Assembly (NCBI GenBank): GCA_017478205.1
Contig: JAFVDZ010000081.1
Location: 1 to 62,956 of the forward strand
DNA from: Spirochaetales bacterium
GTDB taxonomy: Bacteria > Spirochaetota > Spirochaetia > Sphaerochaetales > Sphaerochaetaceae
Direction: 5' to 3'
DNA length: 62,956 nucleotides
The notes under the pieces are model-generated. The model was not told the origin of the DNA. It did not search any database and saw only the letters and a list, made by a program, of their open reading frames with translations. Numbering within the stretch: position 1 is the first letter of the stretch; every line of letters begins with the position of its first letter. This document shows, one piece after another, positions 1 to 62,956 of the stretch. The position numbers and the translations under genes are program-made.

Positions 1-52
1 AACTGAAGAACTGAGGTAGCAGTAGATACCAGACTAAAGAAACTGAAGTTTG

Positions 53-134
53 GGCGATTTCTTCTTGCTGGTTATTTTATCCTGCTCCCATCTGGCGATT
101 TTATCCTGCTGTTTTTGGGTTATTTTCGCCCGCT
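53..134. repeat. Four 17-bp direct repeats, probable IS21-like end
   Basis: Four copies of a 17-bp unit, consensus GGYKATTTTATCCTGCT, lie at 53-69, 70-86, 94-110 and 118-134; the second and third differ at two positions only, the outer ones are more diverged. Starts are 17, 24 and 24 bp apart. Arrays of short direct repeats just inside the tip of the element are characteristic of IS21-family insertion sequences, where they bind the transposase. No transposase frame is visible in the window, so this is either the edge of an element lying to the left or a remnant. A non-IS role (regulator-binding array) is not excluded. Confidence 0.45.
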
Positions 135-244
135 GCTAATACTCCAAAAGGGTGGAGGGATAAATCAATTATTGAATTAAATATATTGTGCCAACCAGAT
201 TAGCTGAAAGGTCCTTTTTGTATGTTTTGATAATTACTTAATGC
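135..244. other. Non-coding gap
   Basis: AT-rich stretch between the repeat cluster and the terminator of the 122-aa gene. No open frame with a ribosome binding site, no RNA gene and no convincing promoter was seen. Confidence 0.5.
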
Positions 245-278
245 AAAAAAATCGACTCGCAAAAATATACGAGTCGAT
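245..278 (-). terminator. Rho-independent terminator of the 122-aa gene
   Basis: On the minus strand a perfect 9-bp stem (251-259 with 270-278, ATCGACTCG/CGAGTCGAT) is followed directly by six T residues (250-245). It lies 23 bp beyond the stop codon of the small gene at 302-670. Confidence 0.85.
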
Positions 279-301
279 TATACAAGGAAGAAAAAAAAGA
301 A

Positions 302-670
302 TTACTTATCAATACCTGTTGGTAAGTTACTATAATCTCTAGCAAACTTTTCGTCAGTCCCCCAGGTTTTATCATATGAATTATACCAAGCGTATCTATG
401 CTCTAATATTTCTGATTGATTAGCAACAGAATGAATATACCAAGTCGCATCATAATCAGTATCAGTTTGAACATTGAAGAAGTTAGTATCATTAAAATTT
501 TTAATACCATTTATATCTCCACCATCATCTTTAAACTGAGAAAATTCTGAATATGAGGTAACATAAACATAACTAGTATTCAAATCATTTCCAGCACCAC
601 TAGTAGCAATTACATCTTTTTCATTGAATCTTACGACTTCAACCTTTAACTCGAAATTATTATTAGCCAT
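302..670 (-). CDS. Unknown 122-aa protein with gut-type DVIATSG motif
   Basis: Small acidic soluble protein, no signal peptide or membrane segment. Near the N-terminus it carries EVVRFNEKDVIATSG (residues about 11-25). From memory, a similar pattern (EVVxFxxxDVIxTS) opens many small uncharacterised proteins of gut Firmicutes; this is recall, not a search result. The rest is rich in Asn, Asp, Tyr and Trp and was not recognised. The gene is a complete single-gene transcription unit: promoter TTGACT-16-TATAAT at 777-750, a leader of about 70 nt, a GGAGG ribosome binding site 8 bp before the ATG, and a strong terminator right after the stop. Function unknown. The frame and expression signals are convincing; transfer from another gut phylum is possible but unproved. 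Confidence 0.8.
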   Translation of the reverse strand: MANNNFELKVEVVRFNEKDVIATSGAGNDLNTSYVYVTSYSEFSQFKDDGGDINGIKNFNDTNFFNVQTDTDYDATWYIHSVANQSEILEHRYAWYNSYDKTWGTDEKFARDYSNLPTGIDK

Positions 671-699
671 ATAAAACCTCCGAACTTGGCTATAAGATA

Positions 700-742
700 G
701 ATAGTGCTATTTGTGTATTATCGAAGGAGAACCAACACTATC
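700..742. repeat. 7-bp inverted repeat at predicted mRNA 5' end
   Basis: GATAGTG (700-706) and CACTATC (736-742) are perfect complements 29 bp apart. With the promoter at 777-750 the transcript would begin at about 743, so the repeat would form a stem at the very 5' end of the mRNA of the 122-aa gene. It could stabilise the transcript or be an operator. Confidence 0.4.
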
Positions 743-749
743 AGTATGA

Positions 750-777
750 ATTATAACACTTCGAGGAGGGCAGTCAA
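750..777 (-). promoter_or_regulatory. Sigma70-type promoter of the 122-aa gene
   Basis: Minus strand: -35 TTGACT (777-772), 16-bp spacer, -10 TATAAT (755-750). This is among the best sigma70 matches in the window and is placed to drive only the small gene at 302-670. Confidence 0.7.
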
Positions 778-793
778 TGATTGTTTATATTAC

Positions 794-831
794 AAAAAAA
801 ATACCAGCAAACTTTTATAGAATGCTGGTAT
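794..831 (-). terminator. Rho-independent terminator of the ABC operon
   Basis: Minus strand: perfect 9-bp stem ATACCAGCA (831-823 with 809-801), 13-nt loop, then seven T residues (800-794). It closes the operon that runs from 6416 to 855. Confidence 0.85.
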
Positions 832-854
832 CAAATTAAGCAAATAATGATGAT

Positions 855-1307
855 TTACATCATTGCAGATAGATCATCGGTTACGATTGGCTCTTCTGCA
901 CTTTGATCTGCCTGAACTGCCATAGACTTGAATACTTCAAGCCATTCACTCTGTGGAGCATCTAGATTCATAGCAAGCTTAGGAAGTGAAATGATATACA
1001 TGTCATTCTTTGCTGGAACTTTGAACTTGATAACCTTATCAATTTCATTCCAGTTGGAATCTGTATACTTCACATGAAGCTTATGACTTTGGCCTGTGAC
1101 GACGAACTGATCTCTATCACGAGGGTAGAGCTCCAGAGAATCTTGCTTGTCAATTGAGACCTCAATTGATTTCAATGCAGGAGCAACACCTTCAACAGTG
1201 CGGTTATCAACTAGGATTGTGTGCTGTCTTCCGATGAAATACATCGAGAAGGCAAGGAGAATGACAGCAACACATGTAACAATTCTTACAATAAGACGTC
1301 TGTTCAT
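855..1307 (-). CDS. Membrane-anchored accessory protein of ABC cassette (DUF6672-like)
   Basis: 150-aa protein with one N-terminal membrane segment (about residues 7-25, preceded by Arg-Arg) and a soluble extracytoplasmic domain of about 120 residues. No lipobox. It is the last gene of the ABC importer operon; its ATG overlaps the stop of the permease gene by one base, so translation is coupled. From memory it resembles the DUF6672 proteins found behind sugar-type ABC genes in spirochaetes; that label is tentative. It may help the permeases or hold the binding protein at the membrane, but this rests on context alone. Confidence 0.65.
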   Translation of the reverse strand: MNRRLIVRIVTCVAVILLAFSMYFIGRQHTILVDNRTVEGVAPALKSIEVSIDKQDSLELYPRDRDQFVVTGQSHKLHVKYTDSNWNEIDKVIKFKVPAKNDMYIISLPKLAMNLDAPQSEWLEVFKSMAVQADQSAEEPIVTDDLSAMM

Positions 1308-2425
1308 TACTTATCCTCCTTCTGTTCAGCAGCAAGTTCATCACCCTCATATGAGAGCTCTCTCTTCTTTCTAACTTCATAGAGTACGAGAGAAACTGTA
1401 ATTACACCGTAACTGACGAATACACGGAAGTATTCACCAAGCTGTGCTTCACCGATAAGGTTCTTACCTGCCATAGGGGAGATAACGAACATAAGGTGGA
1501 AGAGAACAACTCCCAAGAACACGTTTCTGATATTTGCCTTGGCAACTGAAGCACCACCAACAAGGAGTGCAGCAATTGAGAACATACCAACCTGTGTATG
1601 GCTATTATATGTGTTGAGTGTACCAATGTTCTGAAGGTAGATGATCATACCATAGCCAGCAAATACTGTTGACATGATAATTGATATGATTCTTGTTCTC
1701 TCAACCTTGATACCAGATGCTCTAGCAACCTCCATATCCTGGCCAACTGCTCTCATGTCCTGACCAAGCTTGGTCTTTCTGAACCAAAGGATAAAGACAC
1801 AGAGAAGGGCGATGACGAGTAGGGTAGCAATAGGGATGTTGATACCTGCAATTCTAAGAGGAATAAGACCATCAAGTTGCTTTCTGATTCCAGTGAGGTT
1901 TACAGTGTTTCTGATACCATAGCCACGGGAAAGAACCAATGCACTATTTGCAATTGGAATGATGGAACCCATCATATAGAGAACTACAAGCTGATAGACA
2001 CCATTTACAAAAAAGCCAATGATGTAGCTTGTTACCATCTCTCTACCTTTTGCCATATTGAGAAGGTTTCCACACATCCAACCTAAGAAGATTGAAATAG
2101 GTGTGGATATGATTGCAGCAAGGATCATGCCAGGAATGCCGACAACACCGAGGTTACAGATGATGATAAGACCGATCTCGGCAGCCATTGCACCAAGAGT
2201 CATACCGAAATTAAGACCCATACCAGCCATGATTGGGATAAGAAGGCTGAGGATAAGGAACGCATTTCTTGATAGACGAACAAAGATTTCGTTGATCAGA
2301 TAGTTCATTGAGTATCCAGAAAGAGGGATACCAATTGCACATATGATAACAAATAGAATAGGTACAGTGTTGTTCTCGACAAAGCGCTTTAATCTCTCTG
2401 CGCGGGAAATATTTAAATTCTTCAT
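1307..2425 (-). CDS. ABC transporter permease (BPD_transp_2 family)
   Basis: 372-aa polytopic membrane protein of the RbsC/BPD_transp_2 type used by importers of sugars, nucleosides and related solutes. Hydrophobic segments run through the whole chain from residue 17 to about 355, ending in a charged Lys/Glu tail. The motif MGLNFGMTLGAMAAE (about 68-82) matches the Gly-rich region GLNFGLPLGIISG in the neighbouring permease, so the two are paralogues that probably form a heterodimer. The ATG overlaps the end of the upstream permease gene by four bases. Substrate unknown. Confidence 0.85.
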   Translation of the reverse strand: MKNLNISRAERLKRFVENNTVPILFVIICAIGIPLSGYSMNYLINEIFVRLSRNAFLILSLLIPIMAGMGLNFGMTLGAMAAEIGLIIICNLGVVGIPGMILAAIISTPISIFLGWMCGNLLNMAKGREMVTSYIIGFFVNGVYQLVVLYMMGSIIPIANSALVLSRGYGIRNTVNLTGIRKQLDGLIPLRIAGINIPIATLLVIALLCVFILWFRKTKLGQDMRAVGQDMEVARASGIKVERTRIISIIMSTVFAGYGMIIYLQNIGTLNTYNSHTQVGMFSIAALLVGGASVAKANIRNVFLGVVLFHLMFVISPMAGKNLIGEAQLGEYFRVFVSYGVITVSLVLYEVRKKRELSYEGDELAAEQKEDK

Positions 2426-3465
2426 CTTGCAACCTCCGACTTACGGGTCAGTGCGTAAAGAATCATACCGTTAGAGACGATGATACGTACGACCTCAGAA
2501 ATATCGGTATGAACGACAGAGTTCATTACCGATGGTGTCATTGTGAGGATGCCCTGGAAGAGGAAAGTACCTACGATGACATTTGTAATAGATGCTTTGT
2601 TGACACTAGCACCACCAATCAATATTGCACTGACTGCTGGAAGTGCCATGTAGAAAGGCCCCATATATAGCTGGATAAAGCCAAAGCTTTGTTCATAGAC
2701 GAGAATACCGACAGCACCAAGCCATGTGGACATGATTACAGAAAGTGTTCTGATTGCATCTACATTGATACCACTTGCCTTTGCAAAGATAGGGTTGGAA
2801 CCAACTGCAGTCATTGCTGTACCAGTCTTTGTGTGAAGGAAAGCCCACATCAAGAAGGCAAGAAGAGCAAAGAACAGGAACATACCAGTTGGAATTACAA
2901 TACCACCAAACTTCAAGGACAATAAGTCATTGAGAACATGGAGATAATAACCCTCAGTACTGATTGTTGTTCTGAGACCACGACCTGCATAACCCCAAAC
3001 CATTGTTGGGTTACGATATGGAAGCAATAGCCACATCATACACATGAATGCAACAGATGAAAAACCTACATAGGTTGCAATCATCATCTCTCCACCCTTT
3101 ACCTTATTGAGCAATTTGCCGTATCCATAGCCAGCAAGAAGGGCAAAAGGAGTTGAGAATACGATGGCCATCAAGAAGCTGACCATTCCAGAAAAGCCCA
3201 TTTCGATAGAAAGGGTAGCACCCAAAAGACCTGAAATGATGCCAAGAGGAAGACCGAAGTTGAGGCCACATCCACTGTGGATCATTGGGACCATTGCAAG
3301 AACCATGACACAGTTCATGCCGAAACGGTTCATAACATTTGTAAGGCTTATATCAAGCTTGACTCCAACAAAAGGAGCGATTACAAACAGTGCAAAAAGG
3401 AAGAGTCCAATGATAATTCTAGGAAGTCCTGCCTTGTGCACGAAATCAATTATCTTATTCATCAT
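2422..3465 (-). CDS. ABC transporter permease (BPD_transp_2 family)
   Basis: 347-aa polytopic permease, paralogue of the next gene in the operon and partner of the RbsA-like ATPase. It shares the NRFGMNCVMVLAMVPMIHSG segment and the GLNFGLPLGI motif typical of this permease family, and a conserved stretch near residue 280 (ILIGGASVNKA) with a near-identical counterpart in its partner. Start and stop overlap the flanking genes by four bases each, so the three transport genes are translationally coupled. It forms part of the inner-membrane channel; substrate unknown. Confidence 0.85.
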   Translation of the reverse strand: MMNKIIDFVHKAGLPRIIIGLFLFALFVIAPFVGVKLDISLTNVMNRFGMNCVMVLAMVPMIHSGCGLNFGLPLGIISGLLGATLSIEMGFSGMVSFLMAIVFSTPFALLAGYGYGKLLNKVKGGEMMIATYVGFSSVAFMCMMWLLLPYRNPTMVWGYAGRGLRTTISTEGYYLHVLNDLLSLKFGGIVIPTGMFLFFALLAFLMWAFLHTKTGTAMTAVGSNPIFAKASGINVDAIRTLSVIMSTWLGAVGILVYEQSFGFIQLYMGPFYMALPAVSAILIGGASVNKASITNVIVGTFLFQGILTMTPSVMNSVVHTDISEVVRIIVSNGMILYALTRKSEVAR

Positions 3466-5072
3466 TTATCACTTCCTTTTCCTACCATGAGGAGACCAAA
3501 GTCAGAGCTTGGTGAAGAAGCAGGAAGGATACCGTGAACCTTACCATCTGTGATGATGGCAATACGGTCACAGATACTTCTGAGCTCTTCAAGCTCACTT
3601 GAGATCATGACGATAGTAACTCCATTCTCCTGGTTATACTTTCTAAGTGTATTCAATACGAGCTGCTTTGCACCGATATCGATACCTCTAGTTGGCTCAG
3701 AGACAAAAAGGAGTTTAGGATTCATTGCAAATGCTTTAGCAAGACAGATCTTCTGCTGGTTACCACCAGAAAGCTCCTTAGCATGTTGCTTTGATGAAGT
3801 ACAGCGGATTTCAAGATCCTTGATATATTTAGCTGTGACTTCTTCAATAGCCTCCTGGTCTCTCCAGGTGATAGGGCCAAACTTCTTCAGAAAGTCATCT
3901 CTTACCTGCATAGCACCAAAGGAAACGTTCCATTCAAGAGATTCATCAAGGAGAAGTCCAACGCCTCTTCTATCTTCACTTACGAAAGCAAGTCCGCTGT
4001 CAAGAAGGAAACGAGGGGAGTTAAGCTTGAGTGGCTGTCCCTGGAATGTAACTTCACCACCAGCAGGGTAGAGACCCATAACACCATTAGGGATACCAAG
4101 CTTACCCTGACCTGCAAGACCACCGATACCCAAGATTTCACCCTTGTGGACATCAATGTTGACATCACGAACAACTTCACCAGGCATATTTACCCAGAGG
4201 TGCTTGATAGAGAGATCAACAGGAGCCTTGTCATAGTCAAAAGCTCTCTTGGTGTTTTCCTTTACAGCGACTTCACGACCAACCATCCAGTTTGCAATTG
4301 AGTTGATTTCAACATTCTTATTTTCAACCTGCTGAATGATCTTGCCATCTCTCATGACCATGATGGAATCACAGACATCGATGATCTCCTGAAGTCTGTG
4401 AGAAATGAAGATGATTGCAACACCTTCACTTGAAAGCTTCTTCATGGCTGTAAGCAGATTCTCAGCTTCTTTTTCAGAGAGAACAGCTGTAGGCTCATCA
4501 AGAACAAGAAGTCTTATCTTCTTGGCATTTTCACCGCTGTCCTTGGAAAGCTCACGAGCAATTTCAGTAAACTGCTTGTGACCAACAGGCATCTGATTAA
4601 CTGGCATATCTGATTCAAGAGGTACACCAAGACGATTGATTGCATTCTTACTGATTTCATCCATCTTGGCTCTGTCAAGAACATCCATTCGATCACCGAA
4701 AAGGTCACTGAACAGGCTTCTCTTCTGTGGTTCGCGATTGAGAACAATATTTTCTGTAGCTGTAAAATCAGGTATCAAAGAGAATTCCTGATGTACCATA
4801 CCGATACCTTGATTCAATGCATCAAGAGATGATTCAAAGTTCACAACTTGACCATCTATGAGCATCTCTCCTTCATAACCACCCGTGTTCTTGATGGAAT
4901 CCATGGCAAACAGAATGTTCATCAATGTTGATTTACCTGCACCATTTTCACCAACAAGACCCAAAATTTCTCCTTCATGAAGAATGAAATTGACATCATG
5001 AAGAACCTGGTTACCAAAGAAGTTCTTTCTGATATGTCTCATCTCCAATAAAGGTGTCTTTTGTTCGTTCAT
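3462..5072 (-). CDS. Sugar-type ABC transporter ATP-binding protein (RbsA-like)
   Basis: 536-aa protein with two tandem ABC ATPase domains, as in RbsA/MglA. Domain 1 has Walker A GENGAGKST (about 41-49) and Walker B LLVLDEPTA; its signature is degenerate (VGHKQFTEIA in place of LSGGQ). Domain 2 has a weak Walker A (GGLAGQGK), a clean LSGGNQQK signature and Walker B LLFVSEPTRGIDIG. One good and one degenerate signature is usual for this subfamily. It powers import through the two permeases encoded just downstream, using the secreted DUF3798-type protein encoded upstream. Confidence 0.92.
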   Translation of the reverse strand: MNEQKTPLLEMRHIRKNFFGNQVLHDVNFILHEGEILGLVGENGAGKSTLMNILFAMDSIKNTGGYEGEMLIDGQVVNFESSLDALNQGIGMVHQEFSLIPDFTATENIVLNREPQKRSLFSDLFGDRMDVLDRAKMDEISKNAINRLGVPLESDMPVNQMPVGHKQFTEIARELSKDSGENAKKIRLLVLDEPTAVLSEKEAENLLTAMKKLSSEGVAIIFISHRLQEIIDVCDSIMVMRDGKIIQQVENKNVEINSIANWMVGREVAVKENTKRAFDYDKAPVDLSIKHLWVNMPGEVVRDVNIDVHKGEILGIGGLAGQGKLGIPNGVMGLYPAGGEVTFQGQPLKLNSPRFLLDSGLAFVSEDRRGVGLLLDESLEWNVSFGAMQVRDDFLKKFGPITWRDQEAIEEVTAKYIKDLEIRCTSSKQHAKELSGGNQQKICLAKAFAMNPKLLFVSEPTRGIDIGAKQLVLNTLRKYNQENGVTIVMISSELEELRSICDRIAIITDGKVHGILPASSPSSDFGLLMVGKGSDK

Positions 5073-5152
5073 ATCTTATATTTCCTCGATAATGTGGAAT
5101 TGTTGCTTTTGCTTTTCATTGATAAAAACAAAGGCAACAAGCCCAACAAACT

Positions 5153-5180
5153 AAAAGGGGAGAAGAGATCCTCTCCCCTT
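5153..5180 (-). terminator. Intercistronic hairpin after binding-protein gene
   Basis: Minus strand stem of 9 bp (5180-5172 with 5163-5155, AAGGGGAGA/TCTCCCCTT) followed by only four T residues. It sits between the binding-protein gene and the ATPase gene. A leaky terminator or 3' stabilising hairpin here would keep the binding protein in excess over the membrane parts. A second small stem (5100-5106 with 5134-5140) lies just beyond. Confidence 0.6.
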
Positions 5181-5198
5181 AGTCCGTATAGGAAAGAT

Positions 5199-6416
5199 TT
5201 ACTTCATTGTGAAGAACTTCTCTGGAACCTCAACAGAAGTAGCGTTCATGTAGCCCTTGCCCATGATATAGGTATCCTGATAGATAAGAACGTGATTCTT
5301 AGCACGTACGCCAGTACCAATATCAGTATAGAGGGAACCATTCCACTTAGCACCTGGTGTGAACTTACCATATGCCTTCATGATATCGCTCATCTTCATA
5401 AGTTCACTATTGCCCTTGAGGACGTTGATAGCGTGCTCGCCAAGACCAGCTGTTGTGGTATAGCCATAGGAGTAAGCCCATGTACCGAAGCGGCCAGCGC
5501 CACCCTTTTCGTTGATGGAACCTTCGACCTTAGCAAGAATTGCTGGGAAGTTACCTGCCTCAGCAGAGAGGTCGATACCAAGAGCTCCAGGATATCCCAT
5601 AAGTGGGGAAGGAAGGTCTGCTTCGATGAAGTAGCCACCGTAAGCAAGGAGCTGCTTGAGGAGAGGCTCTGTATGAGCATCGTTTGTACAGAAGAATGCT
5701 GTTTCCTTGCCGTACTTGTTGACCCAAGCTGGAACATTCTCGAGGATGTACTGCTGAGCACCTGCAACACCTACATCAGATGTTGGATCTGGAGCAGTCT
5801 CCATGTAGAAGTTCATGCCAAGTTCCTTACATGTTGCTCTCATGATTGCAACACGGCGGCTCATGGATTCATATGAGAGGTGGCGTGGGAAGGAGATGTG
5901 GACAAAGTTCTTTACACCAAGTTCGTGAGCGGTGTGAATGATAAGATATCCACGAGCAACGAAGTCGTTCTGAACAACGAGGTCAGAAGAAGACTCGATT
6001 ACTGCTGGGTCTTCGTGAGCTTCACCTGCGATACAGAGGATATCGCTTCTCTTTTCCTTGACTCTGCGGAAAGCTTCAGTTGTGCCAGGAACAGCCTGGT
6101 TGACAATGATAGCCTTCATGAGAGGGTCATCAGCAAGACCTGCGATAACACTGATTGTAGTCTCTGCCTCTTCCATGAAATTGTCAGGGTAGGTAACGTG
6201 CTGGATCATACCACCGTTCTGAACAGAACCATACTCTGCAATGAGAGCTTCTGCACCACGGAGATCATCTTCAGACTGAGAAACAGTACCAGTAACGATA
6301 CCGATGTGGAAATTAGTTGCTGCAGCAGCTGGCTTAGCTTCTTCCTTTGCACCACCTGCGAAAAGGGCAGATGCAATGAAGAACAAGCACATAAGAACAA
6401 CAAGAGTCTTCTTCAT
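5199..6416 (-). CDS. DUF3798-family periplasmic substrate-binding protein
   Basis: 405-aa secreted protein. Signal peptide of about 20 residues (MKKTL, hydrophobic core, SALFA cleavage site) then GGAKEEAKP; there is no lipobox cysteine at the cleavage site. The mature part has the two-lobed periplasmic-binding-protein look (FHIGIVTGTVSQSEDD at its start) and fits my recollection of the DUF3798 family. It is the first gene of the ABC operon, with an AAGGAG ribosome binding site (6430-6425) and a promoter at 6519-6491. Ligand not known; the RbsA-type partners suggest a small sugar-like, nucleoside or related solute. Confidence 0.85.
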   Translation of the reverse strand: MKKTLVVLMCLFFIASALFAGGAKEEAKPAAAATNFHIGIVTGTVSQSEDDLRGAEALIAEYGSVQNGGMIQHVTYPDNFMEEAETTISVIAGLADDPLMKAIIVNQAVPGTTEAFRRVKEKRSDILCIAGEAHEDPAVIESSSDLVVQNDFVARGYLIIHTAHELGVKNFVHISFPRHLSYESMSRRVAIMRATCKELGMNFYMETAPDPTSDVGVAGAQQYILENVPAWVNKYGKETAFFCTNDAHTEPLLKQLLAYGGYFIEADLPSPLMGYPGALGIDLSAEAGNFPAILAKVEGSINEKGGAGRFGTWAYSYGYTTTAGLGEHAINVLKGNSELMKMSDIMKAYGKFTPGAKWNGSLYTDIGTGVRAKNHVLIYQDTYIMGKGYMNATSVEVPEKFFTMK

Positions 6417-6777
6417 GTTATTTTCTCCTTATTTTTATATCCCTTCAAATTTTAAAAATTATCCGGAGATACATGTAATTACAGAAATACATAATAATAA
6501 AAAATATGATTTAATTCAAAGGAATGTGATAAATTTGCATTTAATTGTTCTTTTTTAGTGGTTGGTTATATCGGATAGTATATTTTTGTTATTATAATAA
6601 CAATATTAAATAGATAAATCATTTAAAATAGTCGTTTTTGTTAATTATTAAACAACAGAAATATGTATATATGTCTATCTGATAAAAGTTTTTTTTTTCG
6701 TTGTTATTCAGTCTATACTGATTCTAGTTGGTACCTTTGTATACAATCTTTTAATAAAGTTTATGGGAGATGTGACT
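6417..6777. other. Divergent AT-rich intergenic region
   Basis: 361 bp between the binding-protein gene and the PepSY gene. It holds the promoter at 6519-6491 for the minus-strand operon. No clear promoter was found for the plus-strand PepSY gene, and no RNA gene or ORF is supported. Confidence 0.5.
6491..6519 (-). promoter_or_regulatory. Sigma70-type promoter of the ABC operon
   Basis: Minus strand: -35 TTGAAT (6519-6514), 17-bp spacer, -10 TATTAT (6496-6491), about 70 bp upstream of the ATG at 6416. Confidence 0.6.
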
Positions 6778-7266
6778 ATGAAAAGATTTCTATTGCCATT
6801 TATATTCCTTTTTCTGACAGCTATGATCTATGGATCTGCTGCTATATCGCAGTCAGATGCAATCATGATTGCAGTAAAGGATGCAAATGTTAAAGATCAC
6901 AACGTTGTTAAAGTAGAGCTTGACTATGATAGGAGTAAACCAAAGTATGAAATCACATTCATATCAGGGAATACAGAATATGAATATGAAATAGACAGTT
7001 CTGATGGAAGAATCCTTTCTTCAGAAAAAGAGTACAATGTCTATGGCAACAATTCTGGCAGAGTGATGATAAGTGACAATGAGGCATTAGAGATTGCGTT
7101 GAAGCATGCAGGTCTTGATGGTGCTAAAATTGGTAAAACCAGAATCAAGCATGATATTGATGATGGCAGGAAGCTAATTGAAGTCAAATTCAAAGTGAAA
7201 AAGTTCAAGTATGAGTATGAGATAGATTCCTATAGCGGAAAGATTATCAGCTTCGAAATCGATTGA
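6778..7266 (+). CDS. Secreted protein with two PepSY domains
   Basis: 162-aa protein with a signal peptide (MKRFLLPFIFLFLTAMIYGSA). Two PepSY repeats follow, roughly residues 22-82 and 96-162; each starts with a DA/EA-type helix (SQSDAIMIAVKDA, SDNEALEIALKHA) and ends in YEYEIDSxxGxI. The repeats are nearly the same in layout. The ATG at 6778 is chosen over the in-frame ATG at 6763 because GGGAG (6766-6770) lies at the right distance before it and the signal peptide starts there. PepSY domains are often linked to inhibition of peptidases or to membrane oxidoreductases; no partner gene is adjacent, so the role is open. Confidence 0.8.
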   Translation: MKRFLLPFIFLFLTAMIYGSAAISQSDAIMIAVKDANVKDHNVVKVELDYDRSKPKYEITFISGNTEYEYEIDSSDGRILSSEKEYNVYGNNSGRVMISDNEALEIALKHAGLDGAKIGKTRIKHDIDDGRKLIEVKFKVKKFKYEYEIDSYSGKIISFEID

Positions 7267-7306
7267 AAAACAAATCAGGCGACCCATTATTTGTGAATCG
7301 CCTGAT
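7265..7306 (-). terminator. Terminator of the hydratase gene, possibly bidirectional
   Basis: Stem ATCAGGCGA (7274-7282) with TCGCCTGAT (7298-7306). On the minus strand it is followed by TTTGTTTTTC, giving a good terminator for the gene ending at 7325; in the plus direction, after the PepSY gene, the T-tract is weak. Confidence 0.7.
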
Positions 7307-7324
7307 GTATTCTAGGTTAATTAA

Positions 7325-9598
7325 TCAATCAACAGGATTGTTGCGATAGTAGTTGATGAGACAACCATCTGCAATGATCTGTCTTTCATCTGGAGTCAAA
7401 TCTCCAAGACTTACAGTAAACTCATTGATGCTTCCATCCTTCTTGACAGCATATGCCTTGAATTCAGGTGTTGCTTCAAGAACTGCCTTTCTAAGTCCAG
7501 GAATGAAGACCCAGTCACCAAGAGCGAAAGCACTTTCATCCTTGACAAGAAGTGGAGCCATACCCCAGTTGATACAGTTGGAGCGATAGCGCTTTGTTGC
7601 ATACTCCTTGGCAAGGTTTGCAGATGCACCAAGAACTCTCTGGCAAGATGCAGCCTGTTCACGTGCAGATCCATCACCTGGCTTGATTGCAAAGATAGTT
7701 GAACCGATATCTGTATTCTCAGGATCGACCTTAACAACCTTACTGAGAGCTTCATAGACAGCCTTTACTTCTTCTGGAAGACCATTTCCAGCTCTTCTAT
7801 CACGCTCAATCTGTCTTACTGCCTTACTTCTTCCTACATACTCAGGATCCTTTCTTGAGAGTGCGAACTCACTAAGTCTTTCAGGATTTGATCTATAAGA
7901 GGAGGTCTCACCAGATGGGATGAGCTCATCTGTGGTTGTTACAGGATCTGTGATATATGAGCAGACCTTGACAAGCAGATCGTCTGTAAGTGCTGGCTGT
8001 TCTGGCCAGTCCTTGATGTTTGGACCAAACTTGAGTTCGTAATCACTCTCTGCCTTACCAAAGCCATTGTAGACTCTCTTGTCATATACACTCTTATCGA
8101 ATTCGTAATCATAAGTGTTGTACTTGATATCGAGATCGGAAGCAGCAGTGAGCTTACCATGATTTCTAGCAGTTGCTGCAATTGAGCGAGCATCCATAAG
8201 AGCAACACCACTCATCTGACCTTCACCCGGCTTTGAACCTTCTCTGTTAGGGAAGTTTCTAGTTGTATGTCTGATAGAAAGCTCTCCGTTTGCAGGAGTA
8301 TCACCAGCACCGAAGCAAGGACCACAGAAGCATTCACGGATGATTACACCAGATGCAGCAATATCAGTAAGAACACCATTCTTCATGAGCTGGAGATATG
8401 AAGGCATACTGCCTGGATATACACTCATTGTGAATGCACCATTACCAATACTCTGACCTCTGAGGATATCAGCTACAGCACAAACGTTGTCGAATGTACC
8501 ACCCGAACAACCTGCAACAAGGCCCTGGTCAACCCAGATGCCACCATCATGAACCTTGCTTACAAGGTCGATCTTGGCACCAACAATCTGGCTATTTGCC
8601 TTTTCCTGACATTCGAAAAGGATATCTTTAGGATTCTCAAGAAGTTCTCTGATCGTAATTGTATTGCTTGGATGCATTGGAAGAGCAATTGTCGATTCGA
8701 CCAGGGAAAGGTCAACATAGACACAGCCTTCATAGAGAGCAACATCAGCAGGGTAGAGAGACTTGTAAGCTTCAGGTCTGCCATGGATCTTGAGGTAGTT
8801 TTCAGTTCTTTCATCAGTCTCCCAGATAGATGACCAACAGGTAGTCTCAGTTGTCATTACATCGATACCGTTTCTAAACTCCATTGGCAGGTTCTTTACA
8901 CCAGGTCCAACAAACTCCATTACCTTGTTCTTTACATATCCATTCTTATAGACAGCACCACAGATCTGGAGTGCAACATCCTGAGGTCCTACACCTGGAC
9001 GAGGCTCGCCATCGAGATAGATGAGGATAACACCAGGGCGCTGAACATCATAGGTTCTGCCGACAAGCTGCTTTGCAAGTTCACCACCACCTTCACCAAC
9101 AGAAAGAGTTCCGATCGCACCATATCTTGTATGTGAGTCGGAGCCGAGAATCATTCTGCCACAGCCTGCCATCATTTCTCTATTGTAGGAGTGGATGACA
9201 GCCATATTTGTAGGAACATAGATACCACCATACTTGTGAGCTGCAGAAAGAGCAAACATATGGTCATCTTCATTGATTGTGCCACCAACTGCACAAAGAG
9301 AGTTGTGACAGTTTGTAAGAACATATGGCATTGGGAACTTCTTCATTCCACTTGCACGAGCAGTCTGGATGATACCTACATATGTGATATCATGGCTTGT
9401 GAGACTATCGAACTTGAGCTTGAGATTCTTCATGTCCCCGCTCTTGTTGTGTGCTTTCATGATACCATAGGCAATGGTGCCCTGTTTTGCTTCTTCTTTG
9501 GTAACAGGATGGCCTGCTTTCAGAGCTGCATCCTTTTCGTTTGTTACAATTTCCCGACCTTTTATCAAATATACTTCTGAATCATACAATTTGAGCAT
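7325..9598 (-). CDS. Aconitase-superfamily hydratase, YbhJ-like
   Basis: 757-aa protein of the aconitase superfamily, of the same size as E. coli YbhJ (about 750 aa) and distinct from housekeeping AcnA/AcnB. Visible features: the SDSHTRYGAIGTLS motif (about 155-168), and 4Fe-4S cluster cysteines in GCSGGTFDNVC (about 359) and ECFCGPCFGAGDTP (about 420), matching the aconitase CxxC arrangement; a C-terminal swivel domain with YRSNCINWGMAPL. It should (de)hydrate a hydroxy-di- or tricarboxylate. It has a GAGGAG ribosome binding site and lies directly downstream of a LysR regulator on the same strand. Substrate unknown. Confidence 0.85.
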   Translation of the reverse strand: MLKLYDSEVYLIKGREIVTNEKDAALKAGHPVTKEEAKQGTIAYGIMKAHNKSGDMKNLKLKFDSLTSHDITYVGIIQTARASGMKKFPMPYVLTNCHNSLCAVGGTINEDDHMFALSAAHKYGGIYVPTNMAVIHSYNREMMAGCGRMILGSDSHTRYGAIGTLSVGEGGGELAKQLVGRTYDVQRPGVILIYLDGEPRPGVGPQDVALQICGAVYKNGYVKNKVMEFVGPGVKNLPMEFRNGIDVMTTETTCWSSIWETDERTENYLKIHGRPEAYKSLYPADVALYEGCVYVDLSLVESTIALPMHPSNTITIRELLENPKDILFECQEKANSQIVGAKIDLVSKVHDGGIWVDQGLVAGCSGGTFDNVCAVADILRGQSIGNGAFTMSVYPGSMPSYLQLMKNGVLTDIAASGVIIRECFCGPCFGAGDTPANGELSIRHTTRNFPNREGSKPGEGQMSGVALMDARSIAATARNHGKLTAASDLDIKYNTYDYEFDKSVYDKRVYNGFGKAESDYELKFGPNIKDWPEQPALTDDLLVKVCSYITDPVTTTDELIPSGETSSYRSNPERLSEFALSRKDPEYVGRSKAVRQIERDRRAGNGLPEEVKAVYEALSKVVKVDPENTDIGSTIFAIKPGDGSAREQAASCQRVLGASANLAKEYATKRYRSNCINWGMAPLLVKDESAFALGDWVFIPGLRKAVLEATPEFKAYAVKKDGSINEFTVSLGDLTPDERQIIADGCLINYYRNNPVD

Positions 9599-9676
9599 TT
9601 GAAACTCTCCTCTTTTTCTATTGTTGATTCAAGATTATCACTGGTTTTTCATTGACGCAAACGACAATATTTCAAA

Positions 9677-10597
9677 CTATTTTGATAAAATGTCAATATT
9701 CTTATAATATCTTTGCCCTAAGGAAAGAAGATGGTCAAAAGTAGGGCCAAAATCATCACCACGCCTGAAAACAGCATATACATCTGCACCTAGATGATAT
9801 GTATTGGGCAAAGATAAAAATCTGACACTTCTATCAGTATAAGGTAGAGCAAGCATCAATGTGTTTCCTATACCACCTTCAACTGCATCCAATGCAGATA
9901 TCGTGTCTGGAGCATATAATCTAACATTGGGTCTTCTATCCAATGAAGATAGATAGGATTCTGCAATCTGCCCAGATAGAGTCATTCTTGTAAGACTTAT
10001 ATAGTTTTCATCAAGCCAGCTTAAATCAGAAAGACATGGATATATGAGATTATCCTTCCTTTTTGCCTTATCGATCAAAGGAGAAGAGGAGGGGAGAGCA
10101 AGTACCAAAGGAACGTGTGCAAGAAAGATGTAGTCAAGATCAGATTTCTTTTCAGTTACATAGGTAAAACACAGATCTATTCTGCCTTCTTCTAAACCTT
10201 TAATTAGCTCTTCTGAGCTTCCTCGTTCAAACGCAATCTGAACATCATTATTTAAATAGAACTCAGGAAGCATTCTCTTGAGGACAAAGGATGACATTCC
10301 CTTTGTCGCACCAAAACGGAATGCACTCTCACCGGAATCTTTCATCTCTCTTATATCGTTATCAACCTGTTCATCAAGCAGAAGGATTGCCTTACCAAGT
10401 TCTACATATCTACTTCCAGCCTTGGTAAGTATAAATCTGTTTCCATTCCTCTTGAAAAGCTTGATCTCAAGCATTTCTTCAAGACGCGTAAGATATTTTG
10501 ATAATGCTCCTGGAGTAATACAGAGTTTATCAGCAGCCCGAGAAAGACTTCCTAAAGTGGCGATTTCTACAATGTACTCATAGTCACGGACGTTCAT
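9677..10597 (-). CDS. LysR-family transcriptional regulator
   Basis: 306-aa LysR-type protein. The N-terminal winged helix (residues 1-60) shows the usual pattern SLSRAADKLCITPGALSKYLTRLEEMLEIKLFKR split over helices 2-3; the remainder is a LysR effector-binding domain. It is on the same strand as, and 78 bp upstream of, the YbhJ-like hydratase, so it is probably the regulator of that gene and may be cotranscribed with the 131-aa gene upstream (7-bp gap). Confidence 0.88.
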   Translation of the reverse strand: MNVRDYEYIVEIATLGSLSRAADKLCITPGALSKYLTRLEEMLEIKLFKRNGNRFILTKAGSRYVELGKAILLLDEQVDNDIREMKDSGESAFRFGATKGMSSFVLKRMLPEFYLNNDVQIAFERGSSEELIKGLEEGRIDLCFTYVTEKKSDLDYIFLAHVPLVLALPSSSPLIDKAKRKDNLIYPCLSDLSWLDENYISLTRMTLSGQIAESYLSSLDRRPNVRLYAPDTISALDAVEGGIGNTLMLALPYTDRSVRFLSLPNTYHLGADVYAVFRRGDDFGPTFDHLLSLGQRYYKNIDILSK

Positions 10598-10604
10598 ATT
10601 TTTC

Positions 10605-11000
10605 TTAGATTCTTCTTATAATTCGTTCGACCTCATCGATCGCATCATCGAGTTTTCTTCCAGCCTTGCTCAATCTGTGCTGAACTAGGACATCTGCAAA
10701 GAAGTTATCAAGAAAGTCAAAGAGCGTAAGAACTGTACCAATATCGAAATCTAGATTGCATTCGATATCTCTAAGTTCCCTAGAGAAATCTCTTAGATCG
10801 TACTTAGCTCTGTAGATTGCATCCTTTGCCTTGTTGATATTCGAATGTTTAAAAACAGAAGACCATAGTCCTTTACCAGACAGGATATCCCATACTCCCC
10901 ATGCCTTGGCGTGTGAAATATACTTCCTTGCCTCAATAAGCGAATCTAATGCTCTATTTCCTGCCTTAATTGCTTCTCTTCTCTCAATATCGTAGCTCAT
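10605..11000 (-). CDS. Unknown 131-aa helical protein
   Basis: Soluble, highly charged and predicted mostly helical. A central motif reads KAWGVWDILSGKGLWSSVFKHS, split here as KAWGVWDILSGKG then LWSSVFKHS, followed by KAKDAIYRAKYDLRDFSREL. I recall similar short proteins in Clostridia but know no function. The ATG at 11000 is preferred to the one at 11030, because the ten extra residues (MLEHIYIISR) look unlike the family; neither has a Shine-Dalgarno sequence. The stop is 7 bp before the LysR gene, so the two are probably cotranscribed. Confidence 0.65.
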   Translation of the reverse strand: MSYDIERREAIKAGNRALDSLIEARKYISHAKAWGVWDILSGKGLWSSVFKHSNINKAKDAIYRAKYDLRDFSRELRDIECNLDFDIGTVLTLFDFLDNFFADVLVQHRLSKAGRKLDDAIDEVERIIRRI

Positions 11001-11053
11001 ACGAGAAATTATATATATATGTTCAAGCATTGTAAAAATATTTAGATGACATC

Positions 11054-11089
11054 TTGAAACTCATACTTGTATCTGATACAAATACAAGT
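11054..11089 (+). promoter_or_regulatory. Promoter with overlapping palindromic operator
   Basis: Candidate -35 TTGAAA (11054-11059), 17-bp spacer, -10 TACAAA (11077-11082), placing the transcript start within a few bases of the ATG at 11093. A 15-bp perfect palindrome TTGTATC-T-GATACAA (11067-11081) covers the -10, and a third half site ATACAAGT (11082-11089) pairs with ACTTGTAT (11065-11072). A protein bound here would block the promoter. The Rrf2-type regulator encoded by the second gene of the operon is the obvious candidate. Confidence 0.55.
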
Positions 11090-11092
11090 AAT

Positions 11093-11914
11093 ATGAATAT
11101 CAACTTTGATGTAACAAAAACAATTAAGGGAAGGAAAAGTGTAAGAACTTTTGATGGAAATAGAATAAAGGAATCAGATAGGAGTGCACTTGAATCCTTT
11201 ATTGAAAAGGTATCGAATCCATTTGATGTTCCTGTAGAATTTAGATTGCTAGATGCATCTCGATATGACCTCAAAAGTCCTGTTGTTTTAGGATCAGATC
11301 TTTATCTTGCAGGAAAGGTCAAGAGATGCAAGAACTTTGAATTAGGTTTTGGCTACAGTTTTGAAACTGCATGTCTTTATGCACACTCTCTTGGTCTTGG
11401 CACTGTCATCCTGGCAGCAACTTTGAAAAGATCTTCTTTTGAAAAGGCAATGGACCTTTGTGAAGATGAAGTAATGCCAACAGCATCTCCAATTGGCTAT
11501 CCTGCACAAAAGCAATCATTAAGAGAATCTCTTATGAGAAAAAGTCTGAATGCAGATGATCGAATTGCATTTGAGAAACTATTCTTCGATGGGAATTTCG
11601 ACACTGGACTCAAGGTTGAGAATGCAAGAGAATTTGCTGTGGCACTTGATATGGTAAGACTTGCTCCTTCTGCAACCAACAAACAGCCATGGCGTGCAGT
11701 TGTTGATAAAGATACAGTCCACTTTTATGAAATGAAGTCAATAAAAGACAGTTCTCTTGGCGATATTCAGAAAGTCGATATGGGAATTGCTCTTGCTCAC
11801 TTTGATCTGACAATGCAAACAGAGGGGTATTCTGGAAAGTTCATCGAATCAGATCCAGGCATCAAATTGCCTAAAAATGTTCACTACATTATCTCATACA
11901 AGAGTGTAAATTGA
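11093..11914 (+). CDS. Nitroreductase-family protein (TM1586-like)
   Basis: 273-aa flavin-dependent nitroreductase fold, apparently of the tandem/TM1586 kind in which two half-domains sit on one chain: KTIKGRKSVRTFDG near the N-terminus is the usual FMN phosphate-binding start, and DMVRLAPSATNKQPWRAVVD (about residues 185-204) is a second nitroreductase-type motif. The ATG at 11093 is chosen because homology starts there; the in-frame ATG at 11054 would add 13 unrelated residues and lies within the promoter. First gene of a three-gene operon with an Rrf2 regulator and an MDR-type reductase, which suggests a response to quinones, nitro compounds or other electrophiles. Confidence 0.75.
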   Translation: MNINFDVTKTIKGRKSVRTFDGNRIKESDRSALESFIEKVSNPFDVPVEFRLLDASRYDLKSPVVLGSDLYLAGKVKRCKNFELGFGYSFETACLYAHSLGLGTVILAATLKRSSFEKAMDLCEDEVMPTASPIGYPAQKQSLRESLMRKSLNADDRIAFEKLFFDGNFDTGLKVENAREFAVALDMVRLAPSATNKQPWRAVVDKDTVHFYEMKSIKDSSLGDIQKVDMGIALAHFDLTMQTEGYSGKFIESDPGIKLPKNVHYIISYKSVN

Positions 11915-12336
11915 TGGATACTCGTTTTTCTACTGCAATCCATATTCTGATCATGATAGCAGGAGATCCAAATCCGATTGCATCTGAAAAGATTGCTGAA
12001 AGTGTAGGGACCAATGCAAGCTATATCAGAAAGATTACGAGTTTGCTGAGAAAAAATGGAATCATAGCAAGCCATCAGGGAGTTGAAGGTTTCAGGCTAC
12101 TTGTGAAACCAGATGAGTTGTCTCTTTCTAGAGTTTACAGTGCACTCTACAATACTGATGAAGTTCATTTGTTTGATATTCATCAGAATCCTAGTGACAA
12201 GTGCATTGTAGGAAGACATATACTGCCAGTTCTTTCTGATGTCTTCAAGGAAGTTGAAAGAAGAGCTGAAGATGAGATGAGAGAAACAACTCTTTTTGAC
12301 TGCATGAAAAAGATGAGAGTGTTGATTGATAATTGA
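11914..12336 (+). CDS. Rrf2-family transcriptional regulator
   Basis: 140-aa Rrf2-type winged-helix regulator. The N-terminal region (DTRFSTAIHILIMIA, then SEKIAESVGTNASYIRKI) matches the family. Only one cysteine (KCIVGRH, about residue 90) is present, so an IscR/NsrR-type Fe-S cluster with three cysteines is not possible; it is closer to the YwnA-like cluster-free members. The ATG overlaps the nitroreductase stop by one base (TGATG). It probably controls its own operon through the palindrome at 11065-11089. Confidence 0.85.
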   Translation: MDTRFSTAIHILIMIAGDPNPIASEKIAESVGTNASYIRKITSLLRKNGIIASHQGVEGFRLLVKPDELSLSRVYSALYNTDEVHLFDIHQNPSDKCIVGRHILPVLSDVFKEVERRAEDEMRETTLFDCMKKMRVLIDN

Positions 12337-12343
12337 GTAATAT

Positions 12344-13348
12344 ATGAAAGCTTGTGTTCTTAATGGATATGATAAAAAGGGAAGGTCTCTTGAGATCGTC
12401 AATGTCCAAAAGCCTGAAATTGGAAATAATGATGTTCTTGTAAAGACAAGAACTGCTGGTGTCAATCCACTTGATAATATGATCATCCATGGGGATGTCA
12501 AATTGATCGTTCCATACAAGACACCTCTTGTAATGGGCAACGAGTTTACAGGAGTGATAGAGAAGGTTGGAAAGAGTGTCACTAGATTCAAGGTGGGAGA
12601 TAGAGTCTATGGAAGGATGCCACTGAGGAAGATTGGTACTTTTGCTGAATTCATTGCAATCGAACAAGACTCAATTGCTATCGTACCTGAGTATCTTTCA
12701 GACGAAGAAGCCTCCTGTGTTCCATTGACAGCACTGACAGCTTTTCAGGCTTTTGAAATAATGAGGCCAAAAGCCGGAGAAACAATATTTATCTCTGGTG
12801 GAACAGGAAGTCTTGGTGCGATGGCAATTCCTTTGGCCAAGAGTTTTGGTCTTTCTGTAATTACAAATGGTAATGCTGAAAACAGAGATAGAGTAATTGA
12901 GCTTGGAGTAGACAGGTTCATAGACTACAAAACTGAAGACTACTCAAAATCTCTTCATGATGTTGATTACGTTCTTGATACTCTGGGGGATAGGGAACTT
13001 GCAAAGGAATTTTCAATATTGAAGCAAGGCGGCAAACTGGTTTCCCTGAAAGGACTTCCAAATGGTGAGTTTGCATCAAGATTTGGTATGCCTTTTGTAA
13101 AGCGAATGCTATTTGGCATGGTTGGAAGAAAATATGACAAGATGGCAGATAAGAAGAATCAGAGCTATCATTTCATCTTTGTTCATGAAGACGGAAAGGG
13201 GCTTGAGACGATTTCTAAGCTATTTACAGAGAAGAAGATCAAAGTTTCTGTCGATGAAGTATTTTCTCTTGATGATGTGAATAAAGCGTTGGAAAAAGTT
13301 GCCAATGGAAAATCGAAAGGAAAGACCATTATCAGGATCTCAAAGTAA
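12344..13348 (+). CDS. Medium-chain dehydrogenase/quinone oxidoreductase-like protein
   Basis: 334-aa member of the MDR (zinc-independent alcohol dehydrogenase/quinone reductase) family. It has the N-terminal GroES-like domain (AGVNPLDNMIIHGD, GNEFTGVIEKVG, VGDRVYG) and a Rossmann NAD(P)-binding domain with ISGGTGSLGAMAIPLAKSFG (about 147-166). The cysteine ligands of zinc-dependent alcohol dehydrogenases are absent. It follows the Rrf2 gene by 7 bp and is presumably part of the same electrophile-response operon. The exact substrate cannot be read from the sequence. Confidence 0.82.
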   Translation: MKACVLNGYDKKGRSLEIVNVQKPEIGNNDVLVKTRTAGVNPLDNMIIHGDVKLIVPYKTPLVMGNEFTGVIEKVGKSVTRFKVGDRVYGRMPLRKIGTFAEFIAIEQDSIAIVPEYLSDEEASCVPLTALTAFQAFEIMRPKAGETIFISGGTGSLGAMAIPLAKSFGLSVITNGNAENRDRVIELGVDRFIDYKTEDYSKSLHDVDYVLDTLGDRELAKEFSILKQGGKLVSLKGLPNGEFASRFGMPFVKRMLFGMVGRKYDKMADKKNQSYHFIFVHEDGKGLETISKLFTEKKIKVSVDEVFSLDDVNKALEKVANGKSKGKTIIRISK

Positions 13349-13680
13349 TTGTCATATAAACGAAATCTACAAGGTCTGGATGAAGATTGCTCATTTTGCT
13401 TGATGAGGATCTGAGTATCTTGTTTCTATCTTCAATCCAGATATCGATGTAACAAAAATTGAACAGAAGCCAATTATATATGCTTGATTTCCTTGAGTCA
13501 GGCATAATCGATTTGATTGCAAAATCAAGAGAGTACAAGACACTTGAGCCACTTGTTCTGTTTATAACATCTCCGTTTGCAAAAATTGCATGTGAAGTAA
13601 TAAATACATGGAATATAGAAAAAGAAAAAAAACCTAATGATGTTATTCAATAAACATTTTCATAGTGCTATAGTGGAAAA
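13349..13680 (+). pseudogene. Gap with possible eroded coding sequence
   Basis: 332 bp with no intact gene. A frame at 13459-13653 (start TTG, no ribosome binding site) encodes 64 residues with LYMLDFLESGIIDLIAKSRE and LVLFITSPFAKIACEVIN, which is reminiscent of the C-terminal half of TetR-type regulators. A second short frame just upstream (13402-13476) runs through to a stop in another phase, as after a frameshift. This may be a decayed regulator gene, but the similarity is by eye only. No transcription signals are clear. Confidence 0.2.
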
Positions 13681-13710
13681 TCGTTGAATTTCAAGTTTTT
13701 CAGGTTATTT

Positions 13711-15075
13711 ATGAAAAAAAATAGAAGTAATTTTTCGGGTAAATTGGGCTATGTACTTGCAGCAGCTGGTGCATCTGTTGGTCTTGGAAACATCTGGCGT
13801 TTTCCATATCTTGCAGCAAAGTATGGTGGAGGAATCTTTCTCCTTGTCTACATTCTACTTGCAGTCACTTTCGGTTATACGATGATCATAGCAGAGACTG
13901 TTATTGGTAGAGCGACAAAGAAAAGTCCAGTAAGTGCATTCAAAAGCTATGGAAACAATAACTTTCTAAAGTTTGGTGGATGGTTAAATGCAATAATCCC
14001 TGCACTTATCTGTCCATATTACTCAACAATTGGTGGCTGGGTAACAAAATATCTATTCGAATACATAATTGGTAACACAGAAGCTGTTTCACAGGATGGA
14101 TACTTTACTTCTTTCATTGCAAATGGCTATGAACCTGAACTTTGGTTTTTCATCTTCATGTTTGCTGTTCTCTTTGTAATATTCTTTGGTGTCAAGAATG
14201 GAATCGAACGTGTGTCTAGATTCATGATGCCAATTCTATTAGTTCTTGCTTTAATCATATCTGTCTATTCAATTTCACTTCCAGGAGCAATTGAAGGAGT
14301 TAAATACTTCCTCATCCCAAACTTCTCCAACTTCTCTTTTATTACTGTTGTCTCTGCAATGGGGCAGATGTTCTATTCACTCTCGATTGCAATGGGCATC
14401 CTGATTACATTCGGTTCCTACATGAAGGACGATGTTTCTATCGATAACGCAACAATTCAAGTTGAGATTTTCGATACAGGAATTGCAATTCTTGCAGGTC
14501 TTATGATCATTCCTGCAGTATTTGCTTTCTCTGGTGGAGATCCTAACTCTCTCAATGCAGGACCATCTCTCATGTTCGTAACAATTCCTAAAGTCCTGTC
14601 TTCTACAAACTTTGCTCGCCTAGGTGGTAATCTCTTCTTCATACTTGTTCTGTTTGCAGCTCTGACAAGTGCAATTGCACTTACTGAGAGTGCAGTCTCA
14701 ACTATTGAGGATGAACTTGGATACTCAAGAAAGAAGGCAACTATCATCATGGGCATCATCATGATAGTACTTGGAACATTATCATCTCTTGGTTATGGAC
14801 CTCTTGGATTTATAAAGATAATCGGTATGGAATTTTTGGATTTCTTCGACTTTCTTACAAATACGATAATGATGCCACTTGCAGCAATCTGTATCTGCAT
14901 CCTTGTTACAAAGTATATGGGAGTAGGCAAGGTCAATGATGAAGTTATCAAGAATGGTCACAAATTTGGACGAAGAAAGATCTTTGAGATAACAATACAG
15001 TATTTCAGTCCTGTTATTCTTATAATCATTCTCTTCTCATCCATTGCCAATGTCCTTGGCTGGATAAAGATGTAA
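13711..15075 (+). CDS. Sodium-dependent transporter, NSS/SNF family
   Basis: 454-aa polytopic membrane protein of the neurotransmitter:sodium symporter family (LeuT-like, prokaryotic 11-12 TM type). The hallmark of TM1, GYVLAAAGASVGLGNIWRFP (about residues 13-32), includes the unwound GxGNxWRFPY substrate/sodium site; later segments include NSLNAGPSLMFVTIP and the TM8-like LFAALTSAIALTESAVSTIE. It probably imports an amino acid or related amine with sodium. The ATG at 13711 is preferred to the TTG at 13684. The hydrolase gene follows after 20 bp. Confidence 0.9.
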   Translation: MKKNRSNFSGKLGYVLAAAGASVGLGNIWRFPYLAAKYGGGIFLLVYILLAVTFGYTMIIAETVIGRATKKSPVSAFKSYGNNNFLKFGGWLNAIIPALICPYYSTIGGWVTKYLFEYIIGNTEAVSQDGYFTSFIANGYEPELWFFIFMFAVLFVIFFGVKNGIERVSRFMMPILLVLALIISVYSISLPGAIEGVKYFLIPNFSNFSFITVVSAMGQMFYSLSIAMGILITFGSYMKDDVSIDNATIQVEIFDTGIAILAGLMIIPAVFAFSGGDPNSLNAGPSLMFVTIPKVLSSTNFARLGGNLFFILVLFAALTSAIALTESAVSTIEDELGYSRKKATIIMGIIMIVLGTLSSLGYGPLGFIKIIGMEFLDFFDFLTNTIMMPLAAICICILVTKYMGVGKVNDEVIKNGHKFGRRKIFEITIQYFSPVILIIILFSSIANVLGWIKM

Positions 15076-15095
15076 AAGGATGAAAAGAATATTCT

Positions 15096-15911
15096 ATGGA
15101 CATACAATTTGGAACTGCAGATCTCGAGCAATTCTCGATGGATTATTTCAAGTTTGGAAATGGGGAAAGGACTCTTGTAATCCTTCCAGGACTCAATACC
15201 ACAAGCGTCATGCCAAATGCTGAGGCTGTCTCTAGAACATATAAGGCCCTTGCTGATGATTTTACGATCTATCTGTTTGACAGAAGAAAGGGGGTCTTAC
15301 CTTCAGTGTATACAGTCAAAGACATGGCTGAGGACACTGCTAAAGCTTTTAAAAAGGTTGGGCTTTATAACGTTGATATCTTTGGAGCATCACAAGGCGG
15401 TATGATTGCTATGACGATGGCGATCAACAACCCATGCCTTGTCCATTCTCTTGTTATAGGCTCATCAACTGCAAAGATCGCTAAAGAAGATTTCGCTATA
15501 TTTGACAACTGGATCAAGTTGGCAAAGGAAGAGAGAACAGAAGAACTCTACCTTACTTTTGCAAAGGACCTATTTTCTGCTGAAATGCTTGAGAACACAA
15601 GAGACCTTTGGATCAATCTTTCAAAAGCAGTCAAGAAGGAAGATCTTGAGCGCTTTGTAATTCTTGCTGAAGGCATGAGAGGCTTCGATATTACATCAGA
15701 GCTAAAGAAGGTCACTTGTCCTGTTCTTTCATTGGGGTCAAATGCAGACAATGTGTTCAAGAAAGGGGAGAGTGAGCAGATAGTTAACTATCTTGTAAAC
15801 AGTAAGTGCTCAGAGAAACATATGTATGATGGATATGGACACGCAGTTTTTGACTGTACTCCAGACTTCCAGGAGCGCATGCTAGAGTTCTTGAAAAAAC
15901 ATAGTAAATAG
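15096..15911 (+). CDS. Alpha/beta hydrolase
   Basis: 271-aa alpha/beta-hydrolase. Complete catalytic triad in view: nucleophile elbow GASQGG (Ser about residue 100), acidic residue in SLGSNADNVF (about 215), and His in DGYGHAVFD (about 247). ILPGLN near residue 30 would supply the oxyanion hole. No signal peptide, so cytoplasmic. The gene lies 20 bp behind the sodium symporter and is probably cotranscribed; it might process the imported compound, but the substrate is unknown. Confidence 0.82.
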   Translation: MDIQFGTADLEQFSMDYFKFGNGERTLVILPGLNTTSVMPNAEAVSRTYKALADDFTIYLFDRRKGVLPSVYTVKDMAEDTAKAFKKVGLYNVDIFGASQGGMIAMTMAINNPCLVHSLVIGSSTAKIAKEDFAIFDNWIKLAKEERTEELYLTFAKDLFSAEMLENTRDLWINLSKAVKKEDLERFVILAEGMRGFDITSELKKVTCPVLSLGSNADNVFKKGESEQIVNYLVNSKCSEKHMYDGYGHAVFDCTPDFQERMLEFLKKHSK

Positions 15912-16000
15912 AAATTGCTTTTTCTAATTTTGAAGAACAAAAGGTATTGAAAATGCTAGCTTGAATTGCAATCAATGCTCTGATTTAATCAATATATACA

Positions 16001-16030
16001 CCAAGAGCCTGATAAAAATCAGGCTCTTGG
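16001..16030 (+). terminator. Perfect 13-bp hairpin after the hydrolase
   Basis: CCAAGAGCCTGAT (16001-16013), loop AAAA, ATCAGGCTCTTGG (16018-16030). The stem is perfect and strong, but only a T-poor tract follows (CATTTGG), so termination would be imperfect. It is the last structure before the IS-like repeats and the G+C-richer island. Confidence 0.55.
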
Positions 16031-16072
16031 CATTTGGTGGTGTTTGCCTAAATTGATACAAGAATCAGGGAA

Positions 16073-16120
16073 GGGGACAAACTATCTCAGAGGGGGGACA
16101 TTTTGACTTGGGAGCGGACA
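16073..16120 (-). mobile_element. IS21-like terminal repeats, element remnant
   Basis: On the minus strand three copies of a unit starting TGTCCCC/TGTCCGC occur with 20-21 bp periodicity (GGACA on the plus strand at 16075-16079, 16096-16100 and 16116-16120). Such spaced repeats are typical of IS21-family ends. No transposase gene remains. The array lies directly before the truncated DUF554 gene and marks the left edge of the compositionally different segment. Its sequence differs from the array at 53-134, so two different elements are involved. Confidence 0.5.
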
Positions 16121-16221
16121 ACCTGCATTTGAATCATCTGGAATGCAGTTTTTTTATGAATTTGGATTTAATGATAATTATTTAAGGGGCTTTATAACTT
16201 TAATTTCCGATAGGTCTTCTG

Positions 16222-16851
16222 GTGGGAAAAAAAATCAGGGAAAGCTTCAAGGAGATTGTATTCGCCTGTTGTGGACTAATAACTATGGTCATGGGAATCC
16301 AGATGGCTATTGCAACATCGAATGCACTGGCGCTTATGCTTGCCCTTCTGGTCGGAGGCGCATTGAGCTTTCTGCTGAAGACAGAAAACAGGATTCTCGC
16401 TTTGGGCGATTGCCTTGACAAAGCCACCGGTAGCGCAGGGACTCAGAACTTTGCCAAGGGCTTTCTCACCGCGTCCGTGCTGTTCTGCCCCGGTGCCATG
16501 AGCGTGGTAGGTTCAATTCAGGCCGGGACTACGGGCGAGATGACCACAATTCTCATCAAATCCGTCATAAACGGCTGTATGGCGGTGTTTTTCGCGTCGG
16601 TCTACGGTATAGGAGTCATGTTCTCCTTCCTGTTCATACTGGTCTATCAGGGATTCTTCTCATTGGCAGGCTCCTGGCTCCAGCCGCTACTGGGAGAGGT
16701 GGGGATTGCAGAACTGTCGGCCGAGGGCGGAGTACTTCTACTGATGATCGGCTTCGGACTTCTGAAGATTCGTGAGTTCAAGACCGCCAATTTCCTGCCG
16801 GCACTGATTTTCGCCCCATTGCTGGCAATACCGGTCAGCAGAATTGTCTGA
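16222..16851 (+). pseudogene. DUF554 membrane protein, 5'-truncated
   Basis: 209 codons from a GTG, giving a multi-pass membrane protein of the DUF554 type (NFAKGFLTASVLFCPGAMSVVG and the C-terminal FLPALIFAPLLAIPV are characteristic). Family members usually start with a membrane segment of about 20 residues ending in a Gly-Leu-Leu-x-Gly-Lys sequence. Here the frame still reads PIGLLVGKKIRES upstream of the GTG, then meets a stop at 16201-16203, so the true N-terminus has been lost. The IS-like end lies 80 bp upstream and is the likely cause. A start at the GTG without a ribosome binding site could still yield a shortened product, so decay is probable but not certain. Confidence 0.6.
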
Positions 16852-16946
16852 TCCGGGAAAGAGGGCACTGAAGCGGGCACAGCCTTTCCTGTCTCCCCTG
16901 CAGTGATGCAGGAGAAAACAGCTGCCGTTGTAGTTTTCACACATTT

Positions 16947-17840
16947 TCAAAGCCCGTTGTAGCATTGGACTATCCCGTTGATTGTTTCCGTATACTCGAA
17001 ATCCTTCGGATAGACCAGATTCATCTCTCGAACCATACTTATGTTTTCAATACTGAGGATCGAGAGCTTTCCCTTGCGTACTTCATCCAGACAGACGCTT
17101 TTTGGCAGGATGGATACCCCAAGATTCCTGCGTATCAGGTCCTTAATTGTGGCGATGTTATCTATTTCCAGTATTATGTTGAAATCGTTCAGCGACCTGT
17201 TGCGTTCCTTCAGGGCATTCTTGAAGGTTTTCATCGTATTTGATTCCGGAAGGCGCATAATCAGGTTCTCTTTCATGAGTTCCTCAAGGGAAACCATGTT
17301 CTTGGAAGCAAGGTGATTAGTGGGAGAAGTTACCAGGACCAGACAGTCTGTTCCCAGCATGACATTGGTCAGGTCGGAATCGTTGTATAGACCCTCCATG
17401 ATAATGAAGTCGAGTTCATTGTTCTTCAGCATCTTGTAGAGCAATCCTGATGTGTCAGAGATGATTTTTATGGCGATATCCGGCGAACTGTCCTTGAGGT
17501 ATCTGGCGATTGCCTCGATGACAAGGCTGCTTTCCACGGTATGAGTGATTCCTACGCTCAGTGTTGTGGTGGACAGCTTGTTTTCGGAAATGGCCTGCTT
17601 GAGGCTGTTGGCCAGGGCATTTATCCTGGTAAGATAATTGATTACGACAGTGCCTTTCTTGGTTGGGATGATTCCCTGTGGGGTTCTCTCGAAAATCCTG
17701 AAACCGAGTTCCTCTTCCACTGCCTTGATGTGATTGCTTATCGCAGGTTGCGAAATGCATAGTTCCTGTGCCGCTTTCGTGAAATTTCCCAATTCCGCGA
17801 CTTTGAGCAGAGATATGGCCTTAAGATCAAGAAATTCCAT
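16947..17840 (-). CDS. LysR-family transcriptional regulator
   Basis: 297-aa LysR-type regulator; N-terminal helix-turn-helix with GNFTKAAQELCISQPAISNHIK (split: GNFTKAAQEL and CISQPAISNHIK, about residues 17-38), followed by an effector domain of about 210 residues. Its start lies inside the 3' end of the MATE gene (14-base overlap), so both are translated from one mRNA. Together they form a drug or metabolite export unit with its likely regulator. Codon use is richer in G+C than that of the neighbouring core genes. Not closely similar to the other LysR protein at 9677-10597. Confidence 0.88.
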   Translation of the reverse strand: MEFLDLKAISLLKVAELGNFTKAAQELCISQPAISNHIKAVEEELGFRIFERTPQGIIPTKKGTVVINYLTRINALANSLKQAISENKLSTTTLSVGITHTVESSLVIEAIARYLKDSSPDIAIKIISDTSGLLYKMLKNNELDFIIMEGLYNDSDLTNVMLGTDCLVLVTSPTNHLASKNMVSLEELMKENLIMRLPESNTMKTFKNALKERNRSLNDFNIILEIDNIATIKDLIRRNLGVSILPKSVCLDEVRKGKLSILSIENISMVREMNLVYPKDFEYTETINGIVQCYNGL

Positions 17841-19269
17841 TTGTTGCCTCCACTTCGTAACATCCTTTTATTGGATTGTATACCTTCCTGTTCTTGTTTT
17901 TTGTAAGATGTTTTGACGAGAAAGTCCAGAACAGGATGACTGCTACTATTGAACAGATTATATCTACAACCGGTGTAGCGGAAACAGTTCCGTATACCGG
18001 GATGAAGAAGCCCAGTACAAACATCATGGGGATATCTAGGATGCCCTTGCGCAGCAGTGCAAGCAGAAATGACTCCTTACCGTGTCCCACGGCCTGGAAG
18101 AAGGAAATGAATGTATAGGCCAGTGCGGAGAACGGTGCACCTATGCACAGGATTCTGAGGAATCTGATTCCGTAATCCACAGAGGGATCCTGTGAGTTTA
18201 GGAAGATTCCCACAAGCGTACGTGCCGATACAAACATCAGCGATGTGGCGACTGCCGCGACTCCCGTGGCAAGAATTCCTACTGCCCGGACAAGACTTCT
18301 GGTTTTGACTCTGCGTCCGGCGGAATAGTTGTATCCTATAAGGGGCAGGGCTCCCTGCGTGATTCCCCTTACTATGGAATGCGAGAGCATGTTGATTTTC
18401 TTTGCCACGCCTATTCCCGCCTGAACCGCGGTGCCGTAAACGGAGAGGATATTATCAAGAATGGCATATGAGAGGTTTTCGGCGAAAGTCATGACGCATG
18501 CGGGGAGCCCGGCCTCTATAACCTTCCTGGGGATCTCCCACATGAATGATTCCTTTGTAAGATGAAGGCTTATGGGGATTTCTTTCCTTGTGTTTACCGC
18601 AATCAGTATAAGGAAGTAAATGCATGATATGACATTCGAAAGTGCTGTGGCTATGGCCGCGCCCGGGACTTCATATCCGGGTGGAAGTATCACGAACATG
18701 AACAGGGGGTCCAGCGCCATGTTCAGGACTCCGCCCAGGATTACACCTACGGAGGCATGGACCGCCAGTCCGAACGAACGTACCAGATGAGACATGAGTA
18801 CGCTCAAGGATGTGAACAGGCCGCCTAATATTATCGTTATGAATATGTACTGTCTGGAAAGGCCGTGCACCTGTTCGTGATATGAGCCGCCGAGGAAGTT
18901 GACGAACGGGTCTATGACAATTAGAACCAGAACCGAATATAGAAGGGCAACGGCGAAGCAGCCCCAGAAGGAGAATGCACTGGTATGCTTTGCCCTGCTG
19001 TTGTTCATTTTCCCCAAAGCCCTTGAGATGACGCTGGATCCGCCAATTCCGAAGAGATTGGAAATGGCTGTCAGGAACATGAAGGCCGGCATGCATACGG
19101 TAACGGCCGTTATCTTTTCATTGCTGTTGGTAAGGCTGATGAAGAAGGTATCGGCCATATTATAGACAACGAGGATAATCTGGCCCATGACCGTAGGAAT
19201 TGCAAGTTTAAGCAATGCCGTCATTATAGGGGCTTCTTCGAATAATTCTTTCTTGTCCACAGATGTCAT
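17827..19269 (-). CDS. MATE-family efflux transporter
   Basis: 480-aa protein with about 12 hydrophobic segments and the MATE pattern: ALLKLAIPTVMGQIILVVYN (about residues 17-36) and FFISLTNSNEKITAVTVCMP in the first half, and a repeat of this arrangement in the second half (GITQGALPLIGYNYSAGR). MATE proteins export drugs or metabolites with sodium or protons. The ATG has a GGGAG ribosome binding site. First gene of a two-gene operon with a LysR regulator; lies in the G+C-richer island and is likely to have been acquired. Confidence 0.9.
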   Translation of the reverse strand: MTSVDKKELFEEAPIMTALLKLAIPTVMGQIILVVYNMADTFFISLTNSNEKITAVTVCMPAFMFLTAISNLFGIGGSSVISRALGKMNNSRAKHTSAFSFWGCFAVALLYSVLVLIVIDPFVNFLGGSYHEQVHGLSRQYIFITIILGGLFTSLSVLMSHLVRSFGLAVHASVGVILGGVLNMALDPLFMFVILPPGYEVPGAAIATALSNVISCIYFLILIAVNTRKEIPISLHLTKESFMWEIPRKVIEAGLPACVMTFAENLSYAILDNILSVYGTAVQAGIGVAKKINMLSHSIVRGITQGALPLIGYNYSAGRRVKTRSLVRAVGILATGVAAVATSLMFVSARTLVGIFLNSQDPSVDYGIRFLRILCIGAPFSALAYTFISFFQAVGHGKESFLLALLRKGILDIPMMFVLGFFIPVYGTVSATPVVDIICSIVAVILFWTFSSKHLTKNKNRKVYNPIKGCYEVEATNGIS

Positions 19270-19595
19270 ACTGCTCTCCCTTGGAGCGTAAATACATTCT
19301 ATGTAAGGATAAAAAGCAAAAGCAAATCATTAGTTCTGATGGACCGATAAGATTTTGTTATGATGCTTCGGGCTTTGTTTCCTGGAAAATGACGAAGAAT
19401 AGGCCATTCTGCGACGTGGCGGGGAGGTCCAGTTATGGGATCATAAGTTATTCGAATAACTGCCGCGGGGCTGGTGCTCGGTTTCTGCGTTCTTTGTTCT
19501 GGCCTGCAATGTATATCTTTGCTGTTGATATCCAGGTTTTCTCAAGGTTTCAACTATTAGAAAATATCTAATAGTTCAGAAGGAAGGTGGAATCA
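19270..19595. other. Upstream region of MATE gene with 16-bp palindrome
   Basis: 326 bp without a supported gene. It contains the perfect 16-bp palindrome AGTTATTCGAATAACT (19446-19461), 177 bp before the MATE start codon, a possible operator. A plus-strand frame at 19263-19571 has no ribosome binding site and no recognisable features and is not called. Confidence 0.4.
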
Positions 19596-19635
19596 ATAAA
19601 AATTGGACAGCTCTGAATTGTATCAAAACTGTCCA
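19596..19635 (-). terminator. Terminator of ssrA
   Basis: Minus strand: CTGGACAG-type stem (TGGACAG, 19635-19629, with CTGTCCA, 19610-19604), 18-nt loop, then ATTTTTATT. It lies 8 bp beyond the mature 3' end of the tmRNA. Confidence 0.75.
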
Positions 19636-19642
19636 GTAAAGA

Positions 19643-20017
19643 TGGAGGTGGGGAGATTCGAACTCCCGTCCTAACGTGCCATTCCAAGGCGTCTACGGAG
19701 CGTAGTCAATACTTTAAGGTTTCCCACTCTGATAAGGCAGCTTGACAGGCCCACCAGGTGGTATTCATCTAAAGTGTCTTCTCCATACGATGACTTATGG
19801 AAAACAAGTCCCTGTTGTTGTCGGACACTCTCAGGTTAGGAACAGCACCCTCAAGGCCGTGCTCATAAACTACAATCAAGCAGCAAGAGCGATTGCTTCG
19901 TCGGAGACGAATTCGTCTTCTTTCTTAGCATTTAATTTTTTTTGCTAGTTTTACAAGTTGGCGCTTGGCCCGCAGTCTCAGACCTGATCTACCGCCAGTC
20001 GAAACCGGTACACCCCC
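19643..20017 (-). ncRNA. ssrA: tmRNA (transfer-messenger RNA)
   Basis: 375-nt one-piece tmRNA. 5' end GGGGGTGTACCGGTTTCGACTGG matches the tmRNA start (given here in part: GGGGGTG pairs with CACCTCC at 19650-19644 as a 7-bp acceptor stem with one G-U). The T-arm is GGGAGTTCGAATCTCCC. The discriminator A is at 19643; CCA is not encoded and must be added. The tag frame at 19929-19876 reads AKKEDEFVSDEAIALAA then TGA, ending in the ALAA degradation signal. It rescues stalled ribosomes with SmpB, whose gene is 54 bp upstream on the same strand. Confidence 0.93.
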
Positions 20018-20034
20018 GTGTACCATGCAATTGA

Positions 20035-20063
20035 AATATACTTAAGTTATAAGAAATTAGCAA
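20035..20063 (-). promoter_or_regulatory. Own promoter of ssrA
   Basis: Minus strand: -35 TTGCTA (20063-20058), 17-bp spacer, -10 TATATT (20040-20035). The predicted start lies about 10 nt before the mature tmRNA 5' end, leaving a short leader for RNase P to remove. Confidence 0.5.
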
Positions 20064-20071
20064 GAATAATT

Positions 20072-20551
20072 TCAGAAATTCATATTTCTGAGTTCACGTC
20101 CAGCTTCTCTCTTGAGATCACGCTCCTTGATTGCAGCCTTCTTGTCGTAAGTTGCCTTACCACGAGCTAATGCAATCTTCATCTTTACAAGGTTTCCCTT
20201 TATATAGATTTCAAGTGGAACAATAGTCATACCCTTGGAATCTACCTTGCGTGCAAACTTCTTGATTTCTTCTTTGTGTGCAAGAAGATATCTGACTCTG
20301 TCACCTACATGGTTGAATACCTTTCCACCATGTGAGTAGGGCTGGATAGTGAAGCCAATCAGTTGAAGCTGGTCAGACTTGATATTTATATAACTGTCGC
20401 CAAAAGAACAGCGACCATCGCGGACAGACTTGACTTCTGTACCGACAAGGGACATACCGCACTCGAGCTCTTCGATTATCTCATAGTTGAAGTATGCCTT
20501 CTTATTCTTCTGTATTAGCTTAAAACCTTTCTTTTCTTCTTCCTTAGCCAT
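20072..20551 (-). CDS. smpB: SsrA-binding protein SmpB
   Basis: 159-aa protein, full length for SmpB. Recognised by KKAYFNYEIIEELECGMSLVGTEVKS (opening given in part: KKAYFNYEI and GMSLVGTEVKS), DGRCSFGDSYI, and the basic tail ARGKATYDKKAAIKERDLKRE, which follows the tmRNA into the mRNA channel. It binds the tRNA-like part of tmRNA and brings it to stalled ribosomes. Its start codon is 2 bp behind the stop of the SUMF1 gene and ssrA follows, so the three form one unit. Confidence 0.95.
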   Translation of the reverse strand: MAKEEEKKGFKLIQKNKKAYFNYEIIEELECGMSLVGTEVKSVRDGRCSFGDSYINIKSDQLQLIGFTIQPYSHGGKVFNHVGDRVRYLLAHKEEIKKFARKVDSKGMTIVPLEIYIKGNLVKMKIALARGKATYDKKAAIKERDLKREAGRELRNMNF

Positions 20552-20553
20552 AT

Positions 20554-21969
20554 TTATTCACCAAGCACCAATCTAAAGCCAAGATACTCCGATGTATCCT
20601 TTCTATCAAGTGAACCAACAGTATAAGATTTGACAAAAGAAGGATCAGAAATGAACGAACCGCCTTTGACGACAACATCACCGAGTTCAAGAGCAGAAAG
20701 ATAATAAGAATCAGCAACCCTGCTAAGTGGTATAAAGGAAGTAGATGTAAGTTCCCAAAGCCCTCCCTTCAGAGCCTTAGGGCCAGCTGAGTAATCAGAA
20801 TAAAGAAGGGAAGTAGAGAAATCCTCAGTTGAGAGAGTAGAAGCAAGCTCGAGCTCTGCTTCTGTTGGGAGGCGATAGTTCTTTCCGGTTGTCTTCTTCA
20901 TCCAGTCTGCATATGCCTTTGCTGCATAGTAGCTGATATTTCTAATCGGCTTATCACTCTTTACGTTAGTAGTTGGAAAAATACCTGCAAGATAGTATTC
21001 ATCAGCCATACCATCCTTTACAATTTCATCGATATTATCCTTTGCCCAATATGGGTTTTCCTTGATAAAGAGAGCATACTCATACTCACTTACAAGTTTC
21101 TCAGCTAGAGTGAAGGCTGGAAGAGATACATTCACTGGATATTCTGAAATAGAAGAAAATGCATTATCCTGCTCTTTACCAATAGTGAAAAGAGTACTCT
21201 CGTATCTATAACCATCCTGTGTCTTTACAGGTGAAAGATTAGGAAAATAGATTTCACCATTATATCTAGGTGTTGTTCCATCAAAGAGTTTTTCAAGAGC
21301 ATCTTCCAGTTTGATGAGTTTTTCAGATTTATAGTTGATACTATTTTTCTGATATAGTTCTTTAGCTTGTTTGTAATCTTCAAACATCTCTTCAGTTGTA
21401 ATGAACAATGCTTCAAGAAGTAAGTCATCTGCTACATCCTTAATTCCTGCACTTACCGCATCTTTAGCTAACATAGTGAAAATAGGTCTATAGTTGTAGG
21501 CAGATGGATACTCTGTCACAACAGAGTAGAGTGGAAGATCTTCAAGAGCTAGAGATAATGATTTTTCATAGATTTTCGTCTCTTCAGGAATATTTACATC
21601 GATATCCATTGTTCTTTTAAAGAGCATTGTCATGAAAACAGGATGATCTATTTCAATGCTTTCAATGAAAACGACATCCCCGTTCTTAAGATATTCAACG
21701 TTATGTTTTCCTGAAGGAATGAAGAATCTTGAACCTTCTGTTGAACCGATATAGATATCATCGACAATTACACCAACATAAGAATATGAGGAATTGAAAT
21801 GAACATACCTTCCTCCATTGACAATTCCCGGAAGGAATCCAAACAGAAAGACAAGAGCCAAGATGACCAATATCAGTAAAATAAGTATATATTTGCCAGG
21901 TCTAAGGCCAAAAAGCACAGGAAGCTTTACTTCTTCGACCTCAGGGAGTGTGATCTTCTTTTTGAACAT
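20554..21969 (-). CDS. Membrane protein with PEGA-like and SUMF1 domains
   Basis: 471-aa protein. Residues 1-20 are cytoplasmic, a single membrane segment follows (about 24-46), then a PEGA-like beta domain (FFIPSGKHNVEYLKNGD) of roughly residues 50-120, a helical middle, and a C-terminal formylglycine-generating-enzyme/SUMF1 fold from about residue 330: AYADWMKKTTGKNYRLPTEAEL, GGLWELTSTS, VVKGGSF, GFRLVLGE. Catalytic cysteines of true formylglycine-generating enzymes are not seen, so it is more likely a binding or structural member. ATG at 21969 is chosen over the TTG at 21975. It is cotranscribed with smpB, which is unusual and unexplained. Confidence 0.75.
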   Translation of the reverse strand: MFKKKITLPEVEEVKLPVLFGLRPGKYILILLILVILALVFLFGFLPGIVNGGRYVHFNSSYSYVGVIVDDIYIGSTEGSRFFIPSGKHNVEYLKNGDVVFIESIEIDHPVFMTMLFKRTMDIDVNIPEETKIYEKSLSLALEDLPLYSVVTEYPSAYNYRPIFTMLAKDAVSAGIKDVADDLLLEALFITTEEMFEDYKQAKELYQKNSINYKSEKLIKLEDALEKLFDGTTPRYNGEIYFPNLSPVKTQDGYRYESTLFTIGKEQDNAFSSISEYPVNVSLPAFTLAEKLVSEYEYALFIKENPYWAKDNIDEIVKDGMADEYYLAGIFPTTNVKSDKPIRNISYYAAKAYADWMKKTTGKNYRLPTEAELELASTLSTEDFSTSLLYSDYSAGPKALKGGLWELTSTSFIPLSRVADSYYLSALELGDVVVKGGSFISDPSFVKSYTVGSLDRKDTSEYLGFRLVLGE

Positions 21970-21975
21970 AATCAA

Positions 21976-22004
21976 AAGTTAATATTTAGCCTATCTATTG
22001 TCAA
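21976..22004 (-). promoter_or_regulatory. Promoter of SUMF1-smpB unit, predicted leaderless
   Basis: Minus strand: -35 TTGACA (22004-21999), 17-bp spacer, -10 TAACTT (21981-21976). The expected transcript start is at or next to the ATG at 21969, and no Shine-Dalgarno sequence precedes that ATG. Confidence 0.45.
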
Positions 22005-22026
22005 CAAAGCTCATCTTGGGTATCTT
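21998..22026 (+). promoter_or_regulatory. Promoter of lepB, shares -35 with divergent promoter
   Basis: Plus strand: -35 TTGTCA (21998-22003), 17-bp spacer, -10 TATCTT (22021-22026), start expected at about 22033, one or two bases before the lepB ATG at 22035. The -35 bases are those of the opposite promoter read on the other strand. Confidence 0.45.
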
Positions 22027-22034
22027 CTAAAGAT

Positions 22035-23033
22035 ATGGAGAAGGTCTATACATTTCTTGAAAGAACAACTGTCAAATACCTTACTAAAAGAAAGGCATTG
22101 AAAGCTTATGAAAAAAGACGGAAGAAAACAATCTTTACTGAAATCTATAGCTGGATCGATGCTCTTGTCTTTGCTGTTGTGGTTGTCATGCTCATCAACC
22201 AGTTTCTATTCCAGCTCTTTGTCATTCCTTCTCCATCCATGGTCAAGACACTTCTTGTAGGAGATAGGGTAGTTGTAAACAAGCTTTCATATGGTCTTGA
22301 ACCTTATCCTGCTGCAAGAAATCGTTTCTTCAGAGAAAACCATAGAGTTGAGCGTGATGATATCATCACATTCTATAATCCTGAATATAACTCAAAAGGC
22401 CCTGTCTTCGATATCCTTTCGCAGGCAATATTCATGGGAACACTTTCGCTTGTAAATATAGACCGGAATGAAGATGGATCTGTTGCTGAAAGACTATATG
22501 TAAAGAGAGCAGTAGGTTTTCCAGGTGACCAAGTAAGAGTTAAAGATGGAAACATCCTAATTAGACCTGCAGGTTATGATAGATTCATGACTGAAGAAGA
22601 GTTCAGGAAGGAAAATGGTCTTTCATCTGGCCCTAACAGAAGTGCCGATTTTACTCTCTATGATGGCCTCAAAGCCTGGGCAAGGCTCTATGCAGACAGA
22701 GAGAAAGGAAACAAGACAAGAACAACTCATCTCTTGAACAGCTTCGAAGCTGTCAAGGATGAAGATTTCCCATTCGATCTCTATGAGTTTGAAAGCCAGA
22801 GAGCAAAGGAACACACTTTCATAGATCCAAGTAGCAGAGAGTATAGAGGAGAGAGTGCTAAATTCAGAGCAGGTATATATGTTCCAAACGATTATATTCT
22901 TCCTCTTGGAGACAATAGAGACAATTCTCACGATGGTAGATACTTCGGCCCTGTTGGTGAAGATAGGATCAATGGTAGAGTAATCTATCGATTCTGGCCA
23001 ATAAATAGAGCTAGTGTCATGACAGATAAATAA
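22035..23033 (+). CDS. lepB: Signal peptidase I
   Basis: 332-aa inner-membrane serine protease that removes signal peptides from exported proteins. N-terminal membrane segment (about 42-62), catalytic Ser in FVIPSPSMVKTL (about 72), catalytic Lys in LYVKRAVGFPGDQV (about 159), and the C-terminal box LPLGDNRDNSHDGRYFGPV. Between the Lys box and the C-terminal box there is an insert of about 100 residues, making the protein longer than typical short Gram-positive forms. hemW starts 1 bp after its stop. No Shine-Dalgarno sequence precedes the ATG; the promoter position predicts a leaderless mRNA. Confidence 0.94.
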   Translation: MEKVYTFLERTTVKYLTKRKALKAYEKRRKKTIFTEIYSWIDALVFAVVVVMLINQFLFQLFVIPSPSMVKTLLVGDRVVVNKLSYGLEPYPAARNRFFRENHRVERDDIITFYNPEYNSKGPVFDILSQAIFMGTLSLVNIDRNEDGSVAERLYVKRAVGFPGDQVRVKDGNILIRPAGYDRFMTEEEFRKENGLSSGPNRSADFTLYDGLKAWARLYADREKGNKTRTTHLLNSFEAVKDEDFPFDLYEFESQRAKEHTFIDPSSREYRGESAKFRAGIYVPNDYILPLGDNRDNSHDGRYFGPVGEDRINGRVIYRFWPINRASVMTDK

Positions 23034-23034
23034 A

Positions 23035-24168
23035 ATGGATTATCTTGATAACACAAAGCCTGTCTCCTTGTATATCCACATTCCATTCTGCACAACAAAA
23101 TGTGGTTATTGTGCATTCTATTCCTTAGAGGAGAAAGCTGTCAGGGAAGGTGAGAAGGAGCGTTTTCTGAATGTCCTTATGAGACAGTTGGATGCTCTAG
23201 TTGAAGATCTGAAACGACCTTTCCATACAATCTTTATAGGTGGTGGGAACCCTGGAATAATTGGCTATGATAACCTTTATAGGATCTTGAAACTTGCATC
23301 AAGATATGGCAAAGCAAAGGAATGCACTACAGAGATAAACCCAGAAACACTTAATGAAAACATCGCTCCACTGTTTGAATATCTGACAAGAATATCTGTC
23401 GGGATTCAGAGTATGAAGGATGAGAGTCTGATAACACTTGGAAGAAATGCAAAGAAAGAGACAAATATCAAAGCATTGAATCTTTTGTCCAAATTCAAGA
23501 ATGAGTATGGAATTTCTTTCAATGCAGATATCATGACAAACATTCCAGGTGAGAATATTCAGGATGCTCTGAATGATATTGATGAAGTTGCTTCCTTTAA
23601 CCCAGATCACATTTCCCTTTACTCATTGACATTTGAAGAGGGGACACGACTTATAGAAAGCTGTGTTCCTATGGATGAAGAAGAGCAGCGCAAGATGCTC
23701 ATATCCTGTTGGGACAAACTTGAAAGCCTAGGCTACCATCAATATGAGATATCCAATTTTGCAAGAAAAGGAAAAGAGTGCCTTCACAACAAGGTCTATT
23801 GGGCTTTGGGGCAGTACATTGGACTTGGTCCAACAGCAGAATCGAGTGTGGGATACAGAACAATCATCTCATCAAGAGAACCAGATTCTCTTTCTGACTA
23901 TCTTGTCAATCCAAGCTTTGAAAGTGTGAAACTGAAAGGCTATGAAGCAGAAGAGGAATATCTACTGACAACCCTCAGAACAGGCACAGGAATCGATAAA
24001 AAAGAATACTTTTCTCGATTCTGTGAAGATTTCGATGAAAAATATGGAACATTTATTCAAAAACTGGATAAAAATCTATATGAAGACACAGATCAAAGAT
24101 TCTGTCTTACAAGGGAGGGTTTTTTACTGCTTGATAACGTAATTCTTTCACTTGCGATGGCAATATAG
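23035..24168 (+). CDS. hemW: HemW-like radical SAM protein
   Basis: 377-aa radical SAM protein of the HemW/coproporphyrinogen dehydrogenase-like family. The Fe-S/SAM site is HIPFCTTKCGYCAFYS (CxxxCxxC, about residues 15-30). As in HemW, the residue after the third cysteine pair is not the extra Cys of true HemN. The following glycine motif is FIGGGNPG instead of the more common GGGTPS. HemW is considered a haem chaperone rather than an enzyme of porphyrin synthesis. It starts 1 bp after lepB and is cotranscribed with it. Confidence 0.85.
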   Translation: MDYLDNTKPVSLYIHIPFCTTKCGYCAFYSLEEKAVREGEKERFLNVLMRQLDALVEDLKRPFHTIFIGGGNPGIIGYDNLYRILKLASRYGKAKECTTEINPETLNENIAPLFEYLTRISVGIQSMKDESLITLGRNAKKETNIKALNLLSKFKNEYGISFNADIMTNIPGENIQDALNDIDEVASFNPDHISLYSLTFEEGTRLIESCVPMDEEEQRKMLISCWDKLESLGYHQYEISNFARKGKECLHNKVYWALGQYIGLGPTAESSVGYRTIISSREPDSLSDYLVNPSFESVKLKGYEAEEEYLLTTLRTGTGIDKKEYFSRFCEDFDEKYGTFIQKLDKNLYEDTDQRFCLTREGFLLLDNVILSLAMAI

Positions 24169-24180
24169 CAGTGTGCTATG

Positions 24181-24208
24181 TTGACACCATAATTTTCTTT
24201 ATGATAAT
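24181..24208 (+). promoter_or_regulatory. Promoter of yebC-ruvCAB-queA
   Basis: TTGACA (24181-24186), 16-bp spacer, GATAAT (24203-24208), followed by a leader of about 40 nt with an AGAGG ribosome binding site before the yebC ATG at 24255. Confidence 0.65.
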
Positions 24209-24254
24209 TTTTTTAAGTTCTAAAAACTAATTAAATAATACAAAGAGGTTTCAT

Positions 24255-24995
24255 ATGTCTGGCCACAGTAAATGGGCAACTATCAAACACAAGAAGGGAT
24301 TGGCCGATGCAAAGCGCGGTCAGAAGTTTACAAAGCTGATCAAGGAAATCACTGTCGCAGCAAAGATGGGCGGTGCAGATCCTGAATCAAATGCAAGACT
24401 CAGAACTGCTGTTCTAAAGGCAAGAGCCGAGAACATGCCAAAAGATAACATCGAGAGAGCAATCAAGAAGGCTGCTGGTGAAGATGCAAACACCAACTTC
24501 TATGAACTCACCTATGAAGGCTATGCTGGTGGTGGCGTTGCTATCATCATCGATACTCTTACTGATAACAAGAACAGAACTGCTGCTGATGTCAGATCTA
24601 CTCTTACCAAGCTTGGCGGTACTCTCGGTGCTCCAGGTTCTGTATCCTACATGTTCCAGACCAAGGGTGTAATCACCTATGATGCTACAAAGTACACAGA
24701 AGACGAAATTTTCGAAGCTGCTCTTGAAAATGGTGCAGAAGATGTAAGCAACGATGGTGAAGTCATCGAAGTTACTACATCTCCTTCAGATTTCGCTACA
24801 GTTCTCGAAGCAATGCAGGCAGCTGGTTTCGAGCAGGATTCTGCCGATATCAACAAGATTGCAGATCAGATGGTAAGCGTTGACAAGGAAAAGGCTGAGA
24901 AGGTCATGAAGATTGTCGAGCGTCTTGAGGACCTCGAAGATGTTCAGCAGGTATCAACCAACCTCGAGCTTCCAGACGATTACGACGGAGAATAA
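24255..24995 (+). CDS. yebC: YebC/PmpR-family protein
   Basis: 246-aa protein of the universally conserved YebC/TACO1 family, full length. N-terminal signature MSGHSKWATIKHKKGLADAK and the middle VSYMFQTKGVI are typical. Family members act in translation of proline-rich stretches or as DNA-binding regulators, depending on the member. It opens the ruvCAB operon, a common arrangement. Confidence 0.93.
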   Translation: MSGHSKWATIKHKKGLADAKRGQKFTKLIKEITVAAKMGGADPESNARLRTAVLKARAENMPKDNIERAIKKAAGEDANTNFYELTYEGYAGGGVAIIIDTLTDNKNRTAADVRSTLTKLGGTLGAPGSVSYMFQTKGVITYDATKYTEDEIFEAALENGAEDVSNDGEVIEVTTSPSDFATVLEAMQAAGFEQDSADINKIADQMVSVDKEKAEKVMKIVERLEDLEDVQQVSTNLELPDDYDGE

Positions 24996-25002
24996 AAAGA
25001 GA

Positions 25003-25509
25003 TTGATAGTCCTTGGAATTGATCCGGGATTGGCTAACACAGGCTGGGGAGTTGTGGAAGTTATTTCACAGCAGTACCGGCCTGTTTCTTTTGGAGTCAT
25101 CAAAACTGACACCTCTCACAGCCTTCCCGATAGAATTTCAGCAATAGCGAAGGAGGTAGGGGTACTAGTTGATAGATACTCCTGTGAAGTTGTTTCCATG
25201 GAGGACATATTCTTTACCAAGAATGTCTCCTCTGCTATTTCTGTTGCCAAGGTAATTGGAGCAATCTGTCATGAGATGAGGAGCAAGAATATCGAGGTTC
25301 ATCTATTTTCTCCTCCTCAGATCAAGCAGGCAGTAACAGGCATGGGAAAGGCTGATAAGAACCAAGTCCAACAGATGGTAAAACTTCTGCTTGGAATGAA
25401 ATCTATTCCCAAGTCTGACCATGCAGCGGATGCACTTGCAGACTGCATAACCTATGCAGTCTTCTCTCAGACCTACTCAAGGATTGGAATGAAAGGAAAT
25501 AATTCATGA
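25003..25509 (+). CDS. ruvC: Holliday junction resolvase RuvC
   Basis: 168-aa endonuclease that cuts Holliday junctions together with RuvAB. Acidic catalytic residues are visible: Asp in VLGIDPGLANTGWG (start), Glu in SMEDIFF (about 66), and two Asp in DHAADALADC (about 138-145). I place the start at the TTG at 25003, because homology begins at LIVLGIDPG and the upstream frame lies inside yebC; GGAG (24987-24990) is a possible ribosome binding site. Its stop overlaps the ruvA start (ATGA). Confidence 0.92.
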   Translation: MIVLGIDPGLANTGWGVVEVISQQYRPVSFGVIKTDTSHSLPDRISAIAKEVGVLVDRYSCEVVSMEDIFFTKNVSSAISVAKVIGAICHEMRSKNIEVHLFSPPQIKQAVTGMGKADKNQVQQMVKLLLGMKSIPKSDHAADALADCITYAVFSQTYSRIGMKGNNS

Positions 25510-26123
25510 TCAATGCACTCAATGGAACAATAGTAGAAGTTTCTCACAACTCGGTTATAGTCAATGTAAATGGAGTTGAGTACTATGCTGAAATTTCCAC
25601 AAATGCAGCAAGCTACTTTTCAAGCCATCTCAAGGAACAGGTGAGAGTTCTCACCAAGCTGAACATCACTGAATATGCAACCAGTCTCTATGGATTTAAA
25701 GATGAAGAAGAAAGAGATTGCTTCATTCAGCTTCAGACAGTTCCAGGAATTGGAGCAAAGCAAGCCTTGAAAGTCCTTTCATCCATTTCTGTCGAAGAGT
25801 TTATCAAGGCACTTGATAGAAGAGATATTTCTGCTCTTTCAAGGATTCCAGGAATTGGCTCAAAGAGTGCACAGAAGCTTATCCTTCAACTCAGAGATAC
25901 TCTTGTATATACTGATGAAGAAGAGGGCAGTGGAAACACCAAGGGCGTTGGAAAGCAATGGAATGATATTCTTGAGTCCTTCATCGCTATGGGATATGAC
26001 AAGAAGATTGTTCAGAGAAAACTTGATGAGATTCTAAACAAGGAATCATCAAAACTTGCAACAATGAGCCATGATAAGGCGGAATCATATATATTCCCAC
26101 TTCTCCTTAGGAGTCTTGCATGA
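25506..26123 (+). CDS. ruvA: Holliday junction DNA helicase subunit RuvA
   Basis: 205-aa protein with an N-terminal OB-fold ([22 protein letters not shown]), two helix-hairpin-helix motifs ([30 protein letters not shown], about residues 78-92 and 113-127) and the C-terminal domain that contacts RuvB. It forms the tetramer that holds the four-way junction. It overlaps ruvC and ruvB by four bases each. Confidence 0.94.
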
Positions 26124-27178
26124 AATACGAAGAAGATTACTACGATCCAGAGGATAGCCCTGTAGCTGTTACCTTCCAGAAGGCTGATGAGCAGAGTGAT
26201 AATGTCCTGAGGCCTAAATATCTTGAAGATTTCCAGGGTCAGAAGAAACTTAAGGACAATCTCCAGGTCTTTATCAATGCAGCAAGAGCAAGAGGAGAGG
26301 CACTGGACCACACATTCCTTGTCGGTCCTCCTGGGCTTGGAAAGACAACACTTGCATCCATCATAGCAAATGAGATGCACACTGAAATCAGGATGACAAG
26401 TGCTCCAGCTTTAGATAAACCAAAGGATCTTGCTGGTATCCTGACCAATGTAACTGAGAATTCCATCTTTTTCATCGATGAAATCCATCGTCTCAAGCCA
26501 GCTCTTGAGGAGATGCTCTATATTGCTATGGAAGACTATGAGATAGACTGGGTAATTGGACAGGGACCAAGTGCAAGGACAATGAGAGTTCCTCTTCCTA
26601 AGTTCACTCTGATTGGAGCAACAACCAAGGCAGGTAGTGTCGCAATGCCACTTTCAGAGCGTTTTGGTATCAATTGCCATCTTGAGTATTACAGTGCTGA
26701 AGAGTTGAAGGATATCATCCTGCGATCTGCAAAGCTGCTTGATACAAAGATAGATAACGATGCTGCTCTTATGCTTGCATCCTGCTCGAGAGGTACACCA
26801 AGAATTGCCAACCGTCTTTTAAAGCGTCTGAGAGACTTTGCTTATGATCTCAAGAGTGAGAACATCACAACAAAGATTGTAACTCACGGTCTTGATAGAA
26901 TGGGTATCGACCCTAACGGACTTGAAAGAATGGATAGACAGATCCTCAAGACCATCATCGAATTCTATAATGGCGGTCCTGTTGGTGCTGAAACTCTTTC
27001 GATCAGTGTCGGTGAAGCTGTTGAGACAATTGAGGATTACTATGAACCCTATCTGATACAGAAGGGTTATCTTAAACGAACAAAATCAGGTCGCTGTGTT
27101 ACACAGAAGGCCTATGAATTATTGAATATCCCTTACAGAGGTGCAATTTCAAATGCTGACCAAGGAATATTATTTTGA
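26120..27178 (+). CDS. ruvB: Holliday junction branch migration ATPase RuvB
   Basis: 352-aa AAA+ motor. [18 protein letters not shown] near the N-terminus, Walker [11 protein letters not shown] (about 69-78), Walker [10 protein letters not shown] (about 117-125), sensor 1 [10 protein letters not shown], arginine finger SERFG, and the winged helix at the C-terminus. It drives branch migration with RuvA. The start overlaps ruvA; the 3' end overlaps queA by 26 bases. Confidence 0.96.
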
Positions 27179-28193
27179 TCTTCCCTCTGAGCTTATCGCT
27201 CAGGAACCTGTAGAGAGAAGGGGAGATGAGAAGCTTCTCGTACTAGATAAGAATACAAGACTCTATGAAGATAGATTGATGAAGGATTTTCCTTCTCTTC
27301 TTGACGAGAACTCAATACTTGTTGTCAACAACTCTAAAGTCAGAAAAGCTCGCTGCTTTGGAAAGACTGAGTTTGGTGGAGTTGTTGAATTTCTGTTTCT
27401 TGAGGAAAATGAAGACCATAGCTGGATCTGCATGATTTCCAAGTCGAAGAAGCAGAAAATTGGAAGGAAGTATTACTTCTACGGCAAGAATGATGAACTT
27501 GTAAAGGTTGCAACACTTTCTGGTGAATATCCTGATGGAAACAGACAGGTGACATTTGAAGAACCTCTTGAAGAAGAGTTCTTCTCACGCTGTGGCCATG
27601 TTCCTCTTCCACCTTATATCAAGAGAGAGGACAAGTTCTCTGATGAATCAAGATATCAGACAATATATGCAAAGAATGAAGGCTCTGTTGCAGCTCCAAC
27701 TGCAGGATTGCATTTCACACCCGAAATCCTTGAAGAAGTAAAGAAGAGGGGAATTGAAATTGTCGAAGTTACTTTGCATGTAGGGGCTGGAACATTCCTT
27801 CCAGTCAGAAGCGAGAAAATCGAAGACCACCATATGCACTATGAAAGGTATACTATCCTTCCTGAAGTTGCAGCAAAGCTCAATGAAGCAAAGAGAAGTG
27901 GAAAGAAGATCGTCTCTGTTGGAACTACAAGCGTAAGAACTCTTGAAAGTGCAGTAAATGATAAAGGCATGATCGAAAGTGGTACAAGAAGAACAAATAT
28001 CTTCATCCACCCAGGTGTTCCTTTCCGTTTTGTGGATAATCTTTTGACAAATTTTCACACTCCAGAATCGACACTGTTGATGCTTGTAAGCGCACTTGCA
28101 GGAAAAGAGAATATCTTCAAAGCCTACGAGCACGCAATAAGCGAACGTTATCGTTTCTTCAGCTATGGGGATGCAATGTTCATCAAAGGTTGA
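27153..28193 (+). CDS. queA: S-adenosylmethionine:tRNA ribosyltransferase-isomerase
   Basis: 346-aa QueA, which transfers the ribosyl part of SAM to preQ1 in tRNA to give epoxyqueuosine. Signatures: [18 protein letters not shown] at the start, APTAGLHFT (about 190), [11 protein letters not shown], and [19 protein letters not shown]. The ATG at 27153 is chosen because GAGGTG (27138-27143) is well spaced before it and homology begins there; the gene thus starts inside ruvB. tgt, the preceding enzyme in the queuosine pathway, is at 50617-51741. Confidence 0.95.
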
Positions 28194-28803
28194 TATAACC
28201 TTCGATTTCATTGAACACCAATTCGGATGCCTCTATCTCGTTCATGATGGCAGGTATTCGAATCAGTTTTACACCTTCAGGCAGGGCCCTGAAGGCTTTT
28301 TCAAAGTTCTCTTTGACGCATTTGAGATACTCTTCCTTCTCGAAGAGCTCTTTTACATCTCCACGTGAATTAATTCTTTCCATGCAAAGAGATACAGAAG
28401 CATCAAGATAGATAACACACCTAGGATGTGGATAATTGTTGATTGCTTTGACGTAATCAAAGTCAAGCTGGACAGTCTGATAAGCAAAAGAGGAATAGAA
28501 GTAGCGGTCTGAAAGGACTATTGTCCCTTCCTTTGTCTTTTTCTCGATTCCATAATCTGAGTTATAGAGATGATCATGACGATCTGCAGAATAAAGCAGG
28601 GCAAGAGCTTGAGGCGTTGTCACGATTTCACGTCTTAGCACCTGTCTGACAACTCTACCGATCGCATTATCTGTGGGTTCAAAAGTAGTTTCGACATTAA
28701 AACCTCTACTTCTGAGCTTATCTCCAAGCAGATGTAGCTGTGTAGATTTTCCTGAACCATCAAGACCTTCAAAAACAAAGAAATTATCGAGTACCTTATC
28801 CAT
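28183..28803 (-). CDS. tmk: Thymidylate kinase
   Basis: 206-aa dTMP kinase: P-loop FEGLDGSGKSTQ (about 11-22), DR motif LSDRYFYSSFAYQ (about 99), and a C-terminal helical part; makes dTDP for DNA synthesis. The ATG at 28803 is preferred to one 33 bases upstream because the family starts shortly before the P-loop. The gene is alone on the minus strand, convergent with queA and overlapping its 3' end by 11 bases. Confidence 0.9.
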   Translation of the reverse strand: MDKVLDNFFVFEGLDGSGKSTQLHLLGDKLRSRGFNVETTFEPTDNAIGRVVRQVLRREIVTTPQALALLYSADRHDHLYNSDYGIEKKTKEGTIVLSDRYFYSSFAYQTVQLDFDYVKAINNYPHPRCVIYLDASVSLCMERINSRGDVKELFEKEEYLKCVKENFEKAFRALPEGVKLIRIPAIMNEIEASELVFNEIEGYINL

Positions 28804-28885
28804 CTCAAACTCCAATTTCAAGGAATATAATAACAATTAGTGATGAATAAAAACAATCAATCGTTTATATTTAAACTGGAATAAT

Positions 28886-31800
28886 ATGAAATATCACACG
28901 ACACTGTCGACAATACTGATTTCCCTGGGAGTTCTTCTGTTTTTCCTAGCAGTTGCTGTTTTCTGTGTCGAATATTTCAATCTTGATTCTCCTGGAGTTC
29001 TGGTCCTGAACACAATCGAAAAAAAGCTCCAGAATGAAGACCTTCCATTTACACTATCTTTTTCTGCGATAGACAGAAAGATGGACAGGGAAATCACAGT
29101 CCACGACATTGATTTCAACTATAAAGGGCTTGAGAGTATAAAAGCGAAGACTGTAACTATAGTGCAGAATCCTGCTTCACTCTTATCGAAGTTGCTTTTG
29201 AAAAGAGGAAATATCAGAATTCTCATCGAAGGACTTGAGTTCAAATATACAAGTTTCAAAGGAAGTGATAATGATTCAAGACCTTCAACATTCAATGAAA
29301 CAGAACTCATAAATAGAATTGCTGAAGTAATCGAGAAGAAGACTGATGGATTTCTGTTTAATTTCGACTATGAAATCATCATAGACCATGCAAATATCTC
29401 CTATGAAGATCTGATTGTAATCGATGACGGATATGCAGAGATCAAATTTGACAGAAAGCTCATCTTGAGAAATATCTATTTTGATATTCCTAGCATTGTG
29501 ATGATTCAGGATGATATGGTCACAAGAGTCGATAGGCTAGTGGCAACTGCAGATAGGACGAATCAATATGTTATCGATGCAAGCTTTGACAACCTTTCTG
29601 TTTCCTCCGAAAATCTTTCACTCGATGCAATCGATATGACCTTTAATACGAAATTTGCAACTCTTGCCAATCTCGAATTGAAGAACCTTCACTATGATGC
29701 AACTCTTGAAAGCATCAACTATTCAGATCCAGAGACAAAGTTCAATTTTACTGACCTGACAGCAAGGGAGGCAGAAGAAGGTGCATACTTCATTGCATCG
29801 AACTTCAACCTCACTCATGGAGAATACACAGCCACTTCGGAAAACATCGAAGCAAATGTATCAGGAAACCTCTCAGGTAACTACAAGGTATCAGTCAAAT
29901 CAGATATTCCTGTAACAATAAAGAATGGTGAAGATAATGTCTTCATTTTCAAAGGTTATGATGCAACCTTGAATTATGATGGTATCTATACATTGGATGC
30001 AATTCTTGATGATATCGATATTGCATATGCAGAAGACTATACGAAAGCCATCATAGACAACATCAATTTAAATGGCAGCCGTATCTATTGCCAATATGAT
30101 GAGAAAAGGTTGTATGCAGAAGTAAATTCAAACCTCACAATAGAAAGCAAGAAGAAATATTTTGACAAGGCAACAACAAAGTTTTCAGCAGGTTTCATGA
30201 GAGAAGGGGAAGAGATAACTGAATACTTTATCAATGTCGATGGTCTCTATCTGCCAACTGTCAGTTCTCCAATCGTTGGAAATATTTCATACACTGATAA
30301 GAAATTGAGTGGAAACTTCAACTATTCAGATTCAGTAAATGTAAGTCTTGATAGAACAAAGGGCTTCCAGCTCGATGCAGAGATCAATTCTCTTGAACTT
30401 GTTGAATTCGAACCGCTCATTGAAATGGTAACACCGATATTCGGAAACTACATTGCACCTGAAACAACCTTTTCTGGTACTTTCCGTGTCTCAAGTGATG
30501 AAGACATAAGGAAATATTCGACGATATACTCATCATTTGCTCTCTCTGATATCAGATTCAATGACTTCAGATTCGGCATTGCAGGTCTTCTTGATTCCAC
30601 AATAGAAGATAATGTCTTGAAGGTAAAAACAATCTCATCCTCGAATGATTTCTTCAGAGCCTCATATTCAGGAAACATCGACCTTGATACAAAGCTGCCA
30701 GAAGGTCACCTTGAAATCATCAATCCAAATTCAGGCAAAGAGTACATGAGAGTCGATATCAACAAGAATGAAAACAATGGATACTCATTCAATGCAGCTC
30801 TTCCAACAATTTATGATAGCTCTGTAACAGGTGTTGTCGAAAGAGATGAGAACAATTGTATTGTTGCAGATGGTCTTCTTGTTTCCGGTATCGATAGCTA
30901 TCCGATCAGCGTATTCAACGATTCAACAAATAGAATTACTAGAGTCACATCTACAGGCTTCTCATTCGGTCTTGAAATTGTAGATTCTATCATCTCCTCC
31001 GAGCTGGAATTCAGTTCCTTCAAGGCTCCAGTCAAGAGTGAAGAAATTGTACCTCTTATCATCAACGGTAAGTTGATTACAACCTTCGATTTCCAGGATC
31101 AGAGTCTCTCTGGCCGTTCTACAACCTTGGATTTGATCGATTTCAGGTTCCTGCCATCTGTTCCTGATATCCACTTCAATATTGAATTCACCAACGAATA
31201 TGTCGCTTTGAACAACATCTCTGTTGTCAACGATTTCCCATTGCTACTCGGAAGAGTTTACTTCGATATAAGGAATAAATCTGTTGCAGCACACATAGGA
31301 AACAACGATGAGAATGCATATTTATCTATAATGAAGATAGGAAAGGGCTACACAGGTATCATCGATATCGAGAACTTCATGCTTGAAAGATTTGGCTTTG
31401 AAGATCTTATTGCAAATGCATCCCTCACAGGAAGAGGAAGTAGGCTAGATGATTTCACATTCTCAGGTAGTATGTTTGCTTCAGGCAAGGATTCAAGTAG
31501 CTATATCTTGAGATCGGATATCACACTGACTCCATACATGCTTTCATTCACAGATCTGAATTATGATACAGACAAGCTGAAAATCCATTCAGATTCCATC
31601 TCTATCGATTCTGTTACAGGCAACTCATCTGCACTCTTTGATATCACATATAATGTCCAGAATAAGGATAGAGATTATCCAATCGATATCAAGTTCAATT
31701 ACTCACTCAATTTCCCTGTATATGAGAACTTCCTCGATATGGGCTTCAACCTTATCGACTATATCAAAGGAGGTGGTTTCCTCGATACTCAGATCCATAT

Positions 31801-33490
31801 CGACAATATCATTTTGGATAACGGAATAGGTATCTGGGATAGAGACATCACTCTTTCCTTCAATAAGGATGAATTTACTGCATCTGGTAACTTGATTGAA
31901 GGATATTATGAGATTGCAACAAAGAAGATGGATGTGACAATCCACAAAAATGAGATCATCTCTGGTCGATTCATGGGAAGTGTCGTCTATCCAGAATATG
32001 ACATATTGGTCGAGAATTTCTCTTTCAACTTGCATAGCATAGTCACATTCATGAAGTATCCAATCTTCTATTTCGGAACCGATTCATATGTAAATGCAAA
32101 CCTGAGAGTCTATGGAAAGGGTCGAAACAGTCATATTTTCGGAGATATCTTCTCTGACAAGGTCATGTTCAACACCTGGTGGATCGACCAGGATGACTTC
32201 GTGGCAACAAACCTCAAGATGACGATAATCGACAACGAGCTCGATTCTAGCTTGATGCCAGCCACAATGATCAACAGGGAGACAGGTGACATCAGGGAAG
32301 GTAGGGTCAGATTCTTCGGAACTATCGGTGGACCTAACATTGTTGACCATATTGCACTTGATGCATACACAGAAGAAGATGCAAAGATACATATCATCTG
32401 TCCAATTCAGACCTACAATGCACAGATAGAAGGTTATGGCTGGGGCCATTTCACTTATGACAGTGAAATATGGTTGCAGCACATGAGCGGTGAATTCTTC
32501 ATCGAAGATTTCGATATCAGTATTGGTTATGACCCACTTCCTTACTGGTGGGAGAGTGGTATCCAGTATACTGATGATTTCTATATCACATTCTCAAAGA
32601 ATGTACGCTTCATCCTTCCAAAGAGCGATGAGCCAATCATGACTGCATATATCAAGGAAGGAGATGAGATAAGATTCTTGTACGATACTAGATATATGAA
32701 TGCATCTATTTCTGGAAATATAAATCTCAAGGGTGGTGAAATCTACTACTTCAACAAGAGCTTCTATATTACCGATGGAAGCTTCAACTTCCCATCAAAT
32801 TCCTTCAATGAGCCAAGACTTTCACTCAGAGCAAAGCTTACTGATTTCGATAGCAATGGAAACAAGGTCGATATCTTCCTAGTTCTCAACAATTCCACTC
32901 TCGATAATATCACCCCACACTTTGAATCCTATCCACAGAAGAGCACATCGGAAATCATGGCTATTCTTGGTAATGTGATCATATCAGAAACAGGAGAGGA
33001 ATCTGGAACTAGTCTTGGAACCCTTGCAAACCTCTTCTCAAGTGGTATGGATTTCATGGGTAGGGCAGGTGTCATCAACAACAACTTCTCAACTAGATCC
33101 CTGACAGACTCGATCAGAGAAAATCTCAATCTGGATATGTTCTCTCTGCGTTCACAGCTCTTGCAGAACGTTCTCCTTGATTCTGTTTTCACACCAGGTG
33201 CAACTGTCTATTCACCGATTTCCAGAATCTTGAACAACACAACAATATTCTTTGGAAAGCAGATTACTGGACAGATATTCCTGAAGGGACTCATCAAATT
33301 GAATTCTAAAGAAAAGAGAAAGAATAAGAATCCTTTCCTTGCAAAGGATCTCATGCTTGATTTCGAAATGTCGCTAGAATGGGAGAATCCAATCGGAACA
33401 TTCACATTCAGTACAAATCCAGTGAATCTCTTCCCTCAGAATCTTATGGATAATTTTGGTCTATCATATAGCAATCGTATCGTTTTCTAG
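28886..33490 (+). CDS. tamB: TamB-like translocation and assembly protein
   Basis: 1534-aa protein of the TamB/AsmA-like class. A single N-terminal membrane anchor (about residues 8-28), a very long beta-rich body with repeated short hydrophobic/polar strands, and the conserved C-terminal TamB (DUF490) domain of about the last 350 residues (YGKGRNSHIFGDIF, INLKGGEIYYFNKSFYITDG, PRLSLRAKLTDFD, FFGKQITGQIFLKG). Such proteins bridge the inner and outer membranes and are linked to outer-membrane assembly or lipid transport. The next gene encodes BamA, which fits this. Confidence 0.88.
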   Translation: MKYHTTLSTILISLGVLLFFLAVAVFCVEYFNLDSPGVLVLNTIEKKLQNEDLPFTLSFSAIDRKMDREITVHDIDFNYKGLESIKAKTVTIVQNPASLLSKLLLKRGNIRILIEGLEFKYTSFKGSDNDSRPSTFNETELINRIAEVIEKKTDGFLFNFDYEIIIDHANISYEDLIVIDDGYAEIKFDRKLILRNIYFDIPSIVMIQDDMVTRVDRLVATADRTNQYVIDASFDNLSVSSENLSLDAIDMTFNTKFATLANLELKNLHYDATLESINYSDPETKFNFTDLTAREAEEGAYFIASNFNLTHGEYTATSENIEANVSGNLSGNYKVSVKSDIPVTIKNGEDNVFIFKGYDATLNYDGIYTLDAILDDIDIAYAEDYTKAIIDNINLNGSRIYCQYDEKRLYAEVNSNLTIESKKKYFDKATTKFSAGFMREGEEITEYFINVDGLYLPTVSSPIVGNISYTDKKLSGNFNYSDSVNVSLDRTKGFQLDAEINSLELVEFEPLIEMVTPIFGNYIAPETTFSGTFRVSSDEDIRKYSTIYSSFALSDIRFNDFRFGIAGLLDSTIEDNVLKVKTISSSNDFFRASYSGNIDLDTKLPEGHLEIINPNSGKEYMRVDINKNENNGYSFNAALPTIYDSSVTGVVERDENNCIVADGLLVSGIDSYPISVFNDSTNRITRVTSTGFSFGLEIVDSIISSELEFSSFKAPVKSEEIVPLIINGKLITTFDFQDQSLSGRSTTLDLIDFRFLPSVPDIHFNIEFTNEYVALNNISVVNDFPLLLGRVYFDIRNKSVAAHIGNNDENAYLSIMKIGKGYTGIIDIENFMLERFGFEDLIANASLTGRGSRLDDFTFSGSMFASGKDSSSYILRSDITLTPYMLSFTDLNYDTDKLKIHSDSISIDSVTGNSSALFDITYNVQNKDRDYPIDIKFNYSLNFPVYENFLDMGFNLIDYIKGGGFLDTQIHIDNIILDNGIGIWDRDITLSFNKDEFTASGNLIEGYYEIATKKMDVTIHKNEIISGRFMGSVVYPEYDILVENFSFNLHSIVTFMKYPIFYFGTDSYVNANLRVYGKGRNSHIFGDIFSDKVMFNTWWIDQDDFVATNLKMTIIDNELDSSLMPATMINRETGDIREGRVRFFGTIGGPNIVDHIALDAYTEEDAKIHIICPIQTYNAQIEGYGWGHFTYDSEIWLQHMSGEFFIEDFDISIGYDPLPYWWESGIQYTDDFYITFSKNVRFILPKSDEPIMTAYIKEGDEIRFLYDTRYMNASISGNINLKGGEIYYFNKSFYITDGSFNFPSNSFNEPRLSLRAKLTDFDSNGNKVDIFLVLNNSTLDNITPHFESYPQKSTSEIMAILGNVIISETGEESGTSLGTLANLFSSGMDFMGRAGVINNNFSTRSLTDSIRENLNLDMFSLRSQLLQNVLLDSVFTPGATVYSPISRILNNTTIFFGKQITGQIFLKGLIKLNSKEKRKNKNPFLAKDLMLDFEMSLEWENPIGTFTFSTNPVNLFPQNLMDNFGLSYSNRIVF

Positions 33491-33523
33491 AATGTATAAT
33501 TATTGTGAAGTATCCAAAGATAA

Positions 33524-33551
33524 TTGGAATTTATGGGTTTAATGTTATATA
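33524..33551 (+). promoter_or_regulatory. Possible bamA promoter
   Basis: TTGGAA (33524-33529), 16-bp spacer, TATATA (33546-33551), within the 81-bp gap between tamB and bamA. A moderate match; bamA may also be read from upstream. Confidence 0.3.
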
Positions 33552-33571
33552 GTACATCGAAGGAGAATATA

Positions 33572-36097
33572 ATGTTCAAAAAAAAGTTTCTTGTTCTAAT
33601 ACTTGTAATTCTAACTATTGCCGTACCTCTCTTTGCAGATGATTGGTATATTGGCAAGAAGATTTCAAACTTCGAGTATACAAATCTTCACAATGTTACA
33701 GCAAGAAAACTTACAAGTCTTCTCTCTGACTTCAAGGGCAAGACTCTCGATGATAATGTACTCTCTGAAATAGACAAGATTCTCTATGCTGAGAATTGGA
33801 TGAATTACTATATCCTCGATCCAATTCAGGAAGAGAACTCAAATAACGTCATACTGAGATTTGAAATCCATGAGCAGCCAATGATCAAGGAGATCAAGTT
33901 CTCTGGCAACAAGATTCTGAAGGACAGAATCCTCTTTGAAGAACAGTCTCTAAATGTTGGTGATTTCTTCTCTCCTGGTATCGTAAACAGTCAGGCAACA
34001 GTCCTTACTGAGTTCTACATCTCCAGAGGCTTTGTATATGCTGAAGTTACAGCAGAGTATGAAGAGAATGAAGAGCTAAGTCAGATAATCGTAACATTCA
34101 ACTGTACTGAGAATGAAAGATATAAGGTCGGTGAAATCATATTCGAAGGGATCGAGAATCTTACTGACAAGCAGCTTCTAAAGGTCATGGAGACAAAGGC
34201 TAAGGGTCTTTTCAAGAGTGGCTACTATGTTGAGTCGACAATCAACAACGATAGAAGAGCAATCATCGATTACTACAAAGAAAATGGTTTTATCGATGCT
34301 CAGATTGAAAAGGTCGAGCTATTCAATATCACAACACCTGATGATGACAGTACAATGCTTCAGGTCATTATCCACATAAATGAAGGCGCTCAGTGGAGGA
34401 TGGGAAAAATCTCATTCGAAGGTAACAAGGTTTTCTCAGATGAAGAGATACAGAACACCATCTACATTCAGGAAGGCAATTCGAACAACGCACTCCAAGT
34501 CCAGAGACAGGTTCAGGAAATTGCATCCCTCTACTACAACAATGGCTACATTTCAACAAATGTATCTGATATAACAACAAGAAATGAGGACACTCATACA
34601 ATAGATCACAAGTTTGTAATCCAGGAGTCCAATAAATCCTACATCGAAAAGATTCTTATCACAGGTCTTAAAAAGACAAAAGAAAAGGTCTTTGCAAGAG
34701 AGCTCGAGGTCAAGGAGGGAGATGTCTTTTCTCAGGCAAAGCTTCAGAAGAGTTTCCAGAACTTGATGAACACAGGTATCGTCGAGGATGTAAAGACAGG
34801 TCTTTACAGAGGAGACACTGATGACGGCGTTGTTCTCGAACTTGCAATCCAGGAAGGAAACCAGATGGAAGTTCAGTTCGGTGCAACCTTTGGTGGCAAT
34901 GTAGATGGATTCCCAATTTCTGGCTTCGTTCAGTGGGCCGACAAGAACCTCTTGGGTACAGGTCGTGACCTCTCGATCGGAACCAACATCTCTCCAGATG
35001 CTCAGTCTTTGACAATCTCTCTTTCTGATGATTGGGTAGGGGACAAGAGATGGAACAATGGTATCACACTCAATCTCGAAAAGAACAACAGAAAGGGTCA
35101 GCTCCAGAAGGCTCCAGGTAGTAACTACTACGATGGTAGAGATGACGAGCATGAGACATTCCCACTCGGTTACTACTCATGGCAAGCCTGGGATGATTCT
35201 GACAATAAATATCCAGATGACAGCTACCTCATGAATTATGACTTCTATAGAGTATCTATTGGTTATAACACAGGTTATACATTCATGTTCGATAAGGGAT
35301 CTCTCAAACTTGGAAGTGGTCTTTCCATCGGTTGGAACCATGCCAAGTACGACTCTAACTACGATCCATATGAATATATAATCAAGAGATATGCTGAAAA
35401 GTGGCAGATGTCCAACAAGCTCTCATTCTCAATTTCATGGGATGCAAGAGATTTGAGAAGAAATACAAGTAAGGGTTATGTCCTTTCAACAGGATGGACA
35501 TATGCAGGTGGTTTCCTTGGAGGTCTTTCCAACTACAATAAGCTTTCATTCTCAGCATCTGGCTTCAAGACGGTAAAGACTCTTGAAAACTCAGAAGGTG
35601 AAAAGAAGAACCTTGTTCTCTCTGCAACCAGCCAGGTTTCCTTCATGCTTCCTCAGTATTGGGATTACTCTGCTGATGGAGGATTTGGCTGGCATGATGC
35701 ATACATGGGCGCAACCAAGTATGAAATGCTGTATCTTGACGGCATGAACATTGGTAGAGGCTTCTCTACTGTCTATGACCAGTCAATCATGTGGCATAAC
35801 CAGATAGAGCTTTCCTATCCTCTGATTTCCAATGTTCTTTCATGGGAAATCTACACATCAGCTACAGCACTTACCAAGAGAATTGACAGTGAGTACGATC
35901 CAAGCTGGTATTTCTCAGCTGGTGCAGGTCTAAAGCTTTCAATCCCTGGCTTCCCACTTGGTCTATACCTTTGTAAGAATGCAACCAAGATTGCAGGTGA
36001 AGACTTTACCTTCAAGTCAGGTCCAATCTTCCAGAATTCAGGCAACTCCAATTCTGGTCTAAGACTGGTTCTCGCAATTACAACGTCCCTCTATTGA
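33572..36097 (+). CDS. bamA: Outer membrane assembly protein BamA
   Basis: 841-aa outer-membrane protein insertase. Signal peptide MFKKKFLVLILVILTIAVPLFADD (given in part: MFKKKFLVLI to LFA), five POTRA repeats over about residues 25-420, and a C-terminal 16-strand barrel (GYNTGYTFMFDKGSLKLG and similar strands, ending in LRLVLAITTSLY). The ATG at 33572 is chosen for its AGGAG ribosome binding site (33561-33565) and the signal peptide; the earlier in-frame start at 33524 adds 16 residues without sense. It folds beta-barrel proteins into the outer membrane. mutS follows after 4 bp. Confidence 0.93.
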   Translation: MFKKKFLVLILVILTIAVPLFADDWYIGKKISNFEYTNLHNVTARKLTSLLSDFKGKTLDDNVLSEIDKILYAENWMNYYILDPIQEENSNNVILRFEIHEQPMIKEIKFSGNKILKDRILFEEQSLNVGDFFSPGIVNSQATVLTEFYISRGFVYAEVTAEYEENEELSQIIVTFNCTENERYKVGEIIFEGIENLTDKQLLKVMETKAKGLFKSGYYVESTINNDRRAIIDYYKENGFIDAQIEKVELFNITTPDDDSTMLQVIIHINEGAQWRMGKISFEGNKVFSDEEIQNTIYIQEGNSNNALQVQRQVQEIASLYYNNGYISTNVSDITTRNEDTHTIDHKFVIQESNKSYIEKILITGLKKTKEKVFARELEVKEGDVFSQAKLQKSFQNLMNTGIVEDVKTGLYRGDTDDGVVLELAIQEGNQMEVQFGATFGGNVDGFPISGFVQWADKNLLGTGRDLSIGTNISPDAQSLTISLSDDWVGDKRWNNGITLNLEKNNRKGQLQKAPGSNYYDGRDDEHETFPLGYYSWQAWDDSDNKYPDDSYLMNYDFYRVSIGYNTGYTFMFDKGSLKLGSGLSIGWNHAKYDSNYDPYEYIIKRYAEKWQMSNKLSFSISWDARDLRRNTSKGYVLSTGWTYAGGFLGGLSNYNKLSFSASGFKTVKTLENSEGEKKNLVLSATSQVSFMLPQYWDYSADGGFGWHDAYMGATKYEMLYLDGMNIGRGFSTVYDQSIMWHNQIELSYPLISNVLSWEIYTSATALTKRIDSEYDPSWYFSAGAGLKLSIPGFPLGLYLCKNATKIAGEDFTFKSGPIFQNSGNSNSGLRLVLAITTSLY

Positions 36098-36101
36098 TAG
36101 T

Positions 36102-38699
36102 ATGGCAGAAAGAAAGGAAGAGATGACGCCAATGATGCGTCAATATATTGAAATCAAAGGAGAGCATCCTGACAAGGTGCTCTTCTTCCGTCTTGGCGAC
36201 TTCTATGAAATGTTCAATGAAGATGCACTTGAGATTTCAAGACTGCTGAATCTGACTCTTACTCATAGAGCAAATTATCCAATGTGTGGAATTCCTTTCC
36301 ATGCAGCCAAGAACTACCTCAAACGACTGTTGGATGCAGGAAAGAAGGTTGCTATCTGTGAGCAGCTATCACTACCTGACAAGGCAGGTGAACTTGCAAA
36401 ACGAGAAGTTGTACAGATATATACTCCTGGAACGATAATCGAAGATGACTTTCTTGACAGTGGAATTTCAAATCATATCTTCTCTGTAAATTACACCAAA
36501 GGAGAATATGTTGCTGCCTGGACAGATATCTCGACAGGCGAATTCTATATCAATCACATCAAGAAAGATAAGAAGTTAACAAACCTGAATGCGCTTCTAT
36601 CATCTCTTACTATCAGAGAAATCGTTGTTTCTGACGATCTCTATTTCACAGATAGAGTCTTGAGGGATGTTCTCGATTCGACTGGTCATATAATTACAAA
36701 ACTACCAAGCTGGTACTTTTCACAGAGAGAAGCAAAGAAACAGATTTCAGAGCAGTTTGGCATTTTCAATTCTGCAGTCTTTGGCTTTGAGGAAGATGAT
36801 AGTGCTCTAACTGCTGCAGCTGGACTTTTGAAATATGCACTCGAGATGCTCAAGTCACCTCTAAAGCAGATCAAGAGTATCAAGTTGATCACAGATAAGG
36901 GAAGAATGAACCTAGATGAAGCAACAGAGAAGAATCTGGAGCTTGTCAGAAACCTTAGCGAAGGTAAGAGTGCCTACACGCTTTTTTCTGCGATCAACAA
37001 GACCTGTACAAGTGCAGGCTGTAGACTACTTAGAGAAATTATCCTGAATCCTCTATCTGATATCGACATCATAAATGATCGCCTCGACTGGTGCGAATAC
37101 CTCTTTAATGAAATCGATGAGAGAAAGAAAGTAAGGGAAAATCTTTCAAATACTGCCGATTTGATACGTCTTACAAGTAAATTCGAGATGGGAAAGAGTG
37201 TTCCAAGAGACCTTATCAGTGTCAGGGAGACATTGCTTAGCTTCTTTACTTTGGCTGGGGACAATGAAAAGTATCTTTCACTTCTTGAAAGTGAATTGAG
37301 AAATCCTGAAAGACTTACACAGCTATGTGAAAGAATTGAAAGGGAAGTCAACCCTGAATGCACCAATATAAATCATGTTGGAAGAATTCTTCTAAATGGC
37401 TTTGATGAGGAGCTAGATAGACTCAGAGAGATTGAAAATGGATCTGGCGCTTTACTCGATAACTATCTTGAGAAGATAAAGGAAGAGACAGGTATCACAA
37501 TTCTCAGGATGGGAAACAACAAGATTATAGGTACATATCTAGAAGTGTCGAAAGGACAGGTCAATCGTGTACCAGAGTATTTTGTTCGCCGTCAGACCCT
37601 TGTAAACTGCGAAAGGTTCACAACACCTGAGCTTTCCGAGCTTGAAGAAAGAATCAATAGTGCAGCTGAAGAAGCATCAAAACGAGAATTCTATCTCTAT
37701 CAGAAGCTTGTTGAGGATACAACAGCTCTTTCTACTGAGCTCAGAAGTATAGGAAAACTTTTATCGATCCTCGATGTATATCAAAGTTTTGCTGAAATTA
37801 GCTCCATCTGGAATTATACGAGACCTGAAATCATAGAAGATGGCAATTTGATCATCCAGGATGGACGCCATCCTGTTGTAGAGCAGCACTTGAGCAATTC
37901 AAGTTTTGTCTCAAACTCTCTATCTACAGAAGAGTCGAGCTTTTTCTTGATTACAGGACCCAATATGGCAGGTAAGTCAACCTTCCTCAGACAGACTGCA
38001 CTTATCATCCTTCTTTCGCACATAGGCTGCTTTGTTCCGGCAAGAAAGGCGATCATCCCTTTGATAGATTCACTTTTCTGTAGAGTTGGAGCATCAGATA
38101 ATCTTGCTCGTGGAGAATCTACATTCCTTGTTGAAATGCAGGAATCTGCACATATCTTGAGAAACGCAACAAAGAAGTCACTTGTAATCATGGATGAAGT
38201 GGGCAGGGGAACAAGTACCCAAGATGGTATGTCTCTTGCATATGCGATAATGAAGTATCTATCTGAAGTTGGATCAACGACCTTGTTTGCAACTCATTAT
38301 CACGAGCTTACGATGCTCGATACTGATGGGATGCAGCTTTTGACTCTTGAAGTCGAAGAGAACAAGAATGAGATCAACTTTATAAGAAAGGTAATCAAGG
38401 GAGTTGCAAAATCATCATATGGCCTTCATGTTGCAAAGTTAGGTGGAGTTCCGCAGTCAGTAATCAGGATGGCTGCAGATTTCCAGAAGAGGCATTTTGC
38501 AAATTATCGACTAGAAGATGATGCAGGGCAGATGGATCTATTCACAGATACATCTAAATCCAGTGAAGATTTCAGGAGCAAGGCAATGGATGAAATTCTC
38601 GATATCGACATTTCATCCCTGACTCCTCTCGATGCTCTGGTAACTCTATCTTCCTTGCAGGAAAAGATAAGAAAAGAGCTTACACATATTGACAGCTGA
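36102..38699 (+). CDS. mutS: DNA mismatch repair protein MutS
   Basis: 865-aa MutS, full length. Mismatch-binding FYEMF motif (about 37-41), core and clamp domains, ATPase with Walker A ITGPNMAGKST (about 621), Walker B MDEVGRGTST (about 698), and the FATHYHEL motif (about 729). It recognises mispairs and starts repair. It follows bamA by 4 bp, so it is probably in one transcript with tamB-bamA, an unusual neighbour set. The terminator at 38743-38774 follows. Confidence 0.96.
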   Translation: MAERKEEMTPMMRQYIEIKGEHPDKVLFFRLGDFYEMFNEDALEISRLLNLTLTHRANYPMCGIPFHAAKNYLKRLLDAGKKVAICEQLSLPDKAGELAKREVVQIYTPGTIIEDDFLDSGISNHIFSVNYTKGEYVAAWTDISTGEFYINHIKKDKKLTNLNALLSSLTIREIVVSDDLYFTDRVLRDVLDSTGHIITKLPSWYFSQREAKKQISEQFGIFNSAVFGFEEDDSALTAAAGLLKYALEMLKSPLKQIKSIKLITDKGRMNLDEATEKNLELVRNLSEGKSAYTLFSAINKTCTSAGCRLLREIILNPLSDIDIINDRLDWCEYLFNEIDERKKVRENLSNTADLIRLTSKFEMGKSVPRDLISVRETLLSFFTLAGDNEKYLSLLESELRNPERLTQLCERIEREVNPECTNINHVGRILLNGFDEELDRLREIENGSGALLDNYLEKIKEETGITILRMGNNKIIGTYLEVSKGQVNRVPEYFVRRQTLVNCERFTTPELSELEERINSAAEEASKREFYLYQKLVEDTTALSTELRSIGKLLSILDVYQSFAEISSIWNYTRPEIIEDGNLIIQDGRHPVVEQHLSNSSFVSNSLSTEESSFFLITGPNMAGKSTFLRQTALIILLSHIGCFVPARKAIIPLIDSLFCRVGASDNLARGESTFLVEMQESAHILRNATKKSLVIMDEVGRGTSTQDGMSLAYAIMKYLSEVGSTTLFATHYHELTMLDTDGMQLLTLEVEENKNEINFIRKVIKGVAKSSYGLHVAKLGGVPQSVIRMAADFQKRHFANYRLEDDAGQMDLFTDTSKSSEDFRSKAMDEILDIDISSLTPLDALVTLSSLQEKIRKELTHIDS

Positions 38700-38718
38700 A
38701 TGGTAAAAAAAGTAAATT
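38689..38718 (+). promoter_or_regulatory. Possible promoter of rimP-nusA-infB operon
   Basis: TTGACA (38689-38694) at the very end of mutS, 18-bp spacer, TAAATT (38713-38718). It is the only promoter-like sequence found near rimP and lies upstream of the terminator hairpin, which would then be in the leader of the operon. Confidence 0.4.
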
Positions 38719-38742
38719 ATCTATAGTTCAATTATTTTTAAT

Positions 38743-38774
38743 AAAGGAACCAAGAAATCTGGTTCCTTTTTTAT
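38743..38774 (+). terminator. Terminator/attenuator between mutS and rimP
   Basis: 10-bp perfect stem (38743-38752 with 38760-38769, AAAGGAACCA/TGGTTCCTTT), 7-nt loop, then a run of T residues. It ends the tamB-bamA-mutS unit but lies only 14 bp before the rimP start codon, with no room for a promoter behind it. Confidence 0.85.
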
Positions 38775-38787
38775 TTGGAAAAAGGTA

Positions 38788-39294
38788 ATGCTGAGTAACG
38801 ATATTAGAGAAAACGCACTTTTCAATGAGATAGAAAGTCTTATCTCACCTATGGGTCTCAAGGTCGTAGACGCTGTAAAGAACGACCTACCAAGTGGTTG
38901 CCAGATGACGGTGACCATCTACTCTGATGACAGGGAAGTAAATACTGATGACCTTGCAGAGGTTTATAATGTAATTTATCCCCGCTATCAGCTCATTTTA
39001 GGGCAAAGAGATCTCAATTTGGAGGTTTCAAGTCCAGGACTCACAAGAAACTTCAAGGACTATTACGAATTCACTCTATTCAAGGGTAAAGTATGCAAGG
39101 TCTACTCCACAACATACTCATCCTGGATCGAGGGTGTAATAGATAATGTTGACAACTCATCTGTCTTGCTTGGCAAGGCAGTTATTCAAGACACAGAAGA
39201 AGCATTAGATGAGCTAAAGCTCAGCTTCTCTGAAATTCAGAAGGCAAAGCTTTCATACCGTTGGGAGGAAGAAAATAATGGTAAATCTAACTGA
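38788..39294 (+). CDS. rimP: Ribosome maturation factor RimP
   Basis: 168-aa RimP, needed for 30S subunit maturation. Seen: LFNEIESLISPMGLKVVDAV at the start, VNTDDLAEVYNVI, and LNLEVSSPGLTRNFKDYYEF (about 81-100), the family core. First gene of the classic rimP-nusA-infB order. Its ATG has only a poor, close ribosome binding sequence (AAGG), and it overlaps nusA by 17 bases. Confidence 0.92.
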   Translation: MLSNDIRENALFNEIESLISPMGLKVVDAVKNDLPSGCQMTVTIYSDDREVNTDDLAEVYNVIYPRYQLILGQRDLNLEVSSPGLTRNFKDYYEFTLFKGKVCKVYSTTYSSWIEGVIDNVDNSSVLLGKAVIQDTEEALDELKLSFSEIQKAKLSYRWEEENNGKSN

Positions 39295-40780
39295 AGCCAT
39301 CAATGAGATGATCGCTGAAAAGAACATCAGCAAGGAAATGGTTCAAGAAACAGTTCGCGAATTTGTCAAAGCTGCTTACAAGAGAAAGTTCGGTACAGAC
39401 GAAAATGTTATCGTAAATTTCATCGAAGAAGATGGACAGATCAACATGGAAGTCAGTGCTAGCAGAGTTGTTGTCGAAGAAGAGAACTACTATAACGAAG
39501 TAACTGAGATTCCTCTCGATGAAGCTAAGGAGATGAGCGAAGATGCTGAAGTTGGTGATGAGCTCGTAATCTCACTCGACCCACAAACCTTTGACCGCAG
39601 TGCTGTACAGTCTGCAAAGCAGAGAGCACAGCAGTCCTTCAAGGATATCCAGAACAACTATACATACAAGGAATTCAAGAACAAGGAAGGCAAGGTCATC
39701 CAGTGCTATGTCAACTCCATCACACCATCTGGTGATCTTATCTTGAATGTTGGCAACAACACTGAAGGTATTCTCCCAAAGAAGAATATTTCTCCGCTTG
39801 AAAGCTATTCAGTCGGCGAAGGTCTGAAGTGTTACCTTGAAAGAGTTGAAAATGCAGAGAAGGCAGAAGACCTTCAGAAGCAGGGTGGCTTTAGAGGTAG
39901 AAAGCCAAAGAAGGATGTAAGAATCATCCTTTCCAGAACCTCTCCAGAGCTTGTCAGGAACTTCATCGAAGCTCAGGTTCCTGAAATCGACAATGGTCAG
40001 ATCGAAATTGTAAACATTGTCAGAGAGGCTGGTTTCAGGACTAAGATTGCTGTCAGAACCTTCTCTGATATCGATCCAATCGGCGCAACCGTAGGTCTCA
40101 GAGGTATCAGAATCCAGACCATCATGCAGGAAATCGATGGAGAGAAGATCGATGTCATCAAGTGGGAAGATAACCCACTCCAGCTTATTAGCAATGCACT
40201 AACTCCAGCTAAGGTAAACAAGGTACTTGTTCTAAATGCTGAAGCTCGCCAGGCTGTTGCAATCGTTGATGAAAATCAGGTCGGTCTTGCAATTGGCCAG
40301 AGAGGTGTCAACGTAAAGCTTGCAAAGAAACTCTGTGACTGGGTCATTGAAGTCAAGACTCAGGCTGAGTATGACCAGATGGAGATCAGCCAGGAGATCA
40401 GAAATCAGGCTGAGGCTATCTTCGAACAGGGTGGAGAAGGCCTTATCGATAATGAAGTTGCTGCTGAGGATAAGGTATACACCAAGGAAGAACTCGGAAT
40501 TGGTGAAGATGAGAATCTTCTTTCAGATCTTCCTCTTTCCAAGGAGCTTGTTACAAAGCTCAATAGAATGGATGTATATACAGCAGAGGAATACTTCAAC
40601 ATGAGTGATGAGGAAAGAGAAGGACTAGGACTTACAGAGGAAGAAATCAACGAAATCAACTCCTGTGTTGCAGTTGAAGAGGAATATGATGATTCCTTCG
40701 AGTGTCCAACTTGTCATCAGATACTGCCTGCTGGTACACTCAAGTGTCCACACTGCATGACAGAGTTTGTCTTTGAATAA
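39278..40780 (+). CDS. nusA: Transcription factor NusA with C-terminal zinc ribbon
   Basis: 500-aa NusA. N-terminal domain (1-125) contacting RNA polymerase, S1 domain (about 130-210, with a basic insert GGFRGRKPKKD), two KH domains (GLRGIRIQTIMQEIDGEKI about 270 and VGLAIGQRGVNVKLAKKL about 335), and one helix-hairpin-helix unit (about 405-465). After that comes a non-standard tail with two CxxC pairs, ECPTCHQILPAGTLKCPHC (about 475-493), i.e. a short zinc ribbon. NusA modulates pausing, termination and antitermination. The start has a GGGAGG ribosome binding site. Confidence 0.95.
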   Translation: MVNLTEAINEMIAEKNISKEMVQETVREFVKAAYKRKFGTDENVIVNFIEEDGQINMEVSASRVVVEEENYYNEVTEIPLDEAKEMSEDAEVGDELVISLDPQTFDRSAVQSAKQRAQQSFKDIQNNYTYKEFKNKEGKVIQCYVNSITPSGDLILNVGNNTEGILPKKNISPLESYSVGEGLKCYLERVENAEKAEDLQKQGGFRGRKPKKDVRIILSRTSPELVRNFIEAQVPEIDNGQIEIVNIVREAGFRTKIAVRTFSDIDPIGATVGLRGIRIQTIMQEIDGEKIDVIKWEDNPLQLISNALTPAKVNKVLVLNAEARQAVAIVDENQVGLAIGQRGVNVKLAKKLCDWVIEVKTQAEYDQMEISQEIRNQAEAIFEQGGEGLIDNEVAAEDKVYTKEELGIGEDENLLSDLPLSKELVTKLNRMDVYTAEEYFNMSDEEREGLGLTEEEINEINSCVAVEEEYDDSFECPTCHQILPAGTLKCPHCMTEFVFE

Positions 40781-40797
40781 GGGTGATAACAGACTAT

Positions 40798-43389
40798 ATG
40801 AATAATGAAAATAAACCTAAAGTAACAATTATAAAAAAGAGCCCTGCTAAGGAGCAGAAGGAGCAGGAGAAGAATACTGTTTCTTCTCAGCCCAAGGTCA
40901 CTGTAATCAAGAGAGTACAGCAGACTGTCAAGGTAAAGCCTAAGGAAGAAGCAAAAGTAGAAGAGAAGGTAGAAGAAAAGAAGCCTACTGTATCACCAGC
41001 TCCTGAAATCAAGAAGGAAAACCCTAGCTCAAACAAGGTTGTAAATCAAAAAACTGTTATCAAGAGACCTGTCAGAACTAGCTCCGTCATTCCTGAGGCA
41101 AACAAGAATATCATCCGTGGAGAAAGAATTGCATCTACTCTTCACAATGGTCCTGTTATCATAAAAAGTGGCAATCTTCCTCCTGTTCCAGGACAGAATG
41201 TTGAGCAGAAGGCTCCAACCAATAGACCTAGAGTTGCTGGTATCGTAGGTGGAAGACCTACCAGAAATCCATCTCAGAGATCATTTGGAAACTTTGACAG
41301 GAGAAACAACCAGAACGGTGTCAACAAAAACTCAAATGGTGAAGGTGGAAGAAGCTTCGGCCAAAGAAATGGTCAGGGTGGCTTCACCAGAAATGGTGCT
41401 CCAGGCCAGGGTGGAAGACCTTTTGGCAACCGTCCATTCTCTCCACGTCCTAATCAGGGTGGTGCAACCGAAGGTGTCGATCTCAATCAGAAGGGTAACC
41501 AGAGAAAGGCTCCTGCAAACGCTAAGAAGAAGAACGAAGATTACAGAAACAGAAAGGATCAGGAAATCGATTTCCAGTATCAGCTCAAGAAGAAGGAAGA
41601 GAGCAAACTTGCTGCCGTTCCTAAGTCAATTGATATCATGGAAAACATCACTGTTGCAGAGCTTGCAAAGAAGATGAATCTCAAGCCAGCAGATATCATC
41701 TCCAAGCTCTTCAAGATGGGTACAATGGTCACTATCAACCAGCAGATCGATTTCGATACCGCTGAGATTATCTGTTCCGAGTACAATTGTGAAGTTCACC
41801 GCGTCTCCCTCTATGACGAGACATTGATCGAGGAAGAAGAGGATAGAGAAGAAGATCTCGTCCCAAGAGCTCCTATCGTCACAATCATGGGTCATGTTGA
41901 CCATGGTAAGACAAAGCTGCTTGATGCAATCAGATCAACAAACGTCGTTGCTGGAGAGTTTGGTGGTATCACACAGCATATTGGTGCTTACAAGGTAAAG
42001 GTTCCAGGAAAGACAGATGTTGTCTTCCTCGATACTCCGGGCCATGCTGCCTTCTCTATGATGAGAGCTCGCGGTGCCCAGGTAACTGATATCGTAGTTC
42101 TCGTTGTTGCAGCTAATGATGGTGTCATGCCACAGACAAGAGAAGCTATCGACCATGCACTGGCCGCAAAGGTACCTATCATTGTTGCAATCAACAAGGT
42201 AGATCTTCCAGAAGCAAATCCAGATAGGGTAATGCAGCAGCTTTCAGAGATCGGACTTGTACCAGAAGAGTGGGGTGGTCAGACACTTTATTGCAGAATC
42301 TCAGCTCTCAAGAAAGAAGGTATCGATGAACTTCTTGATACCATTCTCCTTCAGGCTGAAATACTCGAGCTTAGAGCAAATCCTAAGTGCAGAGCAGTTG
42401 GTAAGGTCCTTGAATCCAGAATCGATCAGGGAAGAGGTACTGTAGCAACTGTCATGGTACAGAAAGGTACTCTCCGCCAGGGCGACTACTATGTTGCTGG
42501 TATCTACCCAGGTAGAGTCAGAGCAATGTTCGATGACAAGGGAAAGAAGATCAAGGAAGCAGGTCCATCAACACCTGTTGAAATTATTGGTCTATCTGAT
42601 ATCCCATCTGCAGGCGATCCGTTCCAGGTCACTGAAGATGAGAAGACTGCAAGAACCATCGGTGCAAAGAGACAGGAGCTCGAGAAGCTCGGTGCTGGTG
42701 CTAATGGTAACAAGGTCACTCTCGAAAACCTTTCTGCAAAAATCAAGGAAGGTTCTATTCAGGACTTCAATGTCATCATCAAGGGTGATGTTCAGGGTTC
42801 CGTTGAAGCTCTGCAGAATACACTCGAAAAGCTCTCTACCCCTGAAATCCGCTTGAAGGTAATCAGAGCAGCAGCTGGTGCTATCATCGAATCCGATATC
42901 ACACTTGCATCTGCTTCAGATGCACTTGTAATTGGCTTCAATGTAAGACCAACACCTCGTGCACAGGTACTTGCTGAGCAGGAGAAGGTAGAGATCAAGA
43001 AGTACAATGTCATTTACGATGTTGTCGATGATGTAAAGGCTGCCATGGAGGGTATGCTTTCACCTGATATCAAGGAAGTCGATATCGGTAAGGGCGAAGT
43101 CAGAGACACCTTCCGTGTTCCTAAGGTCGGCGTTGTTGCTGGTGTATACATCACAGAAGGAAAGGTCACAAGAAACTGCTTTGTTCGTGTTATCCGTGAC
43201 TCCATCCAGATCAATCAGGAGAACATCAAGATGTCCTCTCTCAAGAGATTCAAGGATGATGCAAAGGAAGTTTCTATGGGCTACGAATGTGGTGTTGGAC
43301 TCGAAAACTTCCAGGATATTCAGGTTGGCGACCAGCTTGAGTTCGTCCTGAAGCAGGAAGTTGCAAGAAAATTGGATTTTGAATTATGA
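40798..43389 (+). CDS. infB: Translation initiation factor IF-2
   Basis: 863-aa IF-2, which brings initiator tRNA to the 30S subunit. Residues 1-100 are Lys/Glu/Pro-rich; about 125-235 form a low-complexity stretch rich in Gly, Asn, Arg and Gln ([25 protein letters not shown]). The IF2_N domain follows ([19 protein letters not shown]), then the GTPase: [11 protein letters not shown] (about 363), [12 protein letters not shown]; then domains II, III and C2. The ATG at 40798 is chosen over the GTG at 40783, as AAGGGTGA (40779-40786) can act as ribosome binding site. Confidence 0.95.
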
Positions 43390-43739
43390 GTGAATATTCA
43401 GGTGCAAGACTAGAAAGTCGTATTCTAGAGACTATCAGCATGATGATTGTGCAGAAGATGATCAAGAATCCAAATCTTTCATCCTTCACAAGCATTACTG
43501 AGGTACGCTTAGCTTCAGATAACACCTCTGCAACCATACTGGTGTCTACAGCAATGGAAAAGGATCTCGATAGAAGTGTTGCAGCACTTAACAGTGCAGC
43601 ACCTTTTATCCAGACTCATATTGCAAAGGTCTTGAAGACAAGAAATACTCCTCGTCTCTATTTCAAGGCAGATAGAAGCTATCAGGAAGGTGAGAAGATC
43701 AACGCACTGATAGATAAGGCAATGGGAAGGAATGAGTAG
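43386..43739 (+). CDS. rbfA: Ribosome-binding factor A
   Basis: 117-aa RbfA, a KH-like protein for 30S maturation. Typical are RLESRILETISMMIVQ at the start, VSTAMEKDLDRSVAALNSAAPFI and the C-terminal PRLYFKADRSYQEGEKI. It overlaps infB by four bases and truB by eight, so it is translated in series with them. Confidence 0.92.
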   Translation: MSEYSGARLESRILETISMMIVQKMIKNPNLSSFTSITEVRLASDNTSATILVSTAMEKDLDRSVAALNSAAPFIQTHIAKVLKTRNTPRLYFKADRSYQEGEKINALIDKAMGRNE

Positions 43740-44577
43740 ATTCTCAGTTCTTCTTTTGGACAAGAAGGAGGGTGAAACCTCCTTCAAAAGCCTATCTCAG
43801 GTCAAGAGAGAGTACAAAGGCTCCAAGGTTGGCCATGCTGGCACACTTGATAAGTTTGCCACTGGCCTCATGCTTGTGCTAACTGGTGAAGCAACCAGAT
43901 TGAATCCTTTATTTTCCGGCATGGATAAAAGCTACAGGGCTGCAATACGCTTTGGAAGCGAAACAGATACTTTAGATCCTGAAGGTGAAGTAATAGCCAC
44001 ATCCAGTATTCCTTCACTTGAAACAGTTGAAAGTGTAATCAAATCCTTTGTTGGAACACAGGAGCAGGTTCCACCAATCTACTCAGCAATCCATGTAGAA
44101 GGAAAGCGCGCTTATCAAAGTGCAAGGCAGGGTAAGAGTGTCGATATGCCAACAAGGAGTATCACAGTCTACTCAGCAAAACTTATCAGTTACACTGATG
44201 GGCTTGCAATTGTAGATTTCTCTGTCAGCAAGGGAACATATATAAGATCACTTGCGCGTGATATTGGCCTCAGATCCTCATCCAGGGCTCATCTTGAGAA
44301 ACTTGACAGATTCACATTGGGCCCATATTCAAAGTCTGACATCGGAAAGGATACAGACAAGTTACTTGAAATGCTTCCTCTTGGCAGAATAGATTTCTCT
44401 TCCAGTTTCCAAAAGACACTTAAAAATGGTTATTTTGACAAGAAGGGAATACTTTCTTTAAAAGAGGGCGACAATAGTTATTTCATGCTATATATCGATA
44501 ATGAATTTATTGGTATCATTTCAAAAGAAAATGGAAAGTATTCCATCATTGCACTAAAGAATCGTGAAGAGTTATAG
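43732..44577 (+). CDS. truB: tRNA pseudouridine-55 synthase
   Basis: 281-aa TruB. The catalytic Asp is in KVGHAGTLDKFATGLML (about residue 41); other motifs are YSAIHVEGKRAYQSARQG and KGTYIRSLARDIG. It converts U55 of the tRNA T-loop to pseudouridine. The C-terminal part after about residue 215 is short. The gene overlaps both neighbours. Confidence 0.93.
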   Translation: MSRFSVLLLDKKEGETSFKSLSQVKREYKGSKVGHAGTLDKFATGLMLVLTGEATRLNPLFSGMDKSYRAAIRFGSETDTLDPEGEVIATSSIPSLETVESVIKSFVGTQEQVPPIYSAIHVEGKRAYQSARQGKSVDMPTRSITVYSAKLISYTDGLAIVDFSVSKGTYIRSLARDIGLRSSSRAHLEKLDRFTLGPYSKSDIGKDTDKLLEMLPLGRIDFSSSFQKTLKNGYFDKKGILSLKEGDNSYFMLYIDNEFIGIISKENGKYSIIALKNREEL

Positions 44578-45358
44578 CTTTCAGTCGTTATTGGATTCAT
44601 CTATCTTGAAGGACACCGATATTGTGGTTGCAATAGGTGTTTTCGATGGTGTTCACTTGGGCCACAGCAAAATCTTTTCAGCATTGAAAGAGGAAAAAAT
44701 CAAGCAGAAAGCCAAGGGAATGGTAATAACATTTGATAGAAATCCAAAGCAGCAAGAAGCTGGTTCTCTGGACACGATGAGACTCAGAAGAGAATATGTC
44801 GAAAGTTTCGATATAGATTTCTTTGTTGTTATTGACTTTTCTTCTGATTTCAGTAAGATATCAGGAAGTGAGTTCATTCGCTTGCTATGCACTATGAGCC
44901 GTATCAAAACAGTCATAGTCGGTGAGGACTTCAAATGCGGTAACCCTAAAGCAAGGATAACGGCCAAAGAGCTTGAGGGTGAGTTCACAAAACATGGTAG
45001 CAATACATGTGTGAACATCGTCAATCCAGTTCTGGATGACGAAGGCATTAGAATCTCCTCCACCAACATTCGCAAGTTGATCTTACAGGGAAGAATGGAA
45101 CGTGTTACATCTCTTTCCGGCAAGAACTACGAGCTCGATCTTAAAGGCATTGAGCCAAAGAGAGAGCAAGCAGGAATTGCTTATGCGTCTTTTTCCATAC
45201 TTCAGATGCTTCCTAAAAAGGGAAGATATAAATCTGAAGCACTGATGGAGGATGGTAGAGTCTTCAAAACTGTCTTGACGGTCACGGATGATTGCATCTA
45301 TCTAGAAGGTATGGATGAAGGCCATATAGAAACTTTGAGAATTATTACTAAGGAGTAA
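44564..45358 (+). CDS. ribF: RibF-like FAD synthetase, riboflavin kinase domain not recognisable
   Basis: 264-aa protein from a GTG start overlapping truB by 14 bases. The N-terminal nucleotidyltransferase half is clear: [14 protein letters not shown] (about 22-35), [20 protein letters not shown], and [16 protein letters not shown] (about 165-180). Typical RibF has about 310 aa and a C-terminal flavokinase domain with a GRxxGFPTAN motif. Here only about 80 residues follow and that motif is missing. So FAD synthetase activity is likely, flavokinase activity doubtful. Confidence 0.8.
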
Positions 45359-45365
45359 TAGGAAA

Positions 45366-45632
45366 ATGTTAACAAAGGAACAGAAATCAGAACTTGTTTC
45401 AGTTTATGGTGGTAATCCATCCAACACAGGCGACAGTGCAGTACAGGTTGCTCTTCTCACTGCTAGAATCAACGATCTCCAGGAGCACTTCAAGGCAAAC
45501 CCAAAGGATCACGCATCCAGAAGAGGTCTTTTGAAGATGGTTGGTCAGAGAAGAAGACTTCTCAGATACATCGCTAACAGAAACATCAACGAATACAGAG
45601 ACCTTATTGCTAAGCTCGGTATCAGAAAGTAA
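45366..45632 (+). CDS. rpsO: 30S ribosomal protein S15
   Basis: 88-aa S15, full length, with DTGSAVQ-type region [21 protein letters not shown] and [21 protein letters not shown], the 16S rRNA-binding helices. It lies directly upstream of pnp as in many bacteria, 7 bp behind ribF. Confidence 0.97.
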
Positions 45633-45641
45633 TCAATTATC

Positions 45642-45671
45642 GAAAAGCTCAGTCAAGTGGCTGAGCTTTTC
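45642..45671 (+). terminator. Hairpin between rpsO and pnp
   Basis: GAAAAGCTCAG (45642-45652) pairs with CTGAGCTTTTC (45661-45671), 8-nt loop. The T run is inside the stem's 3' arm. It may be a weak terminator after rpsO, or a processing site; in E. coli the rpsO-pnp leader hairpin is cut by RNase III and used by PNPase for self-control. Confidence 0.6.
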
Positions 45672-45725
45672 TGCTATCTCAAATAGAGATAAAAAGAACA
45701 AAAAAAGAACAGAAAAGGAAAGTTT

Positions 45726-47840
45726 ATGGCAAACGTAACAACAGTTTCTGTAAAGGTTGGAGACGGAGAACTAGTCTTCGAGACCGGCAGAATCGCAAAG
45801 CAGGCAAACGGTGCTATCTATGCACGTTTCAAGGGCTCAGCAGTTATCGCAACCGTATGTTGTGGAGAAGCTCCATCTGAGCCAATCGACTATGTACCAG
45901 TATCAGTAGAATACAACGAGAAGTATTATGCAGCTGGTAAGATTCCTGGAGGCTTTCTCAAGAGAGAGTCCAAGCCAAAGGATAAGGAAATTTTGGTCTC
46001 AAGACTTATCGATAGACCAATGAGACCACTTTTTGACAAGGCATTCGGCCGCGAGATCCAGATTGTACCAACAGTTGTCTCCACCGATCTGATCAACACA
46101 CCAGATATCGTAGCAATCAACGCAGCTTCCTGTGCTGTAACAATTTCAGATATCCCATTCTATGGTCCAATTGCAGCAGTTAGAGTTGCACTCATCGATG
46201 GAAAGTATGTAATCAATCCAACATTCCAGCAGATTCCTCAGGCAAAGCTTGATATCGTAGTTGCAGGTACTCACGATGGAATCACAATGGTAGAGGGTGG
46301 TGCAAAGGAAGTTTCCGAGCAGAACATGCTCGATGCAATTGCAGCAGCTCAGCCAGTCATCACAAGAATCTGTGAAGCACAGATGAAGATGAGAGAGCTC
46401 TGTGGAAAGGAAAAGCTTCCACTGATGGACATCACAGAAGACCTTTCATGGCTCGAGCCAGTAAAGGAATTTGCTCTTCCACTTGAGAAGGAAGCTTCCT
46501 TCGTAAAGGGCAAGATGAACCGCTATGCAGCACTTGAAGAAGCTCACAACAAGGTCAAGGAGAAGTTTGCTGATCTCATCGCTGAAGATCCAAAGAGACC
46601 TGGTCAGCTTGCTGCTCTCTTCGATGATATGGAATACCACATCCTCAGAGCTTCCATCCTTGATGATGGTGTAAGAACAGATGGAAGAAAGGTTACTGAA
46701 ATCAGACCAATTACATGTGAGGTTGGCGTTCTTCCTTGCACTCACGGTTCTGCACTCTTCACAAGAGGTGAAACACAGTCTCTGGCTGTCACCACACTTG
46801 GTACAGCTCAGGATGAGCAGATGTTCGATACAATCGATGGTGAGAAGACATTCTCCAACTTCATGCTCCACTACAACTTCCCTCCATATTCTGTAGGTGA
46901 GTGCGGTAGACTTACAACAGGCAGAAGAGAGATCGGTCACGGTCATCTTGCTCAGAGAGCACTTGAGGGCGTAATTCCAAAGAAGGAAGATTTCCCATAC
47001 ACAGTCAGAGTTGTTTCTGAAATCATGGAATCCAATGGTTCATCCTCAATGGCTTCCGTCTGTGGCGGCTGTCTATCTTTGATGGATGCTGGTGTACCTA
47101 TCTCCAAGCCAGTTGCTGGTATTGCTATGGGACTCATCACAGAGGGTGCTGATTACTCAAGATATGTCGTTCTTTCTGATATTCTCGGTGAAGAAGATCA
47201 TCTTGGTGATATGGACTTCAAGGTTGCAGGTACCAAGGATGGTATCACTGCATTCCAGATGGATATCAAGATTGCAGGTGTTACACCTGAAATCATGAGC
47301 AAGGCTCTCCAGCAGGCCAAGGAAGGCAGATTGCACATCCTTGGAATCATGTCACAGACACTTGAAGGCCCAAGAAGCGAAGTTTCTGAGCTCGCTCCTA
47401 AGGTGCTTTCTGTCAAGGTTCCTGAAGAACTTATCGGTGCTGTTATCGGTACTGGTGGTAAGACTATCAAGAGCATTGCTCAGATGTCTGGCGCAGAGAT
47501 CAACATCGATGATGACGGAACCGTCATGATCTATGGTAGAAACAATGCAAGTGCTCAGGAAGGTAAGAGACTTGTCCTTTCAATTATCGAGAAGCCAGAG
47601 GTTGGCAAGATCTATCACGGTACTGTAAAGAGAATCGTTGATTTCGGTGCCTTCATCGAAATTCTCCCAGGTAAGGAAGGACTCTGCCACATCTCCAAGC
47701 TTGCAAAGACAAGAGTCAAGCAGGTTTCTGATGTGCTTTCAGTTGGTCAGGAAGTCGATGTCAAGCTTATCGAGATCGACAGAATGGACCGCCTGAACCT
47801 CTCCTATATCGACGCACTTGAAGAAGAGAAGAAGAATTGA
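45726..47840 (+). CDS. pnp: Polyribonucleotide nucleotidyltransferase
   Basis: 704-aa PNPase, full length: two RNase PH domains (GGFLKRESKPKDKEILVSRLIDRPMRPLF region near 85; GGCLSLMDAGVPISKPVAGIAMG near 445), a KH domain (IGAVIGTGGKTIKSI, about 560-575) and a C-terminal S1 domain (GTVKRIVDFGAFIEILPGKEGL, given here in part: VDFGAFIEILPG). It degrades RNA 3' to 5' with phosphate. AAAGGAAAG before the ATG serves as ribosome binding site. Confidence 0.96.
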   Translation: MANVTTVSVKVGDGELVFETGRIAKQANGAIYARFKGSAVIATVCCGEAPSEPIDYVPVSVEYNEKYYAAGKIPGGFLKRESKPKDKEILVSRLIDRPMRPLFDKAFGREIQIVPTVVSTDLINTPDIVAINAASCAVTISDIPFYGPIAAVRVALIDGKYVINPTFQQIPQAKLDIVVAGTHDGITMVEGGAKEVSEQNMLDAIAAAQPVITRICEAQMKMRELCGKEKLPLMDITEDLSWLEPVKEFALPLEKEASFVKGKMNRYAALEEAHNKVKEKFADLIAEDPKRPGQLAALFDDMEYHILRASILDDGVRTDGRKVTEIRPITCEVGVLPCTHGSALFTRGETQSLAVTTLGTAQDEQMFDTIDGEKTFSNFMLHYNFPPYSVGECGRLTTGRREIGHGHLAQRALEGVIPKKEDFPYTVRVVSEIMESNGSSSMASVCGGCLSLMDAGVPISKPVAGIAMGLITEGADYSRYVVLSDILGEEDHLGDMDFKVAGTKDGITAFQMDIKIAGVTPEIMSKALQQAKEGRLHILGIMSQTLEGPRSEVSELAPKVLSVKVPEELIGAVIGTGGKTIKSIAQMSGAEINIDDDGTVMIYGRNNASAQEGKRLVLSIIEKPEVGKIYHGTVKRIVDFGAFIEILPGKEGLCHISKLAKTRVKQVSDVLSVGQEVDVKLIEIDRMDRLNLSYIDALEEEKKN

Positions 47841-48274
47841 TTGAAATAAAGATTACTCTGAAGGATGGAGCAAAGGCTCCATCCTATCAGACAGAGGGAA
47901 GTGCCGGTGCTGATGTATCGGCATTTCTTGAAGAGGATTTCATTCTGAAAAGTGGATGCTATAGTGCAATTCCTACTGGCGTTTTCATGGCTATTCCAAA
48001 GGGCTATGAAGTGCAGGTACGACCACGTTCGGGCTTAGCCTTCAAGAATGGTATTACAGTATTGAATTCTCCTGGGACAATCGATAGTGATTACCGCGGA
48101 GAAGTGAAGGTAATCCTTATAAACCATTCTGACAAGGATTTTACAATTCACAATGGCGATAGAATCGCACAACTTGTATTATCAAAGGTAGAGGAGGCTG
48201 TCTTTTCCTCTGTAAAGGCTCTAGATGAAACTCATCGTCAGAGTGGAGGATTTGGATCGACAGGTGTTAAATGA
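47837..48274 (+). CDS. dut: dUTP diphosphatase
   Basis: 145-aa trimeric-type dUTPase with the five motifs: AGADVSAF (1), RPRSGLAFKNG (2), GTIDSDYRGEV (3), GDRIAQLV (4) and RQSGGFGSTG (5). It removes dUTP and provides dUMP. The start is a TTG at 47837 overlapping the pnp stop by four bases. It overlaps the next gene (ATGA). Confidence 0.94.
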   Translation: MIEIKITLKDGAKAPSYQTEGSAGADVSAFLEEDFILKSGCYSAIPTGVFMAIPKGYEVQVRPRSGLAFKNGITVLNSPGTIDSDYRGEVKVILINHSDKDFTIHNGDRIAQLVLSKVEEAVFSSVKALDETHRQSGGFGSTGVK

Positions 48275-49542
48275 AGAATAGATCCTCTTTTTTAAGAGTA
48301 AAGATGTACATAGCAAAGGAGTTCATTTCATCCTTTGCTGTATCTTTTCTATTCTATTTTTTTATTTTTTTTGTAAACCAGATTCTTGTACTTGTCAGAA
48401 AGGTTATGCTGAAGAATGTTGATATCCCAACCATGCTTATCTTGGTAATATCATCCATTCCTCAATTTCTGCAATATGTAATTCCATTTGCAACCTTGAC
48501 AGCAAGCGCAATGGTATTGGGTAACCTGGCTTCTTCAAATGAGCTATTGGCCTTAAGGAGCCTTGGTGTGCCAATAAGAAAGATATTCAGAGTATTGATA
48601 ATTACTTCATTCCTATTATCTTTACTTACACTCTACATTGCTGACTATCTTCTTCCACAGTCATCAAAGAATTACAAGAGTATCCTTGCTAAAGTAATGA
48701 GGGAGCTTCCTACCTTCGAGCTCAGTGAAAACTCTGTTAACAGTGTAGGGCCAATTGTCCTATCAAATGGACGTATCAACCAAGAAAAGATTGAAGATAT
48801 CATTCTCATTTCCAATGAAAATGACAAAAAGGAGACACTTTCTGCAAAAGAAGGAAGATTGAGTCTCCTCGATACAGAAAGATTTATATACGAGCTATAT
48901 CTTGATACTCCTCGTATTTTCATACATGAAAACAATATAAACAACTGGATGATTGCAGATAGCGAAGACGCTATCCTCTATATGGACTTCTCTAAGCAGG
49001 TTCCAGCACTCACAAGTGATTCTCCAGGAAACAGAAGATCGATCGAACTGCTTCAACTTATAAAGAAGAAGAAGGAGATTACTGATAATAGCAGAGCTGA
49101 TTACCATAGAAGCAGGGAAGAGAAGCTTACAGCTATTGCGAAGAATCTCTATGATATGGATTCTCTTGAAGCAATTGATGAGTTAGACAACAACATTGAA
49201 AGGAATCTGATCGACCTTGAGATGCTTGGCCCATTTCAACCAACGAACTATCATCTGAAGTACTATTCTGCAGAACTTAACAAGAAGTTTGCGCTCTCAT
49301 TTGCCTGTCTATCTTTGACAATCCTATCTCTTGCAATTAGTTCGATGAGAATCAAGCACGGAAGATTGCTTGGCTTTGGTATAGCTATTCTATTTGCAGT
49401 CATATATTGGTACTTCCTGTTTGCATGTCAGATCGGTGTTTTCCGTCTTCCATTCAATGCAGGTCTCCTGATGTGGGTTCCTGATTTAGTCTGTATAACA
49501 TTAGGTCTTACATTCCTCGCTTTCAGAAGGAGGAATATATGA
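48271..49542 (+). CDS. lptF: YjgP/YjgQ-family permease (LptF-like)
   Basis: 423-aa inner-membrane protein of the LptF/LptG family. Three membrane segments in the N-terminal third (about 20-45, 55-80, 100-125), a periplasmic domain of about 200 residues, then three more near the C-terminus. In LPS-bearing bacteria LptF and LptG form the channel that extracts LPS. The periplasmic part here is charged and has a long helical insert (about 265-320). It overlaps the second permease gene (ATGA), giving the usual pair. The exported lipid is unknown, as many spirochaetes lack classical LPS. Confidence 0.82.
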   Translation: MKNRSSFLRVKMYIAKEFISSFAVSFLFYFFIFFVNQILVLVRKVMLKNVDIPTMLILVISSIPQFLQYVIPFATLTASAMVLGNLASSNELLALRSLGVPIRKIFRVLIITSFLLSLLTLYIADYLLPQSSKNYKSILAKVMRELPTFELSENSVNSVGPIVLSNGRINQEKIEDIILISNENDKKETLSAKEGRLSLLDTERFIYELYLDTPRIFIHENNINNWMIADSEDAILYMDFSKQVPALTSDSPGNRRSIELLQLIKKKKEITDNSRADYHRSREEKLTAIAKNLYDMDSLEAIDELDNNIERNLIDLEMLGPFQPTNYHLKYYSAELNKKFALSFACLSLTILSLAISSMRIKHGRLLGFGIAILFAVIYWYFLFACQIGVFRLPFNAGLLMWVPDLVCITLGLTFLAFRRRNI

Positions 49543-50624
49543 AGAAAATAGATAGATATATCATCTCATCCATCCTCAAGACAGGAACTACAGCCTTGCT
49601 GCTTTGTACATTCATGGTTATTGCAGTTCAGCTCTTTCTTGACATGAACAACATCATCTCATCAGATGCAAAGATGTTTGACATCATCTTGTTGTCTGTC
49701 TATGGACTTCCTGAATATACAATGATGGTTGCCTCAATTTCTTTCCTGTTTGCAACTACATATTTTCTCTCACAGCTGGTTGCAAACAATGAGATGATAA
49801 TCTTTTACAACACAGGACTGAGTTATAGAAGGATATTGAGACCAATTATTCTTCTTGCTATTTGTCTATCTTTGCTCTTTAGTTTCCTTTCAGAGAATCT
49901 ATTCATATCGATGACTAAGTTGAAGGATATGAAGAGGGATGAAATATTTGGTCGAAGCAGCACGCATGATAATAGAAATGTGAATTTCCTAGATACAGAA
50001 GAGGAGTATCTATTGCATGCAGCTTCATACAGAGAAAAGAATCAGACACTGAACAATATAACGATCATCAACTATAGAGATGGAAATATTGTCTCAAGAC
50101 TTGAAGCTAATAGGGCTACTTTCGATGAAGATAAGAGGGTATGGGATTTTTCAAGAGTCATAATTTTCAACTTTGTTGATGATAAGATCAAAATTGAAGA
50201 ATTTTCTCATTACAGCGATGAGCGATATCATCTTGAACCACGCCTTTTCAAGAACCTCTCAGGCAGTATCAAATCGATGCCACTTGAGGATGCAAGAAAC
50301 TATCTTTATAGGATGCAGAAGCTTGATTCTAGGGCATACAGAGAGAATGTTGTAGACCTCATCGATAGACTGTTTTCTCCATTCTCTGTATTGATTTTGA
50401 TGCTCATTTCGTGTTCAATGAGCTACAGATTCAAGAAGAATGTATTTCTCTTCTCGATCATACAATCATTATGCACAGCGGTTGTCTACTACGTTGCTCA
50501 GATGGTATTGGCAATTACGACAAAACAGGGATATTCACCAGAGTATATTTATCTCATTGGACCAATCATTCTGATCGTAGCTTTCGTTGTGTTCATCAGA
50601 CTTATAGGATTTAGAAATGGCTAA
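49539..50624 (+). CDS. lptG: YjgP/YjgQ-family permease (LptG-like)
   Basis: 361-aa partner of the preceding gene, same layout of 3 + 3 membrane segments around a periplasmic beta domain. Family features: IDRYIISSILKTGTTALLLC at the start, FFYNTGLSYRRILRPI-type cytoplasmic loop (NNEMIIFYNTGLSYRRI), and the C-terminal segments. Assignment as F or G is by order only. It overlaps tgt by eight bases. Confidence 0.82.
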   Translation: MKKIDRYIISSILKTGTTALLLCTFMVIAVQLFLDMNNIISSDAKMFDIILLSVYGLPEYTMMVASISFLFATTYFLSQLVANNEMIIFYNTGLSYRRILRPIILLAICLSLLFSFLSENLFISMTKLKDMKRDEIFGRSSTHDNRNVNFLDTEEEYLLHAASYREKNQTLNNITIINYRDGNIVSRLEANRATFDEDKRVWDFSRVIIFNFVDDKIKIEEFSHYSDERYHLEPRLFKNLSGSIKSMPLEDARNYLYRMQKLDSRAYRENVVDLIDRLFSPFSVLILMLISCSMSYRFKKNVFLFSIIQSLCTAVVYYVAQMVLAITTKQGYSPEYIYLIGPIILIVAFVVFIRLIGFRNG

Positions 50625-51741
50625 AAAGATTTATACGTGCACTTATCAGGACAAAGAAACAAAAGCTCGTCTTGGTTATATCGACCTTCCTCACGGAAGA
50701 ATTGAAACTCCTGCCTTCATGCCAGTTGGAACCAATGCAACAGTGAAGGGTATCTACCATGATAAGATAAAGGAAATTGGATACCGCATTATCTTGGCAA
50801 ACACATATCATCTCTACCTTAGACCCGGTATGGAGGTCATGGAGAAATTTGGAGGAATCCACAAGTTTTCCAACTGGAACTACAATATACTTACTGATTC
50901 AGGTGGCTTTCAGGTATTTTCTCTTTCAGGCTTGAGAAAGATCAAGGATAGCGGTGTTACATTCCAGTCTCACATAGATGGCTCAAAGCACATATTCACA
51001 CCTGAAAAGGTTGTTGATATTCAGAATATCATCAACTCTGATATCTGCATGACACTCGATGTGTGCACACCTCCAGATATCGACTATAGAGCTGCAAAGG
51101 AAGCTTGGAGAGTTACCAAGCTCTGGGCAGAAAGGTCGATTGCTGAAAGAAACAGGCTAGGGGAAAAGTTCAATGGAAATCTCTTTGGAATTGTCCAGGG
51201 AAACTTCTATGAGGATTTGAGAAAGGAATCTGCAGAGGTCTTGTCTGAAATGGACTTCCCGGGTATCGCTATCGGAGGCCTCAGTGTCGGTGAAAGCAAG
51301 GAAAAGTTCATTGATTTCGTCTCTTATACAGCACAGTACGTGACACCTGAAAAGCCACGCTATGTAATGGGAATAGGTTCTCCAGATTACATCCTTGCCT
51401 GTGTAGAGAATGGAATCGATCTTTTTGATTGTGTACTTGCAACTAGAATGGCAAGAAATGGTGCTGTATTCACAGATGATGGTGTTCTCACTATGAAGAA
51501 GGCTGCTTTCAAGTTCGATGATGGACCACTCATGGAAGGCTGTACCTGCTCAGCATGTACAAAGTATTCCAGAAGCTATGTTCACCATCTTATCAAATGC
51601 AATGAAATGCTTGGTGGCATGCTTTGCACAGAACACAATATGACCTACTTCTATACCTTCCTTGAGAGGATCAAGAAAGCGATAAGAGAAGGAAACTTTG
51701 CTACTTTCAAGAAAGAATATCTTGCAAGATTCTATGGCTAA
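50617..51741 (+). CDS. tgt: Queuine tRNA-ribosyltransferase
   Basis: 374-aa bacterial Tgt, which swaps guanine-34 for preQ1 in tRNAs with GUN anticodons. Catalytic residues: Asp in DSGGFQVFSL (about 90), Asp in FDCVLATRMARNG (about 270). Zinc ligands are in CTCSACTKYSRSYVHHL (about 309-325). QueA, the next enzyme of the pathway, is encoded at 27153-28193. The gene overlaps murJ by eight bases. Confidence 0.95.
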   Translation: MAKKIYTCTYQDKETKARLGYIDLPHGRIETPAFMPVGTNATVKGIYHDKIKEIGYRIILANTYHLYLRPGMEVMEKFGGIHKFSNWNYNILTDSGGFQVFSLSGLRKIKDSGVTFQSHIDGSKHIFTPEKVVDIQNIINSDICMTLDVCTPPDIDYRAAKEAWRVTKLWAERSIAERNRLGEKFNGNLFGIVQGNFYEDLRKESAEVLSEMDFPGIAIGGLSVGESKEKFIDFVSYTAQYVTPEKPRYVMGIGSPDYILACVENGIDLFDCVLATRMARNGAVFTDDGVLTMKKAAFKFDDGPLMEGCTCSACTKYSRSYVHHLIKCNEMLGGMLCTEHNMTYFYTFLERIKKAIREGNFATFKKEYLARFYG

Positions 51742-53248
51742 AAGAGAGAAAAACTCGATCATCATGATGGTATGTACCTTCCTTTCAAGATTCTTGGGAA
51801 TCTTCAAGGCAAGGGCAATAGCCGCTGTCTTTGGCTCTGGTGCAGTCACAGATGCGATAAACTTTTCATACAACATACCAAACAATGCAAGAAAGCTGTT
51901 CGCAGAAGGAGCTTTCACAACTGCATACCTTCCTTTGTTTGCAAGATGTAGAGAGGATAAGGAAAGAAGCGAGAAGATCGCTTCAATCCTTATAACCTTC
52001 CAGCTATCCTTTTTCTTGCCATTGATTCTTCTAATTTCTCTTTTTTCGAGGAAGATAATAGTTTTCTTTTCATCTTTCAGGACAGAGGAGCAGATTGAAA
52101 TCGCTGCATTCCTACTACCTTATTTCTTTCTCTTTCTTATCTTCATTTCACTTTCCTCAATCTTTTCATCTCTTTTACAGGCAAGGGAAAGATTTCTTGC
52201 ATCAAGTGCATCACCAATTGCTTTTTCTGTCGCTGTAATTCTTTCTGTCTATCTATTAGGGCCAGAGCTGAAAGCTACAGCAATGGGCCTAGGTGCAGTT
52301 GCAGGCTCTATAATGCAGCTTACTGTTACATATGTAGCGATAAAGAGAAGAGGCTTGCGTTTTCGACCAAATTTCAATTTCCTCGATGAGGATTTCAAAA
52401 GGATTCTCTCAGATTGGGGTCCAGCAACACTCAATTCGATGATCATGGTGCTGTCTCAGCAGATCATCCTATATCTTGCATCGAGCCTCGAAGTTGGCTC
52501 AATTACAGCATACTCAAATTCAATCATTTTCTATCAAACTCCATATGGAATCTTCTTCACATCAATTGCTGGAGTCTTCTTTCCAAAGTTTGCACAAGCA
52601 GAAGAGGGAAGAGAAAGGAGAAAGGAATTGACACTTTCTCTTACATATCTTTTTACATTCCTCTATCCAAGTGCGATTATCTTGATTGCATTTGGTCGAG
52701 AATGCATTGCAGTTCTTCTCCAGAGTGGAGAATTCACTCTTGATAACACATTGATGACGTATAATGTACTTTTCTTCTTTTTGATTGCTATGATTCCAGC
52801 ATCCTTCAATGGAATGATGCAGAGGTTTTTGCAATCTGAAGGAAAGTATTGGACAACTGTTAGAATATCTTTAATAACAACAGTAGTTGAAATCATCTCA
52901 GCTACGTTATTGATCGCCTTAGGTAGGGGAGCAGAAGCACTTTCTCTTGCCTTTATCATCTCATCATCACTAGGCCTTGTAATCTATCTAATCATAATAA
53001 GGTATGAAGACATCAAAGCTTTGATAATCAGCATTATCAAGCTGATGATAATCAACATACCGTTACTTCTTTATTTACTCTGCTACCTGAAGCTACAAAA
53101 TGGATGGTGGATGAGTGGGTCAAATTTCATCAACCTTCTATATCTTTCATTCTTTGGCTCTCTTAGTGGCCTCATAACCTTGATATTCTATATTGTATTC
53201 AAGGTTCCTTTCCTTGAGGCCCTAATAAAGAGAAAACCCAGGAACTAA
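51734..53248 (+). CDS. murJ: Lipid II flippase MurJ (MVF family)
   Basis: 504-aa protein with about 14 membrane segments. The start, SIIMMVCTFLSRFLGIFKARAIAAVFG (seen in part as TFLSRFLGIFKARAIA), and AINFSYNIPNNARKLFAEGAFTTAYLP are MurJ signatures including the essential Arg and Arg/Glu residues. It flips the peptidoglycan precursor across the inner membrane. The ATG at 51734 overlaps the tgt stop; an earlier in-frame start lies inside tgt. Last gene of the long core run. Confidence 0.93.
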   Translation: MAKREKNSIIMMVCTFLSRFLGIFKARAIAAVFGSGAVTDAINFSYNIPNNARKLFAEGAFTTAYLPLFARCREDKERSEKIASILITFQLSFFLPLILLISLFSRKIIVFFSSFRTEEQIEIAAFLLPYFFLFLIFISLSSIFSSLLQARERFLASSASPIAFSVAVILSVYLLGPELKATAMGLGAVAGSIMQLTVTYVAIKRRGLRFRPNFNFLDEDFKRILSDWGPATLNSMIMVLSQQIILYLASSLEVGSITAYSNSIIFYQTPYGIFFTSIAGVFFPKFAQAEEGRERRKELTLSLTYLFTFLYPSAIILIAFGRECIAVLLQSGEFTLDNTLMTYNVLFFFLIAMIPASFNGMMQRFLQSEGKYWTTVRISLITTVVEIISATLLIALGRGAEALSLAFIISSSLGLVIYLIIIRYEDIKALIISIIKLMIINIPLLLYLLCYLKLQNGWWMSGSNFINLLYLSFFGSLSGLITLIFYIVFKVPFLEALIKRKPRN

Positions 53249-53265
53249 TGATAGCCCCTGGGTTT
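53234..53265. terminator. Bidirectional terminator between murJ and gudD
   Basis: AAACCCAGG (53234-53242) pairs with CCTGGGTTT (53257-53265). On the minus strand it is followed by TCTCTTTATT and ends the gudD operon; in the plus direction it ends murJ with a weaker tail. The left arm lies inside the murJ coding end. Confidence 0.7.
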
Positions 53266-53270
53266 AATCA

Positions 53271-54602
53271 TTATCTAACCATTGATGGTTTCTTGGAATC
53301 GAACTTCCAATCCTTTATGAAGTACTGCATCGAGATAGAATCATTTCTATCCCAATAGGTGAGCTTATTGTAAAGCTCATTTGCTTTCATTACCTTATCC
53401 ATGTTGATTTCAATTCCTAGTCCTGGTTCATCGCTTACATGAATCTTTCCATTTACGATCTTATGAGGATTGTTAGTGAGCTCATCATGACCCTCCTGCC
53501 AGATCCAATGTGTGTCGAGTGCTGTGATATCCCCCTTGGCAGCAGCTGCACACTGTACATATTGAGCTAGAGTAATATCGAAATGGTTGTTAGAGTGGGA
53601 GCCCCAAGTGAGATTCCAGTCTGATAAAATCTGAGAGCATCTAACAGAACCAGACATTCCCCAGAAATGAGGATCAGCAAGAACAATATCGACACTCTTT
53701 TCAATTATTGCGTGCTTGAGTTGTCTCCAATCTGTTGCGATCATATTGGTTGCAGTTGGAATACCTGTAGCCTCCTTGAAATCGGCCATCGTCTCTCTTC
53801 CTGAGAAGCCAGATTCTGTTCCACATGGATCTTCAGCATAGGTGAGGGAAGAACCCTTACAGAGCTTGATTGCATCAGCAACCTTCCAAGCACCATTTGG
53901 ATCGATATTGACACGAGCATTAGGGAAAGCAGACTTCACAGCCTCAATTGCTTCCATCTCTTCTTCACCACGAAGAACACCACCTTTTAGCTTGAAGTGT
54001 TCAAAACCATAGACATCATAAAGAGCCTGAGCTTCTCTAACGATTGCATCAGGTGTCATGCTACGATTTCTTCTAATTTGATACCAAGGATTCTTGCTAT
54101 CTGATTCATCAATATATGGAAGGTCTGTCTTATTCTTATCCTCGATATAGAAGAGATAACCAAGAATTGTTATATCATCTCTCTGTCTTCCATCTCCCAA
54201 GAGGTCACAGACAGGACAATTTAGGAACTTTCCCATCAAATCAAGAAGAGCTGCTTCTATTGCGGTTTCTCCATGGACGATATCCTTGAGTTTTGAAAGA
54301 TCAAGATTCTGAAGACTTTCAGAATTTGCAATTCTGTTATGTGCATCAAACAAGGTTGAAATAATCTTGCGGTAATCACCAATTGGTTTTCCTACAACAA
54401 ATGGAATAGCAGCTTCTAGACTTTCCTTAATTGCAACACCACCGTGCACCTCACCAACACCAGTGTTTCCACTGTTGTCTTTCAATATCACAAGATTTCT
54501 TGTGTAGAAAGGTGCATGAGCTCCTGAGAGAGAAAGTAGAAGTGAATCATATCCTGCAACAGGAATAACCTTCATATCTGTAACTATAGGTGTGTTAGTC
54601 AT
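53271..54602 (-). CDS. gudD: D-glucarate dehydratase
   Basis: 443-aa enolase-superfamily enzyme, close in sequence to E. coli GudD over its whole length: VIPVAGYDSLLLSLSGAHAPFYTRN, catalytic Lys in FKLKGGVLRGEEE (about 207), metal ligands in NIDPNGAW, EDPCGTESGFSGRE and TATNMIATDWRQ, catalytic His in WGSHSNNHFD (about 340), and the tail KKPSMVR. It dehydrates D-glucarate (or L-idarate) to 5-keto-4-deoxyglucarate. The ATG at 54602 has GGAGG before it. It is the last gene of the TTT operon, implying hexarate import. Confidence 0.94.
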   Translation of the reverse strand: MTNTPIVTDMKVIPVAGYDSLLLSLSGAHAPFYTRNLVILKDNSGNTGVGEVHGGVAIKESLEAAIPFVVGKPIGDYRKIISTLFDAHNRIANSESLQNLDLSKLKDIVHGETAIEAALLDLMGKFLNCPVCDLLGDGRQRDDITILGYLFYIEDKNKTDLPYIDESDSKNPWYQIRRNRSMTPDAIVREAQALYDVYGFEHFKLKGGVLRGEEEMEAIEAVKSAFPNARVNIDPNGAWKVADAIKLCKGSSLTYAEDPCGTESGFSGRETMADFKEATGIPTATNMIATDWRQLKHAIIEKSVDIVLADPHFWGMSGSVRCSQILSDWNLTWGSHSNNHFDITLAQYVQCAAAAKGDITALDTHWIWQEGHDELTNNPHKIVNGKIHVSDEPGLGIEINMDKVMKANELYNKLTYWDRNDSISMQYFIKDWKFDSKKPSMVR

Positions 54603-54603
54603 T

Positions 54604-56082
54604 TTATTGCCTCCTTTGCTTTTTGAATGAATAGATGAAGAAGAAGATAGCCAAGATAATGAATACCATTGCAATTGGTCTGTGAAGGAGCATGAAGCGA
54701 TCACTAGATGCATATTGAAGTCCAGTTCTGAGGTTTACTTCAAAATCACCACCTAAAATGAAACCGAGAATAAAAGGTGCAATTGGAACATTAACATTAG
54801 AAAGTATAAGACCAAAGATACCAAAGAATAAAAGAGCCCATATATCGAATGATCTATAGTTAAGTGTATAGGCACCTATTGCACAAAGCACGATTATACA
54901 AGGAATCAAGATGAATGAAGGAACCTTAAGAATCTTGACAAACCATCTCATGCAGAAATACATAACAAGTCCCATCAGAATTGTTGAGATTATCATCGAT
55001 GCAAATATTGCATAAACAGTAGGACCATTAGTCTGGAAAAGAAGTGGTCCTGGAGTCATGCCATGAAGCATAAAGCCACCAAGGAGAAGAGCAGTAGAAC
55101 CATCTCCAGGAATTCCAAGAGTAAGCAAAGGAATCATTGCACCGCCGATAGAAGCATTGTTAGCAGATTCAGATGCAATTATACCATCGGGGATACCAGT
55201 TCCGAATTTCTCTGGGTATTTACTTGAGCTCTTGGCAACAGAATAGGCTATGATGTTTGCAGTCGAACCTCCAATTCCAGGAAGAATACCAATACATAAG
55301 CCGATAATTGACGACCTTATCAAATTAGGAATCTGCTCGATAACCTCAGATAGCGTAAGGCCTATTCCCTTCATCTTGAATTCTTCATTTACTGTTGCCT
55401 TTTCAGGATCTGCACTTGCAATTCTGAGAACTTCACTTACTGCATACATACCAACAAGAACAGTGAGGAGGCCAAAACCAGATGTCAATTCACTCATACC
55501 AAATGTAAAACGAACTGAACTATCAATTCTATCAAGACCAACCGTACTGAACATCATGCCAGCAATAGCTGAAAGAAGACCTGTCAGGATATTCTTGCCG
55601 CATAATGATGAAATCAGAGTGAGGGCAAACACTGTTACACCAAAATTTTCCCATGGCCCGAACTTGATAGTAAATGCAGCAAGAGGAGCAGAGATAAATA
55701 TCATGGCTAATACACCTATGAAATTACCGATGATAGAAGCAAAAACACCGATACCAAGCGCTCTACCTGCTTGACCCTTTTTGGCCATTGGGGTGCCATC
55801 AAAACAGGTTGCAATCGAAGATGGGGTTCCAGGGATATTTAAAAGAATTGCAGAAACAAGGCCACCCGACATACCGCCAATATAGATTGCTGTAAGCAAT
55901 GATAGTCCCATCTCGTGGCTCATAACGTATGTAACTGGCAAGAACATTGAAAGACACGCAACTGTTGTGAGTCCTGGAAGAGAACCAAATATGATACCAA
56001 CAAAAACACCACCAAGCATTGCAAGAATGATAAGAGGATTACCAATAACTGTACCAAATCCCTGTAAAAGCATTGTAAGCAT
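54604..56082 (-). CDS. tctA: TTT transporter large permease TctA (system 1)
   Basis: 492-aa large membrane subunit of a tripartite tricarboxylate transporter, with about 11-12 membrane segments. Family signature: GSLPGLTTVACLSMFLPVTY (about 34-53), GGMSGGLVSAILLNIPGTPSS, and in the second half GILPGIGGSTANIIAYSVAK. ATG at 56082 is chosen for its GGAGGTG ribosome binding site. It is 1 bp from gudD and 13 bp from tctB, so the cargo is probably a hexarate. Confidence 0.92.
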   Translation of the reverse strand: MLTMLLQGFGTVIGNPLIILAMLGGVFVGIIFGSLPGLTTVACLSMFLPVTYVMSHEMGLSLLTAIYIGGMSGGLVSAILLNIPGTPSSIATCFDGTPMAKKGQAGRALGIGVFASIIGNFIGVLAMIFISAPLAAFTIKFGPWENFGVTVFALTLISSLCGKNILTGLLSAIAGMMFSTVGLDRIDSSVRFTFGMSELTSGFGLLTVLVGMYAVSEVLRIASADPEKATVNEEFKMKGIGLTLSEVIEQIPNLIRSSIIGLCIGILPGIGGSTANIIAYSVAKSSSKYPEKFGTGIPDGIIASESANNASIGGAMIPLLTLGIPGDGSTALLLGGFMLHGMTPGPLLFQTNGPTVYAIFASMIISTILMGLVMYFCMRWFVKILKVPSFILIPCIIVLCAIGAYTLNYRSFDIWALLFFGIFGLILSNVNVPIAPFILGFILGGDFEVNLRTGLQYASSDRFMLLHRPIAMVFIILAIFFFIYSFKKQRRQ

Positions 56083-56095
56083 AGTCACCTCCAGA

Positions 56096-56617
56096 TCAGA
56101 AAAGAATGCCACGAGGGAGCATCATCGAAAGAAACTTTGTAAAGACAAGGTATAGTCCTAGTACAAAAACAAATGAAAAACACCATCCAAACATAAGCAT
56201 CTTCTTTGACTTCTTATCTGTTGGAGTAAGAAGCATAATCATGCAACCAAGATAAATGAAGCCAGAAAGGACAAATCCAAGCCTCGTATATGTAAATGCA
56301 TAGAACGCAAACAATATGATTGAGAGTGCCAAATACAATGGCTTACGCTTAATTTGATGACCAAATATATATACTGTTGAAACTGGCTTCTTATCCTGAT
56401 CATTACTGTGCAAATCCTTCTGCTTTAGCATTGATGTTATGAATAAGGCTATGGAAAATATTATCATCACAATACCATAGATCAAAGGAAGTGATTTTGA
56501 GCTAACACCACCACTTGCATATAAATTCTTGGAATCTATTTGGCTTGATAATGCAAGATAGAATATTGCAAATGCGATGAAGATAATTGCAACCTTGGCC
56601 TCTCTGTTGAATTTCAT
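56096..56617 (-). CDS. tctB: TTT transporter small permease TctB (system 1)
   Basis: 173-aa small membrane subunit with four hydrophobic segments (about 9-24, 42-62, 85-120 in two parts, 140-165). TctB sequences are poorly conserved; the call rests on size, topology and position between tctC and tctA. Its ATG is preceded by AAGGAG. Confidence 0.85.
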   Translation of the reverse strand: MKFNREAKVAIIFIAFAIFYLALSSQIDSKNLYASGGVSSKSLPLIYGIVMIIFSIALFITSMLKQKDLHSNDQDKKPVSTVYIFGHQIKRKPLYLALSIILFAFYAFTYTRLGFVLSGFIYLGCMIMLLTPTDKKSKKMLMFGWCFSFVFVLGLYLVFTKFLSMMLPRGILF

Positions 56618-56667
56618 TTTTATTCTCCTTGATGGATTCTTCTATTTTATTGTCAAACAGATAGTTA

Positions 56668-56690
56668 CTCCTCTACTGAAAGGAGAGGAG
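56668..56690 (-). terminator. Intercistronic hairpin tctC-tctB (system 1)
   Basis: CTCCTCT (56668-56674) pairs with AGAGGAG (56684-56690). No T run follows, so it is more likely a stabilising or attenuating hairpin that favours the receptor gene upstream. Confidence 0.5.
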
Positions 56691-56705
56691 CAACTTAAAC
56701 CATAA

Positions 56706-57680
56706 TTACTTGCTTATGAAATCAGATTGATACATCATGATGTGAGCGAGCTCATTTTCATAGTACTTTACTGTTTCTTCTGGACCTAGATAGACCTTTG
56801 GTTGCATCTGTTGCTCAAGGAATTCCGCATATTCTTTGTTGTTTTCGATAACAGACTTACAAGCGTTTGCAAACTTCTCGACGATAGCTTTATCAGTTCC
56901 CTTAGGGAAGAAGAAAGTGTTGTAATAATAGTATTCACAGTCAACACCCTTTTCCTTGAGGGTTGGAACATTAGGAAGGTTATATGGTCTTTCTGGGCTA
57001 TCGGTTGCAAGGATAACAAATTCACCTCTATCAACATAATCTTTAATAGCATTGTAGTTCATTGCAATTACATCGACATGCTTTCCAAGCAAGAGTTTAA
57101 GACGCTCGCCAGATCCTCCGGAAGGAACAATATTGAACTTCGCACCAGCCTTGGTAAGAGCTACTGCAATCCACTGAGTAGATGCACCAGCATTTGAAGT
57201 CAGACGATATTTACCTGGTTCTGCAAGAGTTGCGTTGAACATATCTTCATATGTCTTCCATCCTGAGTCAGCTCTTGCGACGAGGACTTCATCAGAAGCC
57301 TGTGAAAATACACAAGCTGGCTCAAAAGCTTCTGCTGCGTAATCAACAAGACCAACAACCTTAGCAACGTTCATAGAAAGCTGTGAGCATAGAATAGTAT
57401 AACCATCATTGGCAGCATTCTTTACCTGGTTGGCTCCGATAGTACCACCGCTACCACTTACATTGGTGACAACAACAGGCTGTCCAAGCTCTTTTGTAAG
57501 ATGTTTAGCAATAGCACGTGTGTTAACATCAGAGTTTCCTCCAGCACCGAATGCTACTACAATGTTAATAGGTTTCTGTGGCCATTTTGTAACGCTTGCA
57601 GAAGTCTCGGCTTCACCTCTAGCAAAAACAAAGCATGATACTAATGCAATCATAAGAGATACGATAAGAACTTTCTTCAT
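56706..57680 (-). CDS. tctC: TTT solute receptor TctC/Bug (system 1)
   Basis: 324-aa periplasmic receptor of the Bug family. Signal peptide (MKKVLIVSLMIALVSCFVFA), then WPQKPINIVVAFGAGGNSDV (about 35-54), the Bug start, and SGSGGTIGANQVKNAANDGYTIL. Bug proteins bind carboxylates through their carboxyl group. First gene of the operon with tctB, tctA and gudD; AGGGGG ribosome binding site; promoter at 57891-57863. Confidence 0.93.
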   Translation of the reverse strand: MKKVLIVSLMIALVSCFVFARGEAETSASVTKWPQKPINIVVAFGAGGNSDVNTRAIAKHLTKELGQPVVVTNVSGSGGTIGANQVKNAANDGYTILCSQLSMNVAKVVGLVDYAAEAFEPACVFSQASDEVLVARADSGWKTYEDMFNATLAEPGKYRLTSNAGASTQWIAVALTKAGAKFNIVPSGGSGERLKLLLGKHVDVIAMNYNAIKDYVDRGEFVILATDSPERPYNLPNVPTLKEKGVDCEYYYYNTFFFPKGTDKAIVEKFANACKSVIENNKEYAEFLEQQMQPKVYLGPEETVKYYENELAHIMMYQSDFISK

Positions 57681-57809
57681 TTGATTATTCCCCCTGTAAT
57701 TGAACCAGTCATCTTGTATAGATGAGGTTCATGTTTTGAAAAAATGAATCTGTTTTTCAGCAAACAGATGTACATGACAAGAATTCAGGGGAAAATTCAC
57801 GAAAAATAG

Positions 57810-57852
57810 GGTAGATAAATATATAACTCGAGAATGTAAAGATTTATCTACC
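57810..57852. promoter_or_regulatory. 11-bp inverted repeat in the TTT1 leader
   Basis: GGTAGATAAAT (57810-57820) and ATTTATCTACC (57842-57852) are perfect complements with a 21-bp spacer that contains CTCGAG near its centre. They lie just downstream of the -10 box, covering about +4 to +46. This is a likely repressor operator, or a stem-loop in the mRNA leader. Confidence 0.55.
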
Positions 57853-57862
57853 TATAAAATTA

Positions 57863-57891
57863 ATCGTATATATTGAATCTGTAGTTGTCAA
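57863..57891 (-). promoter_or_regulatory. Promoter of TTT operon 1
   Basis: Minus strand: TTGACA (57891-57886), 17-bp spacer, TACGAT (57868-57863). Start expected at about 57856, giving a leader of about 175 nt before the tctC ATG. Confidence 0.65.
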
Positions 57892-57997
57892 ACAAAATAT
57901 AACAATATTTATATTTTATATATTTATATTCATTGTTTTTCAAAATGCATTTGATTTATATCAAAGTTAAACTATCTAAATATGGCTTTGAAAACAA

Positions 57998-59314
57998 TCA
58001 TGCATTTACATATTCAAGATTACCGTTCTCATCAAATTCAAACTCTTTGAAATCAGAAACCAACTCAAGGCCTTCTGTCTTTTCAACTGTCTCCTTCAAT
58101 GCTTCAGAGACATAGATATCAGAAATCTGAAGAGTATTCGCAATTCTAATAATCCTTGGCTTTGCTCTATCAATTCCTGTGCAGGTCCTAAGGCATGCAA
58201 GAATAGCGTCTCTGTCATTTAGCATAACCATTGGCATCTTTGTTCCTAGAATCACCAGGCTTGTCATTCCATTTATATAAGATAGGGCAGGGTGAGCCTT
58301 ATCATAAAGACGTTTTGTAGTGACATCTGCACAGCCGACGCCGATACAGTTTCCATGTGCTTCATCAGAAAGGTCAAGAACAGCAACTCTCTGGGCTTTG
58401 ATACCACCTTGTGCATAAGGAGTGACAAAGCGACCTGTTACATTTGGATCCATTCCGCCACCAGAAAAATTCTTGCCCATCCTATCTACAATTAAGATAT
58501 CGCACTCAGGAATAAATATTCGTGGCATCTTGCTTCTTGCTATCTCCAAAAGCTTTGGCTCTTCGATTGGAATCATATCTGGAGTGATAGCCCTGATTAT
58601 ACAAGTCTGGTCGTAAGCATTTTCTACAAGCCCGATTCCCAAGAGTATATTGACGTTATCAAGAATGACTTTACCGAAATTCTTGATATTTCCGCTCATC
58701 TTGCCAAAACCGTCATCATGACAGATTTCTGCACCATGCTGTTTACCAAGGCCAATTGCCATCATCTTCATCAGCCCGCTTTCATAAGGACCATGGAAAC
58801 AGGTGTGTGGTTTGATTCTATTGAGGACTAGTACATGGTCAGCACGGGCTGCATTTTTATCTATATAGACATCCTTGCCATCAGGGGCTGTTCCAACCTT
58901 TACGGTTGTCATGTCTGATATGATAGGGCAGTTGACAGCATCTTCAGTTATTCCAAAGCTTTCGATTAGTTCTCTTTGTCCCTTTGCAGTTGCTCCGCCA
59001 TGCGAACCCATTGATGGAATGATGAAAGGACTGCCTCCAAGTTTCTTTATTTCCTCAACTAATGTAGAAGTAATCTTTACGATATTTCTCAGTTGCCTAG
59101 AACCTGAGGTGATAGCAACAGTATCTCCTCTCTTGATCTTTTTCAACGTAGCCATAATTTCAGGTCTGTTCAATTCATCTATCAAGGCAGAAGAAACATC
59201 GTCTATTTTTTGGTCATCAAAGGTCTGATGAACCTTGGCCATACGGGGAAGGGTGTAGACATTCAGTAACTTAGAAATAAAGGAATAGGATTCCTCATCA
59301 AATTTCATTGGCAT
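57998..59314 (-). CDS. LarA-like (lactate racemase family) protein
   Basis: 438-aa protein with a LarA-type N-terminal domain (DUF2088): TVAITSGSRQL (about 65), PSMGSHGGATAKGQRE (about 100-115), and ADHVLVLNRIKPHTCFHG followed by ESGLMKMMAIGLGKQHGAE (about 160-205), where the His and Lys residues correspond in position to the nickel-pincer and catalytic residues of LarA. LarA homologues racemise or epimerise 2-hydroxy acids. No larB/larC/larE genes for the cofactor are in the window. It lies 83 bp behind tctA of system 2, so it may act on the imported acid. Substrate unknown. Confidence 0.75.
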   Translation of the reverse strand: MPMKFDEESYSFISKLLNVYTLPRMAKVHQTFDDQKIDDVSSALIDELNRPEIMATLKKIKRGDTVAITSGSRQLRNIVKITSTLVEEIKKLGGSPFIIPSMGSHGGATAKGQRELIESFGITEDAVNCPIISDMTTVKVGTAPDGKDVYIDKNAARADHVLVLNRIKPHTCFHGPYESGLMKMMAIGLGKQHGAEICHDDGFGKMSGNIKNFGKVILDNVNILLGIGLVENAYDQTCIIRAITPDMIPIEEPKLLEIARSKMPRIFIPECDILIVDRMGKNFSGGGMDPNVTGRFVTPYAQGGIKAQRVAVLDLSDEAHGNCIGVGCADVTTKRLYDKAHPALSYINGMTSLVILGTKMPMVMLNDRDAILACLRTCTGIDRAKPRIIRIANTLQISDIYVSEALKETVEKTEGLELVSDFKEFEFDENGNLEYVNA

Positions 59315-59397
59315 AATTTAGTCCTTTTGAAAAGATAAGCCTTGCAACCAGAGGAAGCAAGACCAAAGAAAAAGCAATTTAAATCCTACTTGCAAGA

Positions 59398-60876
59398 TTA
59401 TTTTTCTATCTTGGCAGATCTTCTTGCATCCCAAATTGCAAATGCGATAGAAGCAACGATCAATACCCATACGACATTACCAATTGGTCTCTGGAAGAAG
59501 CAAACAAGACTTCCCTGAGAACCCTGGATAGCATCGATGAAGTAGGTTTCAAGGTCACGGCCAAGGATGAAGCCGATCAGGAAGGATGGTGATGAAAGAC
59601 CAAACTTGCTGAAGAAGTAACCAAGAAGACCAAAACCGATCATTGTCCATACATCGAACATGTTACCATTGTTAGCAGCATAAGAACCAACGATACACAT
59701 AAGGATGATGACTGGATAGAGTCTTGCCTTAGGAAGGTTGATGATCTTTGCAATGTACTTGATAGGGTAGAACATGACAATGAACATGAAGATGTTGGAA
59801 ATTGCAAGAGCCATGAGAATTGTTCTCCAGAGGTCTGGATTCTGAGTAATGAATAGAGGACCTACAGAGATACCCTGAAGCATGAATGCACCAACAAGAA
59901 CTGCAGTTGTTGAGTCACCAGGAATACCAAGAGAAAGAAGTGGAATTAGAGCACCACCAGTAAGGCCATTGTTAGCAGCTTCACTGGCAATTAGGCCTTC
60001 AACAGCACCTGTACCAAGCTTCTCTGGATGCTTGGAGAAGTTCTTACACTGAGAGTAGGAAAGAAGGGATGCAGCAGAACCACCAACACCAGGAAGAACA
60101 CCAACAAAGGTACCGATCAAAGCAGAACGGATAAGGTTGATACCATTTCCTTTCATGCATGAGAAGTGGAATTTCTTGGATTCATCGTTATTGGAAATGT
60201 CAGTTGGCTTGAAGTCATTTTCCTTCATACCTTTCTCTGCTTCCTGGAAGATCTGGGTCAGAGCGAAGAGACCGATAAGAACAGGAAGAAGTGTAAAGCC
60301 ACTATACATGTTAGGTTCCATGAATTCAGGAACCAATCTGAATTTGTTGTTCAATGTGTAGTTCTTTGCAAGAGAAACAAGTACACCAAGGAAACCTGCA
60401 AAGATACCCTTGAGCATATCACCCTTGGAAAGAGCTGCAATGATAGTAAGAGCGAAGAGAATTACAAGGAACTTCTCAACAGCACCGAAGTTGATTGCAA
60501 GCTTTGCAAGAGGTGGAGTGAGGAACCAAAGACAGAGAAGGGAGACGATACCACCAACGAAGGATGCTGTGATACCAATCTTGAGAGCCTTTTCACCTTC
60601 GCCTCTCTGAGCCATTGGATGACCATCGAAGCCTGTAGTAATTGAGGAAGGTGTACCAGGAATATTTACAAGAATAGCTGGTACAAGACCACCAGAAATA
60701 CCACCAACATACAAGCCAAGAAGCAAGAAGAGGGAAGTATGGAGGTCATATGCATATGTAAGTGGCAGAAAGATTGCAATTGCCATTGTTGCGGTCATGC
60801 CTGGAAGAGCACCGAAAATGATACCAACTGCAACGCCAATAAAACACATTATCAGATAAGTAAATGAAAATACCAT
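59398..60876 (-). CDS. tctA: TTT transporter large permease TctA (system 2)
   Basis: 492-aa paralogue of the TctA of system 1. Same motifs: GALPGMTATMAIAIFLPLTY (about 22-41), GGISGGLVPAILVNIPGTPSS, GVLPGVGGSAASLLSY, LGIPGDSTTAVLVGAFMLQG. About 11-12 membrane segments. It has a cytoplasmic, charged stretch (about 225-250) not seen in system 1. It follows tctB by 12 bp. Cargo unknown, probably another carboxylate. Confidence 0.92.
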   Translation of the reverse strand: MVFSFTYLIMCFIGVAVGIIFGALPGMTATMAIAIFLPLTYAYDLHTSLFLLLGLYVGGISGGLVPAILVNIPGTPSSITTGFDGHPMAQRGEGEKALKIGITASFVGGIVSLLCLWFLTPPLAKLAINFGAVEKFLVILFALTIIAALSKGDMLKGIFAGFLGVLVSLAKNYTLNNKFRLVPEFMEPNMYSGFTLLPVLIGLFALTQIFQEAEKGMKENDFKPTDISNNDESKKFHFSCMKGNGINLIRSALIGTFVGVLPGVGGSAASLLSYSQCKNFSKHPEKLGTGAVEGLIASEAANNGLTGGALIPLLSLGIPGDSTTAVLVGAFMLQGISVGPLFITQNPDLWRTILMALAISNIFMFIVMFYPIKYIAKIINLPKARLYPVIILMCIVGSYAANNGNMFDVWTMIGFGLLGYFFSKFGLSSPSFLIGFILGRDLETYFIDAIQGSQGSLVCFFQRPIGNVVWVLIVASIAFAIWDARRSAKIEK

Positions 60877-60888
60877 AATCTATTCTCC

Positions 60889-61329
60889 TTAAGGCAGTGT
60901 TACTCTGAAAATAGTACCGAAAATGAACCAGATCAGAACTGATGCAATAACGGAAATCAGGAGAGAAACGAGAACAGACTTAAGTCCTTCGTTCTTTAGA
61001 CCACCGCCCTGCTTGATCATCGCAAGCTTATCAACGCCACAGAAGAGAACGTTGAAAAGGAAAATAAAGATAATAGAAGCAGGAAGGAAATGAATAGCCT
61101 TCATAGCTATTGGATAGAGCAAGAGAAGGACAAGGCAGCCAATAAGCTTAAGCTTATCCCAATTTTCGACAAAGAAATGATAGTTAAGATTGATGAATGG
61201 AGTATGATCCTTTGCACACTTCAATGCTCTTCTGATCAAGATGAGCACAAAAAGGACACAGAGTACTCCGATAATGATTGGTGGAACAATCCAATGGGCA
61301 TTACCCCATGAATAATTGATCTTGAACAT
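60889..61329 (-). CDS. tctB: TTT transporter small permease TctB (system 2)
   Basis: 146-aa protein with four hydrophobic segments (about 15-35, 55-72, 75-95, 118-143), as expected for TctB. Sequence conservation is low; the call rests on topology, length and position between tctC and tctA. Confidence 0.8.
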   Translation of the reverse strand: MFKINYSWGNAHWIVPPIIIGVLCVLFVLILIRRALKCAKDHTPFINLNYHFFVENWDKLKLIGCLVLLLLYPIAMKAIHFLPASIIFIFLFNVLFCGVDKLAMIKQGGGLKNEGLKSVLVSLLISVIASVLIWFIFGTIFRVTLP

Positions 61330-61357
61330 TTGATTTGTTCTCCATTTTGTTTTTTAA

Positions 61358-61388
61358 AAAGCTATCGCCCATAATAGACGATAGCTTT
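61358..61388 (-). terminator. Intercistronic hairpin tctC-tctB (system 2)
   Basis: Perfect 10-bp stem AAAGCTATCG (61358-61367) with CGATAGCTTT (61379-61388), 11-nt loop; on the minus strand five T residues in all follow the last G-C pair. A leaky terminator that would give more receptor than permease mRNA. Confidence 0.6.
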
Positions 61389-61405
61389 GATTATATCAGA
61401 TTATT

Positions 61406-62434
61406 TTACTTGGTGAGTTCGTCCATAGATGGAGCAGACTTGATGAGTGGCTCGATAGCATTTCTCTTCTCATAGATGTGCTTGGAAGTAGCTGCGCTAT
61501 CCATATAATCGCCAGTGCCATAACTCATCTTCTCAAGAGCAGCCCTGAGCTCTGGGTTAGCATTTGCTCTCTGCATAGCAGCATCGAGTTCAGCTACGAG
61601 TGCTGGATCGAGATTCTTTGGTCCGTAGATGACGAATTCCTTGCAGAATGACCACTTCTGACCATTGAGAGTAATTCCAAGATCAGCATAGGAAGGAGAA
61701 TTGACACCTTCGAGGTTGTCAAGAAGACCTACAACCTTCATTGCGATCTTAGCATCGTTGGTCTGAGTGTACTGATATACGGATGTATAGTCAGCGAAGA
61801 TGATGTCTGCGTTTCTATCCCAGAGAAGCTGAGACTTCTTATCGAAGGAACCACCGATAACAACCTTCATTCTGGAAACAACGTCGTCACCATATGTGTC
61901 CTTAACCCACTTCCAATAGACAACATAACCAACGTGAGAAACACCACCAGCTTCACAAGCAACAAGAAGCTTCTTGCTTGGGTTTGCCTTGAGCCATTCA
62001 GCAGCCTCTACGAGGTTGTTGTATGGAGCATCCTTGTATGTAGCCCAACAGGAAACTGCGTTGATACCACCGCGTGGTCCAATTGTGAGATTCTCAAGCT
62101 TGTATGTCTCTGGCTGGGAACCGAACATAACTGAGAGGTAAGTCATATCATGGAACATCATGAGAGTAGAGCCGTCACCCTTAGCAGAACCAAGAGCATT
62201 GAATGCAGGACCTGCACCAACAGCATCACACTTGATGTTACAACCAAGTTCCTTAGCAAGGTATCTACATACTGTCTCAGCGATGAGGTAAGAGTCACCA
62301 CTTGTTGATGTAGAACCAATAACCATTCTAACATTCTGACCCTTGAATGTTGCCTTGGTCTCTGCTCCGCCCTGAGCGAAGACAGAAGTCATGACGAGAG
62401 CTGCCAAAAGCAGAACTGCAATCATCTTCTTCAT
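61406..62434 (-). CDS. tctC: TTT solute receptor TctC/Bug (system 2)
   Basis: 342-aa periplasmic receptor, more divergent than that of system 1. Signal peptide MKKMIAVLLLAALVMTSVFA, then QGGAETKA; Bug-type start VRMVIGSTSTSGDSYLIAETV and ADIIFADYTSVY later. The usual glycine-rich binding loops are altered, which suggests a different ligand. ATG at 62434 is chosen for its GGAG ribosome binding site and the signal peptide. First gene of the operon with tctB, tctA and perhaps the LarA-like gene. Confidence 0.85.
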   Translation of the reverse strand: MKKMIAVLLLAALVMTSVFAQGGAETKATFKGQNVRMVIGSTSTSGDSYLIAETVCRYLAKELGCNIKCDAVGAGPAFNALGSAKGDGSTLMMFHDMTYLSVMFGSQPETYKLENLTIGPRGGINAVSCWATYKDAPYNNLVEAAEWLKANPSKKLLVACEAGGVSHVGYVVYWKWVKDTYGDDVVSRMKVVIGGSFDKKSQLLWDRNADIIFADYTSVYQYTQTNDAKIAMKVVGLLDNLEGVNSPSYADLGITLNGQKWSFCKEFVIYGPKNLDPALVAELDAAMQRANANPELRAALEKMSYGTGDYMDSAATSKHIYEKRNAIEPLIKSAPSMDELTK

Positions 62435-62492
62435 AATAATTATCTCCTTTATAAATAGAATGGTTGCCCATCCTATCAGTTTCAAATATCAG

Positions 62493-62506
62493 TGAGGAAA
62501 TCCTCA
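62493..62506. promoter_or_regulatory. 14-bp palindrome in the TTT2 leader
   Basis: TGAGGA-AA-TCCTCA is a perfect dyad about 35-48 nt downstream of the predicted transcript start. It may be an operator or a small stem-loop of the leader. Confidence 0.4.
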
Positions 62507-62547
62507 AAATAGCCACATTTACAGCCAAAAGGCTTAAAACTGAATTA

Positions 62548-62576
62548 ATTATGAAATGGGAAATATACGATGTCAA
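62548..62576 (-). promoter_or_regulatory. Promoter of TTT operon 2
   Basis: Minus strand: TTGACA (62576-62571), 17-bp spacer, CATAAT (62553-62548); start expected at about 62541, leader about 107 nt. Confidence 0.7.
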
Positions 62577-62603
62577 CAAAAAATACAATAATTATAAAAT
62601 ATT

Positions 62604-62671
62604 TTTGATTTTATATTTATAAAATATTTTGATAATCAATTTCTATTTGATTTTTATTAAGTAAAATCAAA
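62604..62671. repeat. TTTGATTTT repeats upstream of TTT2 promoter
   Basis: TTTGATTTT occurs at 62604-62612 and 62646-62654; the latter pairs with AAAATCAAA (62663-62671) as a 9-bp inverted repeat with an 8-bp spacer. The position upstream of the -35 box would suit an activator or an upstream curved AT-rich element. The surroundings are extremely AT-rich, which weakens the case. Confidence 0.35.
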
Positions 62672-62826
62672 AATACAGTTTGAATTTTTATATTAATTTG
62701 AAATACATAAATAAAGAGACATGTGAATTAAATAAAACTTATGACAAAAGAATCAAAAAAATCATATTCCATGTAATAACAAACCTTGAATCATTCTGTT
62801 TTGGGGCCAAATGGACAAAAATTAGG

Positions 62827-62956
62827 ATGTCCTCAGCTAGAGAAGACGATGATATTCTTGCATTGACGGATGCAGGAGCCGGTGATCGTGTAATCCCTTT
62901 TAGTGAGGACATCAGGTACCTTCAACAAAAAAATACAATAGCCGGTCATCGAATAC
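62827..62956 (+). CDS. Start of an unidentified ORF, cut by the window end
   Basis: Open from ATG at 62827 to the end (43 codons, incomplete). It begins MSSAREDDDILALTDAGAGD. Only a weak AGG precedes the ATG. Base composition is less AT-rich than the 250 bp before it. Not recognised; it could be a real gene start or a remnant. Confidence 0.3.
   Translation, partial: MSSAREDDDILALTDAGAGDRVIPFSEDIRYLQQKNTIAGHRI

Follow-up and report, generated by a model that had tools for sequence, protein, structure and literature searches.

Linear polyphosphorylated peptides (LPPs) have been described in Paenibacillus alginolyticus, where they are associated with the LppA/K/B/S/D/N set (Popov et al., 2026; PMC13381572). 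Their precursors carry leaders with the consensus YxxPxVLxHQxIxFETxxS, in which the YxxP motif is essential for RRE binding; multiple phosphates are placed on Ser3 of the core, and the leader is cut with the assistance of the RRE. The gene families considered below are the same ones for which phosphorylation and cleavage of precursors were established experimentally in that work, export being presumed from the exporter gene (PMC13381572). The authors regard the family as restricted to Bacillota, and the main text of their paper makes no mention of Clostridia, Ruminococcus, spirochaetes or acyltransferases.

Here, we analysed a contig of 62,956 bp (C14, hereafter the window) from the draft genome of a Spirochaetales bacterium (1.9 Mb, 98 contigs, 97.5% complete). 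The presence of Omp85/POTRA, TamB-like and two LptF/LptG genes within the window indicates that the host is a diderm, and its lipoproteins and overall gene content may be read as those of a spirochaete living in the gut. A gene near the start of the window, encoding a protein of 122 aa, is probably the orphan precursor of an LPP-type RiPP and would be matured in trans by enzymes encoded on another contig of the same assembly (C32).

Expression signals and setting of the 122-aa gene

The sequence-only reading of the window had singled out a 122-aa ORF with a near-consensus promoter, a good ribosome binding site and a strong terminator, and all of these elements are present (Table 1). A promoter of this quality is expected by chance with a probability of about 0.011 over a single-strand stretch of 185 bp with the local composition, and only seven equally good sites occur across both strands of the whole window. 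The stem that had also been proposed at the 5' end of the mRNA does exist (10 pairs, 742-733 with 709-700, loop of 23 nt), but shuffled versions of the region fold just as well (z -0.45; 61 of 200 shuffles equally good), and the stem is thus evidence of nothing. Since the preceding DUF6672 gene (855-1307, reverse strand) stops 185 bp ahead of the 122-aa gene and is followed by a terminator-like hairpin, read from the sequence at approximately 801-831, the 122-aa gene is, judged from its layout, a transcription unit of its own. The DUF6672 gene, which 13 of the 16 genomes in the host genus carry, belongs to a conserved operon (window 855-6416) that also encodes two sugar/nucleoside-type permeases, a double ATPase and a DUF3798 protein.

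Table 1. Coordinates of features in the window and on contig C32 of the same assembly
Feature	Location	Strand	Basis or remark
Putative orphan LPP-like precursor gene, 122 aa, ATG start	window 302..670	-	ORF; profile of five other long-form precursors
Leader, codons 1-25, VRFxxxDVIATSG signature	window 596..670	-	alignment of six long-form precursors
Tail (predicted exported part) and stop codon; hypervariable, without confident fold	window 302..595	-	core similarity test; model mean pLDDT 42
Promoter TTGACT-16-TATAAT, 11 of 12 consensus matches, TG ahead of -10	window 750..777	-	sequence
Ribosome binding site GGAGG, 6 nt 5' of ATG	window 677..681	-	sequence
Intrinsic terminator: stem of 12 pairs, 5 GC, and T run	window 250..279	-	sequence
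End of repeat common to starts of C3, C32 and C60	window 1..141		sequence comparison
Precursor 2	C32 243-599		heads operon
MsbA-like exporter	C32 669-2555		best model MsbA_lipidA, E 4e-70
Acyl_transf_3 membrane acyltransferase	C32 2543-3643		
Discrete PqqD-like RRE	C32 3670-3936		PF05402, E 2e-10, above Pfam cut-off; nearest NCBIfam model lasso_PqqD_Bac
SpI-like (SipW/archaeal-type) signal peptidase	C32 3949-4419		TIGR02228, E 4e-4, below the model's cut-off
HprK-like kinase	C32 4416-5159		no Pfam match itself; homologous to Kandleria protein
AAA_21 ATPase	C32, after HprK-like gene		runs off contig end

The protein, whose N-terminus reads EVVRFNEKDVIATSG, gave no match in Pfam or NCBIfam, and the best E values were 0.18 in PHROGs and 9.3 among PDB sequences. 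A tblastn search of phages and plasmids returned a single marginal match (Bacillus phage G, E 0.5), and whole-protein searches of the phylum, the family and two collections yielded no convincing homologue, the weak matches (L002-L011) looking like chance. In window positions 1-1400, Rfam gave nothing beyond sub-threshold noise. The AlphaFold model of the precursor (6 rows) was unusable at the mean pLDDT given in Table 1. Ordinary secretion by a signal peptide was rejected on inspection, the N-terminus containing no hydrophobic stretch.

The window aligns at 80% DNA identity to its nearest same-genus genome (G298) down to window position 862, just short of the 122-aa gene, and G298 carries a different gene at that place. 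Moreover, the GC content of the gene is 30.4% as compared to 40.8% for the window, and the pattern F...DVIxTSG was found in none of the other 138 genomes of the host family. This loss of synteny, the low GC content and the absence of the pattern from the family suggest that the gene was probably acquired recently, which fits the earlier proposal that it came from gut neighbours.

The leader signature and the genes around it

A degenerate DNA pattern for F[DNE]x[EK]DVIxTSG was scanned over the GTDB genome collection (about 85,000 genomes), returning at least 118 stretches. Among the matches listed, nearly all were from rumen or gut Clostridia; eight were chance occurrences in unrelated reading frames or proteins, and the other 110 are referred to as signature loci. 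At a typical signature locus the motif begins 10-18 residues past a start codon preceded by a ribosome binding site, and the typical leader among the matches listed has the form MKxxYxxPxMEIxxF[DE]xEDVI[T/A/R]TS. These genes share a leader of about 25 residues, followed by variable tails that range from a few residues to about 100. Positions that the scan pattern fixed say nothing about conservation; the Ser following the Thr, where the pattern permitted other residues, is almost invariant, and in a looser local scan the Gly is variable, with N, S, F, V, D and A occurring. Among the matches listed, the scan thus bears out the suggestion that the DVIATSG N-terminus marks small proteins of gut Firmicutes that form a widespread but unnamed group, and a literature search for the motif itself retrieved no paper. 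Cricetibacter osteomyelitidis (L122) has a tandem row of six precursors that share the leader and differ in their tails, with kinase, RRE and NTP_transf_5 genes nearby. Two loci with EDVITTSG precursors carry other labels, Synergistaceae for L118 and Alistipes for L092, the latter having an HprK-like gene; they represent either further transfers or mislabelled metagenome contigs.

Neighbouring genes were classified by clustering and profile searches in partial windows of at most 8 kb, some of the profile seeds coming from these same loci. Among the 110 listed signature loci, a PqqD-like RRE was found at 34, an HprK-like kinase at 22, an SpI-like peptidase at 19 and NTP_transf_5 at 17; at least one of these four maturation genes was present at 39 loci and at least two at 29, as compared to none of the eight chance-match loci. 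The Kandleria genes run in the order precursor, exporter, Acyl_transf_3, PqqD, HprK-like, SpI-like and NTP_transf_5. Of the neighbours anticipated from the sequence alone, peptidases and exporters were recovered, but the 25 families listed when 66 neighbour proteins were surveyed include no radical SAM family. An asparagine-synthetase-like cyclase is likewise absent from these listed families. In addition, 53 of 86 evaluable EDVIxTS precursors (L013-L130) begin no more than about 120 nt (mostly 3-30 nt) beyond an ORF of 200 aa or more on the same strand, an arrangement that random positions give in 5.5% of cases. A signal-peptide-like N-terminus is present in 41 of those 53 upstream ORFs, and dockerin and BspA-type LRR proteins are among such neighbours. 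From this arrangement, the Clostridial EDVIxTS peptides look co-translated with large secreted proteins.

Six signature genes have long tails: the window gene, one on contig C32 of the same genome, and those of Kandleria vitulina (L038), Clostridiales NK3B98 (L061 and L149) and a Lachnospira MAG (L068). The six share F15, D19, V20, I21, T23 and S24 without exception. A profile built from the other five recognised the window gene with an E value of 6.6e-12, a score that none of 2000 shuffles reached. When the leader was removed, the window tail showed no significant similarity to the other long-form tails, so that it is the leader that carries the homology, as is the case for RiPP precursors. 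The long-form precursors of Kandleria, NK3B98 and Lachnospira lie inside or beside the same type of maturation operon, and NK3B98, like the host, has one precursor in the operon and one orphan on another contig. The long form was found in none of the other 396 genomes drawn from the family of the Lachnospira locus, and it is therefore rare in that family. Over the host genome, a profile search detected exactly two precursors, the window gene and precursor 2 of C32. The gene is thus alone locally, as had been noted, but it has a paralogue and maturation genes elsewhere in the genome.

The window leader lacks the YxxP/MxxP motif, having N5 and L8 instead, whereas the other five long-form leaders have M in place of the Y and keep the P (MxxP). 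Since YxxP is essential for RRE binding in the LPP study, the window product may be only a weak RRE substrate, or the gene may be decaying, even though it has kept its expression signals. The strongest rival explanation follows from this: a decaying copy or decoy of LPP-like descent would still be expressed and would no longer be bound by the RRE, processed or exported. The substituted binding motif and the position of the gene apart from the operon, next to a repeat end, agree with such decay, but promoter, ribosome binding site, ORF and terminator are all preserved, and the DVIATS part of the leader is unchanged letter for letter. We consider this explanation unlikely, while granting it appreciable weight, and prefer to regard the gene as a probable orphan precursor of the LPP type.

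A probable maturation operon elsewhere in the genome

Contig C32 carries an operon headed by precursor 2 (Table 1). The Ser, His and Asp of its peptidase are invariant in nine homologues. The Kandleria homologue of its kinase matches HPr_kinase_C (E 0.003), and the kinase P-loop and an NGDKPL motif are conserved; the single-sequence AlphaFold model of the kinase (mean pLDDT 36.5) was unusable. The only PqqD gene above the Pfam cut-off in the host genome is the one on C32. NTP_transf_5, which is present in Kandleria and in a genome of the same family (G357), has no match above the cut-off in the host genome (best E 0.13), and C32 breaks off at its end.

It could be argued that the window gene encodes a stand-alone small protein, functionally unrelated to these enzymes, and that its motif is fortuitous or an ancient remnant. 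There is indeed no maturation gene near it in the window, and its tail is dissimilar to the others, but the leader homology lies far beyond that of shuffled sequences and the same genome contains both the operon and a paralogue, which makes this explanation improbable.

Contigs C14, C32, C3 and C60 start with the same 141 bp, ending ...GCTGCTAATA, and diverge within a base or two beyond. A weaker copy of the repeat end (82% over 49 bp) occurs in the same-genus genome G299, and comparison of positions 1-141 with plasmids gave no match. The 141 bp are probably the end of a mobile element, a transposase not being among the genes recognised. As read from these shared ends, the assembly is broken at a multi-copy repeat carrying the 141 bp; if the element has long inverted ends, C14 and C32 could even be linked by it, with both precursors in tandem.

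Another scenario would be that C32 is a contaminant and that the host possesses the window gene without the machinery. The assembly is a draft of 98 contigs, and the kinase was found in just one other of 139 family genomes and in none of the other 392 genomes of the phylum draw. Against this, the first 141 bp of C32 are exactly those of C14, C3 and C60, C14 itself aligns to a same-genus genome as described above, the GC content of C32 (40.1%) equals that of the window, and the core set is present in the same family. In G357 (contig C24, L144, 9967-14471), kinase, RRE, SpI-like peptidase, exporter and NTP_transf_5 genes lie in a row, and two short YxxP precursors, MKEYVKPEVSITEFDKDDIVLYV... and MKKYVKPEISVTEFEEDDIVLTV..., are encoded near that row on the other strand. 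The common repeat, the equal GC content and the complete operon in G357 speak for assigning C32 to the host, and contamination is improbable.

Proposed maturation and relation to known systems

The interpretation of the window gene as an orphan LPP-type precursor draws on the homology of its leader, on the C32 operon with its conserved content and catalytic residues in the same assembly, on the occurrence of maturation genes at signature loci and at none of the chance loci, and on the operon-plus-orphan parallel in NK3B98. Counted against it are the missing YxxP/MxxP motif, the different leader consensus, the lack of NTP_transf_5 above the cut-off and a tail without recognisable similarity to the others.

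From gene content we infer processing, acylation, export and trans maturation of the window product. The first 21 residues or so would serve as the leader held by the PqqD-like RRE, the HprK-like kinase would phosphorylate the invariant S24, the SipW-like signal peptidase would remove the leader near I21/A22, and the MsbA-type ABC pump would export the tail of about 100 residues, the C32 enzymes acting in trans. By analogy of spacing (FET|xxS in LPPs, DVI|xTS here), cleavage is predicted after I21 and phosphate on S24; an alternative cut would be V20-I21-A22|T23. The membrane acyltransferase of the operon may add an acyl group; such genes accompany the long form (Kandleria, NK3B98, Lachnospira and C32) and suggest that a further acyl modification may take place.

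More tentatively, a large, unnamed EDVIxTS branch of LPP-like peptides may run through gut Clostridia and have moved into diderm bacteria of the gut, one operon serving scattered precursors and most Clostridial precursors being co-translated with large secreted proteins. If so, the peptides would be part of a surface-protein or extracellular-matrix programme rather than free antibiotics. On the orphan-precursor reading itself, common unexplained small proteins of gut microbes would be tied to a maturation pathway whose chemistry has recently been solved, and the leader signature would allow such precursors to be found genome-wide. The LPP-like pathway would extend past the phylum thought to be its limit, and the trans arrangement, together with the Clostridial coupling to secreted-protein genes, would make the purpose of LPPs directly testable.

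Paeninodin-type phosphorylated lasso peptides resemble the present system in having an RRE of the same family, an HprK-like kinase and an ABC exporter. A lasso precursor can nevertheless be dismissed almost entirely, for although YxxP-type leaders and NTP_transf_5 also occur in paeninodin-type clusters along with the RRE and kinase, neither a macrolactam cyclase nor a B2-type peptidase is present in the C32, Kandleria and G357 operons or among the 25 listed neighbour families, an SpI-like peptidase is found instead, the tail is about 100 aa long, and the core from G25 (GAGNDLNTS) has no acidic residue at ring positions 7-9. The short EDVITTSG peptides of gut Clostridia, unnamed and found here, have the leader of the window gene, placed equally far from the start codon, and lie, like the long form, near the same maturation gene families. 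They differ in their tails of about 5-35 aa, in usually lying directly 3' of a gene for a large secreted protein and in that many keep YxxP.

The closest likeness is to LPPs, in which a conserved N-terminal leader is likewise followed by a variable tail in a precursor of 35-200 aa, and a discrete PqqD-like RRE, an HprK-like kinase, a SipW-like signal peptidase and an MsbA-like exporter are likewise encoded in an operon without a cyclase. In contrast to LPPs, the host-type leader is MxxPx(5)RFxxEDVIATS, degenerate in the window gene, rather than YxxPxVLxHQxIxFETxxS; the operon includes Acyl_transf_3, and NTP_transf_5 was not found in the host genome; and the host is a diderm in which operon and window gene lie apart. 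Strict membership of the LPP family is not claimed, since neither the published leader motif nor the NTP transferase was found when looked for, and the system is proposed to work like that of LPPs. As far as gene content can tell, LPP-like systems are present outside Bacillota, in the host genome and in G357.
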